In this document: piece after piece, positions 1-64,000 of the stretch
Layout of the letters: each line of letters opens with the position of its first letter
How positions within the stretch are numbered: the first letter of the stretch is position 1
Source: Thermococcus henrietii
GTDB taxonomy: Archaea; Methanobacteriota_B; Thermococci; Thermococcales; Thermococcaceae
Assembly: GCF_900198835.1 (NCBI RefSeq)
Contig: NZ_LT900021.1
Location: forward strand, 1,178,001 to 1,242,000
Direction: 5' to 3'
DNA length: 64,000 bases
Position numbers and translations under genes: made by a program
Notes under the pieces: model-generated
Database searches by the model: none
What the model saw: the letters and a program-made list of their open reading frames with translations, nothing else
Told to the model about the DNA's origin: nothing

Positions 1-137
1 ATCTCCTTGGCGAGCTTCATCACGTACTCACCGGCTCGTTCGGGCTGAAGGTAAGCGTAAGCCACGCCGAGAAATGTCCCAGCGAAGAACGTTGCCAGGA
101 GAAGTAAAAAGGTTCGTTTGACCCGCACTACCGTCAC
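1..137 (-). CDS. Membrane or exported protein, N-terminal part only
   Basis: The reading frame starts at a GTG (137) that overlaps the stop of the upstream lplB-like gene (GTGA overlap, 134-137), so the two are probably translationally coupled; a second GTG lies three codons in. Only about 45 residues are in the window. They show a short basic start followed by a hydrophobic stretch (roughly residues 9-30), which is a signal peptide or first membrane helix, then a charged region running off the edge. I do not recognise the family from so short a piece. Confidence 0.55.
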   Translation of the reverse strand, partial: MTVVRVKRTFLLLLATFFAGTFLGVAYAYLQPERAGEYVMKLAKE

Positions 138-412
138 CCTTCGAGGGCCTTCTTGAGGGCGATTTTGAAGTCCGCAACGTTGACGTAGGGCATCTCCACG
201 TCGAGGCGCATCGCGAAGAACTCGTCAATCAGGTGCTCGAGCTCGTCAAGGCGGTGTCCTTCAAGCTTCTTCTCGAGCTCGTGGACGGTCTCCTCCGGGT
301 GAACAAAGAAGTCCCCCGTAATCTTGACGTGCTCAGCAACACCGTTCTCCTCGTCGAACTCAATCCTTATGAGGCCCTTCTTGGCCTTGTGCTCACCGAC
401 GTGGTGCTTCAT
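134..412 (-). CDS. Lipoate-protein ligase accessory (C-terminal domain) protein, LplB-like
   Basis: A 92-residue protein matching the lipoate-protein ligase C-terminal domain, which some archaea carry as a separate polypeptide that works with the catalytic LplA. Typical features are the GLIRIEF strand near the start and the ITGDFF motif about one third of the way in, followed by a helical C-terminal half. It would support adenylation of lipoate and transfer to a lipoyl domain; the catalytic partner is not in this window. The inner ATG (412) is chosen because GGGG lies six bases upstream; an ATG two codons earlier has no room for that site. A TATA-like TTTAAAAAG lies near 443-451, divergent from argS. 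Confidence 0.75.
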   Translation of the reverse strand: MKHHVGEHKAKKGLIRIEFDEENGVAEHVKITGDFFVHPEETVHELEKKLEGHRLDELEHLIDEFFAMRLDVEMPYVNVADFKIALKKALEG

Positions 413-457
413 ACCCATCCCCGTTGTAAACTCGCGGGAGAACTTTTTAAAGGTTAG

Positions 458-2404
<1,947 letters not shown>

Positions 2405-2446
2405 ATAAGGCACTCATCTTTTCTCTTTTCTCCGGACCAGGCCAGG

Positions 2447-2483
2447 TATCGCCCCCGATACTAAGTATCGGTACCGATACTTA
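2447..2483. promoter_or_regulatory. Cluster of overlapping palindromes (GTATCG/CGATAC) before a toxin-antitoxin operon
   Basis: GTATCG and its complement CGATAC alternate four times in this short stretch. The core is a perfect 22-bp palindrome at 2462-2483 centred on GGTACC. It is preceded by CGATACT-A-AGTATCG (2456-2470) and GTATCG-CCCC-CGATAC (2447-2462). The segment abuts TTAAAGG (2481-2487) and lies about 110 bp upstream of the RelB-like start. Autoregulation by an antitoxin binding palindromic operators is usual for RelBE systems; assignment to this regulator is inference. Confidence 0.5.
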
Positions 2484-2594
2484 AAGGTTCCTAAAACGAT
2501 GCATGCAAATTATAATAATTTCGGTGTATCATTTGGTTGAGCGAATCGAAGGGAAAATTAAAATATCATGCCGAGAATTTAAAGCGGTGGGAAC

Positions 2595-2813
2595 ATGGAG
2601 CGGGTAAGCGATGCTAACGTGCGTTACGTTATGGAGGAGCTTGAGCGTCTGAAGGTGGAAATCCAGCGTCTTGAGGCTATGCTGGTTCCCATTGTGAGGG
2701 GCGAACTCTCCAAGGAAGAACTTGAGGAGATAGAGAGGGAGGCAAGAGATTTCAAGGAAGAAGACTGGATTGACGCGGACGAGCTTGAGCGGATTCTGGA
2801 GGAGGACTCATGA
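2595..2813 (+). CDS. RelB-like antitoxin
   Basis: A 72-residue, very acidic, helical protein that precedes and overlaps a RelE-type toxin gene (ATGA overlap at 2810-2813). The first half is a heptad-patterned coiled coil; the C-terminal third is highly acidic, as expected of the segment that wraps a basic toxin. Archaeal RelB proteins such as the P. horikoshii aRelB have this size and layout. GGTGG lies a few bases before the ATG. A TATA-like AATTAAAATATC around 2555-2566 would give a short leader. Confidence 0.75.
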   Translation: MERVSDANVRYVMEELERLKVEIQRLEAMLVPIVRGELSKEELEEIEREARDFKEEDWIDADELERILEEDS

Positions 2814-3082
2814 CTTTCGAAGTCAAAATAAAGAAGGAGGCAGTTAAGGCTCTAAAGTTCTTACCAAAGGCCAACCTCAGAAAATTTCTGGAGTTAAAAG
2901 ATGCACTTAGATATGAGGCGGTTCCCAAGGATAGATTTGACATAGTCAAACTTAAAGGCTCCGGAGACCTTGATATTTATCGTGTTAGAATCGGCGAATA
3001 CCGCATTATCTATTCTGTGAACTGGAAGGCTCGTAGGATTCTAATCCACAAGGTTAAGAAAAGGGAGGACGCCTACAAGTAG
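2810..3082 (+). CDS. RelE-family mRNA interferase toxin
   Basis: A 90-residue basic protein with the archaeal RelE pattern: an N-terminal basic strand and helix, a DIVKLKG segment, the DLDIYRVRIGEYRIIYSV core beta-sheet (about residues 51-69), and a basic KVKKREDAYK tail. RelE proteins cleave ribosome-bound mRNA and are neutralised by the cognate RelB. It follows the antitoxin with a four-base overlap. Length and all core segments are complete, so this copy should be functional, unlike the second RelE near 12.5 kb. The gene ends against the convergent aRF1 gene. Confidence 0.85.
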   Translation: MTFEVKIKKEAVKALKFLPKANLRKFLELKDALRYEAVPKDRFDIVKLKGSGDLDIYRVRIGEYRIIYSVNWKARRILIHKVKKREDAYK

Positions 3083-3083
3083 C

Positions 3084-4331
3084 TCAGTGAATCTTGTACC
3101 TCAGGAACACTCCGAGTCCACCAAAGGCCTTGTAGAACTGCTGGCCCTCCTCGGTGTCGAGGGAGATTATCTCCACGTTCGAGCCGGCTTCCTCCGCCAT
3201 CTTTATGAGCTCCTCCGCGACGTCCCACTTCTCGAAGGTTATGTTCTGACTGCCACACTTCGGGCAGTGGGTCAGCTTCTTCTTGTAGACGTGGAACTCC
3301 TGCTCGCTCATCGTCTTCTCCTCGCTCCATCCACAGTTGTTGCACTTGGCCTTAACCCTAACCTTGTCGTAGCCCTCGCTGATGAGGAGCGTGTCAACGG
3401 CGCCGAGCTCAAGGGCCTGGCGGACTTCCTTCTCACCGTAGGTTATCATTCCCGTATCCTTGACGAGGTGCCTGAAGAAGTCCTGGATAAGCTTCCTTTC
3501 CTTGACCGCCTCGTGGTCCCTGAGTATGTCGCTGGCCTTCTCGACGAGCTCCCTTAGGCCGTACTCGCCGTGGTAGCTTATGTCCACGACGCCAATAATC
3601 TTCTTCTTGAGCTCGTGGTGGAGGTAGTCGCCCTCAACGAACTCCTCCTTGGTCGGTCCGGGACCGCCGATGATGATTCCCCTCAGCTCGCCTTTCTCGA
3701 GGAGCGGGAGGAATGCCTGATTGGCGTGCTCGCCGATGCGCTTCATGAACTCGTGCGTTTCTTGCTCGCGAATCCTCTCGTAACGCCTCGCCGACTGACC
3801 ACCGGCCCTCGTCTTTCCAGGGACGTTCGAGGTGAGCTCATCTATAACCTCAATCCTCTTGCCCCTGAGGAGTCCGATGGTGGCCTCGTTCTTCTCGACG
3901 GTTATGAGGCCGTACGCATCTTTAACGCGGAGCATCTCCTCAAGCGGTTCGGTAACGAAGGTCTGGTCACAGCGGTAGAGGCGGACCTTGAGCGGTTCCG
4001 GCGGGACTATGGCCCAGAGCCTTATGTCGCTGACTCCCTCCTGCTCGCTGACGTTACCGACGAACAGGGCAAGGCCGTTCTCCGGAGTCTTGCGGTAGAG
4101 CTTGAGGTGTTGCATCGCCCTTTCAAGCGCTCCTAAAACGTTCTTTCGAGTGGACTTGCTCTTGATGTTCTGGGCCGTTCCGTACTCCTCGCGAAGCTGC
4201 TGCATGACCTTGTTGATGTCGTAGCCGGCCGGGATGTAGAGGCTGACGAGTTCGGTCGCTCGACCTCGATAGTTCTTCAGCTCCTCAACCTTCTTCTTGA
4301 GCTCGTACATTTCCGCTGACTTGTGAGACAT
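3084..4331 (-). CDS. prf1: Peptide chain release factor aRF1
   Basis: Translation termination factor of the eRF1/aRF1 family, 415 residues, recognising all three stop codons and triggering peptidyl-tRNA hydrolysis. The stop-codon reading motif NIKS is at residues 55-58 and the catalytic GGQ at 177-179. A zinc-ribbon-like CNNCGW...CPKCG pair sits in the C-terminal domain. The start chosen is the second ATG of ATGCTCATG, because GGGGTG lies six bases before it; a longer in-frame extension lacks a ribosome site and would run into the TATA box (TTTTATAAG, 4377-4385). Confidence 0.97.
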
Positions 4332-4390
4332 GAGCATCACCCCTTTCTCTTCCCGTTCCCGGTTAAAAGAGGCCACTTATAAAAGTTAGC

Positions 4391-4636
4391 CTAGAAGAGG
4401 GATAGGATTATGAGTATAAACGCGCCGATGACTCCTCCAATGGCCAGGATTAGCAGTGTCAGCCAGTTTATTGGGACGTGCGTGACCCCAAGGAAGTTCA
4501 GGACGCCGATTATGATGAGGCCGGTAATCGCGTTCACCGCGAGCCACTTGAGAATCGCTATGGTGAGGGCTAAGATTGCCCACCCAACGAGCGCGAGAAG
4601 GAAAAGGAGAACCAGAAAGAGGAGGATGTTTGGCAT
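4391..4636 (-). CDS. BofA-like (pro-sigmaK processing inhibitor family) small membrane protein
   Basis: An 81-residue, almost entirely hydrophobic protein with two or three membrane helices and little soluble sequence. Size, hydrophobic pattern and the central WLAVNAITGLIIIGVLNFLG segment fit the BofA-like family, found in Bacillus as an inhibitor of a membrane metalloprotease and in Thermococcales with unknown role. GAGGTGG precedes the ATG. It follows the HEAT-like gene by nine bases on the same strand and is probably co-transcribed. A site-2 protease is encoded 7 kb away, but any link is speculative. Confidence 0.7.
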   Translation of the reverse strand: MPNILLFLVLLFLLALVGWAILALTIAILKWLAVNAITGLIIIGVLNFLGVTHVPINWLTLLILAIGGVIGAFILIILSLF

Positions 4637-4645
4637 GGACCCACC

Positions 4646-5206
4646 TCAGAGCTTTTCGAGGGTCTCCTTGGCTATCTCCCCGAGGGGGACCCACTTCTTG
4701 CCTTCAAACGGGAGGACAACCTTGTCTTCCACGCTGGTGAATTCTTCCACAAGGGGTTTGAGCTCGCTGAGCCCGAGTTCTCCTATGACGACCAGCAGAA
4801 AGCCCTTCTCATCCCTTTTGCCCTCTCGGAGGCCCCGTTTTATCTCTTCAACTACCCAGGAGCGGTACTTTCTGGCCAGTTCAGGATAGGTTTTGATTAT
4901 GTCGTAGGCGAGCACCATGGCGTTTTCTCTGATGTAGGGATTCCTATGGTGGATTAAGTTCATGAGCTTCTTGAAGTTGTTCTCATCGAGGTACTTTGAG
5001 AGAATATCCCTGTCAGTCTCCAATACCTGGGTCAGGGCTAAGAGCGCATCTCCAACGATTCCTGGATTCTCATCGTCGAGGAGTTCCACTATTGCACTCA
5101 TAATTTTCTTGTCCTTAATGGCCTCCTGAACGAGTAGCTCAAACTGTCCCGATTCAAGCATCTCTCTAACTTTCTTCTTTTTGGAACCGAAGGATAGGAA
5201 GGGCAT
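4646..5206 (-). CDS. HEAT/armadillo-like helical repeat protein
   Basis: 186 residues, entirely helical after a basic KKKK start. The central part shows HEAT-type spacing, with repeats such as NPGIVGDALLALTQ and NPYIRENAMVLAY about 40 residues apart. Such proteins are usually docking scaffolds; no catalytic motif is visible. The N-terminus carries no signal peptide, so it is cytoplasmic. It is the first gene of a two-gene unit with the BofA-like protein. GGTGAG precedes the ATG. I cannot give a function. Confidence 0.6.
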   Translation of the reverse strand: MPFLSFGSKKKKVREMLESGQFELLVQEAIKDKKIMSAIVELLDDENPGIVGDALLALTQVLETDRDILSKYLDENNFKKLMNLIHHRNPYIRENAMVLAYDIIKTYPELARKYRSWVVEEIKRGLREGKRDEKGFLLVVIGELGLSELKPLVEEFTSVEDKVVLPFEGKKWVPLGEIAKETLEKL

Positions 5207-5346
5207 GTTTGCTCACCGTTATCTCTATTATGTTGTCTTCATTAAAACTTTTCGTGTGTCTATTTTTGGAGTAATCTTTAAATATTCAATTCAAGTCTCT
5301 ACTAAAGCATAAGTTTAGAGCGCTCATAGCTAACTGGGTGTCTTTA

Positions 5347-6396
5347 ATGATTGCGAAAACATGGTTTCAGTTATATCATACCAAGGGAATTGTTAAAGCG
5401 AACTTTTCAGTTACCAATATTTGTAATTATAGGTGTAATCATTGTAATATATGGCGTAAATATCTTGAGAATCCAGAACTTTTGAGGAGGGAATTATCCT
5501 TTAAAGAGTTTCTTAAAATTTCTGAACAAACTACTAGTCTTAGATGGATTTCTATTACTGGAGGAGAGCCAACATTAAAAAAAGGTTTGGACAAGTTTCT
5601 AATTGCACTCCCAGATAGCATAAAATTAGTTTCATTAAATACAAATGGGTCCTTGCCAAATAAGATAACTGATATAATAAAAATTGCCGCAGAAACTATG
5701 CCAAAGAGGCTTTTTTATGTCTCCGTAAGCTTAGATGGTCCTCCGGAGGTTCATGATAAACTACGTGGAATTCCTGGCGCTTTTGAAAATTCTATTTCTA
5801 CATTTTTACAATTAAAACAGTTAACTGATGAATTTAAAAACGTACATGTCAATTTTGAATATACAATTACTCCTTGGAATCTAGGTCAATTTGAGGCCTT
5901 GCTTCGTTATTTCAATAAGACTAAATTTCCGGCCTCTGCAGCAGATTTTGTGATATCCCTATATGAGACTGCGGCCTATTATCATCATGATGATAGTCGT
6001 GGCTCAAAACCTACCCTAAAAATTCTCAAAGAAGCACAACGGATAGTATCATGTTTTCCTCGTATCTCCCTAAATCCGTCAACTCTATTCTGCCGTGTAT
6101 TCTTGGCATTATCTTCTGAGTATTACACTAAAAGAAAACGTCATCCGTGCTTTGCTGGGGAGAAGAGCGTATGGGTTAATCCTTATGGGGAAGTCCAAAT
6201 GTGTATATATAAATCTCAACCGCTTGGTAACATTAAGGATTATGACTACGACCTAAATCGGTTAGTTAGTTCACAAAAAAATGAAATATTGGAACTCAGA
6301 AATTCTTGTAAGGGATGTTGGACTCCATGTGAATCATACACTACTCTAATGTTTCGCCCTTTATTCCTTATTGAGGGGGTTGTGAAATCATGGTAA
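5347..6396 (+). CDS. Radical SAM protein with SPASM-like C-terminus
   Basis: About 349 residues. The N-terminal CNYRCNHC motif (CxxxCxxC) is the radical SAM [4Fe-4S] ligand set, followed by the TGGEPT S-adenosylmethionine contact. The C-terminal part holds further cysteines around HPCFAGEKSVWVNPYGEVQMC and CKGCWTPC, a SPASM/twitch-like auxiliary cluster pattern. Related enzymes modify peptides, sugars or cofactors; the substrate is unknown, but the two following glycosyltransferases suggest work on a surface glycan or glycosylated protein. ATG 5347 is chosen over GTG 5338 because GGGTG lies six bases upstream. It overlaps the next gene by seven bases. Confidence 0.85.
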   Translation: MIAKTWFQLYHTKGIVKANFSVTNICNYRCNHCNIWRKYLENPELLRRELSFKEFLKISEQTTSLRWISITGGEPTLKKGLDKFLIALPDSIKLVSLNTNGSLPNKITDIIKIAAETMPKRLFYVSVSLDGPPEVHDKLRGIPGAFENSISTFLQLKQLTDEFKNVHVNFEYTITPWNLGQFEALLRYFNKTKFPASAADFVISLYETAAYYHHDDSRGSKPTLKILKEAQRIVSCFPRISLNPSTLFCRVFLALSSEYYTKRKRHPCFAGEKSVWVNPYGEVQMCIYKSQPLGNIKDYDYDLNRLVSSQKNEILELRNSCKGCWTPCESYTTLMFRPLFLIEGVVKSW

Positions 6397-7874
6397 CTTT
6401 CTCAATGTTTGATTCACAAAATAAATGCCCCTGGAGAATTATTATGAAATATACTTTTATCATATCACTAGTTACTTTCGTGATGTACATAGTTACAGGC
6501 TATCGAGTTGTTTCTCATGGAGGTGTTGCAATAGATTTCGGTGAAGGTCCAATTGCATATGAAAGTTGGCTGGCTTCCCAAGGTCACAATTTTTATGTAT
6601 CATATATTCATACTTCAAAATTAGTCCTGGTTGTTCCCTATCCTCCCCTATTCCAATGGTTTTCCTCTATGCTTATTAAATTTGGTTTTTCTCCTATTAC
6701 TGCTGGACGCGGGTTATCATTTACTTCGACCTTAGTAAGTAGTATGTTGGTGTATCTACTTCTCAGGAAACTTAAAGTTGACAAATTAATCTCTGGAGTA
6801 ATAGCACTCTCCCTATTCTCATTACCTCCCATATTTATGTGGTCACTGCTCAATAGGGTCGATATGCTTGGTCTCATGTTTACATTAATCTCCCTTCTGC
6901 TGTTTTTTGAGGAAAAACATTTCCTATCTTTTATAACCATAAGTCTTGCTATCTTGACAAAACAATCTTTTATCTCATTGCCTTTTGTTATTTTTGTATA
7001 TTTACTCATTTCTAAAAAATATGCTCGGGTTATTGAACTTGTTTTTCTTGTAGTCTTCCCCCAGATTGTCTTGTCTTTATCTCTTCCAAATTACTTTGAC
7101 AATGTAATCTTAGCTAACATGTATCAACATTTGAATTTTGATATCTTTTATAGGGGGGTTCAGATCGTATTATACTACTGGATATTAATTGCACTAAGTG
7201 TTTATGCTACACTATTAATACTACAGAAACAAGGGATCAATAAAGAATACACGCTTTTAACTGGGTATTTTATAGTTTCTATTGTGTGGGCACTTGTGTC
7301 ATATAGTAAGCCTGGAAGCTCAATCAATTACTTTATAGAGCCTCTCGTGTTAAGCTTAGTTATGATAGGATTACTTTTCTCTTTCTCATCCAGCTCTCAA
7401 ACACGGCTCTTACTTAGTATCCTGTTGTTTGGCATGTTAGTAAACTTTGCATTAACTGATAACTCTATATCTGAGTTTTATTCTACACAAATTAGCATAA
7501 ATTATGCTCCCCTATACCATAAACTAGAGACGATCAATGGGACTATATTCTCTGAGGATCCATATCTTGCATTTAAAACGCATAAGGGTCCTGTTGTTGA
7601 CATATTTTTATTAACCCGCCTTTATTATGCGGGAGTTTGGAACCAAAGTGTGTTCCTAAATGATATTGCATCTCAAAAGTTTTCCGAGATAATAACATTA
7701 GAGCGGTTGAACAATAATACTGCATTAAACCCCAATTCTAGGTATACAAAACAAATGGTTCAATGTATCTTACTTTACTACCAGTTAAATGGTTCTATAG
7801 GAAAATATTATATATATCTCCCAAAGCCTAATGCCCCTAGAGAGGGGATTTGCCATGGACTCCAAGGGCAGTAA
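6390..7874 (+). CDS. GT-C fold membrane glycosyltransferase (PMT/ArnT-like)
   Basis: 494 residues with about ten to twelve predicted membrane helices. The first extracytoplasmic loop contains an acidic pair (DFGEGP, near residue 51) followed by PYPPL about 35 residues later, the layout of GT-C enzymes that use lipid-linked sugars such as dolichyl-phosphate mannose. The C-terminal 100 residues are extracytoplasmic and Asn-rich. It would transfer a sugar on the outer face of the membrane. It overlaps the radical SAM gene (7 bp) and the next glycosyltransferase (20 bp), so the three form one operon. Acceptor and donor cannot be told from sequence. Confidence 0.75.
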   Translation: MVTFSMFDSQNKCPWRIIMKYTFIISLVTFVMYIVTGYRVVSHGGVAIDFGEGPIAYESWLASQGHNFYVSYIHTSKLVLVVPYPPLFQWFSSMLIKFGFSPITAGRGLSFTSTLVSSMLVYLLLRKLKVDKLISGVIALSLFSLPPIFMWSLLNRVDMLGLMFTLISLLLFFEEKHFLSFITISLAILTKQSFISLPFVIFVYLLISKKYARVIELVFLVVFPQIVLSLSLPNYFDNVILANMYQHLNFDIFYRGVQIVLYYWILIALSVYATLLILQKQGINKEYTLLTGYFIVSIVWALVSYSKPGSSINYFIEPLVLSLVMIGLLFSFSSSSQTRLLLSILLFGMLVNFALTDNSISEFYSTQISINYAPLYHKLETINGTIFSEDPYLAFKTHKGPVVDIFLLTRLYYAGVWNQSVFLNDIASQKFSEIITLERLNNNTALNPNSRYTKQMVQCILLYYQLNGSIGKYYIYLPKPNAPREGICHGLQGQ

Positions 7875-10053
7875 AACCTTCTCACTACTCTTAATTCTGG
7901 GTATTGTAGTGGTATACCTATTACTTAGACTGCCTCTGCTCAGTGTTCAAAATGAATATGTTGATTATGATGAGGGAACATATTTAATGATTGCACGATT
8001 GATAAACCATGGATATTTGCCATATAGGGATATTTTTGCTGTCCACCCTCCGTTGTATTATTATAGCCTGGCTCTTTGGTTGAGAGTATTTGGAGATACT
8101 TATATTTCTGGTAGATTGTTTTCATTAGTTCTCGGTTTGGGATCGGTTATTATTGCATATATCATTGGATCCAAACTTAGGGATTATAAATTAGGTGTGT
8201 TATTTTCACTTGTTGTATCGTTAGATCCGACTACGATTCATATAAATACATTAGTATTGCATGATACAATGATAGAGTTCTTTACACTTTTATCTATCTG
8301 GGCCCTTGTGGAGTACTTACATACTAAACATCTGAAATTTGCATATGCTTCTCTTGCGATAGCCGCGATAGGTAGTGCAACAAAATTTACGATTTTCCCT
8401 TATCTTATCTCATTGTACACTTTTGTTATTTTTAGTACCTCCCCCCGACTTATCGAGATTCTTGAAAAATTGACTAAACATATTATTACGTTTAAGCAAG
8501 TCCTAATTGCACTCATATCCTATCTATTGTGGATTATTGTTATAGTGATACTTGTTCTCCTTGATCCCTCCCCCCTAATTAGAATATTAGGCATTGCTCC
8601 TGGAATTCATAATATTACTAAAATAGGCCATATCTATACTTCAATTGCGTTCTTATTCTTCTGGCTTGGTTTGACTATTTATACTTTCAATATTAGGTAC
8701 TTGAATGCTCTTCGTGATGTTCTAATAAAGATTCCCAAAATTCTAAAAATCGGCATTGTTTCCTTTATTATAATCTTATTAACCAAGGCACTTATTGAGG
8801 TTCCTCTGGGATTTTTAGTTTCTCATACATATATTACACAGACATATTTTCAACAAACAACTCGTTCTTATCCCTTTATTGGCATATTTGTTATGATGCA
8901 CAATGTTCTTTCTACCCTACAATCCAATTATCCTGAAACGCTTGTGTACCTTGTTCCCTTCTTTCTTCTTCTTTCTATCATAATTCTGGAAAAACTTAAG
9001 AACAACCTTAATGAGGCTTCTTCTGAGTTGAACATTCTCCTATTTTTGAATTTTGTGTTTTATTTCATATTGATGCCAATCATTCCAAATGTTAGATATG
9101 CATATTCAATGTTTTTAGTACTTTATCTTGCATTGCTGTATCCAATTGATGTTTCATCTAAGCATGAATTTTTTAAAATTTTATCTGTTATTTTTATTAC
9201 CTTGTTATTGGTGGATACTGGGATAATTATAAATTACCCTAAAGGGAATTTAGCTCTCTCAATGGGTCCTCACACCAAGGAACTACGGAATAATCTCAAT
9301 GATTTTATCGTGTCTCACAACCTTACTACCGGAACGTATCTTTCAATAAACCCCATGAATGCATATTACCTGAATCTCAGTGTTGTTCCTTATATGGTTG
9401 ATACTTTTGGTCTTGGCTATTTAAACCATAAAAATCTTGTAAATCTAACTAATGAATATCATCCAACATATGTCATTTTTAGTACCTGGATGTTTTCAAT
9501 TATGCAACATTCAAGTGCTCTCTTCAATGTCTATTGGCCCCTTTTTAAGTACGCACTCTCTCATGGTACCCTCCTTTTTGGTGAATCCTGGAAAGATGGA
9601 GAGCGTATTGAGTTATTCAGTTTACACTATTCTAAACAAGCTACTTCTTCTATAAATCTGGCCTTGTACAATGATGGTTTGAGCTTGTACATCAATGGGA
9701 CATCATTTTTAAATGTAAGCCTACGATATGGAGATAATGAACTCTTTCAAAATATTTCGGTGTTTAATGTAAATCCTAGCAGTTATATACTCAAAGCGCA
9801 GGATAAGACTGCTAAGGTCACAGGGAGAATATTGTTTAAAAACAATACTGTTCTGTTTATGGTGCCATATTGTTATTTTAATCTTAGTTTTAATGGAGTA
9901 GCTGTATCTCTAGGAAAACATACAGTTATATATCTTCACGATGGAAGATGCTTAACTGTTGTGGGCAAGCAACTAACAATACTCAACAATTCTATAATTA
10001 CTGGAGATGGGCAAATTGGGATAAAATTAGGGTGTGGATATCATGGAGTTTAA
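7855..10053 (+). CDS. GT-C fold membrane glycosyltransferase (GT39-like), large
   Basis: 732 residues: about twelve membrane helices, then a soluble extracytoplasmic C-terminal domain of roughly 250 residues with many Asn-x-Ser/Thr sites. The first loop has VDYDEGTYL with HPPLYYY downstream, the catalytic acidic and proline-rich motif of the PMT/ArnT-type GT-C family. ATG 7855 is preferred over an in-frame ATG eight codons earlier because GAGGGG lies seven bases before it. It is the last gene of the island operon, and its 3' end overlaps the convergent pilin gene by 27 bases. Confidence 0.8.
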   Translation: MDSKGSKTFSLLLILGIVVVYLLLRLPLLSVQNEYVDYDEGTYLMIARLINHGYLPYRDIFAVHPPLYYYSLALWLRVFGDTYISGRLFSLVLGLGSVIIAYIIGSKLRDYKLGVLFSLVVSLDPTTIHINTLVLHDTMIEFFTLLSIWALVEYLHTKHLKFAYASLAIAAIGSATKFTIFPYLISLYTFVIFSTSPRLIEILEKLTKHIITFKQVLIALISYLLWIIVIVILVLLDPSPLIRILGIAPGIHNITKIGHIYTSIAFLFFWLGLTIYTFNIRYLNALRDVLIKIPKILKIGIVSFIIILLTKALIEVPLGFLVSHTYITQTYFQQTTRSYPFIGIFVMMHNVLSTLQSNYPETLVYLVPFFLLLSIIILEKLKNNLNEASSELNILLFLNFVFYFILMPIIPNVRYAYSMFLVLYLALLYPIDVSSKHEFFKILSVIFITLLLVDTGIIINYPKGNLALSMGPHTKELRNNLNDFIVSHNLTTGTYLSINPMNAYYLNLSVVPYMVDTFGLGYLNHKNLVNLTNEYHPTYVIFSTWMFSIMQHSSALFNVYWPLFKYALSHGTLLFGESWKDGERIELFSLHYSKQATSSINLALYNDGLSLYINGTSFLNVSLRYGDNELFQNISVFNVNPSSYILKAQDKTAKVTGRILFKNNTVLFMVPYCYFNLSFNGVAVSLGKHTVIYLHDGRCLTVVGKQLTILNNSIITGDGQIGIKLGCGYHGV

Positions 10054-10212
10054 CGTTGAGACAGTGTCGTTTACTGTCGTGTTAATTTTAGATCCTGTTC
10101 TTTTGAGTGTCCCAGTACGGGGATCTATGAATGTCTTGATAACTACCAAAATTACCACCAACGCAAGCGCAGTCATGAAGATATACTCAATTGAAGCTTG
10201 AGCCGTTCTCAT
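10027..10212 (-). CDS. Class III signal peptide pilin-like protein
   Basis: A 61-residue protein starting MRTAQASIEYIFM. The QASIEY sequence is the QxSxExxxL-type class III signal peptide cut just before the Gln by an EppA-like prepilin peptidase. A single hydrophobic helix (about residues 10-26) follows, then a short polar tail ending LNSMISTP. This is the architecture of minimal archaeal type IV pilins, assembled as an extracellular filament through the N-terminal helix. The chosen ATG has GGTGG just upstream; a longer frame would add a polar leader with no ribosome site. Its tail resembles that of the neighbouring 58-residue pilin. Confidence 0.8.
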   Translation of the reverse strand: MRTAQASIEYIFMTALALVVILVVIKTFIDPRTGTLKRTGSKINTTVNDTVSTLNSMISTP

Positions 10213-10297
10213 AGTACCACCATGATGCCGGATATTCGAGATGTCTTTTTTGTTGTACATAGATAAAAGGAGAGGATAAAATAGCGAAATACTATTA

Positions 10298-10474
10298 TCA
10301 GCTGCTGCTCATCATGCTGTTAAGCTCACTTCCTATCGAGGATTCTGCTGTGTTTGCAGTAGTGCTGGCGCTGCTTCCCTTGCCCCTGAGCTGCCTAACA
10401 ACTATCAGGATTATCACTAGCGCCGCGGCAATCATGAACAGGTACTCAATTGCACCCTGGGCCTTTCTCATCAT
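10298..10474 (-). CDS. Class III signal peptide pilin-like protein (58 residues)
   Basis: Read directly on the minus strand: MMRKAQGAIEYLFM, a hydrophobic helix to about residue 26, then RQLRGKGSSAS and a polar tail ending LNSMMSSS. The AQGAIEYLF segment is a class III (pilin) processing site. GGAGGTGA lies six bases before the ATG at 10474. A TATA element at 10525-10532, shared with the divergent HTH gene, drives it. It shares signal peptide and tail motif with the downstream 61-residue pilin, so the two are likely major and minor subunits, or duplicated subunits, of one filament. Confidence 0.85.
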   Translation of the reverse strand: MMRKAQGAIEYLFMIAAALVIILIVVRQLRGKGSSASTTANTAESSIGSELNSMMSSS

Positions 10475-10524
10475 GGCAAATCACCTCCAGAGAGTTACTT
10501 CAACCTAAACTCGACTAAAAAGGC

Positions 10525-10532
10525 TTATATAT
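10525..10532. promoter_or_regulatory. Divergent TATA element between pilins and HTH gene
   Basis: TTATATAT is nearly symmetrical and reads as a TATA box on both strands. Rightward it predicts initiation near 10555, just before the HTH gene; leftward near 10502, giving a short leader before the 58-residue pilin. A single element serving both directions suggests that the HTH protein may control the pilins and itself. Confidence 0.5.
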
Positions 10533-10558
10533 CTTTCTACCCAATACTGAGGAGAAAC

Positions 10559-10606
10559 ATGCCCAATATTGTAAGACCTCCAAGAGGTGTTGGCTCATGC
10601 TACTAA
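10559..10606 (+). promoter_or_regulatory. Leader of the HTH gene: possible 15-codon ORF and SD-masking hairpin
   Basis: An ATG at 10559, preceded by GAGGAG, opens a 15-codon frame ending TAA at 10604-10606, so it overlaps the HTH start (10597) out of frame. Within it, ACCTC (10576-10580) and GAGGT (10584-10588) can pair around a CAA loop; the second arm is the ribosome binding site of the HTH gene. This arrangement could attenuate translation, but the stem is short and the role is inferred. Confidence 0.35.
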
Positions 10607-11157
10607 GCTTTCACTGTGAATCATCAAGCATTGAGGATTGCATTGAAGAAATCAACAAAAAATCAGAAAATATCCTATGTACCCTCCCGGGTTTTGTAAA
10701 TTCTGCAAAGATATTGCTGAGCTTTGGAGCCTTCATGAACCTTGGGGTTGTTCTAGCCGTTGATAAGTCCCTAACAGCGTACAAAGTTGTGCGTGCCGAG
10801 TTCTCCTCCGGCAAAAACAAAGAAGATGCCATCAACAAAACACTCGAAAAGCTCAACACGATAATCCCTGACAGGGCCAAAATAGTTGATTTTGAAGTTA
10901 AGACGTATACCACACCGGTGACAAGGAGAACGTACGCCGTTGGGGTAGTCGTTTACAACGTCTTTGAACAGAAGAAACCCACCGCGGAGTACACCCTCAA
11001 GGAGAGGCGAAAGCTGATAGCGATGGTCCTTGAGGCCTTCAACTACAATCCCCGGGTTCTCAACATCTCCGAGCTCGCAAGGGTCTTCGGTGTTTCAAGG
11101 GACAGCATCTACTACGACATCGAGCAGATACTTAAAGAGGCGGGCAAATCTAAGTAG
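10597..11157 (+). CDS. HTH-domain protein, putative regulator beside pilin genes
   Basis: 186 residues. The N-terminal two thirds match no family I know; residues about 50-120 look like an alpha/beta domain. The last 45 residues form a helix-turn-helix (NISELARVFGVSRDSIYYDIEQILKEAG). There is no convincing signal peptide. GAGGTG lies seven bases before ATG 10597. It is divergent from the pilin genes across one shared TATA element, which points to local control of pilin expression, but no target is proven. Its 3' end overlaps the convergent protease gene by eight bases. Confidence 0.6.
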   Translation: MLLSFHCESSSIEDCIEEINKKSENILCTLPGFVNSAKILLSFGAFMNLGVVLAVDKSLTAYKVVRAEFSSGKNKEDAINKTLEKLNTIIPDRAKIVDFEVKTYTTPVTRRTYAVGVVVYNVFEQKKPTAEYTLKERRKLIAMVLEAFNYNPRVLNISELARVFGVSRDSIYYDIEQILKEAGKSK

Positions 11158-12433
11158 TCCATATCGGCCTCGGTGTTGCGGTGAGGATGAATATGAGGGC
11201 CGCCAGTATCGCGAGGGCTATCCTCTTCTTTGATATCGGGGATACCTCATCGAGTGCTCCGGGATTACCGGCGGCCCCTATAAGCAGAACCAGCAACCCC
11301 CAGATGAACCAGCCACTCCACAGGTAGCTCATTCCGATGAGAACAAAGGCAGTGACGTATGTCACTATTCTGTGCGTCCTCTCGCTGATGAACGCCCTCA
11401 GAACATGACCCCCGTCGAGCTGGGCAACGGGAATCAGGTTGAGGAACGTGACGAGCAGTCCGACCCAGCCGGCCATTGCAATCGGGTGGAGAAATATCAC
11501 GTAATTGTCTGGAATGTGAAGTACGGCCTTTGTCAAAAGTTCAAAGAGCAGGTTCGTGCCGAAGTAAACACCTCCGCTTGTGTGAGGGACCATGCTCTGG
11601 GGGACTACAATGGACAGCTTTAATCCTATGGCAGTGACGGGAATAGCCACCAAGAAGCCTGCTATCGGTCCGCTAACGCCAAGGTCTATCGCCGCGTCTC
11701 TCGTGGGAAGGGGAGACTTGACTCTTATCACCGCGCCGAGGGTTCCTATAAAGCTGAATGGGAATGGAATGAAGTAGGGCATCGTTGCGCGGACGCCGTG
11801 GTAGGCAGCGGCTATCTTGTGGCCGAGTTCATGGGTGCCGAGAATTGCCATGACGCTAACCGAGAATGAGAGTGCTATGAGATAGGGGTCCCTCATCCCC
11901 GGAAGTCCATAATAATCGAGGGCTGAGATGTAGTTGAGGGCAAGCATGTAACCAGCGAAGAACGTCGTCGCTATAGTCGCGAGCAGGAAAACCCAGGGTA
12001 GCCACTTATTGTCCGGCTTAACTTCCCCCGCTGGGAACACGAAGAGGAGAATTTTACCATCGCGCTTCTTCAGAGCGCACCAGTAGCCGAGCTTCTCCAT
12101 CTCGCTCAGAACTTTCTCGAAGTTCGGCTCAAGGATGTCCTCAACCTCAAAAATGAAGACCCTCCCGTCGAAGCCTGCAAAGCGGAGGTTGTAAAACGTC
12201 CTGAGTTTGGCCTCGACCTCCGGCGGAAGGCCCGGCGTCTCGACAACTTGCACCTCGTGGGGGGAAGCCGGTTCCAGTGATGGACTATGTGGTCTTTCGG
12301 CATCCTCCCTCGTGTAGCCCACTAGAATCATGTCCCCCCCGCAACGGGGGCACGAGCGCTCAAGAAGGGGCTCGGTGGAATCCCTCTCCTCGCGGTGGCC
12401 ACAGTTAAGGCACTCGTAGATTCCCCTCGGCAT
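11150..12433 (-). CDS. Site-2-type membrane metalloprotease (M50) with N-terminal zinc ribbon
   Basis: 427 residues. The N-terminus is a zinc ribbon (CLNCGH at about 8 and CPRCGG at about 28), followed by a soluble linker domain and then several membrane helices. The catalytic zinc site is HELGH at 201-205, with the third ligand in NLIPVAQLDGGH near the C-terminal side. M50 enzymes cut substrate transmembrane segments in regulated proteolysis. The zinc ribbon may select substrates or sense metals (inference). Two membrane-anchored HTH proteins in this window (60033 and 61908) are the kind of substrate such enzymes release, though no link is shown. Confidence 0.9.
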   Translation of the reverse strand: MPRGIYECLNCGHREERDSTEPLLERSCPRCGGDMILVGYTREDAERPHSPSLEPASPHEVQVVETPGLPPEVEAKLRTFYNLRFAGFDGRVFIFEVEDILEPNFEKVLSEMEKLGYWCALKKRDGKILLFVFPAGEVKPDNKWLPWVFLLATIATTFFAGYMLALNYISALDYYGLPGMRDPYLIALSFSVSVMAILGTHELGHKIAAAYHGVRATMPYFIPFPFSFIGTLGAVIRVKSPLPTRDAAIDLGVSGPIAGFLVAIPVTAIGLKLSIVVPQSMVPHTSGGVYFGTNLLFELLTKAVLHIPDNYVIFLHPIAMAGWVGLLVTFLNLIPVAQLDGGHVLRAFISERTHRIVTYVTAFVLIGMSYLWSGWFIWGLLVLLIGAAGNPGALDEVSPISKKRIALAILAALIFILTATPRPIWTT

Positions 12434-12497
12434 CTTTTACCTCCTGGATTAAAATTGGGGGGAGGGTTAAAAAGTTAGTCCTTTACTGGTGTCCTCC

Positions 12498-12784
12498 TCA
12501 CTGGTATGCCCCTTCCCTCGGTTTTATTTCCGTCACGATGATGAGCCGTTCGTCCCAGTAAACCGTGTAGAAAACTCTGTAATCTCCAATTCTAAAGCGA
12601 TAGGTGTTCGTCTCTTTTGTTTTGCTACCCTTCACGGGCTTCAGGTCGTAGGGTGGTTTCGGGTAGGGGTTGGTTTTCAACGCCTCAAGGAACTCGGCCA
12701 GCTTCCGACGTTGAGCGGGTTTTAGGTATTTTCTGGCCTTTTAACAACGCTCCTGTCCACAATAACCCTGTACAAAGTTCTCAC
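12498..12784 (-). pseudogene. RelE-family toxin gene broken by a one-base frameshift
   Basis: A GTG at 12784 directly follows the antitoxin stop (TAG GTG) and reads MRTLYRVIVDRSVVK, a typical RelE start, then falls out of frame. After the AAAA run at 12738-12741 the next frame continues ARKYLKPAQRRKLAEFLEAL and on through YRFRIGDYRVFYTV to the stop at 12498, a complete RelE body. One more A would restore VVKKARKYLK exactly. So this is a RelE inactivated by a single-base deletion in a homopolymer, a programmed frameshift, or a sequencing error. The in-frame TTG at 12680 alone would give only the C-terminal 60 residues. Confidence 0.8.
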
Positions 12785-13006
12785 CTAACTTAGAAGCTCC
12801 TTAATTGCCTCGTCTACGGTGAGGCCTTCATCGGGGTTCTCTTTTAGGTGTTCAGCACGTCTTTTGAGCGCTTGGTACTCCTCCTCTGGAATCACATCAG
12901 CATCATCTTTTTCCGCCTGAAGCTTTAGAAGCTCCAGCTTCAGCTCTTCAAGTTCCCTCTCGATTTTCTCGATTCGGTTGATGATTACCTGAACGCTCTC
13001 GCTCAC
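12785..13006 (-). CDS. RelB-like antitoxin (partner of frameshifted RelE)
   Basis: 73 residues. The N-terminal 35 residues are a regular coiled coil of Ile/Leu heptads, followed by a VIPEEEYQALKRRAEHLKENPDEGLTVDEAIKEL tail characteristic of RelB-like antitoxins fused to a dimerising coil. The gene is intact and abuts the broken toxin. Retaining an antitoxin after loss of the toxin is common, because the antitoxin can neutralise related toxins and repress its own promoter. Confidence 0.75.
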   Translation of the reverse strand: MSESVQVIINRIEKIERELEELKLELLKLQAEKDDADVIPEEEYQALKRRAEHLKENPDEGLTVDEAIKELLS

Positions 13007-13075
13007 AATACCACCATCGGGATGTTGTAATCAGACCTCAAAAGGTTTGCGAAGTCGAGAAAAAATGGAAACGGC

Positions 13076-13471
13076 TCAACCTTCCTCGACCTCAACCTCA
13101 CCAGAGTCGGCGTCAACCTTAACTTTCATTCCGCTCCTCAGCTTTGAAATGTCTATCCCCTGAACCATTGGAATACCGGCTATTATCGCGCCCGTTGCCA
13201 CTATCGTCTCGGCCTCGCCGACGATTATCGCCTTCGGCGCCTTCCCGTTCTTCTTGAGAGCGTAGAGCACGTAGGAGCCAACGGTGGAGCCCTTTCCGCG
13301 CGGGAAGGCGAGGATTTTGCCCGCTATGCTCTGGCCCCTTATGTCGCTCTCCGCGTCGGTGACGATTCCAGTCTCGGGGTCAACCCCGCCGAGGAAAGAG
13401 AGCGGTTTCTTTGACACTATCAGCTCGCCCTCGACCTTCCCGCCAACGACCTTCCTTCCCTTCAGCTTCAT
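13076..13471 (-). CDS. Phosphomevalonate dehydratase, small (swivel) subunit
   Basis: 131 residues of the DUF126/AcnX small-subunit family. With the adjacent large subunit it forms the enzyme that dehydrates (R)-5-phosphomevalonate to trans-anhydromevalonate 5-phosphate in the archaeal modified mevalonate pathway to isoprenoids. Diagnostic segments are GGVDPETGIV (about 29-38), the FPRGKGSTVGSYVLY loop and a GIPMVQGID strand, as in the swivelling domain of aconitases. It lies nine bases downstream of the large subunit. Confidence 0.9.
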   Translation of the reverse strand: MKLKGRKVVGGKVEGELIVSKKPLSFLGGVDPETGIVTDAESDIRGQSIAGKILAFPRGKGSTVGSYVLYALKKNGKAPKAIIVGEAETIVATGAIIAGIPMVQGIDISKLRSGMKVKVDADSGEVEVEEG

Positions 13472-13480
13472 TCTACCACC

Positions 13481-14641
13481 TCACGGTGCCTCCTTTATGA
13501 GCCTCTCGGCGTCGTCGAGCCTTACGCTAAAGCCGAATGAGCGGAAGTAGAAGGCGCTCTTCCCGCTGTTGGTGGCGATGCCGTTGTACCAGCCCTTAAT
13601 CGGAGACACGACGAAGCACGAGTCCGCTATAATCCGCCCGTTGTAGCGCTCTATCGTTTCGGTGTAGCCAAGCGAATCCGCTAAAGCCTTAACGGCCCTG
13701 CTCGCGGTTATGAATAGCGGTATCTTTAGGGGCCTTCCGCGCATTCTCAGAAGTTCGGCTATCTCCTTGATTTCCACCAGGGAAGCGTGCGGACAGCCGA
13801 TGAGAATCATGTCTATCTCGCTCCAATCGTCGGAGAAGCTCTCCCTGACGGCCTTCAGGTCAGCTTCCTCAACCGTTACCGTCTCTATCCCGTCGGAAAT
13901 AGCGTTCCTGTATTCGGGCGTTTCGCCTTCGACGTGGTAGAGCGCTATCGAACCGGTAGCGGCCATAGAAGCGCCGAGTTCCTTGAGATAGTCGAGGCTC
14001 TCCGGTTTCAGGCCGGTTATGTAGGGCACGTCGTTTCCGAGGGCCTTTCCAAGGTGGTAGCCGAGGGCGGAGTAGTCAACAAAGGTCCTAACCTTGGCTT
14101 CTACCTTCACCTTCACGGTCGCCTTCCTGTTCTCGTCGAGGTGGAGTCCGTACTCCGGCGTTTTGCCGACTATGGCTGATGCCAGGCTTGACGGCCCACC
14201 CTCGCGGTTGGTTCTGGCACCTATTATCGAGTTTGCAAAGGAAACCGCCGAGCTCTCGCTCCAAGCTAAGTGGTCGCCGAACTTCGGAAGGTTCGCCCCG
14301 TAGTAGGGGGTGCAGGTCGAGGTCACCTCTATCCCCATGGCACGGTAGAGCTCCAAAACTTCCCTCTGCTTCTCCATGAACTCGTCGTCGCCTATTCCCG
14401 CCGGGTTGAGGGTCGTGTAGACGCTGACCTTCGCTCCTGCCTCCACGAAGTCCCTCAGGAACTCAATGCCGGCCTCGCCGAGGTTTTTGTAGGAAACCCC
14501 TGCTATCTGGGCGCTCTTTATGGGAATCAACCGTTCCGCCCCGTAGATGTCGCCGAGCGCAACGAGGATTTCCATCGCCTTCTGGAGCGCGTAGCCGTAC
14601 TCACCGGCCAAAACCAGCTCCTCTTCCTTCGTCAGGTACAT
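13481..14641 (-). CDS. Phosphomevalonate dehydratase, large (catalytic) subunit
   Basis: 386 residues, the AcnX catalytic subunit that binds the [4Fe-4S] cluster and phosphomevalonate. Visible features are the PIKSAQIAGVSYKN segment near residue 40, CTPYYGANLPKFGDHLAWSESSAV in the first third, GARTNREGG, and later cysteines in IGCPHAS and ADSCFVV that may complete the cluster ligands. The pair is the route to membrane ether lipids in archaea lacking phosphomevalonate kinase. The gene starts its operon; its promoter region faces the initiator tRNA gene. Confidence 0.9.
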   Translation of the reverse strand: MYLTKEEELVLAGEYGYALQKAMEILVALGDIYGAERLIPIKSAQIAGVSYKNLGEAGIEFLRDFVEAGAKVSVYTTLNPAGIGDDEFMEKQREVLELYRAMGIEVTSTCTPYYGANLPKFGDHLAWSESSAVSFANSIIGARTNREGGPSSLASAIVGKTPEYGLHLDENRKATVKVKVEAKVRTFVDYSALGYHLGKALGNDVPYITGLKPESLDYLKELGASMAATGSIALYHVEGETPEYRNAISDGIETVTVEEADLKAVRESFSDDWSEIDMILIGCPHASLVEIKEIAELLRMRGRPLKIPLFITASRAVKALADSLGYTETIERYNGRIIADSCFVVSPIKGWYNGIATNSGKSAFYFRSFGFSVRLDDAERLIKEAP

Positions 14642-14734
14642 GACACCACCGACCTAAGAACGGCCTTGAAGAATATAAAGCCCGCTCCGAAAAATTTATA
14701 AAGTCTCTCCTGATGACTAACTAACGGGTTGAGC

Positions 14735-14812
14735 AGCGGGGTGGGGCAGCTAGGAGTGCCCGCCGGGCTCATAACCCGGAGGTCGGAGGTTCAAATCCTC
14801 CCCCCGCTACCA
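14735..14812 (+). tRNA. Initiator tRNA-Met (CAU anticodon)
   Basis: The cloverleaf closes with acceptor stem AGCGGGG/CCCCGCT, D arm GGGCAGC...GTGCCC, anticodon stem CCGGG/CCCGG around loop CTCATAA, T arm GGAGG-TTCAAAT-CCTCC, and an encoded 3' CCA. The A1-U72 pair and the three consecutive G-C pairs beside the anticodon loop identify the archaeal initiator rather than elongator tRNA. No intron is present. A TATA box TTTATAAAG (14695-14703) lies at the right distance upstream. Confidence 0.95.
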
Positions 14813-15030
14813 GATTTCTTGTGTGAATTCATTAGGTCGGCAATGTTTTGTTTGTTGTCTGATTCTCCAAAACACAAGATATGGGGAAAATACGCTGGAT
14901 GATTTCTCTCTGCGGGCTGTGAATTCCCAAGAACCTGAAGTCAAGCGGGGCAAACCTTTTTAAATCCCTCATCAATTCCCAACGCGAAGGGGCGGCTGGC
15001 GGGAGCTGGCCGTCACCGGGAGGTGGTTGT

Positions 15031-15486
15031 ATGGCAAGAATACACGCGAGAAAGAGAGGTAAATCAGGCTCAAAGAGGCCTCCAAGGACCGCTCCGCCGA
15101 CCTGGGTGGAGTACACCGCCGAGGAGGTCGAGGCTCTCGTCGTTAAGCTCAGGAAAGAGGGCTACAGCACCGCCATGATAGGAACGATTCTCCGCGACCA
15201 GTACGGCATCCCAAGCGTCAAGCTCGTCACTGGCAAGAAGATAACCAAGATTCTCGAGGAGAACGGCCTTGCGCCCGAGATTCCCGAGGACTTGATGTTC
15301 CTCATCAGGCGCGCGGTCAACCTCAGGAAGCACCTCGAACAGCACCCGAAGGACAAGCACTCAAGGCGCGGCCTTCAGCTCATCGAGAGCAAGATTAGGA
15401 GGCTCGTTAAGTACTACAGGAGAACTGGAAAGCTCCCAGAGAAGTGGCGCTACGACCCGGAGCAGGCAAAGCTCCTCGTCCGCTGA
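15031..15486 (+). CDS. rps15: 30S ribosomal protein S15
   Basis: 151 residues, archaeal/eukaryotic-length S15 (S13e in eukaryotes): a basic N-terminal extension [17 protein letters not shown], then the S15 fold with [30 protein letters not shown]. It binds the central domain of 16S rRNA. GGAGGTGG precedes the ATG. A TATA-like TTTTTAAAT at about 14957-14965 gives a leader of about 50 nt rich in GGC/GCC, which could fold and allow autoregulation (inference). It heads a run of co-directional genes: GAN, Pcc1 and S3Ae. Confidence 0.97.
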
Positions 15487-15517
15487 CCCTCCCCTTCTTC
15501 TTCCTTGGTGATGCCCC

Positions 15518-16933
15518 GTGGACAGGGAAGCCTTTCTGGAGAGGGTTCGCGAGGGAGCCGAGCTTATTAAGATGCACATCGAGTTAGGTCACACCATAAG
15601 GCTAATCTCGCACCGCGACGCGGACGGGATTACCGCCGGCGCTATTCTGGCTAAAGCGGTGGCAAGGGAAGGCGGAAGTTTTCAGCTCAGCATCGTCAAG
15701 CAGGTCAGTGAAGAGCTCATCGACGAGCTCGCGCGGGAGAACAGGGAGATATACGTCTTCAGCGACCTCGGAAGCGGTTCAATCGAGCTGATTGAGAAGA
15801 AGCTCGACGGGACGGTTGTCGTTGCCGACCATCACCCGCCGGAGGGCGACTTTTCGAGCGAGTCCAAGGTTCTCATTAACCCGGTTCCCTTCGGGGCCAA
15901 CAGCGTCCGCGATTTGAGCGGTTCCGGCGTCGCCTACTTTCTTGCCAGGGAGATGAACGAGAAGAACAGGGATTTGGCCTACATAGCGACCGTTGGCGCG
16001 GTCGGCGACATGCAGGAGATAGACGGTCAATTCCACGGCCTCAACCTTGAAATCCTTGAGGACGGCAAGAAGCTCGGAATCCTTGAGGTCAGGAAGGAGT
16101 TGAGGCTCTTCGGCAGGGAGAGCAGACCGCTCTACCAGATGCTCGCCTACGCGACCAATCCCGAAATACCAGAGATTACCGGCGACGAGAGAAAGGCCAT
16201 AGAGTGGCTCCGCGCGCGGGGCTTCGACCCGGAAGTCCACTACTGGCAGCTCCGCGAGGAAGAAAAACGAAAGCTCCACGAGGCCCTTCTCATCCACATG
16301 ATAAAGCACTCCGCACCGAAAGAGGCCATCGACAGGCTCATCGGCGACGTGGTGATAAGCCCGCTCTATCCCGAGGGTGACGTCAGGCACGAGGCGAGGG
16401 AGTTCGCGACGCTCCTCAACGCGACCGGTCGCTTGAACGCGGGAACACTCGGAGTGGCGATATGCCTCGGCGATGAAGACGCCTACAAGAAGGCCAGGAA
16501 GATGCTCGAGGACTACAAGAGGGAGCAGATAGAGGCGAGGAAGTTCCTGATTCAGAACTGGAGCATGGCCGAGGAAGGCGAGCACGCCTACGTCTTCTAC
16601 GCCGGCAAGAACATAAGGGACACGCTCGTAGGCATAGTGGCTAACATGGCCATCAACGCCGGTCTGGCCAACCCAGAGAAGCCCGTAGTTGTGATAGCGG
16701 ACAGCGAAGAGGACGAGAACCTCGTTAAGGCCTCAGCAAGGACAACCGAGAAAGCGCTCAAGAAGGGTTACCACCTCGGAGAGGCCCTGAAGGAGGTCGC
16801 CGAGAAGCTCGGTGGGGAGGGCGGTGGCCACGCTATTGCCGCGGGCATAAGGTTCCCCAAGGGCAGGATAGACGAGTTCATCAGGTACTTCAACGAGGCA
16901 CTGGCGAAGCAGGTGAAGAGAAATGAGGATTGA
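15518..16933 (+). CDS. GINS-associated nuclease, RecJ-like DHH exonuclease (GAN)
   Basis: 471 residues of the DHH-DHHA1 superfamily. Metal-binding motifs are HRDADG near residue 28, the DHH motif [11 protein letters not shown] near 102, and the C-terminal [12 protein letters not shown] loop of DHHA1. In Thermococcus this protein is a processive 5'-3' single-strand exonuclease bound to GINS in the replicative CMG helicase, so it is a Cdc45 counterpart. The start is GTG 15518 with GGTGAT seven bases upstream. It sits between rps15 and pcc1 and overlaps pcc1 by 11 bases, as in other Thermococcales. Confidence 0.92.
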
Positions 16934-17183
16934 GGCGAACGTTGAGATACGGTGGCACTACGGCGATGAACTCAAGGCCCGGGCAATAGCGGAGGCGATA
17001 GAGGTCGACAACGAGGCTATGCCGGCGGAGCTAAAGAAAAGTTTAAATGTGCGAACCCGATGGGTTGATGGAGACGTCATAACAAAGGTTAAATACTCGG
17101 GTGAGATTGAGACCCTCATCAAAGCGCTCGATGATTTGGTGTTTTCGGTCAAGGTCGCCGAGGAAATGACCGAAAAGGTGTGA
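16923..17183 (+). CDS. pcc1: KEOPS complex subunit Pcc1
   Basis: 86 residues. The pattern of an N-terminal beta strand, the basic-acidic [12 protein letters not shown] helix and a C-terminal helix in [16 protein letters not shown] is that of Pcc1, the dimerising subunit of the KEOPS complex (Kae1, Bud32, Cgi121, Pcc1) that makes t6A37 in tRNAs reading ANN codons. It overlaps the GAN gene and is followed after 15 bases by rps3ae, so it is translated from the same operon. Confidence 0.85.
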
Positions 17184-17198
17184 ATTGGAGGTGTTAAG

Positions 17199-17801
17199 AT
17201 GGCAAGGGGTAACCCAAGGCGTAGGGCAGCCGCTACCAAGGATAAGTGGAAGATGAAAGACTGGTTCGTGATTTACGCTCCGGAGTTCTTCGGAAGCAAG
17301 GAGATTGGCCTCACCCCGGCCGACGAGCCGGAGAAGGTCGTTGGAAGGGTTATCGAGACGACCCTTAGGGACCTCACCGGCGACTTCACCAAGAGCCACG
17401 TCAAGCTCTACTTCCAGGTTTACGACGTCAAGGGCCAGAACGCTTACACCAAGTTCAAGGGGCACACCCTCGCGAGGAGCTACATAAGGAGTCTCGTCAG
17501 GAGGAGAACCACTCGCGTTGACGGAATCTTCAACATCACCACCAAGGACGGCTACAAGCTCCGCGTTATGGGCATGGTCATAGCCTACAGGCGCATTCAG
17601 ACCAGCCAGGAGAGGGCCATAAGGAAGATAATGCAGGACATCATCTACAAGAAGGCCGAGGAGCTCAACTTCGCCGACTTCGTTCTCCAGTCCGTCAACG
17701 GCCAGATTGCCCAGGAGATTGCCAAGGAAGCGAGGAAGATATACCCGATTAAGCGCGCCGAGGTCAGAAAGATTAAGGTCCTCGCCGAGCCGGAGGCCTG
17801 A
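17199..17801 (+). CDS. rps3ae: 30S ribosomal protein S3Ae (eS1)
   Basis: 200 residues with the basic start [23 protein letters not shown] and conserved [15 protein letters not shown] and [23 protein letters not shown] segments of the eS1/S3Ae family. It sits on the 30S platform near the mRNA exit. GGAGGTG lies before the ATG. It ends the rps15-GAN-pcc1-rps3ae run, which couples translation, tRNA modification and replication genes. Confidence 0.97.
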
Positions 17802-17909
17802 TGGCCTCCTGAAAAATCTCTTTTCTGGTTCCGCTTTGGCAGATTACCCACACATTCCAAAAGGCTTATTAACTTGCACCCCTACAAGTAACTTGCGGGG
17901 GTGCGAGTT

Positions 17910-18992
17910 GTGCTGTTCTCACCCTACCCCAAGACCAAACGGGAGGAGCTCTTTGACAGAGATGAAGAACTAAAGGAGATTAAAGACGTCGTGGAGCGCG
18001 GGGAAAGGCTTATACTGCTGTTGGGCATCAGGAGGCTCGGTAAGAGCTCGCTCCTCAACGTCGCGCTCAACGAGCTTCCTTACCCGTCCGTGAAGGTTGA
18101 TGTGAGGAAGACGTACTCCGAATATTCCTCTGTGAGCAGGTACGCAATAGGAAGGGCGATTGTCTCGTCTTTGGAAGGTAGACGTCGGCTTTTGGAGGAG
18201 CTCAAGGATTTTCTCTCAAGAATTCGCGGTATAGCCGTTTCGGGCTTAAGGATTGAGGTTTCTCCCAAAGGTTTCTCTCTCACGGAACTGCTCGAGGCTC
18301 TCAACGAGTACGGGGAGAAAAAAGGCCGGGTGATTATAGCCTTCGACGAGGCTCAGTACCTCAGGTTCGGCGGTGCAACGAGGTACGACGGCATAATCGC
18401 CTATGCCGTGGACAACCTTGAGAACCTGACCTTCGTACTTACCGGTTCAGAGGTCGGTCTGCTCTTCGACTTTCTGAAGTTTCACGACCCTGAGGCACCT
18501 CTCTTCGGCAGGTACCACCACGACATCGAGCTCAAGAGGTTCTCGCCCGAGCTGAGTGAGGAATTCCTCAGAAAGGGCTTTGAGGAAGCAGGTGTCCCCG
18601 TGGGAGACGACGAGCTCAGAATGGCCGTGGGGGAACTCGACGGCATACCCGGCTGGCTTGCCCTCTACGGCTACATCAGAACAACCCGCAACCTTGGCCA
18701 TGACGATGCCATCGCGGAGGTTCTGAAGGAAGCTAAGGCGGTAGTCGGCAGGGAACTCTTAAGGCTGTTCTCGTACAGCCCGCGCTATCGTGTGATTCTG
18801 AAGGCGGTAGCGCTCGGCTATTCCCGCTGGAGGGACATCAAGGACTACGTGACGATGAAGCTCGGCTACATAAATGACTCCAACTTCTCGGCGCTCCTAG
18901 AGAACCTCGTCAAGTCCGGCTACGTCAAGAAGGCGGGGGGAGGGTATAGAATCCCAGACCCGGTTCTTGAGAGGGTTTTCAGGGAGCTTTGA
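17910..18992 (+). CDS. Archaeal ATPase (AAA+/STAND-like, MNS group)
   Basis: About 360 residues. It begins with LFSPYPKTKREELFDR, typical of archaeal-type ATPases, followed by the P-loop GIRRLGKSS (about residues 38-46), Walker B VIIAFDEAQ (near 145), a sensor-like LTGSEVGLL, and a C-terminal helical/winged domain ending in YRIPDPVLERVFREL. Such proteins are widespread in Thermococcales, often linked to mobile or defence genes, with no settled role. GTG 17910 is chosen because GGGGGTG lies six bases upstream; GTG 17901 is part of that site. Confidence 0.8.
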   Translation: MLFSPYPKTKREELFDRDEELKEIKDVVERGERLILLLGIRRLGKSSLLNVALNELPYPSVKVDVRKTYSEYSSVSRYAIGRAIVSSLEGRRRLLEELKDFLSRIRGIAVSGLRIEVSPKGFSLTELLEALNEYGEKKGRVIIAFDEAQYLRFGGATRYDGIIAYAVDNLENLTFVLTGSEVGLLFDFLKFHDPEAPLFGRYHHDIELKRFSPELSEEFLRKGFEEAGVPVGDDELRMAVGELDGIPGWLALYGYIRTTRNLGHDDAIAEVLKEAKAVVGRELLRLFSYSPRYRVILKAVALGYSRWRDIKDYVTMKLGYINDSNFSALLENLVKSGYVKKAGGGYRIPDPVLERVFREL

Positions 18993-19041
18993 AATCGAGA
19001 ACCTTTTTAAAAGCCCTTCCAACTCCAGAGGGGGTGAGAGA

Positions 19042-20094
19042 ATGAAGTTCCTCGTCAAGACCCAGCGCGACATGGAGGCCGTTGCCGGCAACTACATCAG
19101 AGAGGCAATTCCAGAGGCAGAGGTCTGGATTGCGCCGATGGGCTACACGGGATTGGTTCTGGTCGAGGCTGATGAAAATGCCCTTGAAAAGCTCCTTGAG
19201 ATTCCCGAGGTCGAGAGGGTAATCCCGGTTCTGGTCGAGACCGAGGCCGACCTCGATAGGATAGCCGAGAGCGCCGAGAAGATTGCACACCTCATCGGCG
19301 AGAATGAAACTTATGCCGTCAAAACCAAGAGGCGCGGGAAGCACGACTTCTCAAGCATAGACGTGAACCGGGTTCTCGGGGCCAAAATCAAGGAGCTCAC
19401 CAACGCCGACGTGAACCTCAGCTGGCCCGACAAGGTCGTTCAGGTCGAGATAATAGGTGACAGAGCTTACATCTCCGTCCTTCCGGGTGAGGAGTACAGG
19501 AAGTACACTCCCGACAAGATTGACGCGAGGAAGCTCTTCAGGAAGCTAACGATAGTCCAGATGCCCTACTGGGGCGATTATAAAGCCTGCAGGAAGTTCG
19601 GCGAGAAGATAGGTCGTGCGGCGCAGGCCTTCGAAGTTAAGGAGCTCATAATAGCGCCCAAGGAGAAGATGGACGCCTTTGAGCTGATGGAGTTCCTGAG
19701 GGGCGTCAAGGCCGGCCAGGAGAGCCGCTACAAGATACAGCGCGAGGCTTATCCCTGGAAGGTGGAGAAGATTCCCGTCTCGCTCTGGGACCTCTACCAG
19801 GTGATTCGCGACAAGAGGAGGAACAAGAGACTGCTCATAATCACAGACCCGAAGGGGCCGACCCTGGCAGAGGTCAAAGATAAGCTCGCCAGGGACATGC
19901 ACCACGCGAGGGAGGTGGTTGTCTTCATCGGCTCGCGTGAGGGAATCCCGCGCGGTCTGTTCCGGTTCGCTGACTACGTCGTCGATTTGGCCCCGTACAT
20001 GACCTTTGCCACCGAGCACGGCATTCCGGCGACGCTCGTTTCCCTCTGGGAGGTTTACGAGGAGTTCCTGAGGGAGAACGAGAAGGGGGAGTGA
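19042..20094 (+). CDS. THUMP-SPOUT tRNA methyltransferase (TrmTS-like)
   Basis: 350 residues. The N-terminal half contains a THUMP-type RNA-binding domain (about residues 60-165, with TYAVKTKRRGKHDFSSIDVNR), the C-terminal half a SPOUT fold with a knot-type end (VVVFIGSREGIPRGLFRFADYVVDLAPYMTFATEHGIP). In T. kodakarensis a protein of this THUMP-plus-SPOUT design makes 2'-O-methylcytidine at position 6 of tRNA; assignment here is by domain layout. The ATG has GGGGTGAG upstream; a longer frame would overlap the preceding gene. Confidence 0.8.
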   Translation: MKFLVKTQRDMEAVAGNYIREAIPEAEVWIAPMGYTGLVLVEADENALEKLLEIPEVERVIPVLVETEADLDRIAESAEKIAHLIGENETYAVKTKRRGKHDFSSIDVNRVLGAKIKELTNADVNLSWPDKVVQVEIIGDRAYISVLPGEEYRKYTPDKIDARKLFRKLTIVQMPYWGDYKACRKFGEKIGRAAQAFEVKELIIAPKEKMDAFELMEFLRGVKAGQESRYKIQREAYPWKVEKIPVSLWDLYQVIRDKRRNKRLLIITDPKGPTLAEVKDKLARDMHHAREVVVFIGSREGIPRGLFRFADYVVDLAPYMTFATEHGIPATLVSLWEVYEEFLRENEKGE

Positions 20095-20111
20095 CCCCTT
20101 TTCCTTTTTCT

Positions 20112-20170
20112 GGCGTCAGACCCTAAGGTCGTCCTCACCGCTCGGGAATCCGCCGTAGTCATCATCCGCC
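20112..20170 (-). ncRNA. C/D box guide sRNA
   Basis: On the minus strand: terminal stem GGCG/CGCC (20170-20167 with 20115-20112), C box ATGATGA (20165-20159), a D'-like CCGA (20145-20142), C' box TGAGGA (20137-20132), a 12-nt guide CGACCTTAGGGT and D box CTGA (20119-20116). A TATA-like TTTAAGAA at 20194-20200 predicts initiation near 20171, exactly at the stem. Such RNAs direct 2'-O-methylation opposite the fifth guide base before D or D'. The D guide contains the complement of CCUAAGGU, present in the conserved 23S segment GGUCCUAAGGUAGCG, so that is a tentative target. Confidence 0.75.
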
Positions 20171-20202
20171 GTCCCAAGTTCTGGAGAAGAGGTTCTTAAA
20201 GC

Positions 20203-20916
20203 TCACGAAAGGATGTAGAATATCCCCGCTCCAATCAGGCCCCCCATCAGGGCAGCGAGGAAGTTCGTCGAGTTGTTGTCGGTGATTCCCCTGTTCTCAA
20301 GCGTTGCCCCTATGAGGCTGTCGAGGTTGACCCCTACGAAGCCACCGAGAACGACGGCCAGGAGCATCTGAGTTTTGTGGGCCGTCAGAGGGAGGGCGAA
20401 GAGCGCTATCACCAGGCAACCGAGGAGGGCGAAGAGCTCGCCGGGGAGTGAGATTGCGCCGTTGGTTCCCGGCTTTGCAGGCCTGAAGTTCGTGATGAGC
20501 CTCGGCTTCCTGCCGAAGACTTTTCCAAGCTCGCTCGCGAGTGTGTCGCCGTTAACGGTCGCTATCGCCGAGAAGGTCGCCGCCCAAAATGTGTCCATCA
20601 TTGAGAGCTTCTCGAGGACTAGGAAGAGAACCACCGCGAGACCATTGCCAATCACGTTGCCCCAGCTCCTTATGCCCCCGTTGGACTGGGCAACGCCCTT
20701 CTTCCTCTTTTCATCGTAGCGGTATTTGGTTGCTAAAACACCAAGGACCACGAAAGCGAGGAGCGCGAGGAAAGGATAGATGCCACCGAGTTCGATGACA
20801 GCCAATCCAAGGAGGGCCGCCGAAAAGGCACCCTTTCCGTCGAGGGCGCCCACTTTGTAGGACCCAGCGCCAAGCACTGCCACGACTGCAACGTCAGTGA
20901 TGAGCCTTTCGAGCAT
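20203..20916 (-). CDS. DUF92 family integral membrane protein
   Basis: 237 residues with six or seven membrane helices. Conserved DUF92/TMEM19 segments are ATVNGDTLASELGKVFG, TNFRPAKPGTNGAISLPGE and GGFVGVNLDSLIGATLEN. Plant members act in phytyl-phosphate metabolism; the archaeal function is not established, though a role with prenyl phosphates is possible. The start at 20916 has AGGTG upstream. A longer frame starting near 20964 would be encoded across the likely TATA box TTTAATAAG. Confidence 0.8.
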   Translation of the reverse strand: MLERLITDVAVVAVLGAGSYKVGALDGKGAFSAALLGLAVIELGGIYPFLALLAFVVLGVLATKYRYDEKRKKGVAQSNGGIRSWGNVIGNGLAVVLFLVLEKLSMMDTFWAATFSAIATVNGDTLASELGKVFGRKPRLITNFRPAKPGTNGAISLPGELFALLGCLVIALFALPLTAHKTQMLLAVVLGGFVGVNLDSLIGATLENRGITDNNSTNFLAALMGGLIGAGIFYILS

Positions 20917-20987
20917 CCCTGACACCTGGGGGTAGTTTTGGGGTTGGCTTATTAAAGTTTCCATGCATCAATGTGAAGAAAAAGAGT

Positions 20988-21437
20988 TCAGAGAGCCTCG
21001 AACTTGACAACGTCCGTGACGAACGTAATGTCTATGTGGTCTATCCCAGGTACCTTCTTCATTATATCAGAGACTATTTTCTCGAGTTCTTTCATGTCCT
21101 TAGGGCCGATAACGTGGAGTATCAGGTTGTGGGAGCCGATTGCCCTTTCAATTATCTTTATGTTGTCGTCTTCTTTTAGTGCCTCGATGATTTCATCAAG
21201 GTTAACATCGGGTTTAACACTAACACCGAGAATGACATGAATGTAACCGAGAGCATCGTAGTTGGGAATGACTGTGTACTTGAGTATAACCCCGTTGCGT
21301 TCAAGTCTGTTCATCCTCCTCGAAATCCTTTGCCTTGTCGTGCCGAGAAGCTCGGCAAGCTCCTTGTATGTAAGACGGGCGTTCTTGGCGAGCAGCTTCA
21401 AAATCCTAATGTCGATAGCGGTTATTTTATCGCTCAT
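20988..21437 (-). CDS. Lrp/AsnC family transcriptional regulator
   Basis: 149 residues. An N-terminal winged HTH (residues about 5-55, LTYKELAELLGTTRQRISRRMNRLERNGVI) is joined to a C-terminal RAM ligand-binding domain (VILGVSVKPDVNLDEIIEAL, SHNLILHVIG). These proteins form octamers or dimers, sense amino acids and act as repressors or activators. GGAGGTGA precedes the ATG. An inverted repeat GAGTT-n4-AACTC lies between its TATA box and start and may be its own operator. The target genes cannot be told. Confidence 0.92.
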   Translation of the reverse strand: MSDKITAIDIRILKLLAKNARLTYKELAELLGTTRQRISRRMNRLERNGVILKYTVIPNYDALGYIHVILGVSVKPDVNLDEIIEALKEDDNIKIIERAIGSHNLILHVIGPKDMKELEKIVSDIMKKVPGIDHIDITFVTDVVKFEAL

Positions 21438-21466
21438 TCACTCACCTCCGGCTTTATTTACTTAGA

Positions 21467-21480
21467 GAGTTTCTCAACTC
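21467..21480 (-). promoter_or_regulatory. Inverted repeat at Lrp promoter
   Basis: GAGTT-TCTC-AACTC is a perfect 5-4-5 inverted repeat just downstream of the TATA-like TTTTTATAGG (21481-21490) of the Lrp/AsnC gene, placing it over the expected initiation site. Autorepression by binding at this position is common for archaeal Lrp proteins, so this is a reasonable operator candidate; the binding is inferred. Confidence 0.45.
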
Positions 21481-21609
21481 CTATAAAAATATTTCGTTCT
21501 GTGTGGTATTTCAGGCCATTAGGTTATTCGAAAACGCTTGTAGTTCCCCATTACTTGAGAAATATATAGAACAAAATGTTAAAGGCATGCCGTATTACTT
21601 GGGAAAAAT

Positions 21610-21912
21610 TTACTTGGTTTTCGAACCCCCTGATTTGACGTCTCTAGCCCGGTATTTCGCAACGCTCACCTTTAGCGCTTCCTCGGCGTTAATCCCGTAG
21701 TAGTTGGCTATGCAGAGGAGCGCAAAGAGTACATCCCCCAGTTCTTCCTCCAGCTTTCCTTCGCCAGGGCTCCCTTTTATGCCTTCTTGGGCGAGCATAG
21801 CGTCGGCCAGTTCCCCAACTTCCTCAGTTAGTGCCGCCAGCATTTCAAAGGGTTTCCAATAGCCTCCAAGCTCGTTTATAAGTTCATCTACGAGCTTCTG
21901 CCACTCATTCAC
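21610..21912 (-). CDS. MazG-type nucleoside triphosphate pyrophosphohydrolase
   Basis: 100 residues with the MazG pattern EEVGELADAM (about 30-39) and ELGDVLFALLCIANYYGI (about 58-75), which supply the four acidic metal ligands of the helical bundle. It hydrolyses (d)NTPs to monophosphate and pyrophosphate, as house-cleaning of abnormal nucleotides. It overlaps the upstream ArsR-type gene by eight bases, so the two are co-expressed. A 170-bp AT-rich spacer without a gene follows on its 3' side. Confidence 0.88.
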   Translation of the reverse strand: MNEWQKLVDELINELGGYWKPFEMLAALTEEVGELADAMLAQEGIKGSPGEGKLEEELGDVLFALLCIANYYGINAEEALKVSVAKYRARDVKSGGSKTK

Positions 21913-22294
21913 CGAGGAGTTCCCCCCTAACCTTGGCCAGGTAATCCTCGAGGATGTCTTTTCTCGTTCTGTAAAACCTCATCCTTCCCTCTTTCCTCTC
22001 CTCGACGAGACCAAGGGATTTGAGTGTCCTGAGGTGATGGCTTATGAGGGTCTGGTCTTGCTCGAGTGCCTCGGAAATTAGGCAGACACACAGCCACTGG
22101 TCGCGAAGGAGCTTTAAAATGGCCAGTCTGATGGGGTTCGAAAGAACCTTGAGAAACTTCACAGCTTCTTCTTTAACTTCGGGCTCTATCTCAGCATCGA
22201 GTTCTGGGATTCCACACTTCTCAACGCACCTCATAACCGTCTTTTTCTGCCTTTCATCGAGCTTTTCAAAGAGTTCCCCGACCTTCACGAACAT
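21905..22294 (-). CDS. ArsR-family winged-helix transcriptional regulator
   Basis: 129 residues. The C-terminal two thirds form an ArsR winged helix: FLKVLSNPIRLAILKLL, then WLCVCLISEALEQDQTLISHHLRTLKSLGLV. The CVC pair at the start of helix 3 matches the position of metal-sensing thiols in ArsR/SmtB proteins, so metal or thiol sensing is possible. The N-terminal 45 residues contain a CVEKCGIPE segment with two more cysteines. Promoter spacing (TATA TTTTATTAATC, about 22320-22330) suggests an almost leaderless mRNA; ATG 22294 or GTG 22297 could start it. Confidence 0.85.
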   Translation of the reverse strand: MFVKVGELFEKLDERQKKTVMRCVEKCGIPELDAEIEPEVKEEAVKFLKVLSNPIRLAILKLLRDQWLCVCLISEALEQDQTLISHHLRTLKSLGLVEERKEGRMRFYRTRKDILEDYLAKVRGELLGE

Positions 22295-22343
22295 CACCAG
22301 AGGTAATAGAGACTCCCGGATTAATAAAACTTTTCATATGAAA

Positions 22344-22712
22344 TCAATCAACAATCTCAATTGGCAGTTCACGACCGTCGCTCGAGTAGGCCCTCACGCT
22401 CTCCTCCGTGAAGGGCCAGGCTATTATGAGATGAACCCCGCCGAACTTCGAGAAGAACTCCAAATCGCCCTCGGACGGCCAAGGAGCCGGACTCGGGTGC
22501 GAATGGACTGTTCCCTTGATGCTCTCGTCGTAGGGGAGCATCCACGTGTCGAAGAATATGCTCCTCGGCCCCGCGTGCGGGTTCGGGGCTATCAGAACCT
22601 CCTCGAATATTCCTTCCTTCTCCCTCAGAAAGCCAGCGAACTCGTTGGGATACGCGCTCCTCGCGAGCTGAAGGAGATACTCGAAGAGCTCGCGCCTAAT
22701 CCTTACCTTCAT
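22344..22712 (-). CDS. JAMM/MPN+ metalloprotease (desampylase-type)
   Basis: 122 residues, a minimal JAMM domain. The zinc site is complete: Glu24 in NEFAGF, then HSHP (His70, His72), Ser80 and Asp83 in HSHPSPAPWPSEGD. Stand-alone archaeal JAMM proteases remove small archaeal modifier proteins (SAMPs) from lysines or process sulfur carriers. Its gene is next to ridA and close to the divergent ArsR-MazG pair. GGTGG lies before the ATG. Confidence 0.88.
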   Translation of the reverse strand: MKVRIRRELFEYLLQLARSAYPNEFAGFLREKEGIFEEVLIAPNPHAGPRSIFFDTWMLPYDESIKGTVHSHPSPAPWPSEGDLEFFSKFGGVHLIIAWPFTEESVRAYSSDGRELPIEIVD

Positions 22713-22736
22713 GCTTCCACCTCAAAAGGGAAAGAA

Positions 22737-23123
22737 TCAGAGGACGGCGATGCACTCAATCTCGACCTTAACGCCCTTGGGCAGGTTGGCCACTTCAACG
22801 ACCGCCCTGGCGGGCTTCGCCTTTGAGAAGAACCTCTCGTAGACCTCGTTGAACTTGGGGTAGTCGTTGATGTCGCTGAGAAAGGCGGTAACCTTGACCA
22901 CGTTCTCAGCGCTTCCCCCTGCTTCTTCAACTATCGCCAGCATGTTCCTTATGGCCCTCTCGGCCTGCTCCTCGATGGTTTCGCCGACTATCTCTCCGGT
23001 CTCTGGGTCAAGCGGTATCTGGCCGGAAACGAACAGGAGCTTTCCGCCCTCGACCAGTATCGCCTGGCTGTAGGGCCCTATCGGCTTGGGGGCCTTCTCC
23101 GTGTAGACAACCTTTTTCTCCAT
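22737..23123 (-). CDS. ridA: RidA family enamine/imine deaminase
   Basis: 128 residues of the YjgF/YER057c/RidA family, which hydrolyses reactive enamines such as 2-aminoacrylate made by PLP enzymes. Typical segments are PKPIGPYSQA near the N-terminus, FVSGQIPLDPETGE and the C-terminal RAVVEVANLPKGVKVEIECIAV containing the substrate Arg. GGAGGTGATTGAG precedes ATG 23123; an ATG two codons earlier would overlap the site. The C/D sRNA at 23138-23190 fills the gap to the upstream DUF2666 gene. Confidence 0.95.
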   Translation of the reverse strand: MEKKVVYTEKAPKPIGPYSQAILVEGGKLLFVSGQIPLDPETGEIVGETIEEQAERAIRNMLAIVEEAGGSAENVVKVTAFLSDINDYPKFNEVYERFFSKAKPARAVVEVANLPKGVKVEIECIAVL

Positions 23124-23137
23124 CTCAATCACCTCCG

Positions 23138-23190
23138 TCAGCGAAGCGAAGATTCCTCATCGTTTCCTCGGGTGTCCTCGGCCTCATCAT
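23138..23190 (-). ncRNA. C/D box guide sRNA overlapping a stop codon
   Basis: On the minus strand the order is canonical: C box ATGATGA (23190-23184), 12-nt guide GGCCGAGGACAC, D' CCGA (23171-23168), 7-nt spacer, C' ATGAGGA (23160-23154), 12-nt guide ATCTTCGCTTCG and D box CTGA (23141-23138). Spacing 12-7-12 is typical for archaeal C/D sRNAs. The C box contains the TGA stop of the DUF2666 gene (GGA TGA TGA). There is no separate promoter, so it is probably processed from the DUF2666-ridA transcript. Predicted target segments are GUGUCCUCGGCC and CGAAGCGAAGAU. Confidence 0.75.
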
Positions 23191-23978
23191 CCTTTCTTTT
23201 CGAGGTACTTCTCGAGGGATTTAGCCGGAACGTCAAGGTTGAGGCCGATTTTATCGAGCGCAATCCTGAGGGCGTAAACCCTCGCGTGCTCCTCAAAGGG
23301 CTCGTCCGCGTAGAGTGAAGGCTCGAACGCCTCGTAAACCTCAATGACCTTTGGAATGTCCGACTTCTTGACCTTCTTGAAGGCCGAGAACTCCTCCTCA
23401 ATTCCCTCTACATCTATGTCCGCGTAAACGGGGAGCTTGAGCGTGGCGGTTTCATTTATGCTCGCGAGCAGTCTCGCCACGTCGAGCATCGGGGTCTTCT
23501 CGTCTATGATGAGCCTCTTGACGACTATCCAGCGTCCGTGCTTTGCGGTGAAATTGACGTGCTCGTCCTCGAAGGGAAACTCCACGTCAACGCCTTCGAG
23601 GATTCCCTCGGGGTAATCAATGGGGACAAGGGGCCTGAGTGTTTCTCTGACGAGGTAGGCCTTGGCGACATCCACGAGGAGCTTCCTGAGCTTCTTGTCG
23701 GTCTCGTTCACGAGGTTGCCGAGCTTCCTCGCGGTTCCGGGGGACTTGAGGGCAACGACGGTATCGGCCAGCGAGTCCTTCCTGAGCTCCCCCGCGAGGG
23801 CCTTCACGCCCTCAACGTCTATTGCATCGCTCAGGTAGCCACCAATCTTCGCGTTGACAGTGTTTGAAACTCCGGCCAAAAAGTGCGCTATCCTTTCGTT
23901 CTCCATATCGGTCAGCTTTTTGGCGACGTTCCAGTCCCCGTGTTTGGCTGTAAACGCAACGTGCTCCTCAACCTTCAT
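23187..23978 (-). CDS. DUF2666 family protein with internal duplication
   Basis: 263 residues, no signal peptide or membrane helix. The sequence is an internal repeat: [18 protein letters not shown] at residue 4 recurs as [18 protein letters not shown] near residue 138, each followed by an alpha-helical segment of about 110 residues. I recall the family as DUF2666, with no known function. The 3' end overlaps the C box of the C/D sRNA, and ridA lies downstream in the same direction. It faces lonB across a divergent promoter. Confidence 0.75.
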
Positions 23979-24090
23979 ACTCTCACCTGAGTTGAGTTCT
24001 CGTCCGGGCTTTTATCTTTTTCCACCGCCGTCGAAAAAGGTTATAAATCGCCCGGTTCATTGGGTCTTAGAGATGAGAGAGGGAAAGGAG

Positions 24091-25995
24091 ATGGGCGAGG
24101 AGGAGATGGTTAAGGAAAAACCCCTCCCGCGCGAGTACGGGGAAAAACTGGACCTTGGCGTCGAGTTCGAGACGACCGAGGAAATCAAGGTTCCCGAGAA
24201 GCTCATAGACCAGGTCATTGGGCAGGACCACGCGGTCGAGGTCATAAAAACCGCCGCGACCCAGAGGAGACACGTCCTCCTAATCGGCGAACCGGGAACG
24301 GGCAAGTCAATGCTCGGCCAGGCGATGGCGGAGCTCCTCCCAACAGAGAACCTCGAAGACATTCTCGTTTTCCCGAATCCAGAAGACGAGAACATGCCCA
24401 AAATCAAGACCGTTCCGGCGTGCCAGGGTAGGAGGATAGTCGAGAAGTACCGCGAGAAGGCAAAGAGCCAGGAGAGCATGAAGTCCTACATACTGCTCTT
24501 CGTCATGTTCACCGTCATGTTCGCCCTCTTCCTGCAGTTCACGGCAACGACGCTCCTCATGGGAATCTTCGTCATAATCCTCACCATGATGGCGCTCTCG
24601 AACATGCGCTTCAGGAACACCGTCCTCGTTCCCAAGCTCCTCGTTGACAACTGCGGAAGAACCAAGGCCCCGTTCATAGACGCGACGGGGGCGCACGCAG
24701 GTGCACTGCTTGGAGACGTTAGACATGACCCGTTCCAGAGTGGTGGATTAGGTACTCCTGCTCATGAGAGAGTTGAGCCGGGAATGATACACCGCGCCCA
24801 CAAGGGCGTCCTGTTCATAGACGAGATAGCCACGCTGACCCTCAAGATGCAGCAGAGTCTCCTCACTGCGATGCAGGAGAAGAAGTTCCCGATTACGGGC
24901 CAGAGCGAGCTCTCGAGCGGTGCCATGGTGAGGACCGAGCCGGTTCCCTGTGACTTCATACTGGTTGCCGCTGGAAACCTCGACACGATAGAGAAGATGC
25001 ACCCCGCGCTCCGCTCGAGGATTAGGGGCTACGGTTACGAGGTTTACATGAGAACCACGATGCCGGACACGATAGAGAACAGGAGAAAGCTCGTCCAGTT
25101 CGTTGCCCAGGAGGTAAAGCGCGACGGCAAGATTCCGCACTTCACCCGCGAGGCCGTTGAGGAAATCGTTCGCGAAGCTCAGAAGAGGGCCGGCAGGAAG
25201 GGCCACCTAACGCTACGCCTCCGCGACCTCGGCGGTATAGTGAGGGCCGCCGGAGACATCGCGATAAAGAAGGGCAAGAAGGTTGTCGAGCGGGAAGACG
25301 TTCTTGAGGCCCTCAAGCTCGCGAAGCCCCTCGAAAAGCAACTCGCCGACTGGTACATCGAGAGGAAGAAGGAATACCAGGTCATAAAGAGCGAGGGAAG
25401 CGAAATCGGTCGCGTCAACGGCTTAGCTGTTATCGGCGAGGAGAGCGGTATCGTACTGCCGATTGAAGCGGTTGTTGCTCCCGCCGCGAGCAAGGAAGAA
25501 GGAAAGATAATCGTCACAGGAAAGCTCGGAGAGATAGCGAAGGAGGCCGTTCAGAACGTCTCGGCCATAATCAAGCGCTACAAGGGCGAGGACATCAGCA
25601 GGTACGATATCCACGTCCAGTTCCTCCAGACCTACGAGGGCGTCGAAGGCGATTCGGCGAGCATAAGCGTTGCCACCGCCGTCATCTCGGCCCTTGAGAA
25701 CATTCCGATAAGGCAGGACGTTGCCATGACCGGCTCGCTCAGCGTCCGTGGCGAGGTCCTGCCGATAGGCGGTGCGACGCCGAAGATTGAAGCCGCCATC
25801 GAGGCTGGCATAAAGAAGGTCATAATCCCCAAGGCCAACGAGAAGGACGTCTTCCTGAGCCCGGACAAGGCCGAGAAAATAGAGATTTACCCGGTCGAGC
25901 GGATTGACGAGGTGCTTGAGATAGCCCTCGAGGACTCGCCGGCCAAGGACGAGCTCCTCAGGAAGATTCGCGAGACCCTTCCGCTCGCCCACTGA
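24091..25995 (+). CDS. lonB: Membrane-anchored ATP-dependent protease LonB
   Basis: 634 residues of the archaeal LonB type. The AAA+ domain has Walker A GEPGTGKS (about 66-73) and Walker B VLFIDEIA; two membrane helices (about 133-170) are inserted within it, tethering it to the inner membrane face. The C-terminal protease domain has the Ser-Lys dyad, Ser in GDSASISV (about 522) and Lys in AGIKKVII (about 575). ATG 24091 has GAGGG seven bases upstream; ATG 24073 at the promoter start is an alternative. No intein is present, but codons at about 24700-24785 are unusually AT-rich (see findings). Confidence 0.95.
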
Positions 25996-26097
25996 GCGGT
26001 CTTTTCTACTTTTCGTTTCTCCCCCTCTTGGAATTCACATCCGTGTCCAGTAATGCTTAAAAAACGTCCCATCTACGTTACCCACGGGGGTGAGCTA

Positions 26098-26838
26098 ATG
26101 CTCAAAGTTGAGAACCTTCACGTGAACGTTGAGGACAAGGAGATACTCAAGGGGGTCAACCTCGAGGTCAAACCCGGCGAGTTCCACGTCATAATGGGGC
26201 CCAACGGGAGCGGTAAATCAACTCTCGCCCTGACGATAGCGGGCCACCCAAAGTACGAGGTCAGGGACGGAAGGATTCTCTTCGAGGGCGAGGACATAAC
26301 CGGACTCGGCCCGGACGAGAGGGCCAAGCGCGGGATTCTGCTGGCCTTCCAGGTTCCGCCCGAGGTCGAGGGCGTTAAGATAATCGACTTTCTCCAGCAG
26401 GTTCTGGTCGAGCTCAAGGGCCTCGACCCGGTGGAGGCCTACGACCTTATAGTTGAAAAGGCGAAGGAGCTGTGGTTCAAAGAGGAGGACCTGCACCGCT
26501 ACGTGAACGTCGGCTTCTCCGGCGGCGAGAGGAAGAGGCTCGAGCTCCTCCAGGCGGTTCTCATCGAGCCGAAGCTCCTGATTCTGGACGAGCCCGACAG
26601 CGGTGTTGACGTTGACTCGCTCAGCGTAATCAGCAGGAAGATTGAGGAGCTCCACGAGAGGGGAACCGCGATACTCCTGATAACCCACTACGGCAGAATC
26701 CTCGAGCACATCGACAAGAACAGAATCACCGCCCACGTCATGAAGGACGGCAGGATTGTGAGGACCGGCGGGGGAGAGCTCGTTGACAGGATAGACAGGG
26801 AAGGCTTCGCCGGAATCTTCGAGGAGGTGGGAGCATGA
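26098..26838 (+). CDS. sufC: Fe-S cluster assembly ATPase SufC
   Basis: 246 residues, ABC ATPase of the SUF system. Walker A GPNGSGKST (about 35-43), signature GFSGGERKRLEL, Walker B LLILDEPDSGVD, with the SufC-specific insertion GILLAFQVPPEVEGV. It drives conformational changes of the SufB/SufD scaffold during [Fe-S] assembly. GGGGGTGAG precedes ATG 26098. It overlaps the following sufB/D gene by four bases. A minimal SufC plus SufB/D pair without SufS or SufE is common in archaea. Confidence 0.95.
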   Translation: MLKVENLHVNVEDKEILKGVNLEVKPGEFHVIMGPNGSGKSTLALTIAGHPKYEVRDGRILFEGEDITGLGPDERAKRGILLAFQVPPEVEGVKIIDFLQQVLVELKGLDPVEAYDLIVEKAKELWFKEEDLHRYVNVGFSGGERKRLELLQAVLIEPKLLILDEPDSGVDVDSLSVISRKIEELHERGTAILLITHYGRILEHIDKNRITAHVMKDGRIVRTGGGELVDRIDREGFAGIFEEVGA

Positions 26839-28175
26839 CCGAGACGATAACCATGAGCGATGCCAAGGCCATAATCGAGAACCAGATTGAGGAGCTCGCA
26901 AAGAGGAACAGGGAACCGGAGTGGATGACGAGGATAAGGTACAAGGCGTTAGAAGCGTTCGAGAGGGCCCCGCTGAACGACCCGGTCATAAGCGAGGAGG
27001 AACTGCTCCAGTTCATAGCGAAGCCCGAAATCGAGGGCCTGCCCGAGAACATCGAGAGCCTCGACGATTTGCCACCGGAGATGAAGGCTCTCCTCGACAG
27101 GCTTGGAATCAGCGAGGTCGAGCAGAAGTACATAGCCGGCTTAGCGGTTCAGACCGACACCGGCGTTATCTACAACCAGTTCCTTCAGGAGTGGGCCAAG
27201 AAGGGCCTGATAGTCCTTCCGACCGAGGAGGCGGTGAGAAAGTATCCCGACCTCGTCAAGGAGCACTTCCTCAAGCTCTTCCGCGTTGACGAGAGCAAGC
27301 TTACGGCCTACCATACAGCAGTCTGGAACGGTGGAATCTTCCTCTACGTCAAGGAGGGCCTTAAGGTCCCGTTCCCGCTCCACCTGTTCTTCCTGATACA
27401 GGAGAGCGCCCTTGCTCAGGCACCGCACATCATCATAATCGCGGAGAAGAACACGGAGTTCCACCTCATAGAGGGCTGTACGGCTCCGATACTCGTCAAG
27501 CACTCACTCCACCTCGACATGACCGAGGCGTACTTCCACGAGGGAGCGAAGGGCCAGCTGACCGTTCTGCAGAACTGGCCGGAGTACGTCCACACGAGGC
27601 CCATGACGAGAGCGAGGATAGGAAAGGGGGCGCGCTTCATCAACACCACCGTCGGCCTCGGAACCGGAAGGAGCAACGTCGCCAATCCGAAGTACTGGGT
27701 GGAGGAGAACGGCTACGTCGAGCTGAACGGTATCTTACTCGGCCAGAAGGACTGGTTCGTGGACCTGGGCGGTGAGATGTACCTCCGGGGCAAAGGCGCT
27801 GGGGGAATAAACGCGAGCAAAGCTGTGATAATGGACGAGAGCACCGTGATAACGCGCGGAATCATAAGGGCAGAGGCTCCTAAGACGAAGGGCCACATAA
27901 GCTGTGATGCCCTGCTCCTCAGCGACAGGGCCACGATGGAGACCTACCCCGGGCTGGTCAGCAAGGTTGACGATGCCGAGCTGAGCCATGAGGCAGCGAT
28001 AGGCAAGATACGCGAGGAGGAGCTGTTCTACCTCATGAGCAGGGGACTCGACGAGGAGAAGGCGACACAGCTCATAGTGAAGGGCTTCCTCGAGCCAATG
28101 CTCAAGGACATTCCGATGGAGTTCCTCGTTGAAATAAGGAAGATAATAGAGCTAGCGGTCAGCGGGGGCATGTGA
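26835..28175 (+). CDS. SufB/SufD family Fe-S scaffold protein
   Basis: 446 residues. The N-terminal 100 residues are helical, followed by the right-handed beta-helix core typical of SufB/SufD (HIIIIAEKNTEFHLIEGCTAP, then GKGARFINTTVGLG) and the C-terminal SufC-binding segment SHEAAIGKIREEELFYLMSRGLDEEKATQLIVKGFLEP. Single archaeal homologues play the SufB role as homodimers with SufC. It follows sufC with an ATGA overlap. GGAGGTGG precedes the start. Confidence 0.92.
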   Translation: MTETITMSDAKAIIENQIEELAKRNREPEWMTRIRYKALEAFERAPLNDPVISEEELLQFIAKPEIEGLPENIESLDDLPPEMKALLDRLGISEVEQKYIAGLAVQTDTGVIYNQFLQEWAKKGLIVLPTEEAVRKYPDLVKEHFLKLFRVDESKLTAYHTAVWNGGIFLYVKEGLKVPFPLHLFFLIQESALAQAPHIIIIAEKNTEFHLIEGCTAPILVKHSLHLDMTEAYFHEGAKGQLTVLQNWPEYVHTRPMTRARIGKGARFINTTVGLGTGRSNVANPKYWVEENGYVELNGILLGQKDWFVDLGGEMYLRGKGAGGINASKAVIMDESTVITRGIIRAEAPKTKGHISCDALLLSDRATMETYPGLVSKVDDAELSHEAAIGKIREEELFYLMSRGLDEEKATQLIVKGFLEPMLKDIPMEFLVEIRKIIELAVSGGM

Positions 28176-28253
28176 GCCCCAACCTTTGGTTTTAAATGAA
28201 AATTTTTCAAAGTATTTTTAAATCTGGCTTTCCTTTTTAAACTCGGTGGTCCC

Positions 28254-28547
28254 ATGAACCCGATGGAAAAAGCCTTTGAAGAGGCTATGAAAAACCCCAA
28301 ACTCCGGAAGAAACTGCGAGTGAAGGCTTTCCTCTCGCTCCTGCTCCTCGTAGGGTTCCTCGGGGTAGTTTTCATAACAATCGGCACGATAGTGGCGAGC
28401 AAGAACGGAACGTTCCTCGGAATGACTCACCTGGACTTCCTAAAGTTGCGCGCCCGCTACGGTCTCTTCATGATGGTCCTGATAACAATCCACATAATCA
28501 TGAACAGGGGCATAATGCGGAGGGAGTTACAACTCCTCTTTGGCTGA
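28254..28547 (+). CDS. Small two-helix membrane protein, paralogue of 28687-28944
   Basis: 97 residues: a basic, helical N-terminus of about 25 residues, a membrane helix (about 26-47), a short outer loop TIVASKNGTFLG, and a second helix (LFMMVLITIHIIM). It aligns along its length with the protein encoded 140 bp downstream (F-x-x-x-G-T/S-FLG, then RYG or HYG, IHxxxN). Cytochrome-b-like DUF4405 domains have a similar two-helix layout, but this copy lacks the HVH pair of its neighbour. GGTGGT lies before the ATG. Confidence 0.6.
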   Translation: MNPMEKAFEEAMKNPKLRKKLRVKAFLSLLLLVGFLGVVFITIGTIVASKNGTFLGMTHLDFLKLRARYGLFMMVLITIHIIMNRGIMRRELQLLFG

Positions 28548-28658
28548 TTCTTTTAATTTTTATCAAACTTCATACGTTTTTTCAGGGGCGCTTGACATCG
28601 AGCCAGTGATTAGTTACCAATAAAAGGGTTTCATTTTACAAAAGATTTTTAAAAGGGC

Positions 28659-28672
28659 ATGACACTCGTCAT
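28659..28672 (+). promoter_or_regulatory. Inverted repeat at promoter of 28687 gene
   Basis: ATGAC-ACTC-GTCAT is a perfect 5-4-5 inverted repeat. It lies about 10 bases after the TATA-like TTTTTAAAAGG (28646-28656) and overlaps the expected initiation site, so a bound regulator would repress. No regulator is encoded next door; assignment is open. Confidence 0.45.
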
Positions 28673-28686
28673 AACCGGTGGTAGGG

Positions 28687-28944
28687 ATGGCAGGAAACGG
28701 AAAGAGGATAGTCAAGACGAAGGCAATAATATCGTCGATACTGATAGCCCTCTACGTTGGAGCAGTGTTCCTGACGATATCGAGCGCAATCGCCGCACAC
28801 AGGGGAAGCTTCCTCGGCGAGCCCGCTAAGAAACTCCTCCAGCTCCACGTGCACTACGGAATGGTCATGCTGGCCCTCATAGCAATCCACCTGTACCTGA
28901 ACTGGGGAATGTTCAAGAACGAGCTGAAGGTTCTCAGGTCTTAA
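28687..28944 (+). CDS. Small two-helix membrane protein, possible heme-binding (DUF4405-like)
   Basis: 85 residues with a basic start, membrane helix (about 13-37), outer loop AAHRGSFLG, LHVHYG and a second helix LALIAIHLYLNWG. The histidines in HVHYG and IHLYLNW are placed as in small cytochrome-b-like domains, so heme binding is conceivable but unproven. It is a tandem paralogue of 28254-28547, with its own promoter and operator-like repeat. ATG 28687 has GGTGG upstream. It is convergent with the hydrogenase maturation protease gene, which it overlaps by four bases. Confidence 0.6.
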   Translation: MAGNGKRIVKTKAIISSILIALYVGAVFLTISSAIAAHRGSFLGEPAKKLLQLHVHYGMVMLALIAIHLYLNWGMFKNELKVLRS

Positions 28945-29393
28945 TCCCCCGCTACAATTTTTTCGATGAGCTCAACAGCTTTGGGAACGGCTTTTTTGAC
29001 CTCCTCGCTGAGCTCGGTTCCGAGGTCAATCTCCTTCGCAACTATTCCAACGAAGTGAACCTCCGCCCGGGCGAGCCTTTCATCGAGCTTCATGAGGAGC
29101 TTAAGGCCGTCTATCGCCCCCATGAAGTGAGCGCTCCTTATCTCGGCCTTCAGCTTCTCGAAGACATCCTCCCCTTTGAGGTGTATAACATCTCCCGGCT
29201 TGAGCGTCTCGCTCAGAATTGCGTCAACGATTATAATCCGCTCCTCACCGTTGTAGTGGCTTGATAGCATGAAGATGTCGGTCCCAACTTCAAGGACGTT
29301 GTAGCCCTTCTCGGCGAGAATTCTACCGACCTTGAGCCCAACTCCGTCGTCCTTCATCAGCTCGTTTCCAAGGGCAAGTATAAGCGTTCTCAT
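28941..29393 (-). CDS. Hydrogenase maturation protease (HyaD/HycI type)
   Basis: 150 residues with the family start LILALGNELMKDDGVG (Glu and Asp metal-sensing residues) and IVDAILSETLKPGDV; a His lies in the IRSAHFMGA segment. It removes the C-terminal tail of a [NiFe]-hydrogenase large subunit after nickel insertion. The hydrogenase operon is 1.5 kb away in the same direction, and its alpha subunit ends HVAKL, a four-residue tail after the last ligand motif, making it a likely substrate. It is divergent from the lipoprotein gene at 29504. Confidence 0.9.
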   Translation of the reverse strand: MRTLILALGNELMKDDGVGLKVGRILAEKGYNVLEVGTDIFMLSSHYNGEERIIIVDAILSETLKPGDVIHLKGEDVFEKLKAEIRSAHFMGAIDGLKLLMKLDERLARAEVHFVGIVAKEIDLGTELSEEVKKAVPKAVELIEKIVAGD

Positions 29394-29503
29394 ATCTTCC
29401 CCCCACCTTAGTTGCCACTGGGGTTTATGAGCCTTATCGAAACCCTTATATACTCTTCACAGTAGTTACAATCATCTCAAAATTTGAAAGGAGGGATGTT
29501 CCG

Positions 29504-30229
29504 ATGATGAGAAAGATTGTACCGCTGGTGCTGGTGCTCGTCGTTTTCTCGGCCGGTTGCCTCGTACAGACCGGGGGCAAGACCGCGTCATCAAGCTTCG
29601 CCCTCAACGTGACCTACACGCCGTTTAAAGTGCCCATCAACGTGACAGTTGTCACGATTAACGTGAGTACGCACTTCGTCGGCTACAAGAGCCTTGCCAT
29701 AAACGATGTCTACCCTGCCGTGCTGATAAAGGCTGGCTCGGATGTAAAGAACGTTTCCGCCTTCAGACTCTCAAAGGACGTTTACATGCTTCCCCCGTAC
29801 CTGTTCAACAATTCCCTACGGACGTACTCCGCAACGGTGTGGCTCAAGAACGGTTCCATTGCGATAGCGAACATAAGGTTCTCGGGAACTCCAACAAAAG
29901 TCGTTGACCTCGTCGTCAACTACGATGTCGAGAAGAATGGAACGCACTACATCGTCAGGCCCATCGGTTGGTCCCTGAAAAGGATAACCCTCTGGAACGA
30001 GACCTTCAACGTAACTGTTGAACTGCCGGAGCCAATTCAAATTGCCAACGCTCCCTCTGTTGAATATAAAAACGGCACCTACGTTCTGCCCGAGGTCTGC
30101 AAAACGACGAGCGGGGGCGTTACAGTAATCTACAGATACTCCATCGGCGAGATTCACATTGTCGGGCCAACGGGAGATGTCTTCGTCGGGAAGGTGTACT
30201 TCCCCTGCGAGAAGATGGCTGGAAAGTGA
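29504..30229 (+). CDS. Predicted lipoprotein, function unknown
   Basis: 241 residues. The N-terminus MMRKIVPLVLVLVVFSAGC is a lipoprotein signal peptide with a lipobox ending at Cys20; the mature part is beta-rich with many Asn-x-Ser/Thr sites, typical of cell-surface proteins in this group. No catalytic motif is seen; two cysteines near the C-terminus (EVCKTT, FPCEK) could pair. A TATA box CCTTATATACTC (29450-29461) lies upstream and GGAGGG before the ATG. I do not recognise the family. Confidence 0.65.
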   Translation: MMRKIVPLVLVLVVFSAGCLVQTGGKTASSSFALNVTYTPFKVPINVTVVTINVSTHFVGYKSLAINDVYPAVLIKAGSDVKNVSAFRLSKDVYMLPPYLFNNSLRTYSATVWLKNGSIAIANIRFSGTPTKVVDLVVNYDVEKNGTHYIVRPIGWSLKRITLWNETFNVTVELPEPIQIANAPSVEYKNGTYVLPEVCKTTSGGVTVIYRYSIGEIHIVGPTGDVFVGKVYFPCEKMAGK

Positions 30230-30230
30230 T

Positions 30231-30659
30231 TCAGGAAATCAGCTCCACCCTTTCCTTCTTTGCAGGTTCAAAGAAGTCCTCGTCGAGTGTAGCCAAGGCA
30301 AAGCCGTGCTCGATGCAGGTCGCGAGAATTAGTGCATCGTTCGGGAGCATGGCGTACTTTTCGATTAGCTCCATTGCTTTGAAGACCGTTCTCTGAGAGG
30401 ATTCGATAAATCCAAAACCCTTCAGCGCCTTGAAAACGGCTCTAATCTCCGGCGGCAGTTTGTCCCTTCGCCCTTTGACGGTTCGGGGGGCGAGCTTTGA
30501 AAAATAACCGATAAGCAGGTATGTGACCTCACTGAAAACGGTCTCCGTTATGTAAAGGGCAACCTCTTCGTTCTCAAATGACTCAAAGAGCTTAACCGCC
30601 CGTTCGTTGCCTTTGAAGTACTCTACAAGGAGAGAGCTGTCAATCAGCAATTCCCTCAT
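30231..30659 (-). CDS. VapC-type PIN domain toxin
   Basis: 142 residues. PIN-domain acidic residues appear as LIDSSLLVEYFKG near the start, the conserved Glu in TETVFSEVTYLL, NDALILATCIEHG about two thirds in, and LATLDEDF near the end. VapC toxins are Mg-dependent RNases, often cutting tRNA or rRNA. It overlaps the upstream small antitoxin gene by 20 bases. It converges with the lipoprotein gene. Confidence 0.85.
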   Translation of the reverse strand: MRELLIDSSLLVEYFKGNERAVKLFESFENEEVALYITETVFSEVTYLLIGYFSKLAPRTVKGRRDKLPPEIRAVFKALKGFGFIESSQRTVFKAMELIEKYAMLPNDALILATCIEHGFALATLDEDFFEPAKKERVELIS

Positions 30660-30849
30660 AAATCTCCCTCTTGAGTTCCTTCCAGCTCTTGTCGGTTTTC
30701 ATTATTCCTTTGAGCTTTTTCATGTTCTCAAACAGTTCGTCTTTGTGGGAAAGATACCAAGCCATGGCCTCGACGTCCTTCTTAAACGTCTCGGCGTACT
30801 TTTTGGGAACCTTCACCTGAATAACAACATCCACGATTTCTTCAGCCAT
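30640..30849 (-). CDS. VapB-like antitoxin
   Basis: 69 residues. It starts VDVVIQVKVPKKYAETFKKDVEAMAWYLS, a short strand and helix resembling the ribbon-helix-helix DNA-binding element of VapB proteins, and ends in a basic and acidic helix with SWKELKREIYEGIAD, the usual toxin-wrapping tail. Its place immediately before and overlapping a PIN toxin supports the call. A TATA-like TTTTTTATAGG lies near 30880-30890. Autoregulation is expected but no operator stands out. Confidence 0.75.
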   Translation of the reverse strand: MAEEIVDVVIQVKVPKKYAETFKKDVEAMAWYLSHKDELFENMKKLKGIMKTDKSWKELKREIYEGIAD

Positions 30850-30903
30850 GTTAACCCCCGATGAGTTCTATCTTCGACTCCCTATAAAAAATTTGAGAAG
30901 AGC

Positions 30904-32190
30904 TCAGAGCTTCGCTACATGGACAGAACAGGAGATGCACGGGTCGTAAGCCCTTACTACCATCTCGGTGAGGAACTTAATCCTCTCGGGGTCGTCGTTG
31001 TAGTGCTTCTCGGCCATCATCCTGACGTGCTCCTCCATCATGGCGAGGTTGAAGGCGGTTGGCGTTATGATGTCCGCGTAGGCGACCTTTCCGTCCTTTA
31101 CTTCGAGCGCGTAGACGAGGATTCCGCGCGGTGCCTCGGTCGTGCTGACGCCGAAGCCGTCCCTAACCTCTACCTCGTCCCTCGGCATTATCGGCCACTT
31201 CGCGAGGGCCTCGTCAAGCAAATCGATTCCGCGCTCGATGAAGTAAACGAGCTCAAGGGCCTGAGCTAAGTTGTTGGCGAAGGGGTTCGTTGGGCGGAGG
31301 AGCTCCTTATGAGCATCGTAGAGTTCCTTCGCCCTGCCGTAGAGGAGTGAAGCGTTGTTGACGACGCGCGAGATGGCACCGACCATGAAGGGCTTTCCGT
31401 GGTAGTGGGAGTGCTTGGCGAAGCTGTGCTCGACTACGAACTCCTTTATGTGCTCCTTGTAGTCCTCGCTCGGGAACTCGTTTCCGTCGCTGGCCTTTAT
31501 GTAGTCCCCGTAGATTCCGTAGACGTCGTTCCTCGGCTTCACGGCGAGGTGCGTTATCGGCCCTTCGACTTCCTTGTACTGCTCCAGCTTGGCGAACAGC
31601 TCGAAGGTGTATTCGGCCTTCGGAAGGGCTTCCTTAAGTTTATCCTTCATCTTCTCGAGGGTTTCCCTGCTTGGGAGCTTTCCAAAGCCCCCGAGGACGA
31701 CGTTCTCCTGGTGTATGGCCCTCGCGCCGAGTTCGTCCATCATCCAGCTTCCGAGGTTCTTGAGGTCGAGGGCTATGCCTATCTCCTTCTTGTACTTATC
31801 AACCATGTGGAGCGGTCCGGAGTAGCCGAGGTAGTCCGGCAGGACGAGTAGGTAGAGATGCAAAGCGTGGCTCTCAATCATGTCGCCGATGTAGAGGACC
31901 TCTCTCAAAGCCTGAATCTCCTCGCGTGGGGTGAAGCCTATCGCCTTCTCGGCCGCCTCCACGGCGGTGAGCTTGTGCGCCGCTGAACAGAAGGAGCATA
32001 TCCTCGGGTAAACCGCAAGGGCCTCGTCGAGCTTCTTGCCGATGGTTATAGCCTCGAAGAACCTCGGCCCCTCTATGATGTTGAGCTTGACCTCCTTGAC
32101 ACCATCGTCGCCGATGACTATCTCGACGCCACCCTTGCCCTCTACCCTTGCGATGTGGTCAACGGTGATTGGCAGGTAAACGTTCTTCAT
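30904..32190 (-). CDS. hydA: Cytosolic [NiFe]-hydrogenase, alpha (large) subunit
   Basis: 428 residues with both NiFe ligand motifs: [10 protein letters not shown] (about residue 63) and DPCISCSVH at the C-terminus, followed by a four-residue tail VAKL that a maturation protease should remove. This is the catalytic subunit of the tetrameric sulfhydrogenase I-type enzyme, which interconverts H2 and NADP(H) and may reduce sulfur. It is the last gene of the operon, overlapping delta by four bases. GGGGAGAG precedes the ATG. Confidence 0.95.
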
Positions 32191-32981
32191 TGGCTCTCCC
32201 CTCCGAAGATTTTCTCAACCATCTCTTCCAGCTTCGGGTTGTGGGCGTTGAAAATCTTCATCCTCTCAAGGATTTCCTCCTTGGTCAGGCCCTTCTCCTT
32301 GAAGACCCTCGCGAGGGAGTCGAACCAGGCAACGTCGTAGCCTATCGCGCCCCTGCAACCGATGCACGCTATTCCAAAGCCTGGACACCTCGCGTCACAG
32401 CCGGCCCTCGTTATCGGACCGAGGCAGGGCTCGCCCCTCTCAAGGAGCACGCACGGGTTGCCCTTCAGCCTGCACTCAAGGCAGACCGGGTAGTCTATAT
32501 CTTCTGGCCACGAGCCGACGAGGAACGTTCCGAGGGCGTAGAGGAAGTCCTTCTTCTCCGGCGGACAGCCGTAGATGTTGTAATCCACCTTGATGTACTT
32601 CGAGACGGGCTCGGCCATCTTGGGCTGGAACTTGACCTTTCCGTCGCCGTAAACGGTCTTCCAGAGCTCCTCAAGGGGCTTGTCCTTCTCCCAGCTTTGA
32701 ACCCCACCCTGAACGGCACAGGAACCGACAGCCACTACAATCTTCGCGTTCTCGCGGATTTTCTTGACGAGCTCAACCTCTTCCTCCGTTGAGACGCTAC
32801 CCTCGATGAACGCGATATCGACGGGCTCGTCCTCGACGCTGTTCCTGTCGAGCATGTACCAGCAGACTATCTCGGCCCTTGGAAGGAGCTTGAGCAGTTC
32901 GTCCATCATCGCCAGCTGGAGCTGACAGCCGTAACAGCTCGTTAGAGCGTAAAACCCAATCCTGACTTTCTTCTCCTCCAT
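32187..32981 (-). CDS. hydD: Cytosolic [NiFe]-hydrogenase, delta (small) subunit
   Basis: 264 residues. The N-terminal SCYGCQ and subsequent GSC, CPPEK, CxxC and CIGCRGA cysteines are the Fe-S ligands of [NiFe]-hydrogenase small subunits, carrying electrons from the NiFe site to beta and gamma. No Tat signal is present, as expected for a cytosolic enzyme. ATG 32981 is chosen because GAGGTGG lies just upstream; the upstream GTG is within the ribosome site region. It lies between gamma and alpha. Confidence 0.94.
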
Positions 32982-32991
32982 CGCCACCACC

Positions 32992-33876
32992 TCAGTCCAG
33001 CAGGCCGGGCGTTGATATTATGTCGAAGTAGCCAAAGACCGGGCCATCTTTGCAGATGTACTTCCAGCTCGTGCTCGTTCCGGCAACGCAGTGGCCACAT
33101 TTTCCTATTCCGCACTTCATTTTCCTCTCCAGCGTCACGTAGATGTTCTCCGGCCTGTAACCGTAGTTGATGAGCGACTCGAAGACCGACTTGTACATCC
33201 TTGGCGGACCGCAGATAGCCACTGCCGTCTTCTTCGGGTTGGTGTTGGCCTCGACTATGAACTTCTGGGGCCTTCCGTGCCTTCCTGGCCAGTCGGGGTC
33301 TCTGGTTACGCTCTGGATTATCTTGACGTTCTCAGCCTCCGCCAGGTCCTTCATGGCTTCAAGCTCCTTGTAGAAGAGCAGGTCCTTTCCGTAGCGGGCG
33401 GTGTTGATGAAGGTTATGTTACCGTACTTCCAGCGGTTGTCCATCGCGTAGAGGAAGACGCTCCTCAGCGGTGCCGTTCCGAGACCCGCCGCTATGAGGA
33501 GCAGGTCCATGCCCTCCCAGTCGTCAACGGGGAAGCCGTTGCCGTAGGGACCGCGGACGAGAACTGTATCGCCCGGCTGCAGTTTGTGGACGACGGTGGT
33601 GACCCTTCCGGCCTTCCTGATGCACAGCTCGAAGAAGCCCTTCCTCATAGGTGAGGAGCAGATGCTTATTGGAACCTCTCCGACTCCCGGAATCGTGAGC
33701 TGGACGAACTGGCCGGGCTTGAACGTCCAGGTCTCGGCTATCTCGGGGTCCTCGAAGCGGAAGAGGAAGAGCTTCTCCGTATCGGTGAGCCTGTAAACCT
33801 TGAGAACCTTAGCCCTGTGGAGGGCGTAGGGGTTATCGTCGGGCATCATAATCTCCTTGGGAACTACCTCGCTCAT
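32992..33876 (-). CDS. hydG: Cytosolic hydrogenase, gamma subunit (FAD/NAD(P)H and 2Fe-2S)
   Basis: 294 residues of the ferredoxin-NADP reductase-like fold. FAD-binding segments [10 protein letters not shown] and [10 protein letters not shown], a pyridine nucleotide motif [11 protein letters not shown], and a C-terminal cluster motif [12 protein letters not shown] for a 2Fe-2S centre are visible. It passes electrons between NADP(H) and the Fe-S relay. It overlaps the beta gene at an ATGA and is followed by delta. Confidence 0.94.
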
Positions 33877-34976
33877 ACGTCCTCACCCCTTATGTTTTCG
33901 GCGTAGGCGAAGCCCTTCTTCGGTATCTCCTCGGCTATCTTGGCCGGGCAGGAGCGCTCCTCAAGGCCGAGGATGACGCGCAGGTTGCGAACGAAGCTTA
34001 TGCCGGCCGGACAAAATGCGGTACAGCGACCGCAACCGACGCAGAAGCTTAACCCGAGCTTCTCGTTGTAGGAGTTCTTACAGAGGTAGCGGTTCATGAA
34101 GCGGTCCTTTTTGGTGGGCCTGAAGTTGTGGCCACCGGCAACGAGGCCGTGGCTCCTGAACTGGCAGGAATCCCAGCGCCTCTCGCGGTAGCCGGTTACG
34201 CCGTCGAGGTTGACTATGTCCTGCACCTCGTAGCAGCGGCAGGTCGGGCAGGTCGTGTTGCAGATTCCGCAGGCGAGGCACTTCTCGGCCTCTTCCTCCC
34301 ACATAGGGTGCTCCATCTCAAGCTCGAGCAGGTAGCGCAGGTCTCCCCAGTCCTCGTGGTACTTAAACGCTTGACTCCTCTTCCTCTCGAACTCCCTGAA
34401 GGCGCAGATGTCTTCGGTGGTGACCTCCTCGAAGAGCTTGATGTTCTTGTCAACTATCCTGTGTCCCTTGGGCGAGCCAACGCGGACCAGCCAGCCGTCG
34501 GGGAGCTCGTGGAAGAACAGGTCGAAGCCGTCATCGGCAAAATCCGTCTCGCGGAGGTTGCAGAAGCAGTACTCGTCCGGCATACAGCTGATTCCTATTA
34601 TGATTCCCTTCTCCCTGCGAACCTTGTAGTACTTGTCGGGGAGCTCGTCGAGGTAAACGGTGTCGAGTATCTTGAGTCCAAAGATGTCGCAGGCGTGAAC
34701 TCCAAAGAGCACGAAGGGCTCGACGTCCTCGATGGTCTCTCTGTATTCAGGCTTGCTGAGGTCGAACTCGAAGAGCTTCTCCCTGGGCTTGAAGAAGAAC
34801 TTCTTCGGGGGCATTATAGTCCTGTTGTAGTGGAACTCCACCTTCCTGACGTCATCAACTTCGCGGAAGTCGTAGAACTTCTCCGATATCTTGACCGGGG
34901 CGTAGAGCTTGCCCCACTCCTTGAGCCTTTCAAGGAAGGCGTAGGTGTTTTCCCTTGGCAACTTAACGTATCTCAA
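33873..34976 (-). CDS. hydB: Cytosolic hydrogenase, beta subunit (4Fe-4S, sulfur reductase-like)
   Basis: 367 residues. Two ferredoxin-like motifs, [14 protein letters not shown] and [14 protein letters not shown], supply 4Fe-4S clusters; an N-terminal domain contains [13 protein letters not shown]. Homology to anaerobic sulfite reductase subunit A gave the sulfhydrogenase name. The start is a TTG at 34976 (LRYVKLP): GGAGGTGG lies just upstream of it, and the extra residues of a longer frame would be encoded by that ribosome site. It is first in the beta-gamma-delta-alpha operon. Confidence 0.93.
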
Positions 34977-35060
34977 CCCCCACCACCTCCGATGAACATA
35001 AACATACACACGACCATTTTTGTTCCCTCAATAGGGACTTACCCGGAGCCTAAAAAAGCG

Positions 35061-35098
35061 TTTTTAAACCCGAGAATTCTAAACCAAAGGTTTACATC
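35061..35098 (-). promoter_or_regulatory. Hydrogenase operon promoter with SurR-like site
   Basis: Reading the minus strand, a TATA box TTTAAAAA lies at 35068-35061. Upstream of it at 35098-35082 is GATGTAAACCTTTGGTT, which fits the SurR consensus GTTn3AACn5GTT at eight of nine fixed positions. SurR, the redox-sensitive sulfur-response regulator of Thermococcales, activates hydrogenase operons from a site upstream of the promoter when sulfur is absent. The position fits activation; binding is not shown. Confidence 0.5.
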
Positions 35099-35201
35099 GT
35101 TTGTTTAGCCTAACGAGAGAAGAAAACAAAAGTGCTTTAGCTTAGACGCGTGCACCAGAAAGCTTTTTATTAGGCTGTCCGAACGAATGCCGGTGTGGGA
35201 G

Positions 35202-36347
35202 ATGAAGACCCGAACGCTCGCTGCAATCGCGCTCATCCTGTTGGTTCAGCCTCACGTTCTCGCCCTTCAGCCGTCTCATCTCTGGAGCTACTCGGATACC
35301 TGCGCCGTGTTCTCGATGGCAATCAACGGGAACGGGACAATCGGCCTCGCCTTCGGCTACTACGCGGAGCTGTTGAGTCCCAACGGAAAACTCCTCTGGA
35401 AAGCGCCGACGCGTGGAATAGCATACTCCTCGGCGCTCTCCGAGGGCGGTATACTCCTAATCGGAACCGAAGGCAGGTGGCTTCAGGCTTTCAAGGGCGG
35501 AAAGGTCCTCTGGGAGAGGGAACTGAAAAACGCCGTCGTTAGCGTTTCAATCTCTCAGAACGGTAGCCTCGCCGTCGCAGGCGACGCTTCGGGGTGGGTT
35601 TACCTGCTTCGGAATGGGAAGCTCGCGTGGGAAAAGCGCGTTGGGAACTACACATGGAGCGTTTTGCTTCAGAACGATACTGTTTTTGCCGGCTCCGATT
35701 CGGGGCTCTACTCCTTCTCGGTCTCTGGGAAACTCCTATGGCGCGATAATCTCGGCCCAGTAAGGAAAGTCCTAACGGCCAAAAATGAAGTTTTAGCCCT
35801 CGTTGTTCCCCAGTCGGAATCGTGGAGCGGGGTTGTTGCTTATTCACCTAATGGAAAGGTTCTCTGGGAGAAGAAATTCAACGGCTACGCGAGGGCCATC
35901 TCAACCGACGGAAAGAGCGTTGCGGTTGCCGGAAACTTCGGCAACGTTACACTGCTCGACCTCGATGGAAGGGCTATCTACTCCGTCCCGCTGATTGGTT
36001 ACGCCTACGACGTTGCAACGATGAATAACTATACGGTTGTCAGTTACGGAAAGACCGCTGAGCTGATTTCTCCGAACGGAACTGTTGTTTGGTTCGAACG
36101 CTTCAATGGGACGGCCTATCACGTCGCGTTCTCGCCGAGGGGCTACTTCCTCACCGAGTACGGCTCCCACGACGTCCAGAACTGCTACAGCGTCATAGAG
36201 GCGTGGGCCCTTGCGGGGGTCTCACCGACAACGCCCGCAACCCAAACCTCAACCCGTGAAAGCTTCGGCTTCAACCCGTACGTTGGCGCCTTCCTTACCC
36301 TGGCGGTCGTTCTCATGGGGGTCCTGCTATGGCGGAAGCGGTCGTAG
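35202..36347 (+). CDS. Exported membrane-anchored beta-propeller (PQQ/WD-like repeat) protein
   Basis: 381 residues. An N-terminal signal peptide (TLAAIALILLVQPHVLA) is followed by a seven-bladed-propeller-like repeat, each blade ending with a GKLLW, GKVLW or GTVVW strand, and by a C-terminal membrane helix (AFLTLAVVLMGVLLW) with a basic stop. Before that helix a short Thr/Pro stretch lies near SPTTPATQTSTR. It would sit outside the cell tethered to the membrane. ATG 35202 has GGTG upstream. The ABC transporter ATPase gene begins within its last codons, so it may serve as an accessory part. Confidence 0.75.
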   Translation: MKTRTLAAIALILLVQPHVLALQPSHLWSYSDTCAVFSMAINGNGTIGLAFGYYAELLSPNGKLLWKAPTRGIAYSSALSEGGILLIGTEGRWLQAFKGGKVLWERELKNAVVSVSISQNGSLAVAGDASGWVYLLRNGKLAWEKRVGNYTWSVLLQNDTVFAGSDSGLYSFSVSGKLLWRDNLGPVRKVLTAKNEVLALVVPQSESWSGVVAYSPNGKVLWEKKFNGYARAISTDGKSVAVAGNFGNVTLLDLDGRAIYSVPLIGYAYDVATMNNYTVVSYGKTAELISPNGTVVWFERFNGTAYHVAFSPRGYFLTEYGSHDVQNCYSVIEAWALAGVSPTTPATQTSTRESFGFNPYVGAFLTLAVVLMGVLLWRKRS

Positions 36348-37246
36348 CCAACAACCTCGTCAAGCGCTACGGCGATTTCGAGGCAGTAAGGGGAATCAGC
36401 TTCAAGGTCAAGAGGGGAGAGGCATTCGCCTTACTCGGTCCTAACGGGGCGGGAAAGACAACCACCGTTAGAATGCTGACGACCCTGACCTCAATAACCT
36501 CCGGTGAGGCCTACGTGAACGGCTTCAACGTCAAGACCGAGAGGCTCGCGGTGAGGCGCTCGATAGGCCTCGTTCCGGACGTTTCAAACCTCTACGACGA
36601 GCTGACCGTTAGGGAAAACCTGCTCTTCATGGCAAAGCTCTACGACGCCCCCCGTGAGAGGGTCGATGAGCTGATAAGGGAGTTCGAGCTTCCTGCCGAT
36701 AAGAAGTTCGGCAGGCTGAGCACGGGCTTCAAGAGAAGGGTCACGATAGCCTCGGCCCTCGTCCACGAGCCGGAAGTGCTCTTCCTCGACGAGCCGACGA
36801 ACGGCCTGGACGTTCACTCCGCGAGGGCCGTTAGGGCCCTAATCCGCGCCCTGAACAGGCGGGGGATGACGGTCTTCATAACGACCCACAACATGGTTGA
36901 GGCCGAGACGATTCCCCAGAGGATAGCGATAATGAGAGACGGAAGGATAGTCGCCGAGGGTAAGAGGAGCGAGCTCGCGAAGTTAGTGGGGAGAAAAACC
37001 GTCGTCAGACTCTCGGTCGAGCCCCTGAGCTCCTCCCTTCTGAGGGCCCTTGAACGTTACAATCCTTCCTTCGAGGAGGGGAAGCTCGTCTTCGAGGTTG
37101 ATGATGTTGACGGCTTTCTGGGGGAGCTGTGCTCTCTCAAGTCTGAGCTCGGCTTCAGGGTTACCTCCCTGTGCACCGAGATTCCCGGAATTGAAGACGT
37201 TTTCGTCGAGCTGACTAAGTGCCCGTGTGGGGGGTGTCCCCTTTGA
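36329..37246 (+). CDS. ABC transporter ATP-binding protein (ABC-2 type)
   Basis: 305 residues. Walker A GPNGAGKTT (about 36-44), signature LSTGFKRRVTIA, Walker B VLFLDEPTNGLD and the switch histidine in TTHNMVE are all present, matching DrrA-type exporters. A C-terminal domain of about 90 residues follows and ends ELTKCPCGGCPL, an unusual cysteine cluster (see findings). It starts within the propeller gene and its TGA overlaps the TTG start of the permease (TTGA). Confidence 0.93.
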   Translation: MAEAVVANNLVKRYGDFEAVRGISFKVKRGEAFALLGPNGAGKTTTVRMLTTLTSITSGEAYVNGFNVKTERLAVRRSIGLVPDVSNLYDELTVRENLLFMAKLYDAPRERVDELIREFELPADKKFGRLSTGFKRRVTIASALVHEPEVLFLDEPTNGLDVHSARAVRALIRALNRRGMTVFITTHNMVEAETIPQRIAIMRDGRIVAEGKRSELAKLVGRKTVVRLSVEPLSSSLLRALERYNPSFEEGKLVFEVDDVDGFLGELCSLKSELGFRVTSLCTEIPGIEDVFVELTKCPCGGCPL

Positions 37247-37953
37247 AGGTTCTGACAATAGCGGAGAAGGAGCTGAGGGAGTACCTGCTGAAACCCGGTT
37301 CAATAAGCTGGGGTGTCGTTTTTCCGCTCGTCTTCACGCTGGCCTTTGCGGTGCGCTTCGGCGACGTTGACCACCTCGCCCCCGGCCTTCTTTCCATCTC
37401 GGTCCTCTTTGGCACGACGTCATTCGTTTCCTCCTCCGTAATCTTCGAGAGAAGACTGAGGACGTTTGAAAGGCTCCTCGTTGCGCCCGTGAGCTACCTT
37501 GAGATTGTCCTCGCAAAGGTTCTGACAGGTTCCCTCTTCGGGCTCTTCGTCGGCCTCGTGAGCCTGCTCTTCCTGGGGTTCTTCATGGCCTACCCAATCT
37601 GGAGCACTCCTCTCCTCGCGGTCTATCTTGTTCTCACGGCCGTCGCCTTCTCCGCCCTTGGCCTCTATGTTTCCCTCGTCGTTGAGAACCCGATAAACGC
37701 GATGACGTGGCTCAACCTGATAAGACTGCCCATGATGTTCACGAGCGGGGCGATAGTTTCGCTCCTCCTCTTCCCGAGATGGTTTCTGGTTATTGGCCTG
37801 CTCACGCCGATGACGTACTCCGTTGACGGCCTGCGCTTCGCGATGCTCCACTACTACGACGTCGTCAACCCGCTCTACTCTCTCTTCGTCCTGCTCCTGC
37901 TTGCGATGGTCTTCGTTTACCTCTCGGTCACGAGGATTGAGCGCCTTTACTGA
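37243..37953 (+). CDS. ABC-2 type transporter permease
   Basis: 236 residues with six membrane helices, starting KVLTIAEKELREYLLKPG, the cytoplasmic coupling element typical of ABC-2 permeases, and including NPINAMTWLNLIRLPMMFTSG. The start is TTG 37243, which overlaps the ATPase stop (TTGA) and has GGGGGGTG upstream; the upstream GTG starts would overlap that site. With the ATPase it forms an exporter of unknown cargo. Confidence 0.9.
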   Translation: MKVLTIAEKELREYLLKPGSISWGVVFPLVFTLAFAVRFGDVDHLAPGLLSISVLFGTTSFVSSSVIFERRLRTFERLLVAPVSYLEIVLAKVLTGSLFGLFVGLVSLLFLGFFMAYPIWSTPLLAVYLVLTAVAFSALGLYVSLVVENPINAMTWLNLIRLPMMFTSGAIVSLLLFPRWFLVIGLLTPMTYSVDGLRFAMLHYYDVVNPLYSLFVLLLLAMVFVYLSVTRIERLY

Positions 37954-38101
37954 ACCTGAGGGCGAAGAACAGAATTACCATGAAAACGGTTATATACTCG
38001 CTCCAGACGAAGGGGACGACGCCGACCACGCCGAGGGTGAAGATTACCGCGAGGATTATCACGACGACGAGCAGAACCCTGTAGACCATTTTCCTCTCCA
38101 T
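37928..38101 (-). CDS. Small two-helix membrane protein (57 residues)
   Basis: Read directly from the minus strand: MERKMVYRVLLVVVIILAV, then FTLGVVGVVPFVWSEY, a second helix ITVFMVILFFALRF and a basic tail SKGAQSS. GGTGATGG lies just before the ATG at 38101. It overlaps the 3' end of the convergent ABC permease by 26 bases. Two membrane helices separated by a short extracytoplasmic loop; family unknown. Coding is supported by the ribosome site, hydrophobic periodicity and tidy length, not by homology. Confidence 0.6.
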   Translation of the reverse strand: MERKMVYRVLLVVVIILAVIFTLGVVGVVPFVWSEYITVFMVILFFALRFSKGAQSS

Positions 38102-38139
38102 GCCATCACCGGAAAAGAAAAGGGAACGGAGCTTAAAAA

Positions 38140-40032
38140 TTAGCCGGTCGCGTTGGCCGTCGTGTTGGTGGAGCAGACGAGGGGTTGCGGCTGGTACTTG
38201 AAGAGCTCTGGGTGAAGCAGTTCTGCCATCTCTTTGATTGCCAGCACAATCCTCGGGCTTGGCCTCTGGAAGACGTTGGGGTCGCTCACGGTGTAGACCT
38301 TTCCGGCCTTTGCCGCCTTTATCGTCGAGAGCGGGCCTGAGCAGAATATCTTCGGGTCAACGTAGGCCGAGGCTATAATCACCACGTCGGGGTTTCTCGC
38401 TACAACCTCTTCCTCGCTCACGGCCTTCCAGCCGGTAACGTCCTCGAAGGCGTTCTTACCGCCGGCAATCCGGATTATGCTGTCGGCGAAGGTGTCCTTT
38501 CCGGCTATCCAGTAGCCGTTGTAGGTGCTGACGAGGTACATCACGCTCGGCCTGCTCGCGTTGGCGACGAGCCCCTCGATGTAGCTTATCTGGGCCTTCA
38601 TCTCCGCCACGACGAGGGAAGCCTGCTCCTCCCTGTTGAGAACCTTTCCGAGGAGTTCAACCTGCTGGTAGATTCCATCGATGCTCTTCGGGTCGACGAT
38701 TACCACCGGTGCAATCTTCTCGAGGTCCTCAAGGAACCCCTTCTTGTAGAAGACCGCGCTGTCGGCTATGATTAAATCCGGCTTGAGCTTTGCAATCTCT
38801 TCAAGGTTCGCGTAGGCTCCGTAGCCACCGACCTTGGTGATGTTCTTAACCGCCGGGGGCCAGTCTGCGTACTTCGTGACGCCAACGAGCTTGTCACCGG
38901 CTCCGAGGTAGAATATCGTCTCGGTGATGCTCGGGGCGAGTGAGACAATCCTCTGGGGCTCCTTCGGGATTGTGACGGTCCTGTTGGCCATGTCCTTAAT
39001 CGTGAGCGGGTACCTGGTCTTGAAGGCGTCGGGGTGGAGGATTCTTGCCATGGTCTCGATTCCGCGGATTAGCCTCGGGCTCGGGTGGATAAGGTCGTTC
39101 TCGTTCTCAATCATGTAAACATGGCCGTTCTTCACCGCGTTGGTTCCGGCGAAGAGCTTGTAGGCTTCCTCGACGGTCATACCGCAGTGGGGGGTGAGTA
39201 TTATGACGTCCGGGTTCCTTGCGAGAACCTCCTCAAGGCTGACCTGAGGCCAGTTCTTGGTGTCGTTGAAGATGTTCACACCACCGGCGATGCTGATGAC
39301 GTCGCTTATGAAGGTGTTTCCGCCGGCGGTCATGAGGGGCTTGTTCCAGACGACGTAGAAGACCTTGACCTTCGGCTGGTCCTTCATGAGCTCCTTCATT
39401 GCATCGACCTTGGCGTTGAACTCGTCGATGACCTCTTTGGCCTTATCTTCCCTGTTGAAGACCTTGCCGAGGAGCTCTATCGCCCTGGGTATCTCGTCGA
39501 GGCTCTTGGGGGCCACGATTATAACCGGCGCAATCTTCTCGAGGTCCTCAAGGTAGCCCTTCTTGTAGAGGACGGCGTTGTCGGCTATAATCAGGTCGGG
39601 CTTGAGGCTCGCTATCTTCTCAAGGCTTGCGTAGGCTCCGTAGCCACCGACGGAAGTTATGTTCTTAACGGCTGGAGGCCAGTCCTCGTAACCGGTGTCT
39701 CCGACGACCCTATCGAGAAGGCCGAGGTAGTAGAGGTCCTCTGTAATTGCCGGTGCGAGGGAAACGACGCGCTTGGGTTCCCCCTTGATTGTAACCGTCC
39801 TGTTCGCGAAGTCCTTGACCGTTATCGGGTAGTAGCTCTTCTCCATCTGGGCCGTGTTTGAAGTCGTCGTTGAGGTCGAGGTTTGGAGGCTCGTCGTTGA
39901 GCTGGTCGGTGTGGCGCTAGATATGGCCGAGGGGGATGAGGTGGGACTCGTACTTCCATTTGAGGCGATACAGCCCGTCGCTACAACGGCCCCAAGCAAA
40001 AGCAGGACGACGAAGAGTGCGGTTTTCTTCAT
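38140..40032 (-). CDS. Tandemly duplicated BtuF/FhuD-type substrate-binding lipoprotein
   Basis: 630 residues. A lipoprotein signal peptide ending VVATGC is followed by a Ser/Thr-rich linker and two copies of the helical-backbone metal receptor fold: YPITVKDFANRTVTIKGEPKRVVSLAPAITE (from about 67) and YPLTIKDMANRTVTIPKEPQRIVSLAPSITE (from about 343), both continuing with VGGYGAYA(S/N)LE and LKPDLIIADxA. Such receptors deliver iron-siderophores, heme or cobalamin to an ABC permease, which is not nearby. ATG 40032 has GGTGAT upstream. A leader hairpin precedes it. Confidence 0.88.
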   Translation of the reverse strand: MKKTALFVVLLLLGAVVATGCIASNGSTSPTSSPSAISSATPTSSTTSLQTSTSTTTSNTAQMEKSYYPITVKDFANRTVTIKGEPKRVVSLAPAITEDLYYLGLLDRVVGDTGYEDWPPAVKNITSVGGYGAYASLEKIASLKPDLIIADNAVLYKKGYLEDLEKIAPVIIVAPKSLDEIPRAIELLGKVFNREDKAKEVIDEFNAKVDAMKELMKDQPKVKVFYVVWNKPLMTAGGNTFISDVISIAGGVNIFNDTKNWPQVSLEEVLARNPDVIILTPHCGMTVEEAYKLFAGTNAVKNGHVYMIENENDLIHPSPRLIRGIETMARILHPDAFKTRYPLTIKDMANRTVTIPKEPQRIVSLAPSITETIFYLGAGDKLVGVTKYADWPPAVKNITKVGGYGAYANLEEIAKLKPDLIIADSAVFYKKGFLEDLEKIAPVVIVDPKSIDGIYQQVELLGKVLNREEQASLVVAEMKAQISYIEGLVANASRPSVMYLVSTYNGYWIAGKDTFADSIIRIAGGKNAFEDVTGWKAVSEEEVVARNPDVVIIASAYVDPKIFCSGPLSTIKAAKAGKVYTVSDPNVFQRPSPRIVLAIKEMAELLHPELFKYQPQPLVCSTNTTANATG

Positions 40033-40040
40033 GGTTATCA

Positions 40041-40072
40041 CCTGGACGTTTTGTCCGGATTAAATGTCCAGG
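40041..40072 (-). promoter_or_regulatory. Leader hairpin masking the ribosome site of the binding-protein gene
   Basis: On the minus strand CCTGGAC (40072-40066) is perfectly complementary to GTCCAGG (40047-40041), 18 bases apart, with an extra GGAC-n5-GTCC pair inside. The TATA box TTTAAAAA lies near 40093-40099, so initiation falls near 40070 and the hairpin starts at the 5' end. Its 3' arm overlaps the AGGTGAT ribosome site. This can be a translational control element or a protein operator; neither is proven. Confidence 0.5.
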
Positions 40073-40112
40073 GATGTTGAGAAGGAGGGGTTTTTAAAGT
40101 TGTGGGAGGGAC

Positions 40113-40679
40113 TCAAGTCCGGCCGACTCTGAAGAGGTCAACCCTCGTGATGATTCCGACTATCTTGCCCTCCCTGTTCTGGACGAGAACCGCCGGGTTG
40201 TCCTCGAGGAGGTATTTAACAACCTCCAAATCCTCGTCCTCGTTGACTATCGGGAAGGGCTCCTCCATTACCTCCATGACCTTGCAATCGTAGATGTCCT
40301 CGTATTCGAGGCTCTGCCTCACGAGGGTTCTCTCTGTTACAGAGCCAACCACCTTGTTTCCAGAAACGACGGGAATCTGGGAGATGTTGTGCTCGTTCAT
40401 CAGCTTGATGACCTTCTCAACCTTCTCGTAGGGCTTGACGAAGATTACGGGTGAGGACATAACGTCCTTCGCTCGAGGCTGGGCCTTCTTGCACTCAAGG
40501 AGGGCCTGGAGGATTCGATTCAGCGTTGAGAGCCTCGGGTCAACTTTACCGGCCTCGAGCTTCGCTATGTAAGCCTGCGTTACGCCGGCTTTTCTGGCGA
40601 GCTCCTCCTGCGTTATGCCGAGCTCCTTTCGAATTCGCTTGATTTCCCTGGGGTCAATCGGCCGGGGGATGACCACCAT
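40113..40679 (-). CDS. HTH (XRE) and CBS-pair domain regulator
   Basis: 188 residues. An XRE-type helix-turn-helix (about 12-65, ELGITQEELARKAGVTQAYIAKLEAGK) is followed by two CBS domains (DVMSSPVIFVKPYEKVEKVIKLMNEHNISQIPVV, and VMEEPFPIVNEDEDLEVVKYLLEDNPAVLV). CBS pairs bind adenosyl ligands such as AMP, ATP or SAM, so this is probably a nucleotide-sensing regulator. The leader is about 11 nt with no ribosome site, and an operator-like palindrome overlaps the initiation site (40681-40704), so autoregulation is likely. Confidence 0.88.
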   Translation of the reverse strand: MVVIPRPIDPREIKRIRKELGITQEELARKAGVTQAYIAKLEAGKVDPRLSTLNRILQALLECKKAQPRAKDVMSSPVIFVKPYEKVEKVIKLMNEHNISQIPVVSGNKVVGSVTERTLVRQSLEYEDIYDCKVMEVMEEPFPIVNEDEDLEVVKYLLEDNPAVLVQNREGKIVGIITRVDLFRVGRT

Positions 40680-40680
40680 A

Positions 40681-40704
40681 AATAACCACCGGTTATTAAA
40701 CCGG
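40681..40704 (-). promoter_or_regulatory. Operator-like overlapping palindromes at the CBS-HTH promoter
   Basis: AATAACC-ACC-GGTTATT (40681-40697) and CCGGTT-ATTA-AACCGG (40689-40704) overlap, giving three alternating AACC/GGTT half-sites. They cover the expected initiation site between the TATA element (TTATAACC, 40712-40719) and the start codon at 40679. The encoded XRE-type protein is the natural candidate to bind; repression of its own gene is inference. Confidence 0.55.
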
Positions 40705-40742
40705 CTAAGGGGTTATAAGCCTTCCTCAGAAGGGCGTCGAAT

Positions 40743-40905
40743 TGTGGGCCGGGCACAGAGGCCCGCGCTCATTCGCTCACGCGGGTGGATGCTCCCGGCC
40801 CTGTGGGCTCGGCGTGAGCACGCTCCGCTCATCGAACCCGACTGCCTCGCGGAGGCGGGAAAACCGAGCCCGTGCGAGGAGACGAATTGTCCCCTCGCTG
40901 TCGGC
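40743..40905 (-). ncRNA. Double-hairpin H/ACA guide RNA
   Basis: A GC-rich 160-base spacer folds on the minus strand into two hairpins, each directly followed by ACA. Hairpin 1: GGGCTCGG (40871-40864) pairs with CCGAGCCC (40812-40805), then ACA (40804-40802). Hairpin 2: GGGCCGGG (40801-40794) pairs with CCCGGCCC (40753-40746), then ACA (40745-40743); inside, CCCGCG/CGCGGG closes a UGA...GA loop that looks like a K-loop, and the interior loop forms a guide pocket. A third stem (40898-40874) precedes them. A TATA-like TTTTAAGT (40934-40927) sets initiation near 40905. H/ACA RNAs guide pseudouridylation; targets were not determined. Confidence 0.78.
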
Positions 40906-40936
40906 GGTTAAGAATAGGACGGGGGACTTAAAAGCT

Positions 40937-41803
40937 TTAGCCGATGGATATGAGAATCACGCCGAGGACCGCTAAGATGAGTCCCTCGAATATCCTCGCG
41001 TTCGGCTTCTCCTTCAGCAGGAGAACCGCGAGCAGGGACGCTATTATCGGGTTTATTGCCGAGACGGGAGCGGCTATCGGCGAGCCAACGAGGGAGACCG
41101 AGTAGACGAAGAGGTACTGGCCGAGGATTAGGCCGAGAACCGCCGCACCGACGAGAACTAGGGCTTCCCTCCTGCTTATCCTCCTCACCTCCTCCCCGTA
41201 TCTCGGGAGGAAAACCGAGACCCCAAGGGCCGCGAAGACCATTCTAACTCCCGCCAGCTGGAGCGATGGTATGCTCTTCGTCAGGTAGTCCATTATCGTT
41301 ATGGCGACGCTCCACGAGATTGGAGCCACGAAGGCGAAGATGAAGCCGAGCCTGTCGGCGTGCTCCTCTTCCTCGGCCCTCTTGACGATTATTATCGCCA
41401 GAACGACGAGAACTGCTCCGATGATTACGTGGGGCTTGACGCTCCTGCCGAGGAAGAGCATCGCCCACAGGATTGCCCAGAGCGGGTATGTTGAGGTTAT
41501 GGGCACGGTCCTCGAGACGCCCATCCTCTTCAGGGCGTTAAAGTAGAAGTAGTCGCCGATAACGAAGCCGAACTGGGCGGATATAAAGGCTAAGATGAGC
41601 AACCTTGCGGGGAGCTTAAAGACGCTCAGGTTTCCTGTGAGCGCGAATATGAGCAGGAAGAGAGTTGAGGCGACGTAGAGCCTGAATATGTTGGCCCCTA
41701 TGGGGGAGAGCCTTCTCAGCCCTACCCTGACGAGTATTGTTGATGAGGCCCATGAGAAGGCCGACGCGAGGGCGAGGAGGACTCCGAGGATTAGCGTTTG
41801 CAT
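40937..41803 (-). CDS. DMT superfamily (EamA) transporter
   Basis: 288 residues with ten membrane helices in two EamA repeats of five (first ending near LLIFALTG..., second beginning near FVAPISWSVAITIMDYL). Members export or import metabolites such as amino acids, nucleotide sugars or drugs; the substrate cannot be predicted. The start ATG is 41803. The H/ACA RNA promoter begins just after its stop codon. Confidence 0.88.
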   Translation of the reverse strand: MQTLILGVLLALASAFSWASSTILVRVGLRRLSPIGANIFRLYVASTLFLLIFALTGNLSVFKLPARLLILAFISAQFGFVIGDYFYFNALKRMGVSRTVPITSTYPLWAILWAMLFLGRSVKPHVIIGAVLVVLAIIIVKRAEEEEHADRLGFIFAFVAPISWSVAITIMDYLTKSIPSLQLAGVRMVFAALGVSVFLPRYGEEVRRISRREALVLVGAAVLGLILGQYLFVYSVSLVGSPIAAPVSAINPIIASLLAVLLLKEKPNARIFEGLILAVLGVILISIG

Positions 41804-41894
41804 GGTTCTCGCTCACGGTGAAGCCTTAAAAAATTAGCGCTTTAACGTTTAGATGAAAGTATGAAAAAGGCCTTAATAATCACGCGCCAACTAT

Positions 41895-41957
41895 CGGCGA
41901 TGATGACCTCGGCAGGGCTGACGTCAGGATGATGACGATCTTGAGTGCTGAAAATAG
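41895..41957 (+). ncRNA. C/D box guide sRNA
   Basis: All boxes are perfect: C ATGATGA (41900-41906), guide CCTCGGCAGGG, D' CTGA (41918-41921), 7-nt spacer, C' ATGATGA (41929-41935), guide CGATCTTGAGTG and D CTGA (41948-41951). CTAT (41891-41894) and ATAG (41954-41957) can extend the terminal stem. TATA-like TTAATAAT (41873-41880) predicts initiation near 41900. Predicted targets are CCCUGCCGAGG and CACUCAAGAUCG, with methylation at the G and C, respectively, opposite the fifth guide base before the D' or D box. It lies between the EamA gene and the DUF2226 gene. Confidence 0.85.
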
Positions 41958-41962
41958 AAAGG

Positions 41963-43687
41963 TCAGCGGAGAATTACGTTAACGTTCCTTGGCCTTATTG
42001 CAACGCTGTATTCGCTTGAGACATCGCGGATTATCCTGTGTATTGTCTCGGTTATGTCCTTCTTTATCCTATCGTCGGAGACGCCGGAGTAGGCGCCGAA
42101 AAGACCACCGACACTTTCCTTGACGAAAGAGGCCTCGATATCAACGTAGACCGTAGAGCCCTGAATCTCGTGGTTGAGCTTGAGCCACTTGAAGGTGACC
42201 CTGGGGATGAGTTTGAGCTCGGCATGAACCCTGTTTTTGAGGGCTTCTATCGCCGGTTCTATCCTGCTTCTCAGCAGGGTCTCCTCGGCCTCCTTCTTTT
42301 TCACTTCAGTTAGCGGGGCAAGCTCGTCTATTCCTGCCTCCTTTAGGAGCTTTTCAACTTCCTTCTCAAGGAGTTCCTTCTTGGCTAGTATCTCGGCTGC
42401 CTTTCCACTTGCCACGGGCTTCTTCGTGGACACCGGCCTGGTTATCGGCTTTTCCACCAGCTCGAGCTCAACGTTATGAACCGTGATGTAGCGGTTTATT
42501 GAGCTTGATAGCTGTTTGGCGTGTCTGCTGAGGATTGTCCTGATGGTCTTCTCTGTTGTGGGCTTATCGAAGGGACTCTCGACGGCTATTGAAAGGTTTA
42601 TTTCGAGCTCCCTTCTCCCCTTCACGTCAAAGTACGCCTTGTTAACCTTAATTCCCGCGGTTTCAAGCTCTTTGACGACGGTCCTCGCGAAGTTGCTGAA
42701 GTACGGCCAGACGTCTTCAAGGACCGAAAGCTGAATCCTTCCATCCTTCGTTACGGCTCCTGTCTTCTTCTTGTCCTTCTCGACTATCTCCTGTGGCCTT
42801 GCCTCCTCGCCGTTGAGAACCACGCTTATGTCCCTGAGTATGGGCTTATACTCGGCCTCTCTGAGGATTATGGGCGCGTGCTTGCTGACGATGTGGAACA
42901 ATCTCTTCTCGGCTATCTCGAGGCTTCTCTTGTCCGTGCTCTCTGAGCTTCCGTAAACGTGGACGTTAAGGTAAACCACGCCCTCACCAACGTTTGCGTC
43001 AAACTCTATCCTGTTTATTGAAACGCCCCTTATCCTACCGGCCTCTTTGATTATGTTCTCTGCGTACTTCTTGAAGGCTTCCTCGGGGAGTCTCCCACCT
43101 ACGAAATTAACCACAACTTCAGGCTCACCGCTCTTGGTGGGCTTTGCTGGGGGCTTCTGAACTGGAGCCTGCTGTGGGACGGGTTCCTCTGAGGTTTTTT
43201 GAGGAGTTTGGGGCGCGGGTGTTCTTTCAGGTTCTTTCTTCTTTAGCTTCTCCTCTGGCGCTGGCTGTTGTTTGGGGACCTCAATCTCGGGTGGTTGGGC
43301 TGCTCCGCCTGAGAAGAATTCATCTAGAGGTATTTTTGGAGTCTCGGAGTAAACGTCAAGGTTCTCGGCTATTGAGAGCTTCATTTCAATCTCGTCGAGG
43401 GAGTAAACGTCAACGACCATCGGCCTGCCGAGCAGGGATTTTAGAAGGTTGACGGCGTCCTCTCCAACTAGCGTTTGCTTATTGTCAACCACAAGGCATT
43501 CTACGGCCAGCACCTTTGAGCTGTCGAAGAGAACCGTTACGTAGTACTTGGCGTTCTTGTCCTTGGCGAATATTTTAAGGAAGGCTCCCTTGCCCTCACT
43601 GAGGGCTTTCTTCACTAGTTCGGTGAGCTCGCCCGCCGACGTCACTACGGCGTTCTCGACGAGCGGTGCCTTGTCCGGTAGCTGCAT
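41963..43687 (-). CDS. DUF2226 family protein, function unknown
   Basis: 574 residues, soluble. The N-terminal 130 residues form an alpha/beta domain (ELVKKALSEGKGAFLKIF, then KYYVTVLFDSS). A Pro/Gln/Lys-rich linker follows (about 138-195). The remainder is three alpha/beta repeats, each with a strand such as GVVYLNVHVYG, ELEINLSIAV or TVYVDIEASF. I recall the family as DUF2226, Thermococcales-specific, without a function. ATG 43687 has GGTGGTGG immediately upstream; an extra in-frame start only adds MVVE. Confidence 0.7.
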   Translation of the reverse strand: MQLPDKAPLVENAVVTSAGELTELVKKALSEGKGAFLKIFAKDKNAKYYVTVLFDSSKVLAVECLVVDNKQTLVGEDAVNLLKSLLGRPMVVDVYSLDEIEMKLSIAENLDVYSETPKIPLDEFFSGGAAQPPEIEVPKQQPAPEEKLKKKEPERTPAPQTPQKTSEEPVPQQAPVQKPPAKPTKSGEPEVVVNFVGGRLPEEAFKKYAENIIKEAGRIRGVSINRIEFDANVGEGVVYLNVHVYGSSESTDKRSLEIAEKRLFHIVSKHAPIILREAEYKPILRDISVVLNGEEARPQEIVEKDKKKTGAVTKDGRIQLSVLEDVWPYFSNFARTVVKELETAGIKVNKAYFDVKGRRELEINLSIAVESPFDKPTTEKTIRTILSRHAKQLSSSINRYITVHNVELELVEKPITRPVSTKKPVASGKAAEILAKKELLEKEVEKLLKEAGIDELAPLTEVKKKEAEETLLRSRIEPAIEALKNRVHAELKLIPRVTFKWLKLNHEIQGSTVYVDIEASFVKESVGGLFGAYSGVSDDRIKKDITETIHRIIRDVSSEYSVAIRPRNVNVILR

Positions 43688-43804
43688 CTCCACCACCATT
43701 AGCTATATATATCTCTATCCGCTTAAAGAACTCGGAAGGAATTCACGGCTTAGTATATCAAAGCCCCTATTTAAACATTGTTGTGCAGAAAGCGGGTGAT
43801 GCTG

Positions 43805-45268
43805 ATGAGAGTCCTCATCCTCGGAGGAGGGGCCCTTGGACGCTCGATAGCGGAGGCCCTCAAAGGAGAATTTGACGTTGTCATCGTGGAGAGGGATGAA
43901 ATCCGTGCCCGGGCCCTTGAGGAGAGCGGTTTTCATGTCGTTCAAGGTGATTTTTCATACACGGCCACGCTCCTCAAGGCGGGTGTTGAGAAGTCCGAGC
44001 TCGTAATTATAACGACGATGGACGTGGATACAATCAAGAAAACGGTCTACGTAATCAGAACCAACAACAAGGAAGTTCCAATCCTAACGGTTCTCCCGGA
44101 TGACATGGGTTTAGAGGACCTCATGGAGAGCATACGGGAGAGCTTTGAAGCCGATGTTAAGGTTGATTACGCAATCTCTCCAAGAACTGCCCTACGGGAC
44201 GCTCTTATCGGGATAGTGAAACAAATAGGGGAGAAGAAGAACGTCAACCTGCTCGTGAAGAAGCTCCGTGAACTGAAAAACGAGGGGGACTCCCTCCTCA
44301 TAGTCATGCATGACAATCCGGACCCGGATTCCCTCGCAAGCGCCGCCGCACTGAGCCTCATAGCACAGACCCTTGGATTCAAGACCAAAATAGTCCATGG
44401 GGGCGAGATAACCCACCACGAGAACAGGGCTTTTGTGAACCTCTTAGGGATTGAGGTAACGCGCGTTTCGAGGGGCTCCTATGAACTCAGACGCTATCCT
44501 TTCATCGCCCTCGTTGATTGCCAGCCTAACGGAAACCTCACAATCCTTGAGAGCTCAGACTACGAGAGAATTAAAATCGTCATAGACCACCATCAAATAC
44601 TCCAGCATCTATCTGACGTAATCCCCGACGATGCTTTCCTGGACATTCGGCCGGACGTTAACTCCGCTTCATCCATCCTGGTAGAGTATCTTCGGGGCCT
44701 TAACATCTCGGTTTCACCACCGCTGGCAACCGCCCTTTTCTATGGAATCTACATAGACACGAAGAAGTTCTCGAAGCTGAGCCCCGTTGACCTCAAGGCG
44801 ATAGAGTTTCTGGCGGGTAAGGTTGACTACGAGCTCCTTGACAAGATTGAGCACCCCGACATAAGCACCGAAACGGCTGAAATTCTTGCGAGGGCAATAA
44901 TGCACCGGAGGATTTACAAAAACGTCATAATAAGCAACGTGGGCTTCATAACAAACCGCGATGCCCTTGCGGAAGCCGCTGACTTTCTCCTCCGCCTGGA
45001 GGGCATAACGACGGTCCTCGTCTTTGGCATAGTGGACGACAAGATTGAGATTTCCGCCAGGACGAGGGACGTCAGGGTAAACATCGGCGCGGTGATGAAA
45101 GAGGCCTTCGGAGAGCTTGGAAGCGGAGGAGGACACGCCCGGGCTGGCGGCGCGAGGATAAGCCTCGGAATCTTCAAGCTCGCCAAGGATAAGAACTCCC
45201 TGCTGAAGCTCGTGGAAGAAGCCGTCACGGAAAGGTTCTTGGAGGCATTAAAGGTGAAAGAGGGTTAA
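43805..45268 (+). CDS. RCK (TrkA-N) and DHH-DHHA1 fusion phosphoesterase
   Basis: 487 residues. The N-terminal 110 residues are a TrkA-N/RCK Rossmann domain (LILGGGALGRSIAEAL); the next 370 are a DHH-DHHA1 phosphoesterase with HDNPDPDSLASAAAL, the DHH motif VIDHHQ, DTKKFSK and the GGGHARAGGA substrate loop. DHH-DHHA1 proteins degrade oligoribonucleotides or cyclic di-AMP. The RCK domain could bind a nucleotide and control it. A c-di-AMP phosphodiesterase role is plausible but only inferred. GGGTG precedes ATG 43805. Confidence 0.88.
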   Translation: MRVLILGGGALGRSIAEALKGEFDVVIVERDEIRARALEESGFHVVQGDFSYTATLLKAGVEKSELVIITTMDVDTIKKTVYVIRTNNKEVPILTVLPDDMGLEDLMESIRESFEADVKVDYAISPRTALRDALIGIVKQIGEKKNVNLLVKKLRELKNEGDSLLIVMHDNPDPDSLASAAALSLIAQTLGFKTKIVHGGEITHHENRAFVNLLGIEVTRVSRGSYELRRYPFIALVDCQPNGNLTILESSDYERIKIVIDHHQILQHLSDVIPDDAFLDIRPDVNSASSILVEYLRGLNISVSPPLATALFYGIYIDTKKFSKLSPVDLKAIEFLAGKVDYELLDKIEHPDISTETAEILARAIMHRRIYKNVIISNVGFITNRDALAEAADFLLRLEGITTVLVFGIVDDKIEISARTRDVRVNIGAVMKEAFGELGSGGGHARAGGARISLGIFKLAKDKNSLLKLVEEAVTERFLEALKVKEG

Positions 45269-45474
45269 TCCTCCTTGGCCTTGACGAGGACGATGTCCCC
45301 GATGGCCGTGACGCGGTCGTAGGGAACCCCGACCTTTTCCCCGGGCAGAACGAGGGCGAGGACTTTTCCCATCCCCCTGTCAATCTCGATTAAAACCTCA
45401 TCAACGTAACCAACGTAGTAGCCCTTCGTGTTGTAAATCTGCTTGCCGTAAAGCTTTGAGAGCCGCATCACCAT
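45265..45474 (-). CDS. PRC-barrel domain protein
   Basis: 69 residues, a single PRC barrel (LYGKQIYNTKGYYVGYVDEVLIEIDRGMGKVLALVLPGEKVGVPYDRVTAIGDIVLV). In archaea such proteins act as adaptors, and some (CdpB type) link FtsZ to the division machinery; whether this one does is unknown. The start is ATG 45474, with GGTGAT upstream; a further ATG two codons in is possible. It converges with the RCK-DHH gene and overlaps its stop by four bases. Confidence 0.8.
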   Translation of the reverse strand: MVMRLSKLYGKQIYNTKGYYVGYVDEVLIEIDRGMGKVLALVLPGEKVGVPYDRVTAIGDIVLVKAKED

Positions 45475-45518
45475 TTCAATCACCGCCTTAGGTTATCAAT
45501 GAGCATATTTAAGCGTTG

Positions 45519-46061
45519 CTACTTGCCTTTCCTGCCGAAGTTCCTGAACTTCTCGAAGCCCCACCTGCCGAGTGCCCCGAAGAAGGTGAACGCCATTGCA
45601 CTGCCGGTGACTATAATTATTGATGTGACCCCATGCTCGACTGACTGCAATGGGCCGTAGTTCTTCAGGAGTAGCAGGACCGTCGATGCCCCGCCGAGGT
45701 AAGTCGCTGGGCTTATCAGGGCGTCCGTGAAGTTCGTTGGCTTAACGAAAAGGCTCATCCCGAGGACAACTCCGAGCATCACGTTGGCGAAGGTCGCGTT
45801 TATCCCCATGTTCGCCCACCAGAGGGCGAGGGCGAGCGTCACGACCGCGCCGAGGACGAACGAAACGGCGGACGTTCTGAAGTTCCACTCTTCGTCGGCC
45901 CTTATGCCGAGAATGGCTCCGATGATGAGCCCTACATAGATTCCGTAGGCGAAGAGCTGGTTCTCATAGGGTCCGTATGCGAAGACCGCCAGCAGGAAGC
46001 CGAAGAAGGCACCCAGCCCGGCGAAAGTTAGGGTTGCCCCTACGTTTGCGTTTGTCTTCAT
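45519..46061 (-). CDS. Membrane protein of unknown function
   Basis: 180 residues with five or six membrane helices in the pattern of a compact integral protein ([45 protein letters not shown], then others). A single ADEEWNF loop separates helix pairs. No known family is evident. It overlaps the upstream ribK gene at an ATGA, so it is in the endonuclease V-ribK operon. Confidence 0.7.
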
Positions 46062-46693
46062 TCTATCACCTCAATCCTTATCCTGTCACCGTCGTTGAGG
46101 CCGAGCTTTTCCCTCAGGTTTACCGGAGCCACTATCTCGGCAATCTTAGGGGGATGGACTGTTCTTGAGGGTATCACAATCGCCCCCTCCACGCCGTCAA
46201 TTCTCACGCGGTAAGCCTTGACGTCACCGAAGGTCCTCCCCCCCTTGGTAAACCCTGGGATTATAACGGGTCTCGCGTTGCAGAGGGCATCGAAGACCGT
46301 CTTTGGAAAGAGAACTCGGACGTTCAGCGTTCCGGGATAGGGCTCAAAGCCGAGGTACTCCCTAATCAGGGGCGCGTACTGCCTGACGTAGTAGGCACCC
46401 TCCCCGAGGCCTGAAACGACCTCCCCGACAATCACGCCGGTCGAGAGGGCCTTTGAAATCTCGTCGCAGAGCCTCTGGAGGAAGCTCGCGCCCTCGGGTG
46501 TCACCTCGATGAGGGTCTTCTTGCCCTCCACCTTTCTCTCGATTAATCCCTCTTCCTCCATCTCTACAAAGAGCCTCAAAACGGTTTGGGGTGAGACTCC
46601 GAGCTCATCGGCGAGCTCCCTCACGGTGACCCTTCTCATCTTTCCAATCGCTCCCCTTCTCGCGAGGGAAACGAGGAGTTTTACGTTCTTCAT
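46058..46693 (-). CDS. ribK: CTP-dependent riboflavin kinase with N-terminal HTH
   Basis: 211 residues. The N-terminal 80 are a winged HTH ([34 protein letters not shown]), the C-terminal 130 the archaeal riboflavin kinase barrel, using CTP rather than ATP, with [19 protein letters not shown] and [22 protein letters not shown]. It makes FMN. The HTH suggests a repressor role for the flavin genes (known in some RibR-type fusions), unproven here. It overlaps the endonuclease V gene upstream and the membrane-protein gene downstream. Confidence 0.93.
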
Positions 46694-47271
46694 CTTCTCA
46701 CCTTCGAGAGCTTATCGGCAAGCTTGAGAGGTTTTGGATAGCCTTCGCCAAGCGCCTTCACGACCTCAACGGCAGACCTCAAATCGACCAGATGTCCAAC
46801 GCTTACATAAGCTTTTCCTACCCTTTCATAGAGGTTCTCCGACACACCGCGGAGCGGTCTCTTCGCCACGCCGATGACGGGCCTTCCGAGGATTAGCCCG
46901 ATGTGAGAGGCCAGCCCGTAGCCCCGAGGGTGCGCCCTCCCGTGCCCCTCCACGAGAAGAACGTCGAAGTCCGCGTTTTTGACGACCTTCAAAACGGGCA
47001 TCGTCTCCCTGAGGAAGAAATAGGTGGGGATGTAAGGAAAAGCTACCCTGACCCTAACCGTTCTCGTCTCGATTGGCTCGCGCTCTGGAAAGGTGCATAT
47101 TACGAGGGCCGAGACGGCATTGTCTCCCCGGTAGGAGACGTCAACCGCCCCAACGGTCTTCACCCTGCTGAGGTCGAGCGGTCTCTCGACTATCCTTCTT
47201 GAGAGCCTCCTCTGGAGCTCGGCTATCTTTTTGAGTTTTTCGGTGATTATGTAATTCTTTAATTCAGTCAT
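46690..47271 (-). CDS. nfi: Endonuclease V
   Basis: 193 residues. The active-site acidic residues appear as [11 protein letters not shown] (first Asp near residue 43), [23 protein letters not shown] (Glu then His) and an Asp in HLVDLRS. It nicks DNA or RNA near deoxyinosine or inosine, repairing deaminated adenine, useful at high temperature. It overlaps the translin gene at the 5' end and ribK at the 3' end. Confidence 0.95.
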
Positions 47272-47884
47272 TCTTTATGGCCTTCTCAAGTTTCTCCTCA
47301 AGGCCCCTGTTGAGCTTGGCCCTCGTGAGGTCTTCGAGGGTTCTCTCCAGGGCGTAGCGGGCCTGGTCTTGCTTCTGTCTCACGTTAACAAGTCCCTTTG
47401 GATACTCCAGCGTTATGAGGGCGTTGTAAACCCTCTCCATCTCGCGGTAAACCGTCTCGGCGGTGTCGAGGTCTCCCTCAAGGAGCCTGTGGAGGAAGTA
47501 CCTTCTGAGCTCACCTATGAAGTCCCCGACGCCGAGAACGTAGTCCGTCTCGGGGACACCGAGCTCACCGGGAGTTGGATAGGACCTTCCGCGAACGTAG
47601 CTGAGAAGAAGGGACGCTTCGACGAACTCCTGATGGGCGGTCTGAACGTAGCCGGAGTAGTAGAGGTCCGGATGGTTTTTCAGCGTCTCCCTCAACAGTT
47701 CCACCCGCTTTCCGGCTTCGCTCAGCCTTTCCTCCGCGAGGTTTAACTCGTTCCGGTGGACGGCCTTGACGGCGTCCCCGCTGAGCCGCACTATTTCTCT
47801 CGTGACCTTGAGCGCCTCCTCCCTCAGGGAATCCTTCTCGTCGAGAACTTTCCTGACTGACTCCATTATCTCCTCTATCTCCAT
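47264..47884 (-). CDS. Translin family protein
   Basis: 206 residues, all helical, with [30 protein letters not shown] near the N-terminus and a [38 protein letters not shown] segment that matches translin. Archaeal translins form octamers that bind or cut RNA. First gene of the translin-endonuclease V-ribK-membrane protein operon. Its promoter TATA is probably the TTTTTAAGTC at the H/ACA RNA terminus (about 47912-47921), which would make RNA 3' end and mRNA start adjacent. Confidence 0.9.
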
Positions 47885-47921
47885 GTTCCCACCAGAGGAA
47901 GTTGGAGAACGGACTTAAAAA

Positions 47922-48072
47922 TGTGGGCCCGGCCCATCCCCCACCATCATCGAAGGCGTCGCCATCCTCAGGCGGTCCGGAGGAGGCGGGCCCTGTCCGC
48001 CCGGCATCGTCCACGGGACTTCATCGAAGGCTCAGCCCACTCCGTCCGGCGGGCCAACCGGGCGGGACCGTC
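47922..48072 (-). ncRNA. Double-hairpin H/ACA guide RNA
   Basis: Minus-strand hairpins of 69 bases each, each followed at once by ACA. Hairpin A: CCGCCCGG (48065-48058) pairs with CCGGGCGG (48004-47997), then ACA (47996-47994). Hairpin B: GGGCCCG (47993-47987) pairs with CGGGCCC (47931-47925), then ACA (47924-47922) and a T5 run. Both contain CUUCGAUGA and UGA/GA elements suggestive of K-turns. A TATA-like CTTAAAAT (48101-48094) gives initiation near 48072. It fills most of a 327-base gap between translin and metK. The RNA guides pseudouridylation; targets not determined. Confidence 0.82.
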
Positions 48073-48211
48073 GTAGAAAATTCTTCGGCCAAAATTTTAA
48101 GGCTTTCGAAGTTAATAACCCTCAGGAATGTTAGTTTTCCTAATTCATGCCGAAAATTATATAAGCGTTCCACCGAAGCGGGCCTTGCTAAAAGGAAAGG
48201 TGGTGACGCTC

Positions 48212-49429
48212 ATGGCTGAGAAGGTTAGGAACATCGTCGTTGAGGAGCTCGTCAGGACTCCGGTCGAGATGCAGGAGGTCGAGCTCGTCGAGAGGAAGGG
48301 CATCGGCCACCCCGACAGCATAGCCGATGGCATAGCCGAGGCCGTTAGCAGGGCCCTCAGCAGGGAGTACATCAAGAGATACGGCATAATCCTCCACCAC
48401 AACACTGACCAGGTCGAGGTCGTTGGCGGTAGGGCTTACCCTCAGTTCGGTGGCGGTGAGGTCATCAAGCCGATTTACATCCTCCTCTCCGGAAGGGCCG
48501 TTGAGATGGTTGACCGCGAGTTCTTCCCGGTTCACGAGATAGCGATAAAGGCCGCGAAGGACTACCTCAGGAAGGCCGTCAGACACCTCGACATCGAGAA
48601 CCACGTCGTCATCGATTCTCGCATCGGCCAGGGAAGCGTTGACCTCGTTGGAGTCTTCAACAAGGCCAAGGAGAACCCGATTCCGCTCGCCAACGACACC
48701 AGCTTCGGTGTCGGCTACGCCCCGCTCAGCGAGACGGAGAAGATAGTCCTCGAGACCGAGAAGGTTCTCAACAGCGACGAGTTCAAGAGGGAGTGGCCGG
48801 CGGTTGGCGAGGACATCAAGGTCATGGGCCTCAGGAAGGGCGACGAGATTGACCTCACCATAGCTGCAGCCATAGTTGACAGCGAGGTCGCCAATCCGGA
48901 CGAGTACATGGCCGTTAAGGAGGCCATCTACCAGAAGGCCAAGGAGATAGTCGAGGCTCACACTGAGAGGAAGGTCAACATCTACGTCAACACCGCCGAC
49001 GACCCGAAGAACGGAATCTACTACATCACCGTCACCGGAACGAGCGCCGAGGCAGGCGACGACGGTAGCGTTGGTAGAGGAAACCGTGTCAACGGCCTCA
49101 TCACCCCGAACAGGCACATGAGCATGGAGGCCGCGGCCGGTAAGAACCCTGTCAGCCATGTTGGAAAGATTTACAACCTCCTCTCGATGCTTATAGCCAA
49201 CGACATCGCCGAGCAGGTTGAGGGCGTCGAGGAGGTTTACGTCAGGATTCTGAGCCAGATAGGAAAGCCCATCGACGAGCCCCTCGTTGCGAGCATACAG
49301 ATAATCCCGAAGAAGGGATACTCAATCGATGTCCTCCAGAAGCCCGCCTACGAGATTGCTGACGAGTGGCTCGCCAACATAACCAAGATACAGAAGATGA
49401 TTCTCGACGACAAGCTGAACGTCTTCTGA
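48212..49429 (+). CDS. Archaeal S-adenosylmethionine synthetase
   Basis: 405 residues of the archaeal MAT family, distinct from bacterial MetK. It starts [21 protein letters not shown]; the sequence [22 protein letters not shown] and [41 protein letters not shown] are characteristic. It makes SAM from methionine and ATP, feeding the many methyltransferases and radical SAM enzymes in this window. ATG 48212 has GGTGGTG upstream; the TATA box TTATATAAG (48157-48165) agrees. Any longer frame would start before the transcript. Confidence 0.95.
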
Positions 49430-49474
49430 ATTCCTCTTTTCTTCTACTGTTTCGGGAATCCAAAAGTTTAGAAA

Positions 49475-49687
49475 TCAGTAGGGGGCGCTCTGCTTCAGGG
49501 CCCTGAGGAGTTTGGCTTCTTCCTCCATTATGGCGAGCTTCTCGCTCTTAACTTTCGCGAGTTTGACGGCCACATCCTTCTTCTGCTTGGCCATCCTAAC
49601 GAGCCTTGCCTCCTCAAGGACGAGGAGCTCCTTCCTCTTCTTAACGACCTCAAGCCTCCTCTGGAGGATTGACTTAACCCTCTCCAT
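49475..49687 (-). CDS. Small basic coiled-coil protein, function unknown
   Basis: 70 residues, one long amphipathic helix with heptads (VKSILQRRLEVVKKRKELLVLEEARLVRMAKQKKDVAVKL), rich in Lys and Glu, without membrane or signal features. It may be a structural or nucleic-acid-associated protein. The ATG is followed by a coding frame to a stop at 49475 and has the GGTGAT-type site upstream. I cannot name a family. Confidence 0.5.
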   Translation of the reverse strand: MERVKSILQRRLEVVKKRKELLVLEEARLVRMAKQKKDVAVKLAKVKSEKLAIMEEEAKLLRALKQSAPY

Positions 49688-49816
49688 GGTATCACCTACT
49701 CCATTAGGGGGCCCTAAACCTTATAAGGTTTTCGGTGAACGTTAAAGTTGATTTCGTCAATCAGCGAAGTAAAGCTTAAGCGTATCGAGTCTTCCCGGTT
49801 ACGGGGGGTGAAAGGA

Positions 49817-50473
49817 ATGAGGCTCGTCGCGATAACAGACCTTCACGGCAACGTGAAGATGAGCCGGAAGCTCGCCGGACTAATCGCAGGGGAGAGGCCG
49901 GATATCCTCCTAATAGCGGGCGATATAACCCACTTCTCCGGGGCAGAGACAGCCCGGAAGGTTCTCCAGCCCCTCATTGAAACCGGCGTTCCGATACTCT
50001 CGGTTCACGGCAACTGCGACGGCAGGGACGTTCCGGAGTTGCTCGACGAACTCGGAATATGGATTCACGACAGGAGGAGGGAGCTCAACGGAGTTGGCTT
50101 CGTTGGAGTTGGAGGCTCAAACATAACGCCCTTCAACACAATCTGGGAGCTCAGCGAGGGCGAAATCCGCGAAATCCTGCTGAGGAACTACCATCCCGGC
50201 GATGTCATCCTCTCCCACGTTCCACCGAAAGACACGAAGGCCGACCGCGTCCACTCGGGTCTCCACGTTGGGAGTTCCGCGCTGAGGGAGTTCATCGAGG
50301 AGAAGCAACCACCGCTTGTCATCACGGGCCACATCCACGAGGCGAGGAGCGTTGACAGGGTTGGGGAGACGGTCATCGTGAACCCCGGCCCTCTCTTCAG
50401 GGGGTACTACACGGTAGTTGAGTTTGAGGAGGGGGAGAAAAGGGTGAAAAACGTCGAGCTCGAAAAGCTTTAG
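49817..50473 (+). CDS. Metallophosphoesterase (YfcE/MJ0936-like)
   Basis: 218 residues of the calcineurin-like superfamily: DLHGN (about residue 8), GDITH, GNCD, LSHVPP and GHIHEA motifs in order supply the two-metal site. Archaeal members hydrolyse phosphodiesters or nucleotides; substrate unknown. GGGGGGTG lies upstream of ATG 49817. The gene is convergent with the aminotransferase gene, overlapping by four bases. Confidence 0.9.
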   Translation: MRLVAITDLHGNVKMSRKLAGLIAGERPDILLIAGDITHFSGAETARKVLQPLIETGVPILSVHGNCDGRDVPELLDELGIWIHDRRRELNGVGFVGVGGSNITPFNTIWELSEGEIREILLRNYHPGDVILSHVPPKDTKADRVHSGLHVGSSALREFIEEKQPPLVITGHIHEARSVDRVGETVIVNPGPLFRGYYTVVEFEEGEKRVKNVELEKL

Positions 50474-51639
50474 ACGAGCTTTTTCTCCCTCAAAACCTTC
50501 TCCATCCTGTCCATCGCTTCCTCAAGCTGCTCGTAAGCTGTTGCGTAGCTTATCCTTATGTACCCCTCGCCGGCCTTTCCAAAGGCCGAGCCCGGAACGA
50601 CCGCGACCCTGGCTTCTTTCAACATGAGCTCGCTGAACTCCTTGTCGGTTAGGCCTGTGTCCCTAATCCTCGGGAATATGTAGAAGGCCCCCTTGGGCTT
50701 CACCGTTGGGAGACCCATCTCGTTGAGGCGCTTCCAGACGAGGTTCCTTCTCCTATCGTACTCCTTCCTCATCTCTTCGACCGCCTTCCAGCTCCTCTCG
50801 TCCTCGAGGGCCTTCGCGGCGGCGTACTGGACGAAGGTAACCGGACAGGTGGCGTTGTACATCTGGAAGCGGGTCATCTTTTCGATTATCCAAGCCGGGG
50901 CCGCGACGAAGCCGAGGCGCCAGCCGGTCATGGCGAAGGTCTTGGAGAATCCGTTTATGGTTATCGTGCGCTCGAACATGCCGTCGAGAGATGCTATGCT
51001 GTGGTTCTTGACGCCGTCGTAGACGAAGTGCTCGTAAACTTCATCGCTGAAGACGATGAGGTCGTGCTCAACCGCGAAGTCCGCAATCTCCTCAAGGTCC
51101 TTCTTAGTCAGAACCGCGCCGGTCGGGTTGTTCGGGGTGTTTATGATGAGCGCCCTGGTTTTGTCGCTCACGTGCTTCTCAAGGTCATCAACGGAAAGGC
51201 GGAACTCGTTCTCCTCGTAGGTCGGAACCTCAACCGGTTTTCCTCCGGCGAGAATAACGGCCGGGGCATAGCTGACGAACATCGGACTCGGGATGAGGAC
51301 TTCTTCCCCGTCCTTAAGGAACGTTGCAAGGCCCATAATAAAAGCCTGGTTCGCCCCGACGAGCACCATTATCTCGCTCTTCGGGTCGGCCTCGATGCCG
51401 TTCTGCTCCTTAAGCTTCCTCGCTATAGCCTCGCGGAGCATCGGCAGGCCTGCGTTCGGGCCGTAGTGAGTCATGCCCTTGTCAAGGGCCTCCTTGGCGT
51501 ACTCCTTTATATGCTCCGGCGTGTCGAAGTCAGGTTCGCCGATTCCAAGTGATATGAGACCCTCAACGCCCTGGGCAAGGTCGAAGAGCTTTCTAATCTC
51601 AGAAGGGTTGACGAGTTCGAGTCTGTCGCTCAGCGCCAT
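50470..51639 (-). CDS. PLP-dependent class I/II aminotransferase
   Basis: 389 residues, fold type I. The Schiff-base lysine is in INGFSKTFAMTGWRLGF (about residue 230), and NNPTGAV, SDEVYEHFVYDG and the Arg in YIRISYA bind PLP phosphate and substrate carboxylate. Similar Thermococcales enzymes act on aspartate, aromatic amino acids or alanine; I would call it aspartate or aromatic. ATG 51639 has GGTGAGG upstream. Confidence 0.9.
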   Translation of the reverse strand: MALSDRLELVNPSEIRKLFDLAQGVEGLISLGIGEPDFDTPEHIKEYAKEALDKGMTHYGPNAGLPMLREAIARKLKEQNGIEADPKSEIMVLVGANQAFIMGLATFLKDGEEVLIPSPMFVSYAPAVILAGGKPVEVPTYEENEFRLSVDDLEKHVSDKTRALIINTPNNPTGAVLTKKDLEEIADFAVEHDLIVFSDEVYEHFVYDGVKNHSIASLDGMFERTITINGFSKTFAMTGWRLGFVAAPAWIIEKMTRFQMYNATCPVTFVQYAAAKALEDERSWKAVEEMRKEYDRRRNLVWKRLNEMGLPTVKPKGAFYIFPRIRDTGLTDKEFSELMLKEARVAVVPGSAFGKAGEGYIRISYATAYEQLEEAMDRMEKVLREKKLV

Positions 51640-51738
51640 GAACCTCACCGCTCTTCCTTCTCGGCGATGTTTATAACCTTACCTCACCGAAAAGATGGAC
51701 ATCGAAGTGCTGATATGGACGTTAAAGTCTTAAAGGGT

Positions 51739-53343
51739 TCAGCCAAACACTGTGAACCCCTCAACTACCAGAACGTCCAGTTCAGCCTTTCTAAACGTTC
51801 TTAGCGCGTCCTCCGGTGAGCAGACTATTGGTTCACCGTGCATGTTGAAGCTCGTGTTCAGAACGGCCCCGATGCCAGTTTTTTTCTCGAAGGCCTTGAT
51901 GATTTCATAGTAGCTCGGGTTCACCTCTTTCCTCACTGCTTGAGGCCTCGTCGTGCCGTCCACGTGAACGACCGCCGGAGCGAGCTTTTGGAACTCTTCG
52001 CTTGCGGTGTAGCTCATCGTCATGAACTCGTTCGGCCTGCCTTCGAGGTCTTCAAGGTATTCCTCAGCCTTCTCCCGGAGCAGAGATGGCGCGAAGGGCT
52101 GGAAGACATCCCTTTTGAGCGCCAGATTGAGCCTCCCCCTGACGCTCTCGTCGGAGGGGTTGGCCAGAATCGAGCGGTTGCCAAGGGCCCTCGGTCCGAA
52201 CTCCATCGCCCCCTGGAAGAAGCCGACGAGTTTCCCCTCGCTAAGAATATCGGCAACGAACTTTTCGTTGACTTCCTCAAACTCGAGCCCCTCTTTTCTC
52301 AGGAACTCCTCAACGTAAGCCCTCCCGTAGGACGGGCCGAGGTAGACGTGTTTGAGCTTGAATGGCTTCCATCTTCCGTCGAGCCTCTCGAGCTGGGCTC
52401 TGACGAATATCGCGGAGCCGAAAGCTAATCCCCCGTCGTCCATCGCGGGAAAGACCCAGAGATTGTCGTCTCCAAAGATTTTTCTCAAAACCGCGTTGGC
52501 CTTGACGTTCTGGGCAACACCACCGGCGTAGGCTAAAGGAAGGCCCTTCGAACTCAGCTTAACGCCGAGCTCCTCGAGGAGCTTCTCAAGGTGTCTCTGA
52601 GCGCTCGCCGCTATCTCAATGGCCTTCCTCTGGAGTTCGCCGTCGAGCTTTCCGCGCTTCATCTGGTTGGCAATTTCTTTCGCCCTTGAGAGGGGATAGC
52701 CGAAGAACTCGGCCAGCCTTTTGGTCGCCTCAACGCCGATGACCTTGAGGTGGTTGTCAAAGGTCAGTCCATTCAGCTCGATTATCGCGCTCAAATCGTA
52801 GGTCGGCCGTCCGTAGGAGGCGAGGCTCATCACCTTTCCCTCGTGGCGCATCGGCTTAAATCCTAAAAGCTCCGTAACCGAGGCATAGAAATCGCCGAGG
52901 GAGTCTATGTATGTGCTCTGGGCTATCCTAATCATCTCACCGTCCCTCGCCACGTAAATCGAGGAGCTTAGACCGTCTCCAGCCGCGTCGATACTAACCG
53001 CTAAAGCTTCGCGCCAGCCTGAGGTGTAGTAGGCCGATGCAGAGTGGGCGAGGTGGTGCTCGATGAAGAGGACCTTCCTCTTGAACTCCGGGCCGAAGAT
53101 GGCCTTCAACCTTCTTTCAAGCTCGATGAGGCGCTTCTGCTTTCTGAAAATCCCGGCGACGGCTATCACCTCAACGTCCTCCGGGTCAGCGTTTGCCATC
53201 TCGAGAACGGCCTTGATGCTCAGCTCGGGGAAGCCCCTGTACTTCTTGACCCGGTTCAAGCGCTCCTCGTTCACCGCGAAAATCCTCTCGCCGTCTATCA
53301 GAACCGCCCCGGCGTCGTGGCCGTCGTGGACTCCGAGAATCAT
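51739..53343 (-). CDS. NodU/TobZ-type carbamoyltransferase
   Basis: 534 residues. The N-terminal Kae1-like domain has ILGVHDGHDAGAVLIDG, HHLAHSASAYYTSG and DAAGDG, which bind the carbamoyl-adenylate; the C-terminal YrdC-like carbamoylation domain carries GRAYVEEFL and GFFQGAMEFGPRALGNRSILANP. It transfers a carbamoyl group from carbamoyl phosphate to a hydroxyl of a small molecule, with ATP. The acceptor is not known; surface glycan sugars are a possibility. GGTGG precedes ATG 53343. Confidence 0.9.
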   Translation of the reverse strand: MILGVHDGHDAGAVLIDGERIFAVNEERLNRVKKYRGFPELSIKAVLEMANADPEDVEVIAVAGIFRKQKRLIELERRLKAIFGPEFKRKVLFIEHHLAHSASAYYTSGWREALAVSIDAAGDGLSSSIYVARDGEMIRIAQSTYIDSLGDFYASVTELLGFKPMRHEGKVMSLASYGRPTYDLSAIIELNGLTFDNHLKVIGVEATKRLAEFFGYPLSRAKEIANQMKRGKLDGELQRKAIEIAASAQRHLEKLLEELGVKLSSKGLPLAYAGGVAQNVKANAVLRKIFGDDNLWVFPAMDDGGLAFGSAIFVRAQLERLDGRWKPFKLKHVYLGPSYGRAYVEEFLRKEGLEFEEVNEKFVADILSEGKLVGFFQGAMEFGPRALGNRSILANPSDESVRGRLNLALKRDVFQPFAPSLLREKAEEYLEDLEGRPNEFMTMSYTASEEFQKLAPAVVHVDGTTRPQAVRKEVNPSYYEIIKAFEKKTGIGAVLNTSFNMHGEPIVCSPEDALRTFRKAELDVLVVEGFTVFG

Positions 53344-53367
53344 GGAAACCACCAAAAGGGAAAAGAA

Positions 53368-54819
53368 TCAGTAGGTCCTCGCGAACCTCGCCACGAACTT
53401 CGCCTCCCTGCCGCAGACCGGGCACTTCTTGCCTTCGATGCCCTCTCTGGCCTTCTCCTCCGGGTAAGGCGTTCCGAGCATCTTCGCGTCAAGCTCCTCT
53501 TCCATTTTAAGCCCGCACTCCTCGTCACCGCACCAGGGAATCTCGACTATGCCGCGCCTGTCCTCGAAGACGGCCTTGGCTTCCTCAATAGTGTCAACGC
53601 GCTTGATGTGACTCTCAAGGAACTCCTTGGCGCGGTTGTAGAGGTTTTCGTGAATCGCGTCGAGGGTCTTCTTCACTTCCCCGACGATGGCATCGCGCTC
53701 GACGGTTACCTTCTCGAGGGTGTCGCGCCTCGCGAGGACGGCTTTCCTTCCCTCGACGTCCCTCGGGCCGACCTCTATGCGGAGGGGAACGCCCTTCAGC
53801 TCCCAGTCGTAGTACTTCCTCCCCGGCCTTATGTCGCGCTCGTCAACGTGGACGCGGAAGCCGGCCTTCCTCAGCTCTTCAGCAATTTCCCTCGCGTAGG
53901 CGAAGACGTCAACGCTCGCGTCTTTCTTCGGAATGGGCACGATAACGACTTGAATCGGCGCTATCGTCGGCGGGAGAACCATTCCGCTGTCATCGCCGTG
54001 AACCGCTATGACCGCCGCTAAAAGGCGCTCGCTCATTCCAAAGGTCGTCTGGTGGGCATACTCGTGGTCGCCACTCTCAGTCTCGTACTGGATGTTGTAG
54101 GCCTTGGCGAAGTTCTGCTTGTAGTTGTGCATCGTACCTATCTGGAGCGTCCTCCCGTCGGGCATCATTATCTCGGCGCCGAGCGAGTAGAAGGCACCGG
54201 GGAACTTGTCCCAATCGGGTCTCTTGGAGATTATGTAGGGTAAAGCTAAGAACTTCGCGAGGCGGTCGAATATCTCAAGGTCCTCCTTTATCTGCCTCTC
54301 GGCATCTTCGAAGCTGTCGTGGGCAGTATGGGCCTCAAAAAAGCGGCTTATCTCGCGGACCCGAATGAGCGGCCTCGTGTGTTTGGTTTCGTAGCGGTAG
54401 ACGTTGACTATCTGGTAGACCTTGAAGGGCAAATCCGCGTGGGAGCGAATCCAGAGGGAGAACATGGAGTACATGGCAGTTTCGCTCGTGGGCCTCAGAA
54501 TGAGCCTGACGTCGAGGGGGTCGAGACCTGCATGCGTTACCCAGTAAACCTCGTCCTCGAAGCCCTTTATGTGCTCAGCCTCCTTCTGGAACTCGGTTTC
54601 AGGAATGAGCGCCGGAAACAGAACTTCCTCGTGCCCGGTCCTGTCCATCTCGGCCCTTATGAATGCCTCGATGTTACGCATGATTTTCAGCCCGTACGGA
54701 AGCCAGACGTTCATTCCCTTGACCGGGTAGCGCTTGTCGATAATTCCTGCCGTTTCGAGAAGCTCGTTGTACCACTCGCTGAACTCGTTGCTCCACTTCT
54801 CACGCTTTACCTTCCCCAT
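53368..54819 (-). CDS. proS: Prolyl-tRNA synthetase (archaeal/eukaryotic type)
   Basis: 483 residues. Class II motif 1 lies near [26 protein letters not shown], motif 2 in the [24 protein letters not shown] segment, motif 3 in [19 protein letters not shown]. The C-terminal zinc-like domain has CGDEECG and CPVCGRE. It charges tRNA-Pro. ATG 54819 has GGTGGTG upstream; a few extra upstream codons were rejected as the ribosome site. Confidence 0.96.
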
Positions 54820-54937
54820 CTGCACCACCTAAAGGGAGAACTGGAAGGAGTTTTTAAGCTTTCTCGGGCCGGGCTTGACATTCGTCCAGCCGGAAACCTT
54901 ATTAGGGACGTTTCGATAGACATCTTAAGGTGATAAC

Positions 54938-55939
54938 ATGAGGCCGAAGGTGGCCGTCCTCTTCAAGATGAAGAGCAAACCCCTTGAGGAACTCAAGAAA
55001 TGGGCGGACGTTGACGTTATCCTCTACCCGAGCGTTGAGGAGCTTAAAGAGGTCATCGGGAAGTACGACGGGCTGATAGTTTCCCCGCTCAACCCGGTTC
55101 CAGGCGAAGTCCTTGAGAAAGCTGAAAGGCTGAAGGTCATAAGCTGTCACTCGGCCGGCTACGACCACGTTGACATCGAGACTGCAACCAAGAAGGGAAT
55201 CTACGTCACCAAAGTGGCCGGTGTTCTCAGCGAGGCGGTGGCGGAGTTCGCCGTCGGCTTAACTGTAGCGCTTCTGAGAAAAATAGCCTACGCCGACAGG
55301 TTCATTCGCTCTGGAAAGTGGGACTCCCACAGGACTGTCTGGAGCGGTTTCAAGGGCATCGAGACGGTTTACGGCAAAAAGATTGGAATCCTCGGTATGG
55401 GGGCGATAGGAAAGGCAATAGCGCGGAGAATGAAGGCGATGGGGACGGAGATACTCTATTGGTCTCGCTCGCGGAAGCCCGATATCGAGGAGGAAGTTGG
55501 TGCGAGGTACCTTCCCCTTGATGACGTGCTGAGGGAGAGCGAGGTCGTGATTTTAGCCCTCCCAGCGACGAAGGAAACCTATCACATCATCAACGAGGAT
55601 AGGCTGAAGCTTCTTGAGGGGAAGTATCTGGTGAACATCGGGCGCGGAACCCTCGTCGATGAAGAGGCCCTCGTTAAGGCCCTCAAAGATGGTAAGCTGA
55701 AGGGCTACGCGACCGACGTCTTTGAGAACGAGCCGGTTCAGGAGCACGAGCTTTTCGACTACGAGTGGGAGACTGTTTTAACGCCCCACTACGCCGGCCT
55801 CTCGAAGGAGGCTATGGAGGACATGGGGTTCCAGGCCGTAAGAAACCTTCTGGCCGTTCTGCGCGGTGAGGTTCCGGAGACGCTCGTGAATCGCGAAGTC
55901 CTGAAGGTTCGTCCGCCTGAGGAAGTAAAGATGCTCTGA
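54938..55939 (+). CDS. D-2-hydroxyacid dehydrogenase (NAD(P)-dependent)
   Basis: 333 residues with GMGAIG nucleotide-binding motif (about 152-157), the catalytic Arg in NIGRGTLV, Glu in DVFENEPV and His in LTPHYAG. Relatives include glyoxylate/hydroxypyruvate reductases and phosphite dehydrogenases; without conserved substrate-pocket data I leave it at the family. Upstream lies TATA-like CCTTATTAGG (54897-54906). It is followed by the M42 peptidase gene 10 bases later. Confidence 0.88.
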   Translation: MRPKVAVLFKMKSKPLEELKKWADVDVILYPSVEELKEVIGKYDGLIVSPLNPVPGEVLEKAERLKVISCHSAGYDHVDIETATKKGIYVTKVAGVLSEAVAEFAVGLTVALLRKIAYADRFIRSGKWDSHRTVWSGFKGIETVYGKKIGILGMGAIGKAIARRMKAMGTEILYWSRSRKPDIEEEVGARYLPLDDVLRESEVVILALPATKETYHIINEDRLKLLEGKYLVNIGRGTLVDEEALVKALKDGKLKGYATDVFENEPVQEHELFDYEWETVLTPHYAGLSKEAMEDMGFQAVRNLLAVLRGEVPETLVNREVLKVRPPEEVKML

Positions 55940-55949
55940 GGTGGTTTGA

Positions 55950-56945
55950 ATGCTTGTCGAGGAATTGAGGGAGATAACAGCTATCCCTGGAATTTCCGGC
56001 TACGAGGAAAAGGTCAGGGAGAAGATAGGCGAGTGGCTCGAACCCTACGCCGACTACACCGTCGATACAATCGGCAATCTCATAGTTGAACTCGGCGAAG
56101 GCGAGCTGAAAGGCATTTTCATGGCCCACATGGACGAGATAGGGCTTCTGATTACCGGAATAAGGCCCGACGGGAAGCTCACCTTCAGGAAAGTTGGCGG
56201 GATAGACGACAGACTGCTCTACGGCAGGCACCTCGACGTTGTAACCGAGAACGGAAAGCTCGACGGCGTTATTGGAGCACTTCCGGTTCATCTCAACCTC
56301 GAGAGGAAGTTTGACACCGTTCCGTGGAGCAAACTAGCGATAGACATCGGGGCTGAAAACCGTGAAGAGGCCGAGAAGCTCGGCGTCAAAGTCCTCGATT
56401 ATGCTGTCTTCAAGAAGCACTTCGCGGTTCTCAACGACCGCTACGTCTCGACCCGCTCCCTCGACGACCGCTTCGGGGTTGTGGCACTGATTGAGGCGAT
56501 AAAGGACCTGGTCGACCACGATTTGGACGGCAGGTGGATTTTCGCCTTCACCGTTCAGGAGGAGGTCGGGCTTAAGGGTGCCAAATTCCTCGCGGAGCGC
56601 TACTCGCCGAAGTACGCCTTCGCAGTGGATTCCTTCGCCTGCTGTGCGGAGCTAACCGGCGATGTCAGGCTCGGTGGAGGAGCCGTCATAAGGGCCGTGG
56701 ACAACTCGGCCATCTACACGAGGAAGCTGGCGAGAAGAGTGGCGGAGATAGCCTCGCGCAACGGGATTCCCCTCCAGGTAGGAGTTACGGGCGGTGGAAC
56801 TGATGCTTCCGCCTTTCAGCACAAGAGCGAGGTTCTGGCTTTGAGTGTCCCGATGAAGTACCTCCACAGCGAGGTCGAGACGCTCCATCTCGGCGACCTC
56901 GAGGCACTGATAAAGCTGATTGAGGCCATAACCTTCGAGCTGTAG
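55950..56945 (+). CDS. M42 family aminopeptidase (TET-type)
   Basis: 331 residues. Metal ligands appear in AHMDEIG (His and Asp), DDRFG, EEVG and the HKSEVLALSVP region. Archaeal M42 peptidases form tetrahedral dodecamers (TET) or deblocking enzymes that degrade small peptides from the proteasome and from sulfur-dependent peptide fermentation. GAGGTGG precedes the ATG. Confidence 0.92.
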   Translation: MLVEELREITAIPGISGYEEKVREKIGEWLEPYADYTVDTIGNLIVELGEGELKGIFMAHMDEIGLLITGIRPDGKLTFRKVGGIDDRLLYGRHLDVVTENGKLDGVIGALPVHLNLERKFDTVPWSKLAIDIGAENREEAEKLGVKVLDYAVFKKHFAVLNDRYVSTRSLDDRFGVVALIEAIKDLVDHDLDGRWIFAFTVQEEVGLKGAKFLAERYSPKYAFAVDSFACCAELTGDVRLGGGAVIRAVDNSAIYTRKLARRVAEIASRNGIPLQVGVTGGGTDASAFQHKSEVLALSVPMKYLHSEVETLHLGDLEALIKLIEAITFEL

Positions 56946-56972
56946 CCAACCATTTGGTGGAGGAGTGTGACG

Positions 56973-57737
56973 ATGCTGAAATACCTCGGCTACTTCGCTG
57001 TCGGTGTCTTCATTGGAATCCTCGCGGCACTGTTCGGCCTCGGAGGGGGCTTCCTGATAGTGCCAACCCTCAACCTGCTCGGCGTCGAGATGCACCACGC
57101 GGTAGGAACTTCCAGCGCGGCGGTTGTTTTCACTTCGCTTAGCTCGGCTATTGCATACTCAAGGCAGAAGAGGATACACTACAAGGTCGGACTTCTGCTG
57201 GCTTCGACCGCCGTCATAGGCGCCTACATAGGGGCATGGCTCACATCGTTCATCAGCGCCTCCCAGCTGAAGGTCATCTTCGGGCTAGCGCTCATCGTTG
57301 TCGCCGTCAGGATATACAGGAAAAAGACTGCCGAGCCGAGCGAGGTCAAACTCGAGGACGTTAGGGTGAACTACAAGCTCGTTCCGGTCGGTGGATTCTT
57401 CGCGGGAATCGCGAGCGGTCTGCTCGGCGTTGGTGGCGGAATAATCAACGTGCCCTTCCTGACCTACCTCGGCCTGCCAATTCACTACGCCGTCGCAACC
57501 TCAAGCTTCGCGATTGTCTTCACCGCAACGGCAGGAGCTCTCAAGCACTACGCGATGGGCAACGTGGAGACGCAGTGGCTCGTCCTCCTCGTGCCGGGTC
57601 TAATACTGGGGGCGCAGGTAGGGGCCAGAATAGCCAAGAGAACGAAGGCGAGCAGTCTGAAAAAGGCCTTCGCCGTCGTGATGTTCCTCCTGGCCCTGAG
57701 GATGATTCTCAAGGGTCTCGGCTTCGCGGTTCCGTGA
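56973..57737 (+). CDS. TauE/SafE-family transporter, copy 1
   Basis: 254 residues with eight membrane helices in two repeats, each containing the G-rich G(V/L)GGGF(L/I)-type turn: LFGLGGGFLIVPTLNLLG and LLGVGGGIINVPFLTYLG. The family exports sulfite, sulfoacetate or taurine-derived anions. The start is ATG 56973 with GGAGGAG upstream; GTG 56967 is an alternative. Copy 2 follows 31 bases after the stop. Confidence 0.85.
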   Translation: MLKYLGYFAVGVFIGILAALFGLGGGFLIVPTLNLLGVEMHHAVGTSSAAVVFTSLSSAIAYSRQKRIHYKVGLLLASTAVIGAYIGAWLTSFISASQLKVIFGLALIVVAVRIYRKKTAEPSEVKLEDVRVNYKLVPVGGFFAGIASGLLGVGGGIINVPFLTYLGLPIHYAVATSSFAIVFTATAGALKHYAMGNVETQWLVLLVPGLILGAQVGARIAKRTKASSLKKAFAVVMFLLALRMILKGLGFAVP

Positions 57738-57768
57738 GGTTTTTAAGAGGCCCCCTTAACTTTTTCCC

Positions 57769-58521
57769 ATGAGCAATTACGCCCTCTACTTCGCCGTGGG
57801 TGTAACTGTTGGAATCGTTTCTGCCCTCTTCGGCTTAGGCGGTGGCTTCGTCCTCGTTCCGGTTCTCAACATCCTTGGCGTCAGCATTCACCAGGCCGTC
57901 GGGACTTCGAGCGCGGCAGTGGTCTTCACGGCCCTCAGCTCGACGATAGCCTACTCGAGAAGGGGAATGATTCACTACAAGACAGGCGTCCTGCTTTCGA
58001 TTCCTGCCATCATCGGAGCCTACCTTGGGGCTGTCATGACAACCTACGTGACCCCCGGTGAGCTCAAGGTAATCTTCGGTGTGACCCTCCTGTTCGTCGC
58101 TTACAGGATTTACACGAAGGAAACCGCGGAGCTGGGTGATTTGGCGGTTTCAGAGGTAAAAATTGACTATCGCCTCGTTCCAATCGGCGGGTTTTTCTCG
58201 GGGATTGCCAGCGGTCTCCTGGGGGTTGGTGGCGGAATAATCAACGTACCATTCCTCGTGTGGCTCGGCATGCCAATGCACTATGCCGTCGCGACTTCGA
58301 GCTTTGCCATAGTGTTCACCTCCGCGAGTAGCGCCCTCAAGCACTATATGCTGGGTAACGTTGAACTCCACTGGCTCGTCCTCCTCGTGCCCGGCCTGAT
58401 AATCGGGGCACAGCTCGGCGCGAGGCTCGCGGAGAGGGTTAAGGCGTCCTCCCTAAAGAGGGCCTTCGCGATTGTGATGGTAATCCTGGCTTTGAGGATG
58501 ATAGTGAGCGGTTTGAGGTGA
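57769..58521 (+). CDS. TauE/SafE-family transporter, copy 2
   Basis: 250 residues, a close paralogue of copy 1 (shared AVGTSSAAVVFT, SGLLGVGGGIINVPFL and YAVATSSFAIVFT). A TATA-like TTTTTAAG (57739-57746) places initiation at about 57768, so translation should be leaderless, and indeed no ribosome site precedes ATG 57769. Tandem duplication with separate promoters suggests different regulation. The 90-residue gene follows five bases later. Confidence 0.85.
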   Translation: MSNYALYFAVGVTVGIVSALFGLGGGFVLVPVLNILGVSIHQAVGTSSAAVVFTALSSTIAYSRRGMIHYKTGVLLSIPAIIGAYLGAVMTTYVTPGELKVIFGVTLLFVAYRIYTKETAELGDLAVSEVKIDYRLVPIGGFFSGIASGLLGVGGGIINVPFLVWLGMPMHYAVATSSFAIVFTSASSALKHYMLGNVELHWLVLLVPGLIIGAQLGARLAERVKASSLKRAFAIVMVILALRMIVSGLR

Positions 58522-58525
58522 TAAC

Positions 58526-58798
58526 ATGGAGGAGCTCGTCGAGAAGGTTCGCGAGAAGTTCGGCCTTGAGGTCAAAGACATGGCCGACGCTTGGAAGCTC
58601 GTTGAGTGGCTCGAGGAGAGAGAGTGGGTCGTTTACATCATAACCGCCAAAAACAGGAAGCAGGTCGATGCGTGGCACCCGCGCTACGGGACGCTGTTTG
58701 CCCAGTTCGGGGAGGTTCCGAACTTTGGGAGCATCTTTGAGGGCATCTTGACCGTTGCGCTCTTGGCCAAAGAGCTTGAGGAAAAAGGAACGATTTGA
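58526..58798 (+). CDS. Small conserved-looking protein, function unknown
   Basis: 90 residues, acidic and mainly helical with two aromatic strands (EWVVYIITAKNRKQVDAWHPRYGTLFAQFGEVPNFGSIFEGI). It has no signal peptide. GAGGTGAT lies seven bases before the ATG, which overlaps the tail of the transporter gene's spacing. Nothing identifies it; it is likely co-transcribed with transporter copy 2. Confidence 0.6.
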   Translation: MEELVEKVREKFGLEVKDMADAWKLVEWLEEREWVVYIITAKNRKQVDAWHPRYGTLFAQFGEVPNFGSIFEGILTVALLAKELEEKGTI

Positions 58799-58805
58799 AA
58801 CGCGC

Positions 58806-58823
58806 GTTCCACCGCGACCCTAA
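58806..58823 (+). promoter_or_regulatory. Shared promoter element of the repeated module, copy 1
   Basis: GTTCCACCGC-GA-CCCTAA. The same element with a different two-base spacer occurs at 60947-60964 before the second module copy, again about 50 bases before the start codon. In copy 1 it adjoins CCTAAAATATTC, a possible TATA box. It is a strong candidate for a common operator, perhaps bound by the membrane-anchored wHTH proteins encoded downstream (inference). Confidence 0.6.
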
Positions 58824-58853
58824 AATATTCGGGCCCCCAAGAGGGGGACGGTG

Positions 58854-60008
58854 ATGGCCGTGAGGAAGTTACTCGTGGTAATACTGACGGCCCTGCTCGT
58901 GGGGAGCGTGGTGCCCTTCGCCCTCGCGAGCGGGTCAGAGAACTCCACCACTGAGACAAACGAGGTTCCGCAGGAGAAGGTCGTCGCCCAGAAACTCATA
59001 GACAACCTCAAGAGGCTCGCCGAGGTCACCGAGGCGAAGGTTCCCGAGAACATGACGAACTCGACGTACCTAACCTTAGCAGAGGAACACTACAACAAAG
59101 CCCTGAGCGAGTTCCAGGCGGGGAACTACAACGCCTCCATGGTGGACGCGCTGATGGCGATGCACTACTACCGGCTCGTGCTGTCGGAGATTGGAGCACC
59201 GATGAAGGGAGCCGGTGCCAACGTGGAGGCCCAGTTCAGGGCTCAGGTCGAGAGAACCAGGGCTTACCTGCGCTACGCTGAGAGGCTCATCAACGTTGCC
59301 GGTGAGAAGGGACTAAACGTCACCGAGGCGAGGGAACTATACAACGAGACCCTTGAGGCGTTCAAGCTCGTAATGGAGGACGTACGCTCTGGAAACATGA
59401 CGAAGGCAAGGGAAGACTACGAGGTTGCCCTCCAGAAGAAGGCCGAGCTCGACTCCGCGTTGAAGGAACTGAGGCTCCAGATGCTCCACCAGAATGCGGA
59501 GCAAGTGGTTGAGCGCTTTCTCGTGAAGGGCGAGAGGGCAATCCAGCTCGCCAACAGGACCCTGAGCGAGAACCCGAACCCGGAGCTGAACGAGACCTAC
59601 ACCGCGTTCCTTGAGCTCTACACGAGCGTCAAGACCCTCGCGGACGAGGGCAGGTGGGACGAAGCCCTTAACCTCATAATCGAGAAGAGGGACGTGGTCA
59701 AGGAGTTCCAGATGACGCTCACAAGGGGAAGGACCATGGCAAGGGGCCACTTCAAGTGGGAAGGGAACTTCGAGAAGCTCAAGGAACTCCACGAGAGGAT
59801 AATCCACGACGGCAGGGAGCTCATGAAGCTCAAGCGCGAGGGCGTTGACGTCTCGAAGGCGGAAGTTCAGCTGAGGAGCGCAATGAACGAATACAAGCTC
59901 GGAATCCGCCTGCTCCGCACCGGACAGCCCGAGAAGGCGAAAGAACACTTCGAGGCCGCCGTCACCCTCCTGAAGGAGGTGGAAGCCTTCATCAACGCGC
60001 ACTCCTGA
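58854..60008 (+). CDS. Exported helical protein of the repeated module, copy 1
   Basis: 384 residues. A signal peptide (KLLVVILTALLVGSVVPFALA) is followed by long helices: a LAEEHYNKALSEFQAGNYNASMVDALMAMHYYRLVL segment (TPR-like, about residues 67-105), then coiled-coil-rich sequence with many Asn-x-Thr sites, ending with another TPR-like YKLGIRLLRTGQPEKAKEHFEAAV. No anchor at the C-terminus is seen, so it is secreted or held by the S-layer. It is followed 24 bases later by the membrane wHTH gene. It is related to 61000-61896. Confidence 0.7.
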   Translation: MAVRKLLVVILTALLVGSVVPFALASGSENSTTETNEVPQEKVVAQKLIDNLKRLAEVTEAKVPENMTNSTYLTLAEEHYNKALSEFQAGNYNASMVDALMAMHYYRLVLSEIGAPMKGAGANVEAQFRAQVERTRAYLRYAERLINVAGEKGLNVTEARELYNETLEAFKLVMEDVRSGNMTKAREDYEVALQKKAELDSALKELRLQMLHQNAEQVVERFLVKGERAIQLANRTLSENPNPELNETYTAFLELYTSVKTLADEGRWDEALNLIIEKRDVVKEFQMTLTRGRTMARGHFKWEGNFEKLKELHERIIHDGRELMKLKREGVDVSKAEVQLRSAMNEYKLGIRLLRTGQPEKAKEHFEAAVTLLKEVEAFINAHS

Positions 60009-60032
60009 CCCTTTCATTTTGGAGGTGGAGGA

Positions 60033-60866
60033 ATGAGAAGGCTTCGATGCACGGCGCTCGTCTTCGCACTGCTTCTGCTGGCTTCCCCGGTCCTCGCCCA
60101 GGAGACCGTAAAGCTCTTCGTTTACGAGGACGGTTACGTCAAGGTGGAAATTTCGATAGTGCCGAATAACTACACCGAACCGCTAATCGTGCCGGTTACC
60201 GAACACGCCCAAGACATCATCGTTGAGGACTCCCGGGGAAACCCCATCGATTTCCAGGAGACCAACGGGTCCCTTCTGATTTATCCCGGAAATGCTGAGC
60301 TCGTTAGGATTTCCTACTACACCCCCGACCTCACCTCCAAGAGGGGAATAGTCTGGACGGTTAACTTCTCCTCCGAGGTCCCCTTTGAGGTTGTCCTCCC
60401 CGATGGTGCCGTCATCGTTGATTTGAGCGATATCCCCCTTCGAATAAACGGAACCTCCATAACGATGCCTCCGGGCAACCAGAGCGTCTCCTACATCATT
60501 GAAAACCCCCCAACTGGCAAGAACCAGAAAAGCGGTGCCCCCGAAGTCCTCCTGGCCTTTGGCGGGGCTGTTCTTGTCGGAGGAGTGTTTTTCATATGGC
60601 GGAGGAACCGGTCCGGAAACGATGGCGGTGAGACCAAAGCTGACCCCATTGAAGAGGCCCTTGAAAGCGACGAGCTGAGGGAGGAGGAAAAGCTTGCGCT
60701 GAAGTACCTGCTGGAGCACGGCGGACGGGCCAGTCAGGCGGAGATAAGGGACGCGCTCGGCATTCCGAAGACAACCGCCTGGAGGATGTTCAAGCGCCTC
60801 GAGGAGAAGGGACTCGTGAGAATCATCCGGGGGAGGAAAGAGAACTGGGTGGAGTTGAAGCGTTAG
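60033..60866 (+). CDS. Membrane-anchored one-component wHTH regulator, copy 1
   Basis: 277 residues. Layout: signal peptide or first helix (about 1-22), a beta-rich outer domain (about 23-165) with a conserved end VIVDLSDIPL...GTSITMPPGNQSVSYI, a single membrane helix (EVLLAFGGAVLVGGVFFIW, about 170-189), a charged linker, then a cytoplasmic winged HTH (about 210-277, GRASQAEIRDALGIPKTTAWRMFKRLEEKGLVRIIRGRKENWVEL). This is a sensor with DNA-binding tail. GGAGGTGG precedes the ATG. Paralogue at 61908. Confidence 0.8.
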   Translation: MRRLRCTALVFALLLLASPVLAQETVKLFVYEDGYVKVEISIVPNNYTEPLIVPVTEHAQDIIVEDSRGNPIDFQETNGSLLIYPGNAELVRISYYTPDLTSKRGIVWTVNFSSEVPFEVVLPDGAVIVDLSDIPLRINGTSITMPPGNQSVSYIIENPPTGKNQKSGAPEVLLAFGGAVLVGGVFFIWRRNRSGNDGGETKADPIEEALESDELREEEKLALKYLLEHGGRASQAEIRDALGIPKTTAWRMFKRLEEKGLVRIIRGRKENWVELKR

Positions 60867-60946
60867 AGAAAACGTTATATCCCCCTCGCCCCTAATTCTA
60901 TCCGCCTGAAATCGAAAGGAACTTGCGGAAACGTTTTAAGTCCTTT

Positions 60947-60991
60947 GTTCCACCGCTTCCCTAATTAGGGATGAGCCGTAACTTAAAGCGG
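60947..60991 (+). promoter_or_regulatory. Shared promoter element copy 2, palindrome and leader hairpin
   Basis: GTTCCACCGC-TT-CCCTAA (60947-60964) repeats the element of copy 1. It merges with the perfect palindrome CCCTAATTAGGG (60959-60970). CCGCTT (60953-60958) is also complementary to AAGCGG (60986-60991), whose last bases enter the ribosome site GGTGAT of the next gene. So both a DNA operator and a masking leader hairpin are possible here. TATA candidate CGTTTTAAG lies at 60932-60940. Confidence 0.55.
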
Positions 60992-60999
60992 TGATAATT

Positions 61000-61896
61000 G
61001 TGAGGAGAATCGCGTTCATGATTATCGGAATACTGCTCGTCTCACTTGTCCCGGCAGTCGGCGGGGTTAGTTCCGAGACCGTCTCGGCATCAACGAGAGC
61101 AAACGGACTGCTCCTTGCACTGGACCGGCTCGCCAACTACACCCATTCCGTCAACTGCACCTCCGAGCAGGCTGATGCCCTTCGCGAAAAGGCCTGGGAG
61201 CTGTACAGGGCAGGGAACTACAACGAGAGTGCCGAGGAAGCGCTTAGGGCAATGGACCTGTACCGCTCCGCGCTCGAATACTGCAAAACAGCGGGGGAGG
61301 AGAACATGACGCAGGACTGGGTCTCGGTCGCTGAGACTGAGCTGGCAATCACAGCGAACGTCCTTGAGTATGCCAAGAAACTCATCGATTCGGGAGAACT
61401 CAGCGGAAGGGACCTTGAGAGTGTTGAGGTCGAGTACAACCAAACACTCAAGGTGTACGAGGGGCTTAAGGAGAGCCTCGCTGAGAACGATACTCAGGAC
61501 CTTCCCCACAAGGTGGCTTTCCTGCGTACATCCCGGGAAGGGCTTGAACGGGCAATCAAACTTGCCGTGGGGGATTCCCTCAGGAAAACCGCCCCAAAGA
61601 TGGCTGAAATCCAGCTCCGTATGCTCGACGAGCTCGTTGAACGTGGCAGGTTAAATGAAACGGAGGCAATAACACTAAAAGAGCAGATTCTGGAGGCTAT
61701 TCAGACTGGGAATTCCGGTGAGGTTTTAAAGGTCCTGCGGGACGTGGATAAGGTTCTCTCAAAGACCCTCAGGGGACACAGGCGCGGAAAGAAAGAGAAG
61801 CCTCATCCGGAGGTCTCTCCCAACAACCAGACGAGTTCGGGGATGACCCAAACTCCCGAGAAGAACGAGACCAGCACCCACCGCGGCAGGGGATAG
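61000..61896 (+). CDS. Exported helical protein of the repeated module, copy 2
   Basis: 298 residues starting with GTG 61000 (a GTG nine bases earlier is possible). Signal peptide (RRIAFMIIGILLVSLVPAVGG), then the TPR-like LREKAWELYRAGNYNESAEEALRAMDLYRSALEYC (about residues 60-95), which matches copy 1, and coiled-coil sequence; it ends in a charged, Ser/Thr-rich tail. Two cysteines near the N-terminal repeat differ from copy 1. Function unknown; paired with the wHTH gene 11 bases downstream. Confidence 0.7.
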   Translation: MRRIAFMIIGILLVSLVPAVGGVSSETVSASTRANGLLLALDRLANYTHSVNCTSEQADALREKAWELYRAGNYNESAEEALRAMDLYRSALEYCKTAGEENMTQDWVSVAETELAITANVLEYAKKLIDSGELSGRDLESVEVEYNQTLKVYEGLKESLAENDTQDLPHKVAFLRTSREGLERAIKLAVGDSLRKTAPKMAEIQLRMLDELVERGRLNETEAITLKEQILEAIQTGNSGEVLKVLRDVDKVLSKTLRGHRRGKKEKPHPEVSPNNQTSSGMTQTPEKNETSTHRGRG

Positions 61897-61907
61897 GGGT
61901 GAAGCCG

Positions 61908-62891
61908 GTGAAAAGGTGCCCGATGCTTTTGATTGTGGTTCTCCTGCTCGCCCCTCACGTGGCTGCCCAATCAATAAAATCGGTTGAAGTTTCAGTCTAC
62001 ACAAGCGGTTACGCTAAGGTTACCGAAGTTCTCACCCCTCCAAACTACTCCGTGGCCGTCGAGGTGCCCCTTCTAAGCGAGAACGTTACAGGCCTCTCCG
62101 TTCTGGACGAGAACGGAAAACCGCTCCTCTTTGAGAAGAACGGGAGCGTTCTAACGGTTTACGTCCTCAACTCAACCACCCGGATAACCGTTACCTACTT
62201 CACCGACTCCCTGACTTCAAAGGAGGGAAAGGTCTGGAACCTGACCTACAGCTTCCCGTACCCCGTTACAATCAAGCTCCCGCCCGGTGCCGTTGTTGTT
62301 GATTTGAGCGACGTTCCCCTCACGATAACCTCGAACTCGATAACGATGCCCCCGGGCAACCAGAGCGTCTCCTACATTCTCCCGCCCCCGACGACATCAA
62401 CGACGTCATCCCCCTCGCCCACTCAAACACCCACCACGACCACCACGTCGAGCACGTCATCAACGTCCCCGAGCACGACCTCAAGCACATCCTCACCAGT
62501 AGCAACTCCCTCAACGAGCACCACCCCCAGCGAGCCGAGCACTCCCGCGTCCTCCGGCGGAAGGAACATGCTCCCGATAATCGGCTTCCTGGCGGTCGTG
62601 GGCATTCCCGCGGTTGCATACTGGGCGAGGAACAGGAAACACCCGGGAGGTCTTCCAATCTCAAAGGACGAGCTCAAGGAAAAGCTTGAAGCGATGGGTC
62701 TTACCGACGAGGAAATCAACGCGCTCCTCTACGTCTACGACCAGGGCGGAAAGGCCAAGCAGGCCGACGTCAGGAAGGCACTCGGGATTCCGAAGACGAC
62801 TGCCTGGAGGATGTTCAAGCGCCTCGAGGAGAGGGGCCTCGTGCGTGTCTATAAGAGGGGGAAGGAGAACTGGGTGGAGCTGGTACTTTAA
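61908..62891 (+). CDS. Membrane-anchored one-component wHTH regulator, copy 2
   Basis: 327 residues from GTG 61908, preceded at six bases by GGGGTG; GTG 61899 overlaps that site. Same design as 60033-60866: signal peptide, beta-rich outer domain with VVVDLSDVPL and SITMPPGNQSVSYI, then a Thr/Ser/Pro stalk of about 60 residues absent from copy 1, one membrane helix (MLPIIGFLAVVGIPAVAYWA) and a cytoplasmic wHTH (KAKQADVRKALGIPKTTAWRMFKRLEERGLV) nearly identical to copy 1. The stalk is a likely O-glycosylated spacer. Confidence 0.8.
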   Translation: MKRCPMLLIVVLLLAPHVAAQSIKSVEVSVYTSGYAKVTEVLTPPNYSVAVEVPLLSENVTGLSVLDENGKPLLFEKNGSVLTVYVLNSTTRITVTYFTDSLTSKEGKVWNLTYSFPYPVTIKLPPGAVVVDLSDVPLTITSNSITMPPGNQSVSYILPPPTTSTTSSPSPTQTPTTTTTSSTSSTSPSTTSSTSSPVATPSTSTTPSEPSTPASSGGRNMLPIIGFLAVVGIPAVAYWARNRKHPGGLPISKDELKEKLEAMGLTDEEINALLYVYDQGGKAKQADVRKALGIPKTTAWRMFKRLEERGLVRVYKRGKENWVELVL

Positions 62892-63049
62892 GGTGCCGGC
62901 CTCTCTGGAACCTTTCTGCTTTTATGAAAAGTTGTTGGCCGAGTATAATACCCGCACCATAACTTTTGTCGTTGACCTTCAGAAGCACAATAACCGTCTA
63001 AAGAGTGGATTTGAAGAGTGAAGAGCACAAACAAAAGGAGGGAAAAAGT

Positions 63050-64000
63050 TCACCTAATCCTCGCGCCGAGCTTTACCTCCTTGTCGGGCATCAGTAAAGC
63101 CACGTTCTCGCCGTCATCAGCGGCCAGAAGCATTCCCTGGCTCTCGACACCACGGAGCTTCTTGGGCTCGAGGTTCGCTATGATGACGACGGTCTTGTTG
63201 AGGAGCTCTTCCGGCTTGTAGTACTTCTTAAGGCCAGCCACCAGCTGTCTGACCTCGTCTCCGAGGTCGACCTTCACCACGTAGAGCCTGTCGGCGTTCG
63301 GGTGGTCCTTGACCTCGATTATCTTTCCAACGCGGAGGTCGAGCTTCGCGAAGTCGTCAAAGCTGACGTAGTACATCTTTCCACCCTCCTTTTTCTTCAC
63401 CTTCTCCTTCTTCGAGGCCTTCCCGGGCTTTTCGGACTTGACCTCGAGTTCCTCGCCGTAGACGCTCTTAAGGATTGCGAAAGCTTCCTCCCTGTTCTTG
63501 AAGCGCTCAAGGGCGACCTTCACGACATCGTCGCGCTTGTAGTACTTGTCGAGGAGTACCCTCGCGCTCTCCGGGTTTCCGCGCGCTATGTAGTTGAGGA
63601 TGAAGTAGATGATGTCCTCGTCGGTGACCTTCCTGAACATCGGAGTTGCCTTCCTGACACGGTGGCCCGCTGGAATCTCGGTGAACTCCCAGCGCTTGAG
63701 CTCCTCAAGGTTGAGCAGGTGCCATATCTTCTCGCCGGCATCGGGCAGGAACGGCTCAAGGAGGATTCCTAGGGCCTTAACTATCTGGAGCGAGACGTTC
63801 ACGGTGGTTGCAGTCCTCTCGCGGTCGGTCTTTGCCGTCTTCCAGGGCCTCTGGTGGTCGAAGTAGCGGTTGCCGAATATTGCCAGCTCCATGACGCGCC
63901 TGAGCGCGTCCTTGAAGCGGTACTGGCTTATAAGCTCGCCGACCTCCTCGAAGGCCTTCTGGATTTCTTCGAAAGCCTGTTTGTCCAGCTCGTTGAGCTC
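63050..64000 (-). CDS. metG: Methionyl-tRNA synthetase, C-terminal part
   Basis: About 316 residues in the window, running off the right edge. Visible: the anticodon-binding helical domain (FGNRYFDHQRPWKTAKTDRERTATTVNVSLQIVKALGILLEPFLPDAGEKIWHLL), a Lys-rich linker (KPGKASKKEKVKKKEGGK), and a C-terminal EMAPII/Trbp111-type tRNA-binding OB fold (FAKLDLRVGKIIEVKDHPNADRLYVVKVDLG). The stop is at 63050-63052. The catalytic domain with HIGH and KMSKS lies beyond the window. It charges tRNA-Met, including the initiator tRNA encoded near 14.7 kb. Confidence 0.95.
   Translation of the reverse strand, partial: ELNELDKQAFEEIQKAFEEVGELISQYRFKDALRRVMELAIFGNRYFDHQRPWKTAKTDRERTATTVNVSLQIVKALGILLEPFLPDAGEKIWHLLNLEELKRWEFTEIPAGHRVRKATPMFRKVTDEDIIYFILNYIARGNPESARVLLDKYYKRDDVVKVALERFKNREEAFAILKSVYGEELEVKSEKPGKASKKEKVKKKEGGKMYYVSFDDFAKLDLRVGKIIEVKDHPNADRLYVVKVDLGDEVRQLVAGLKKYYKPEELLNKTVVIIANLEPKKLRGVESQGMLLAADDGENVALLMPDKEVKLGARIR

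Follow-up and report, generated by a model that had tools for sequence, protein, structure and literature searches.

In the window, the 64-kb stretch of Thermococcus henrietii DNA analyzed here, two adjacent gene pairs lie on one strand in the same order, a gene designated H followed by a gene designated S, and each pair is preceded by a predicted operator and a TATA/BRE-like sequence (Table 1). The preliminary description of this DNA had read the arrangement as a twice-repeated module, and H1-S1 and H2-S2 are indeed homologous: identity is 39% between S1 and S2 (E 1e-67) and 29% between H1 and H2 (E 1e-9), and the stretches KTTAWRMFKRLEE and SITMPPGNQSVSYI that had been singled out as shared are found in both S1 and S2. 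The 2.16-Mb genome contains exactly two H genes, both at this locus, which also holds its only strong S matches, S1 and S2. A GTG codon at 58851 is also a possible start for H1, and the operon structure of the pairs was deduced from gap lengths.

Table 1. Features of the two H-S modules. Positions are those of the window; gene coordinates exclude the stop codon, and gene starts were picked mechanically.
Feature	Position	Strand	Description	Basis
Predicted operator 1	58787-58810	+	Tandem GGAAC-N5-GAAAC half-sites at 58787-58801; the palindrome GAAACG-CG-CGTTCC at 58797-58810 overlaps them	Conservation at H promoters in 3 families
TATA/BRE-like CCCTAAAATATT	58818-58829	+	About 25-30 nt before the H1 start	Sequence; conserved spacing
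H1	58854-60005	+	Exported all-helical (TPR-like) protein, 384 aa, with signal peptide and without a later transmembrane segment	ORF; hydropathy; AF2 model, pLDDT 85
S1	60033-60863	+	Signal peptide, beta outer domain (aa 25-156), transmembrane segment (aa 170-192), cytoplasmic wHTH (aa 205-275)	AF2 model, pLDDT 88
Predicted operator 2	60918-60951	+	GGAAC-N5-GAAAC half-sites (60918-60932), then an inverted half-site GTTCC (60947-60951)	
TATA/BRE-like CTTCCCTAATTAG region	60957-60968	+	H2 promoter	Sequence; conserved spacing
H2	60991-61893	+	Exported helical protein, 301 aa, H1 paralogue	ORF; comparison; hydropathy
S2	61899-62888	+	Signal peptide, outer domain, Ser/Thr/Pro-rich linker, transmembrane segment (aa 222-245), wHTH; S1 paralogue	

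The S proteins had been described as single-pass membrane proteins with a beta-rich outer domain and a winged helix-turn-helix (wHTH), a reading now supported by hydropathy, Pfam matches, and a structural model of S1. S1 and S2 each have a signal segment and one transmembrane segment followed by Arg/Lys residues (in S1 at aa 168-191 by hydropathy, close to the helix of the AF2 model), and a later transmembrane segment is present in 57 of 60 S members. The C-termini of both proteins score above the Pfam cut-offs for PF01978 (TrmB), PF12802 (MarR_2), and PF24034 (DUF7343), a wHTH match occurs in all 60 members, and the S1 wHTH is matched by MarR-family proteins in fold comparison. S thus combines a predicted DNA-binding domain and at least one transmembrane segment in one chain, as is characteristic of transmembrane transcription regulators. 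None of the Pfam families listed for the 60 members matches the outer domain. Outside the wHTH, the closest solved fold to the S1 model is ribophorin I/Ost1 (8b6l_O, E 1e-6; 6s7o_E), with M1 aminopeptidases also matching at E 2e-5 and weaker. Both sets of matches, the latter to beta domains of the aminopeptidases, reach TM-scores of just 0.3-0.4 at about 10-17% identity. These are non-catalytic beta domains, and an HExxH motif is found in just 1 of 60 S members. The possibility that S belongs to a known enzyme or transporter fold, which would have spoken against a sensory role, is not supported on these grounds.

The companion H proteins likewise look as they were first described, exported and helical: H1 and H2 have a single hydrophobic segment, at the N-terminus, and the H1 model is all helical. 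At an E cut-off of 0.001 it matches no PDB entry, and the TPR-like reading of H1 comes from a C-terminal TPR_2 match. Profile matches of H to PPR proteins and designed alpha-solenoids were set aside as apparently compositional. The cold-induced membrane glycoproteins CipA and CipB were also rejected as candidates for H: they are described as solute-binding proteins (PMC10746257), and no H1 match at E 1e-5 was found in four Pyrococcus-like genomes (G004, G006, G008, G009), an empty result that on its own carries little weight.

Synteny of the pair, which the preliminary description had left to be searched for in relatives, proved to be extensive. S relatives are present in 89 of 94 Thermococcales genomes. 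Pairs were counted in 80 regions from relatives, represented by one genome per species, together with our own window, and the genome searches were confined to this phylum. An H relative lies immediately upstream on the same strand in 104 of 107 S genes, mostly with gaps of -1 to 96 nt, and this H-then-S order on one strand goes beyond chance. The 3 exceptions are an S gene at a contig end (L061) and 2 located behind a DUF134-like regulator gene (L088, L116). Some Pyrococcus-like genomes contain a strongly diverged pair adjoining the methionyl-tRNA synthetase gene (L180, L181, L183, L184, L185), whose H members are recovered with the H profile at E 1.5e-6 to 2e-4, the one at L185 falling below threshold. 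Outside the family, in 2 others of the same class (f2 and f4), an H homologue lies directly upstream in all 8 S-bearing genomes (H profile E 3e-28 to 1.5e-7). Two further genomes, of family f5, have S without H, and the 10 genomes of family f3 gave no S match.

The partnership of H with the outer domain of S, as opposed to its wHTH, is also visible in how the sequences diverge. Across 103 pairs, distances among H proteins track those among outer domains (r = 0.92), with a partial correlation of 0.80 given the wHTH, while the partial correlation of H with the wHTH given the outer domain is 0.15; shared phylogeny and the near-invariant wHTH feed these correlations, so that they support H-S contact rather than prove it. 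Division of the H proteins into 2 clusters agrees with that of the outer domains in 103 of 103 pairs, so that modules duplicate and travel as units with no visible swapping of partners. Independent support for the partnership comes from several genomes that (at L146, L149, L154, L170, L240-L244) encode H followed by a shortened protein, S', of about 190 amino acids, which comprises the outer domain and transmembrane segment and ends before any wHTH. H therefore stays with the outer domain even where the DNA-binding domain is missing, and the H-S' promoters, where read, carry the same element as those of H-S pairs. This co-inheritance and co-divergence are what suggest that the outer domain reads H.

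The claim that both modules share a promoter element was confirmed within the window, where the element occurs only at 58787-58810 and 60918-60932, each time in front of an H gene; the H1 transcript would be nearly leaderless. Across H promoters, the element consists of GRAAC repeats with N5 spacing, giving a 10-bp period, and its core form is the palindrome GRAACG-N2-CGTTYC. A weak TATA sequence, YCCTNAA, follows 6 to 9 nt after the GRAAC element, and total lengths from the first half-site to the TATA fall into groups of 41, about 52, and 60-63 bp, in steps of about one helical turn. The element is matched in 92 of 103 H promoters versus 9 of 600 other genes of the same regions.

Genome-wide searches depended on how much of the element was demanded. 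In the T. henrietii genome, GRAACN5GRAACG has 7 matches, 2 of them at the H1 and H2 promoters, versus 13 for the reversed short pattern, so that this pattern alone is not specific. The pattern GGAACGNTYNGRAACG has 83 matches in 94 genomes versus 2 for the reversed control (hand-counted), and about 65 of the 83 are at H promoters. Of the 32 GGAACGNTYNGRAACG matches outside the modules already collected, 14 proved to be additional H promoters, 10 are located in front of other genes, mostly envelope-related, and 8 fall inside genes. With the strict palindrome plus TATA there are 45 matches in 115 genomes and none for the reversed control; nearly all are at H promoters, and they span 3 families, 6 matches being in the 2 distant ones. 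The strict-TATA tandem motif gave no match in the T. henrietii genome because its TATA part fits neither of the 2 sites there exactly. Other genes found behind the element encode CW_binding_2 proteins (L141, L157, L158, L160, L163), LamG-like proteins (L145, L168), a PMT_2 protein (L147, in one genome only), and an ABC transporter (L174), and these may be lineage-specific additions to the regulon.

The link between the element and S comes from the recognition helix. The predicted helix, PKTTAWRMF-RLE, is nearly invariant in 104 S proteins. Altered forms occur in the metG-linked pairs of Pyrococcus (PKTTVWRM[IV] in most) and in DUF134-linked S proteins (PRTT[AT]WR[IM]), and the element is absent from the promoters of both. 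Likewise, no palindrome match was found in G004, G006, G008, and G009, Pyrococcus species whose S proteins all have altered helices (e.g., PKTTVWRMI, PRTTTWRIL), or in the S-less genomes G073, G076, and G098-G107. Because element and recognition helix are conserved jointly, we assign the element to S and infer that the S wHTH may autoregulate its own module.

Taken with the pairing of H and S, these observations make it probable that H and S form an autoregulated, partnered transmembrane one-component system in which H is the extracytoplasmic partner of S. S would span the membrane, its beta domain facing outward and its wHTH in the cytoplasm, and the wHTH, probably as a dimer, would bind the GRAACG-N2-CGTTYC palindrome and the phased GRAAC half-sites upstream of the weak TATA, thereby controlling the H-S operon itself. 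In archaeal promoters, an element placed upstream of BRE/TATA together with a weak TATA favors activation, and on this position and TATA strength S is most likely an activator. Exported H would be the cognate partner of the outer domain, and S would adjust how much H is made to H occupancy or to the state of the envelope. Since the elements are concentrated at H genes, H appears to be the main output, which points to a homeostatic loop, joined in some species by a few genes for surface proteins (CW_binding_2, LamG-like). A bolder version, toward which we lean less than toward its negation, has H itself as the signal: S would count free H or H-occupied envelope sites in a closed-loop homeostat conserved class-wide, and the S' proteins would tune this loop by competing as receptors.

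Some observations count against the proposed autoregulated, partnered system. Some H genes, in H-S' loci and as orphans, stand under the same element without a local wHTH, which calls for regulation in trans, either through an S encoded elsewhere or through a different factor. Shared descent also contributes to the co-divergence, with a wHTH too conserved to compete fairly, and no fold was confidently matched to the H model. The first of these points would be explained if the GRAAC element belonged to a different regulator, with H and S as envelope proteins sharing a regulon and the wHTH of S directed at other targets; the presence of the element before CW_binding_2 and LamG genes also fits. 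We consider this unlikely, as the element follows S through 3 families and does not occur where there is no S or only altered-helix forms are left, and a palindromic element would suit a wHTH dimer. It is quite improbable that protein glycosylation is what the outer domain takes part in or senses, with H as a glycosylated surface or scaffold protein and not a signal partner. The ribophorin I/Ost1 folds are the best matches to S, H1 has 9 NxS/T sites, and one element precedes a PMT_2 glycosyltransferase gene, but the PMT_2 link is confined to a single genome, and the low TM-scores, together with the nearly equal match to M1 aminopeptidase beta domains, mean that the outer domain may be a generic beta domain. 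Regulated proteolysis, in which H protects or blocks a cleavage site and cutting frees the wHTH as a soluble factor, would be permitted by the flexible linker after the transmembrane segment of S1 (aa 193-201, pLDDT below 50), but no protease gene was noticed as a regular neighbor of the pair in the loci examined, and we regard it as highly improbable.

Transmembrane transcription regulators are widespread, and Thermococci are listed among the lineages enriched in them (PMC10269533). The bacterial ToxR/ToxS and TcpP/TcpH systems, listed in Table 1 of that work as regulators with an associated protein, resemble the proposed autoregulated H-S system in co-encoding a membrane-anchored wHTH regulator with an extracytoplasmic partner, and here too the partner gene lies in the same predicted operon (104/107; 8/8 in f2 and f4). 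The differences are considerable: the S wHTH is C-terminal and of the MarR/TrmB/DUF7343 type, whereas that of the ToxR type is N-terminal and OmpR-type (Trans_reg_C); the S outer domain is N-terminal, after the signal peptide; H, unlike ToxS and TcpH, is encoded upstream of its regulator and is predicted to be helical, exported, and soluble; and S, unlike ToxR and TcpP, is predicted to act mainly on its own module. No sequence relation was found between H-S and either system, and our best model is that H-S works like ToxR/ToxS by analogy and not by homology.

Among archaea, ArnR, an archaeal entry in the table of characterized transmembrane regulators (PMC10269533), and ArnR1 of Sulfolobus offer a second comparison, as single-polypeptide membrane regulators of surface structures (PMC6396743, PMC10269533). 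The ArnR HTH lies in the N-terminal region (PMC13286277), the reverse of the domain order in S. ArnR has no associated partner in that table (PMC10269533), and it targets archaellum and pili genes, not a partner of its own; no archaellum gene was noticed among the element-bearing promoters examined. S exceeds the cut-offs for the TrmB, MarR, and DUF7343 families alike and differs from them in adding a transmembrane segment and a beta outer domain, while, from its listed Pfam matches, it ends with the wHTH and lacks the C-terminal sugar-binding effector domain of TrmB. The outer domain, for its part, differs from ribophorin I/Ost1 and M1 aminopeptidases in having no catalytic motif and in its domain context.

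The preliminary description had not recognized a paired archaeal sensor of this kind as already described. Since ArnR is known and Thermococci are enriched in such regulators (PMC10269533), single-polypeptide archaeal membrane regulators as such are not new, and only the partnered, self-targeting version is; we found no published description of the H-S pair in the literature on DUF7343, COG2512, TK1050, and TK1051. The pair has a counterpart in a genetic model, Thermococcus kodakarensis KOD1. Genome G023 is very probably this strain, because its order of N-acetyltransferase, peroxiredoxin, and rubrerythrin-like genes matches TK1054-TK1056, and by gene counting S is probably TK1050 and H TK1051, an assignment that could be off by one. 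G023 has one listed S place, with the element in front of its pair. This apparently single pair makes the circuit directly testable, as single and double deletions should be interpretable.

Envelope sensing and repair in archaea that have only an S-layer are, to our knowledge, largely unknown. The H-S pairs and their matching element look like a self-controlled surface-sensing circuit that recurs across an archaeal class. They offer a conserved set of sensor, partner, and operator for archaeal envelope sensing, and provide a predicted operator, with a small surface-protein regulon, for an otherwise unassigned family of archaeal regulators.

The promoter element found at the genes for H, the exported all-helical protein, with GRAAC half-sites upstream of a weak TATA, is shared, at the promoters examined, by loci (L146, L149, L154, L162, L170 and L240-L244) where H is followed by S', an outer domain and TM segment without a wHTH; a cysteine-desulfurase-like gene is often close by. 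The identical element type and a TATA also lie upstream of the LamG-like genes, whose products come from two genera.

Proteins of the type of S (S itself has a signal peptide, beta outer domain, TM segment and C-terminal wHTH) also occur without H (L178, L179, L186, L189, L116 and L088); their recognition helix is changed from the PKTTAWRMF-RLE that is almost invariant in S, and most of their genes have a DUF134-like regulator gene directly 5'. The additional transmembrane wHTH protein of T. henrietii is laid out like S, with a TM segment before a DUF7343 wHTH, but its outer domain differs, being CW_binding_2.

Features outside the H-S units (bare coordinates, window positions)
Feature	Position	Strand
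Additional transmembrane wHTH protein	L235:1477-2490 (G000:C1 about 2133677)	-
LamG-like exported protein	L145:2144-2956	
LamG-like exported protein	L168:1991-2875	
90-aa protein	58526-58798	+
TauE/SafE-type transporter genes, two in tandem	56967-58521	+
Exported CW_binding_2 surface protein	L141:4800-5957	-

Directly 5' of the module are the two mutually similar TauE/SafE-type genes (the domain scan covered the second only). The 90-aa protein, whose gene is overlapped at its 3' end by predicted operator 1, gave no Pfam match above the cut-off; a relative (L074:7373-7651) lies upstream of H.

The surface protein at L141 has relatives at L157, L158 and L163. Approximately 150 nt 5' of its gene start is GGAACGATTTGGAACG or a close form, kept in related genomes, and on this sequence pattern the gene and its relatives are a candidate further target of S.

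Follow-up and report, generated by a model that had tools for sequence, protein, structure and literature searches.

The window considered here, a stretch of 64,000 nucleotides of the Thermococcus henrietii contig NZ_LT900021.1 (positions 1,178,001 to 1,242,000), carries two successive two-gene modules, A and B, on its forward strand. In promoter A two half-sites, GGAACG (58787..58792) and GAAACG (58797..58802), assigned from the sequence and from the offset clusters dealt with below, lie at -20 and -10 from a core, GTTCCACCGC-GA-CCCTAAAATA (58806..58827). This core, delineated by motif searches and its distance to the ribosome site, takes in an inverted half-site GTTCC, a CACCGC box, a poor BRE and the TATA box CTAAAATA (58820-58827). 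The ribosome site, GGTGAT (58850..58855; consensus GGDGRD quoted in PMC4247193), is followed by gene 1 (58860..60008, likely with a GTG start) and gene 2 (60033..60866). Promoter B has its half-sites, GGAAC (60918..60922) and GAAACG (60928..60933), at -30 and -20 from a core, GTTCCACCGC-TT-CCCTAATTAG (60947..60968), that was recognised by motif search and upstream comparison and includes a poor TATA box (TAATTAG). There too the ribosome site, as read from the sequence, is GGTGAT (60990..60995), and it precedes a gene 1 (61000..61896, again with a likely GTG start) whose secreted product is a relative of its module A counterpart by homology searches, and a gene 2 (61899..62891) for a membrane-anchored winged-HTH protein. 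Upstream of promoter B, GAGAAAACGTTATATCCCCCTCGCCCCTAATTC at 60869-60906 resembles a second, degenerate copy of this kind of element, and two tandem genes for TauE/SafE-type exporters (56967-58521) lie upstream of the modules.

The gene 1 product of module A, whose N-terminus resembles a signal sequence, appears to be secreted; it matches TPR_2, and its model consists of helices only (mean pLDDT 77.5, pTM 0.44), with no match at E 0.001 or better in a fold search. For the gene 2 product of module A, domain matches, alignment, model (mean pLDDT 82.1, pTM 0.50) and fold comparison together predict a signal-like helix, a beta-sandwich, one membrane helix (172-191) followed by arginines (WRRNR), and a C-terminal winged HTH. 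A sequence search of the PDB with it found no match up to E 0.1. Its winged HTH is above the Pfam cut-offs for HTH_24, TrmB (PF01978), MarR_2 and DUF7343, and aligns with MarR proteins (Z about 10). In members of the TrmB family a C-terminal effector (sugar-binding) domain stands beside the TrmB HTH; unlike them, gene 2 has its HTH at the C-terminus and no effector domain among the matches. The predicted outer beta-sandwich (residues 22-168, from the model of pTM 0.50) resembles Ost1/ribophorin I, the fold match being labelled as a subunit of the eukaryotic oligosaccharyltransferase, with Z 12.8 over 147 residues, rmsd 2.8 and 16% identity, and it also aligns with the N-terminal domains of M1- and M61-kind peptidases (Z 9-11). 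On the models, both likenesses are of fold only, and a shared fold shows no function. Relatives of gene 2 are present in 93 of the 94 family genomes (with the winged HTH in 88), those of type A gene 1 in at least 84 and those of type B gene 1 in 72.

The preliminary description had singled out the sequence GTTCCACCGC-NN-CCCTAA, and its two exact plus-strand copies, at 58806-58823 and 60947-60964, are indeed there and are the sole exact ones in the whole genome (2,155,760 bases), which has besides them two places with 2 mismatches. No further match at up to 3 mismatches was found within the 64-kb window. As shuffling the window 100 times also gave at least two matches at up to 3 mismatches in 13 cases, the weight of the repeat lies in its exactness and its position, the distance from the end of the element to the likely GTG start being 36 nt in both copies (58823 to 58860; 60964 to 61000). 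That the surrounding DNA is unrelated holds for flanks compared in register (17/60 bases identical before the element, 7/32 after), but it overlooks the shifted GRAAC pair: with a 10-nt shift, 16 of the 30 bases preceding the element are identical between the copies, and the pair, at its 10-bp spacing, is moved by one helical turn from copy A to copy B. The 16 fixed bases are real, but the actual element is larger than was described, and judged from its relatives they are the promoter-proximal part of a composite. The palindrome CCCTAATTAGGG reported at the second copy is likewise present (60959-60970, without strand), but as a functional part, or as an operator, it fares poorly; it occurs in 4 of 140 upstream sequences, other B promoters reading TAATGTA, TAATATA or TCATATA there, and it is lineage-specific, not a conserved part of the element.

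These 140 sequences, taken upstream of gene 1 in 83 of the 94 family genomes (some weak gene-1 matches being left out), have a composite architecture that can be read directly from the DNA: GRAACG-N4-GRAACG, a phased spacer, then GTTYCRCCG-NN-TYCCTMAWATA (also written TYCCTAAAATA), the 3′ end being a TATA box behind a poor BRE. The link of the element to the module, and its conservation between species, both anticipated at the outset, are borne out in all six Thermococcaceae genera of the genome set, and among 42 distinct 41-mers at gene-1 promoters 16 of the 41 columns are invariant. A core score of 12 or more is attained by 125 of the 140 real upstream sequences and by none of 140 first-order resampled ones, a figure that describes and does not test, the score having been trained on these same promoters (the position weight matrix and the composite pattern alike derive from module promoters). 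By eye, 12 of the 15 sequences scoring below 12 have a weaker or differently spaced element and three have none in the stretch taken: those of the second module of G080, of contig 54 of G054, and of G077 b, which has a variant about 525 nt upstream of the start of the match. Upstream of gene 1 at 58777 of G080:C1 (L174), comparison with G074 and G077 suggests the loss of some 20 bp, including core and TATA box, which makes this a natural test case.

The distance from the start of the core to the ribosome site has a median of 43 nt (interquartile range 43-44, n=132). For T. kodakarensis, PMC4247193 gives a distance of about 23 bp from TATA box to transcription start and a median leader of 16 nt, and the distance found here fits a transcription start that would lie a few bases ahead of the ribosome site. 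In promoter A the BRE position before CTAAAATA reads CGACC, poor against VRAAA, the consensus quoted in PMC5937170. Weakness of the BRE before the TATA box is clear in promoter A and less so in promoter B, where the TATA box is itself poor and upstream GGAAACGTTTTAAG could serve as BRE/TATA instead.

The spacing of the half-sites was counted in the 125 upstream sequences with a core score of at least 12, the other 15 being left out. Offsets of -20/-10 from the core are found in 68 promoters, -32/-22/-12 in 19, -31/-21 in 11 and -30/-20 in 6; a single GRAAC at -22 or -21 is present in 9, and the remaining 12 are spread over nine rarer kinds of arrangement, one of them without a half-site. Among 158 GRAAC pairs, 131 are spaced by 10 bp and 20 by 20 bp, counts that are inflated by close relatives (the composite amounts to 47 distinct 41-mers); farther upstream GRAAC occurs 93 times in 36,242 positions. 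The half-sites thus stand 10 bp apart, and between promoter classes they shift by about one helical turn, as they do between promoters A and B.

Specificity comes from the composite and not from the 18-mer, since the latter, at up to 2 mismatches in the 94 genomes, is hardly above its control (123 matches against 92) and so is a poor marker on its own. An exact copy in G072 is antisense inside a coding frame, and in G071 a copy with one mismatch overlaps the beginning of a frame on the reverse strand; both are without TATA box or half-sites and are taken as chance. The 41-bp composite is found at 69 places in 59 of the 94 genomes and, with the pattern reversed, at none, though the pattern was drawn from module promoters and favours them, a bias that the reversed control leaves in place. 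Sixty-three of the 69 are in the collected gene-1 upstream sequences and two, by coordinates, precede broken copies of gene 1 (G083, G084). The other four are before a 123-aa ORF and a gene for a PMT_2-like membrane protein, both in G002, and before genes for LamG-like proteins, one in G064 and one, identified by likeness, in G009. The core alone occurs at 68 places in 51 of the 94 genomes against 3 for the control, 68 being an undercount because the pattern had TCCY where TYCC is right. Coordinates read by eye place 10 of the 68 away from module promoters: four before DUF257 genes (G074, G075, G077, G079), one before the 123-aa ORF of G002, one in G023 and four in a single intergenic context (G030, G039, G044, G061). 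In the latter, the core TTTCACCGAGTCCCTTAAATA (L238, L240, L243, L251) stands before a small hairpin, without half-sites. At the DUF257 loci (L299-L302, in G075, G079, G077 and G074 respectively) the gene is divergent from that of an AAA ATPase, and the core is accompanied by GRAAC-like half-sites. Across this genome and its relatives the element is nearly confined to such modules, but a few other genes carry it too.

Within the T. henrietii genome, the core at up to 3 mismatches gives 16 matches, as does its reversed control, with no further target above control; neither of the two inspected (L336, L339) among the 14 outside the modules is convincing. For the pair GRAAC-N5-GRAAC, with Y ahead of the second half-site, there are 19 matches against 7 in the control, though by eye a core follows the pair only at promoter A, and the pairs were set aside as pointers to further targets. 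One of them, GGAAC-N5-GGAAC at G000:C1:2056098-2056112 (L221, outside the window), has no core and lies upstream of a gene for a 386-aa secreted protein with a helical tail, which resembles the S-layer type.

As candidate binder, the gene 2 protein of the module itself comes into consideration. Its recognition helix, PKTTAWRMF, is identical in all 14 aligned gene-2 proteins, including both copies in the window, which are 43% identical overall. Of 94 distinct HTH tails 81 carry it, and among the remaining 13 one is truncated. The 14 gene-2 paralogues whose helix instead has WRMV, WRMI or WRIL (in G004-G009 and G011) have no element upstream, and in the twelve of their upstream stretches scanned for it the GRAAC-N5-GRAAC pair is absent too. 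In the same genomes the WRMF-bearing first copies of G005 and G007 do have the element, as does, in weaker form, that of G011. The correspondence has exceptions, in that the element is missing before two WRMF copies of G012, and two helix variants, in G068 (WRIF) and G001 (PRTTAWRMF), keep it; the module promoters of G080 (second module) and G054 (contig 54), without an element in the stretch taken, also count against binding by gene 2. The paralogues with a changed helix belong to one genus (g3) and to other subfamilies, so that descent may explain the pattern.

A further consideration is that 11 genomes (G007, G011, G074, G075, G077-G081, G083, G084) contain a module with a gene 2 devoid of the winged HTH, and all 11 such modules keep strong composites (scores 61-71), and must therefore be served in trans. 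A gene 2 with the winged HTH is present in 58 of the 59 composite-bearing genomes, the exception, G081, being 79% complete; among 74 good genomes only G073 and G076 are without it, and both are also without the composite. This co-occurrence says little, given that 88 of the 94 genomes have the domain. That one regulator acts on both copies, as first proposed, is likely, since differing types of module within a genome, including the 11 without winged HTH, share the same kind of element.

Both the kind of promoter and the kind of protein have precedents. In the TFB-RF1 (PF1088) promoters of Thermococcales, the regulator site is just upstream of a weak BRE and TATA box, is conserved throughout that order, and the activator recruits TFB (PMC5937170). 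The position is like that found here, whereas the TFB-RF1 site is the palindrome TCTGAANTTCAGA, absent by eye from both 150-nt upstream sequences, in place of tandem GRAACG plus GTTYCRCCG. EarA acts at archaellum operon promoters, where one to three short motifs stand side by side ahead of a weak BRE, at a set distance from it, and TFB recruitment is likewise proposed for it (PMC10665913). Adjacent motif copies at fixed distance, moved by one window between groups, are a shared trait, whereas the EarA motif, A(C/G)(C/G)TACA(T/C), and its gene set are different, and by eye neither 150-nt upstream sequence has TACA. ArnR and ArnR1 of Sulfolobus acidocaldarius are membrane-bound one-component HTH activators at two cis elements (PMC6396743). 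Gene 2 is predicted to share the membrane-bound one-component organization, but theirs is an N-terminal HTH with two C-terminal transmembrane helices, in contrast to a C-terminal winged HTH, one transmembrane helix and an outer beta-sandwich. Their boxes are inverted repeats, TCGAC-N5-GTCGA, and TCGAC is in neither 150-nt upstream sequence by eye. Transmembrane transcription regulators are reported as enriched in Thermococci, with no operator or target named for the thermococcal ones in the excerpted part of that report (PMC10269533), and gene 2, with a DNA-binding domain and a predicted transmembrane helix in one polypeptide, has the makings of such a regulator.

The reading we favour, with a confidence that stands about level, is of an activator-dependent promoter bound by the module's gene-2 protein, a predicted transmembrane one-component regulator. 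Two direct GRAACG half-sites, 10 bp or about one helical turn apart, stand at a fixed phase upstream of GTTYCRCCG, itself made up of an inverted third half-site and a specific box and abutting the poor BRE and TATA box. The winged-helix domain of gene 2 would bind the half-sites, so that several domains would line up along the same side of the helix next to the poor BRE and recruit TFB there; we infer this recruitment because the sites are upstream of a poor BRE, in the layout of TFB-RF1 promoters. Gene 2 would in this way switch on its own operon, paralogous operons and a few other genes. Either the envelope or the secreted product of gene 1 could be what its outer beta-sandwich senses, and the combination of an outer domain with a co-transcribed secreted protein suggests envelope sensing.

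Alternatively, a soluble, unlinked transcription factor could have the composite as its operator, with the membrane winged-HTH operons only its main targets. The presence of the element before genes without a winged HTH (PMT_2-like, LamG-like, the 123-aa ORF and DUF257) and before modules that lack the HTH would suit such a factor, and the gene-2 domain matches the TrmB/MarR families generally; however, 65 of the 69 composites are on the module, and the absence of the element from paralogues with a changed helix, also within the same genomes, speaks against it, so that this proposal seems to us unlikely, if worth keeping in mind. Less probable again is that the gene-2 domain sits on the composite as a repressor, keeping its own operons silent until released by a signal. 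Autorepression is common among one-component systems, and the inverted half-site touches the BRE region, but half-sites upstream of a poor BRE at a fixed helical phase are the layout of TFB-RF1 and EarA promoters, which argues against repression. That the repeat is a chance match, or a leftover of duplication of the module, could draw on the paralogy of the two modules and on a first-order resampling of pairs of 150-nt upstream sequences, in which 3 of 4000 trials gave 16 of 18 matching columns, no equal distance from the start being required. Its conservation across six genera, in diverged promoters with flanks otherwise unrelated, refutes that notion, to which we attach next to no credence.

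Extended to the whole family, the activator reading becomes that of a Thermococcaceae envelope-sensing regulon, in which transmembrane one-component regulators with an Ost1/ribophorin-I-like outer domain, bound at phased GRAACG sites, would switch on their own operons, paralogous ones in trans (including copies without a DNA-binding domain) and a few co-opted genes, several of them for surface proteins. This wider version we hold tentatively, at somewhat short of an even chance. Transmembrane one-component regulators and activator sites beside weak BREs are kinds already known; the operator, its phasing and the regulon were recognised in none of the open-licence papers searched, nor was any paper on the motif or the gene-2 family. 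Operators are known for few of the activators of archaea, and archaeal sensing of the state of the envelope is poorly understood. If true, the proposal would define an operator precisely, strict helical phasing included, and would add to it a candidate transmembrane regulator and a small regulon, as predicted; the family includes laboratory species amenable to genetics.
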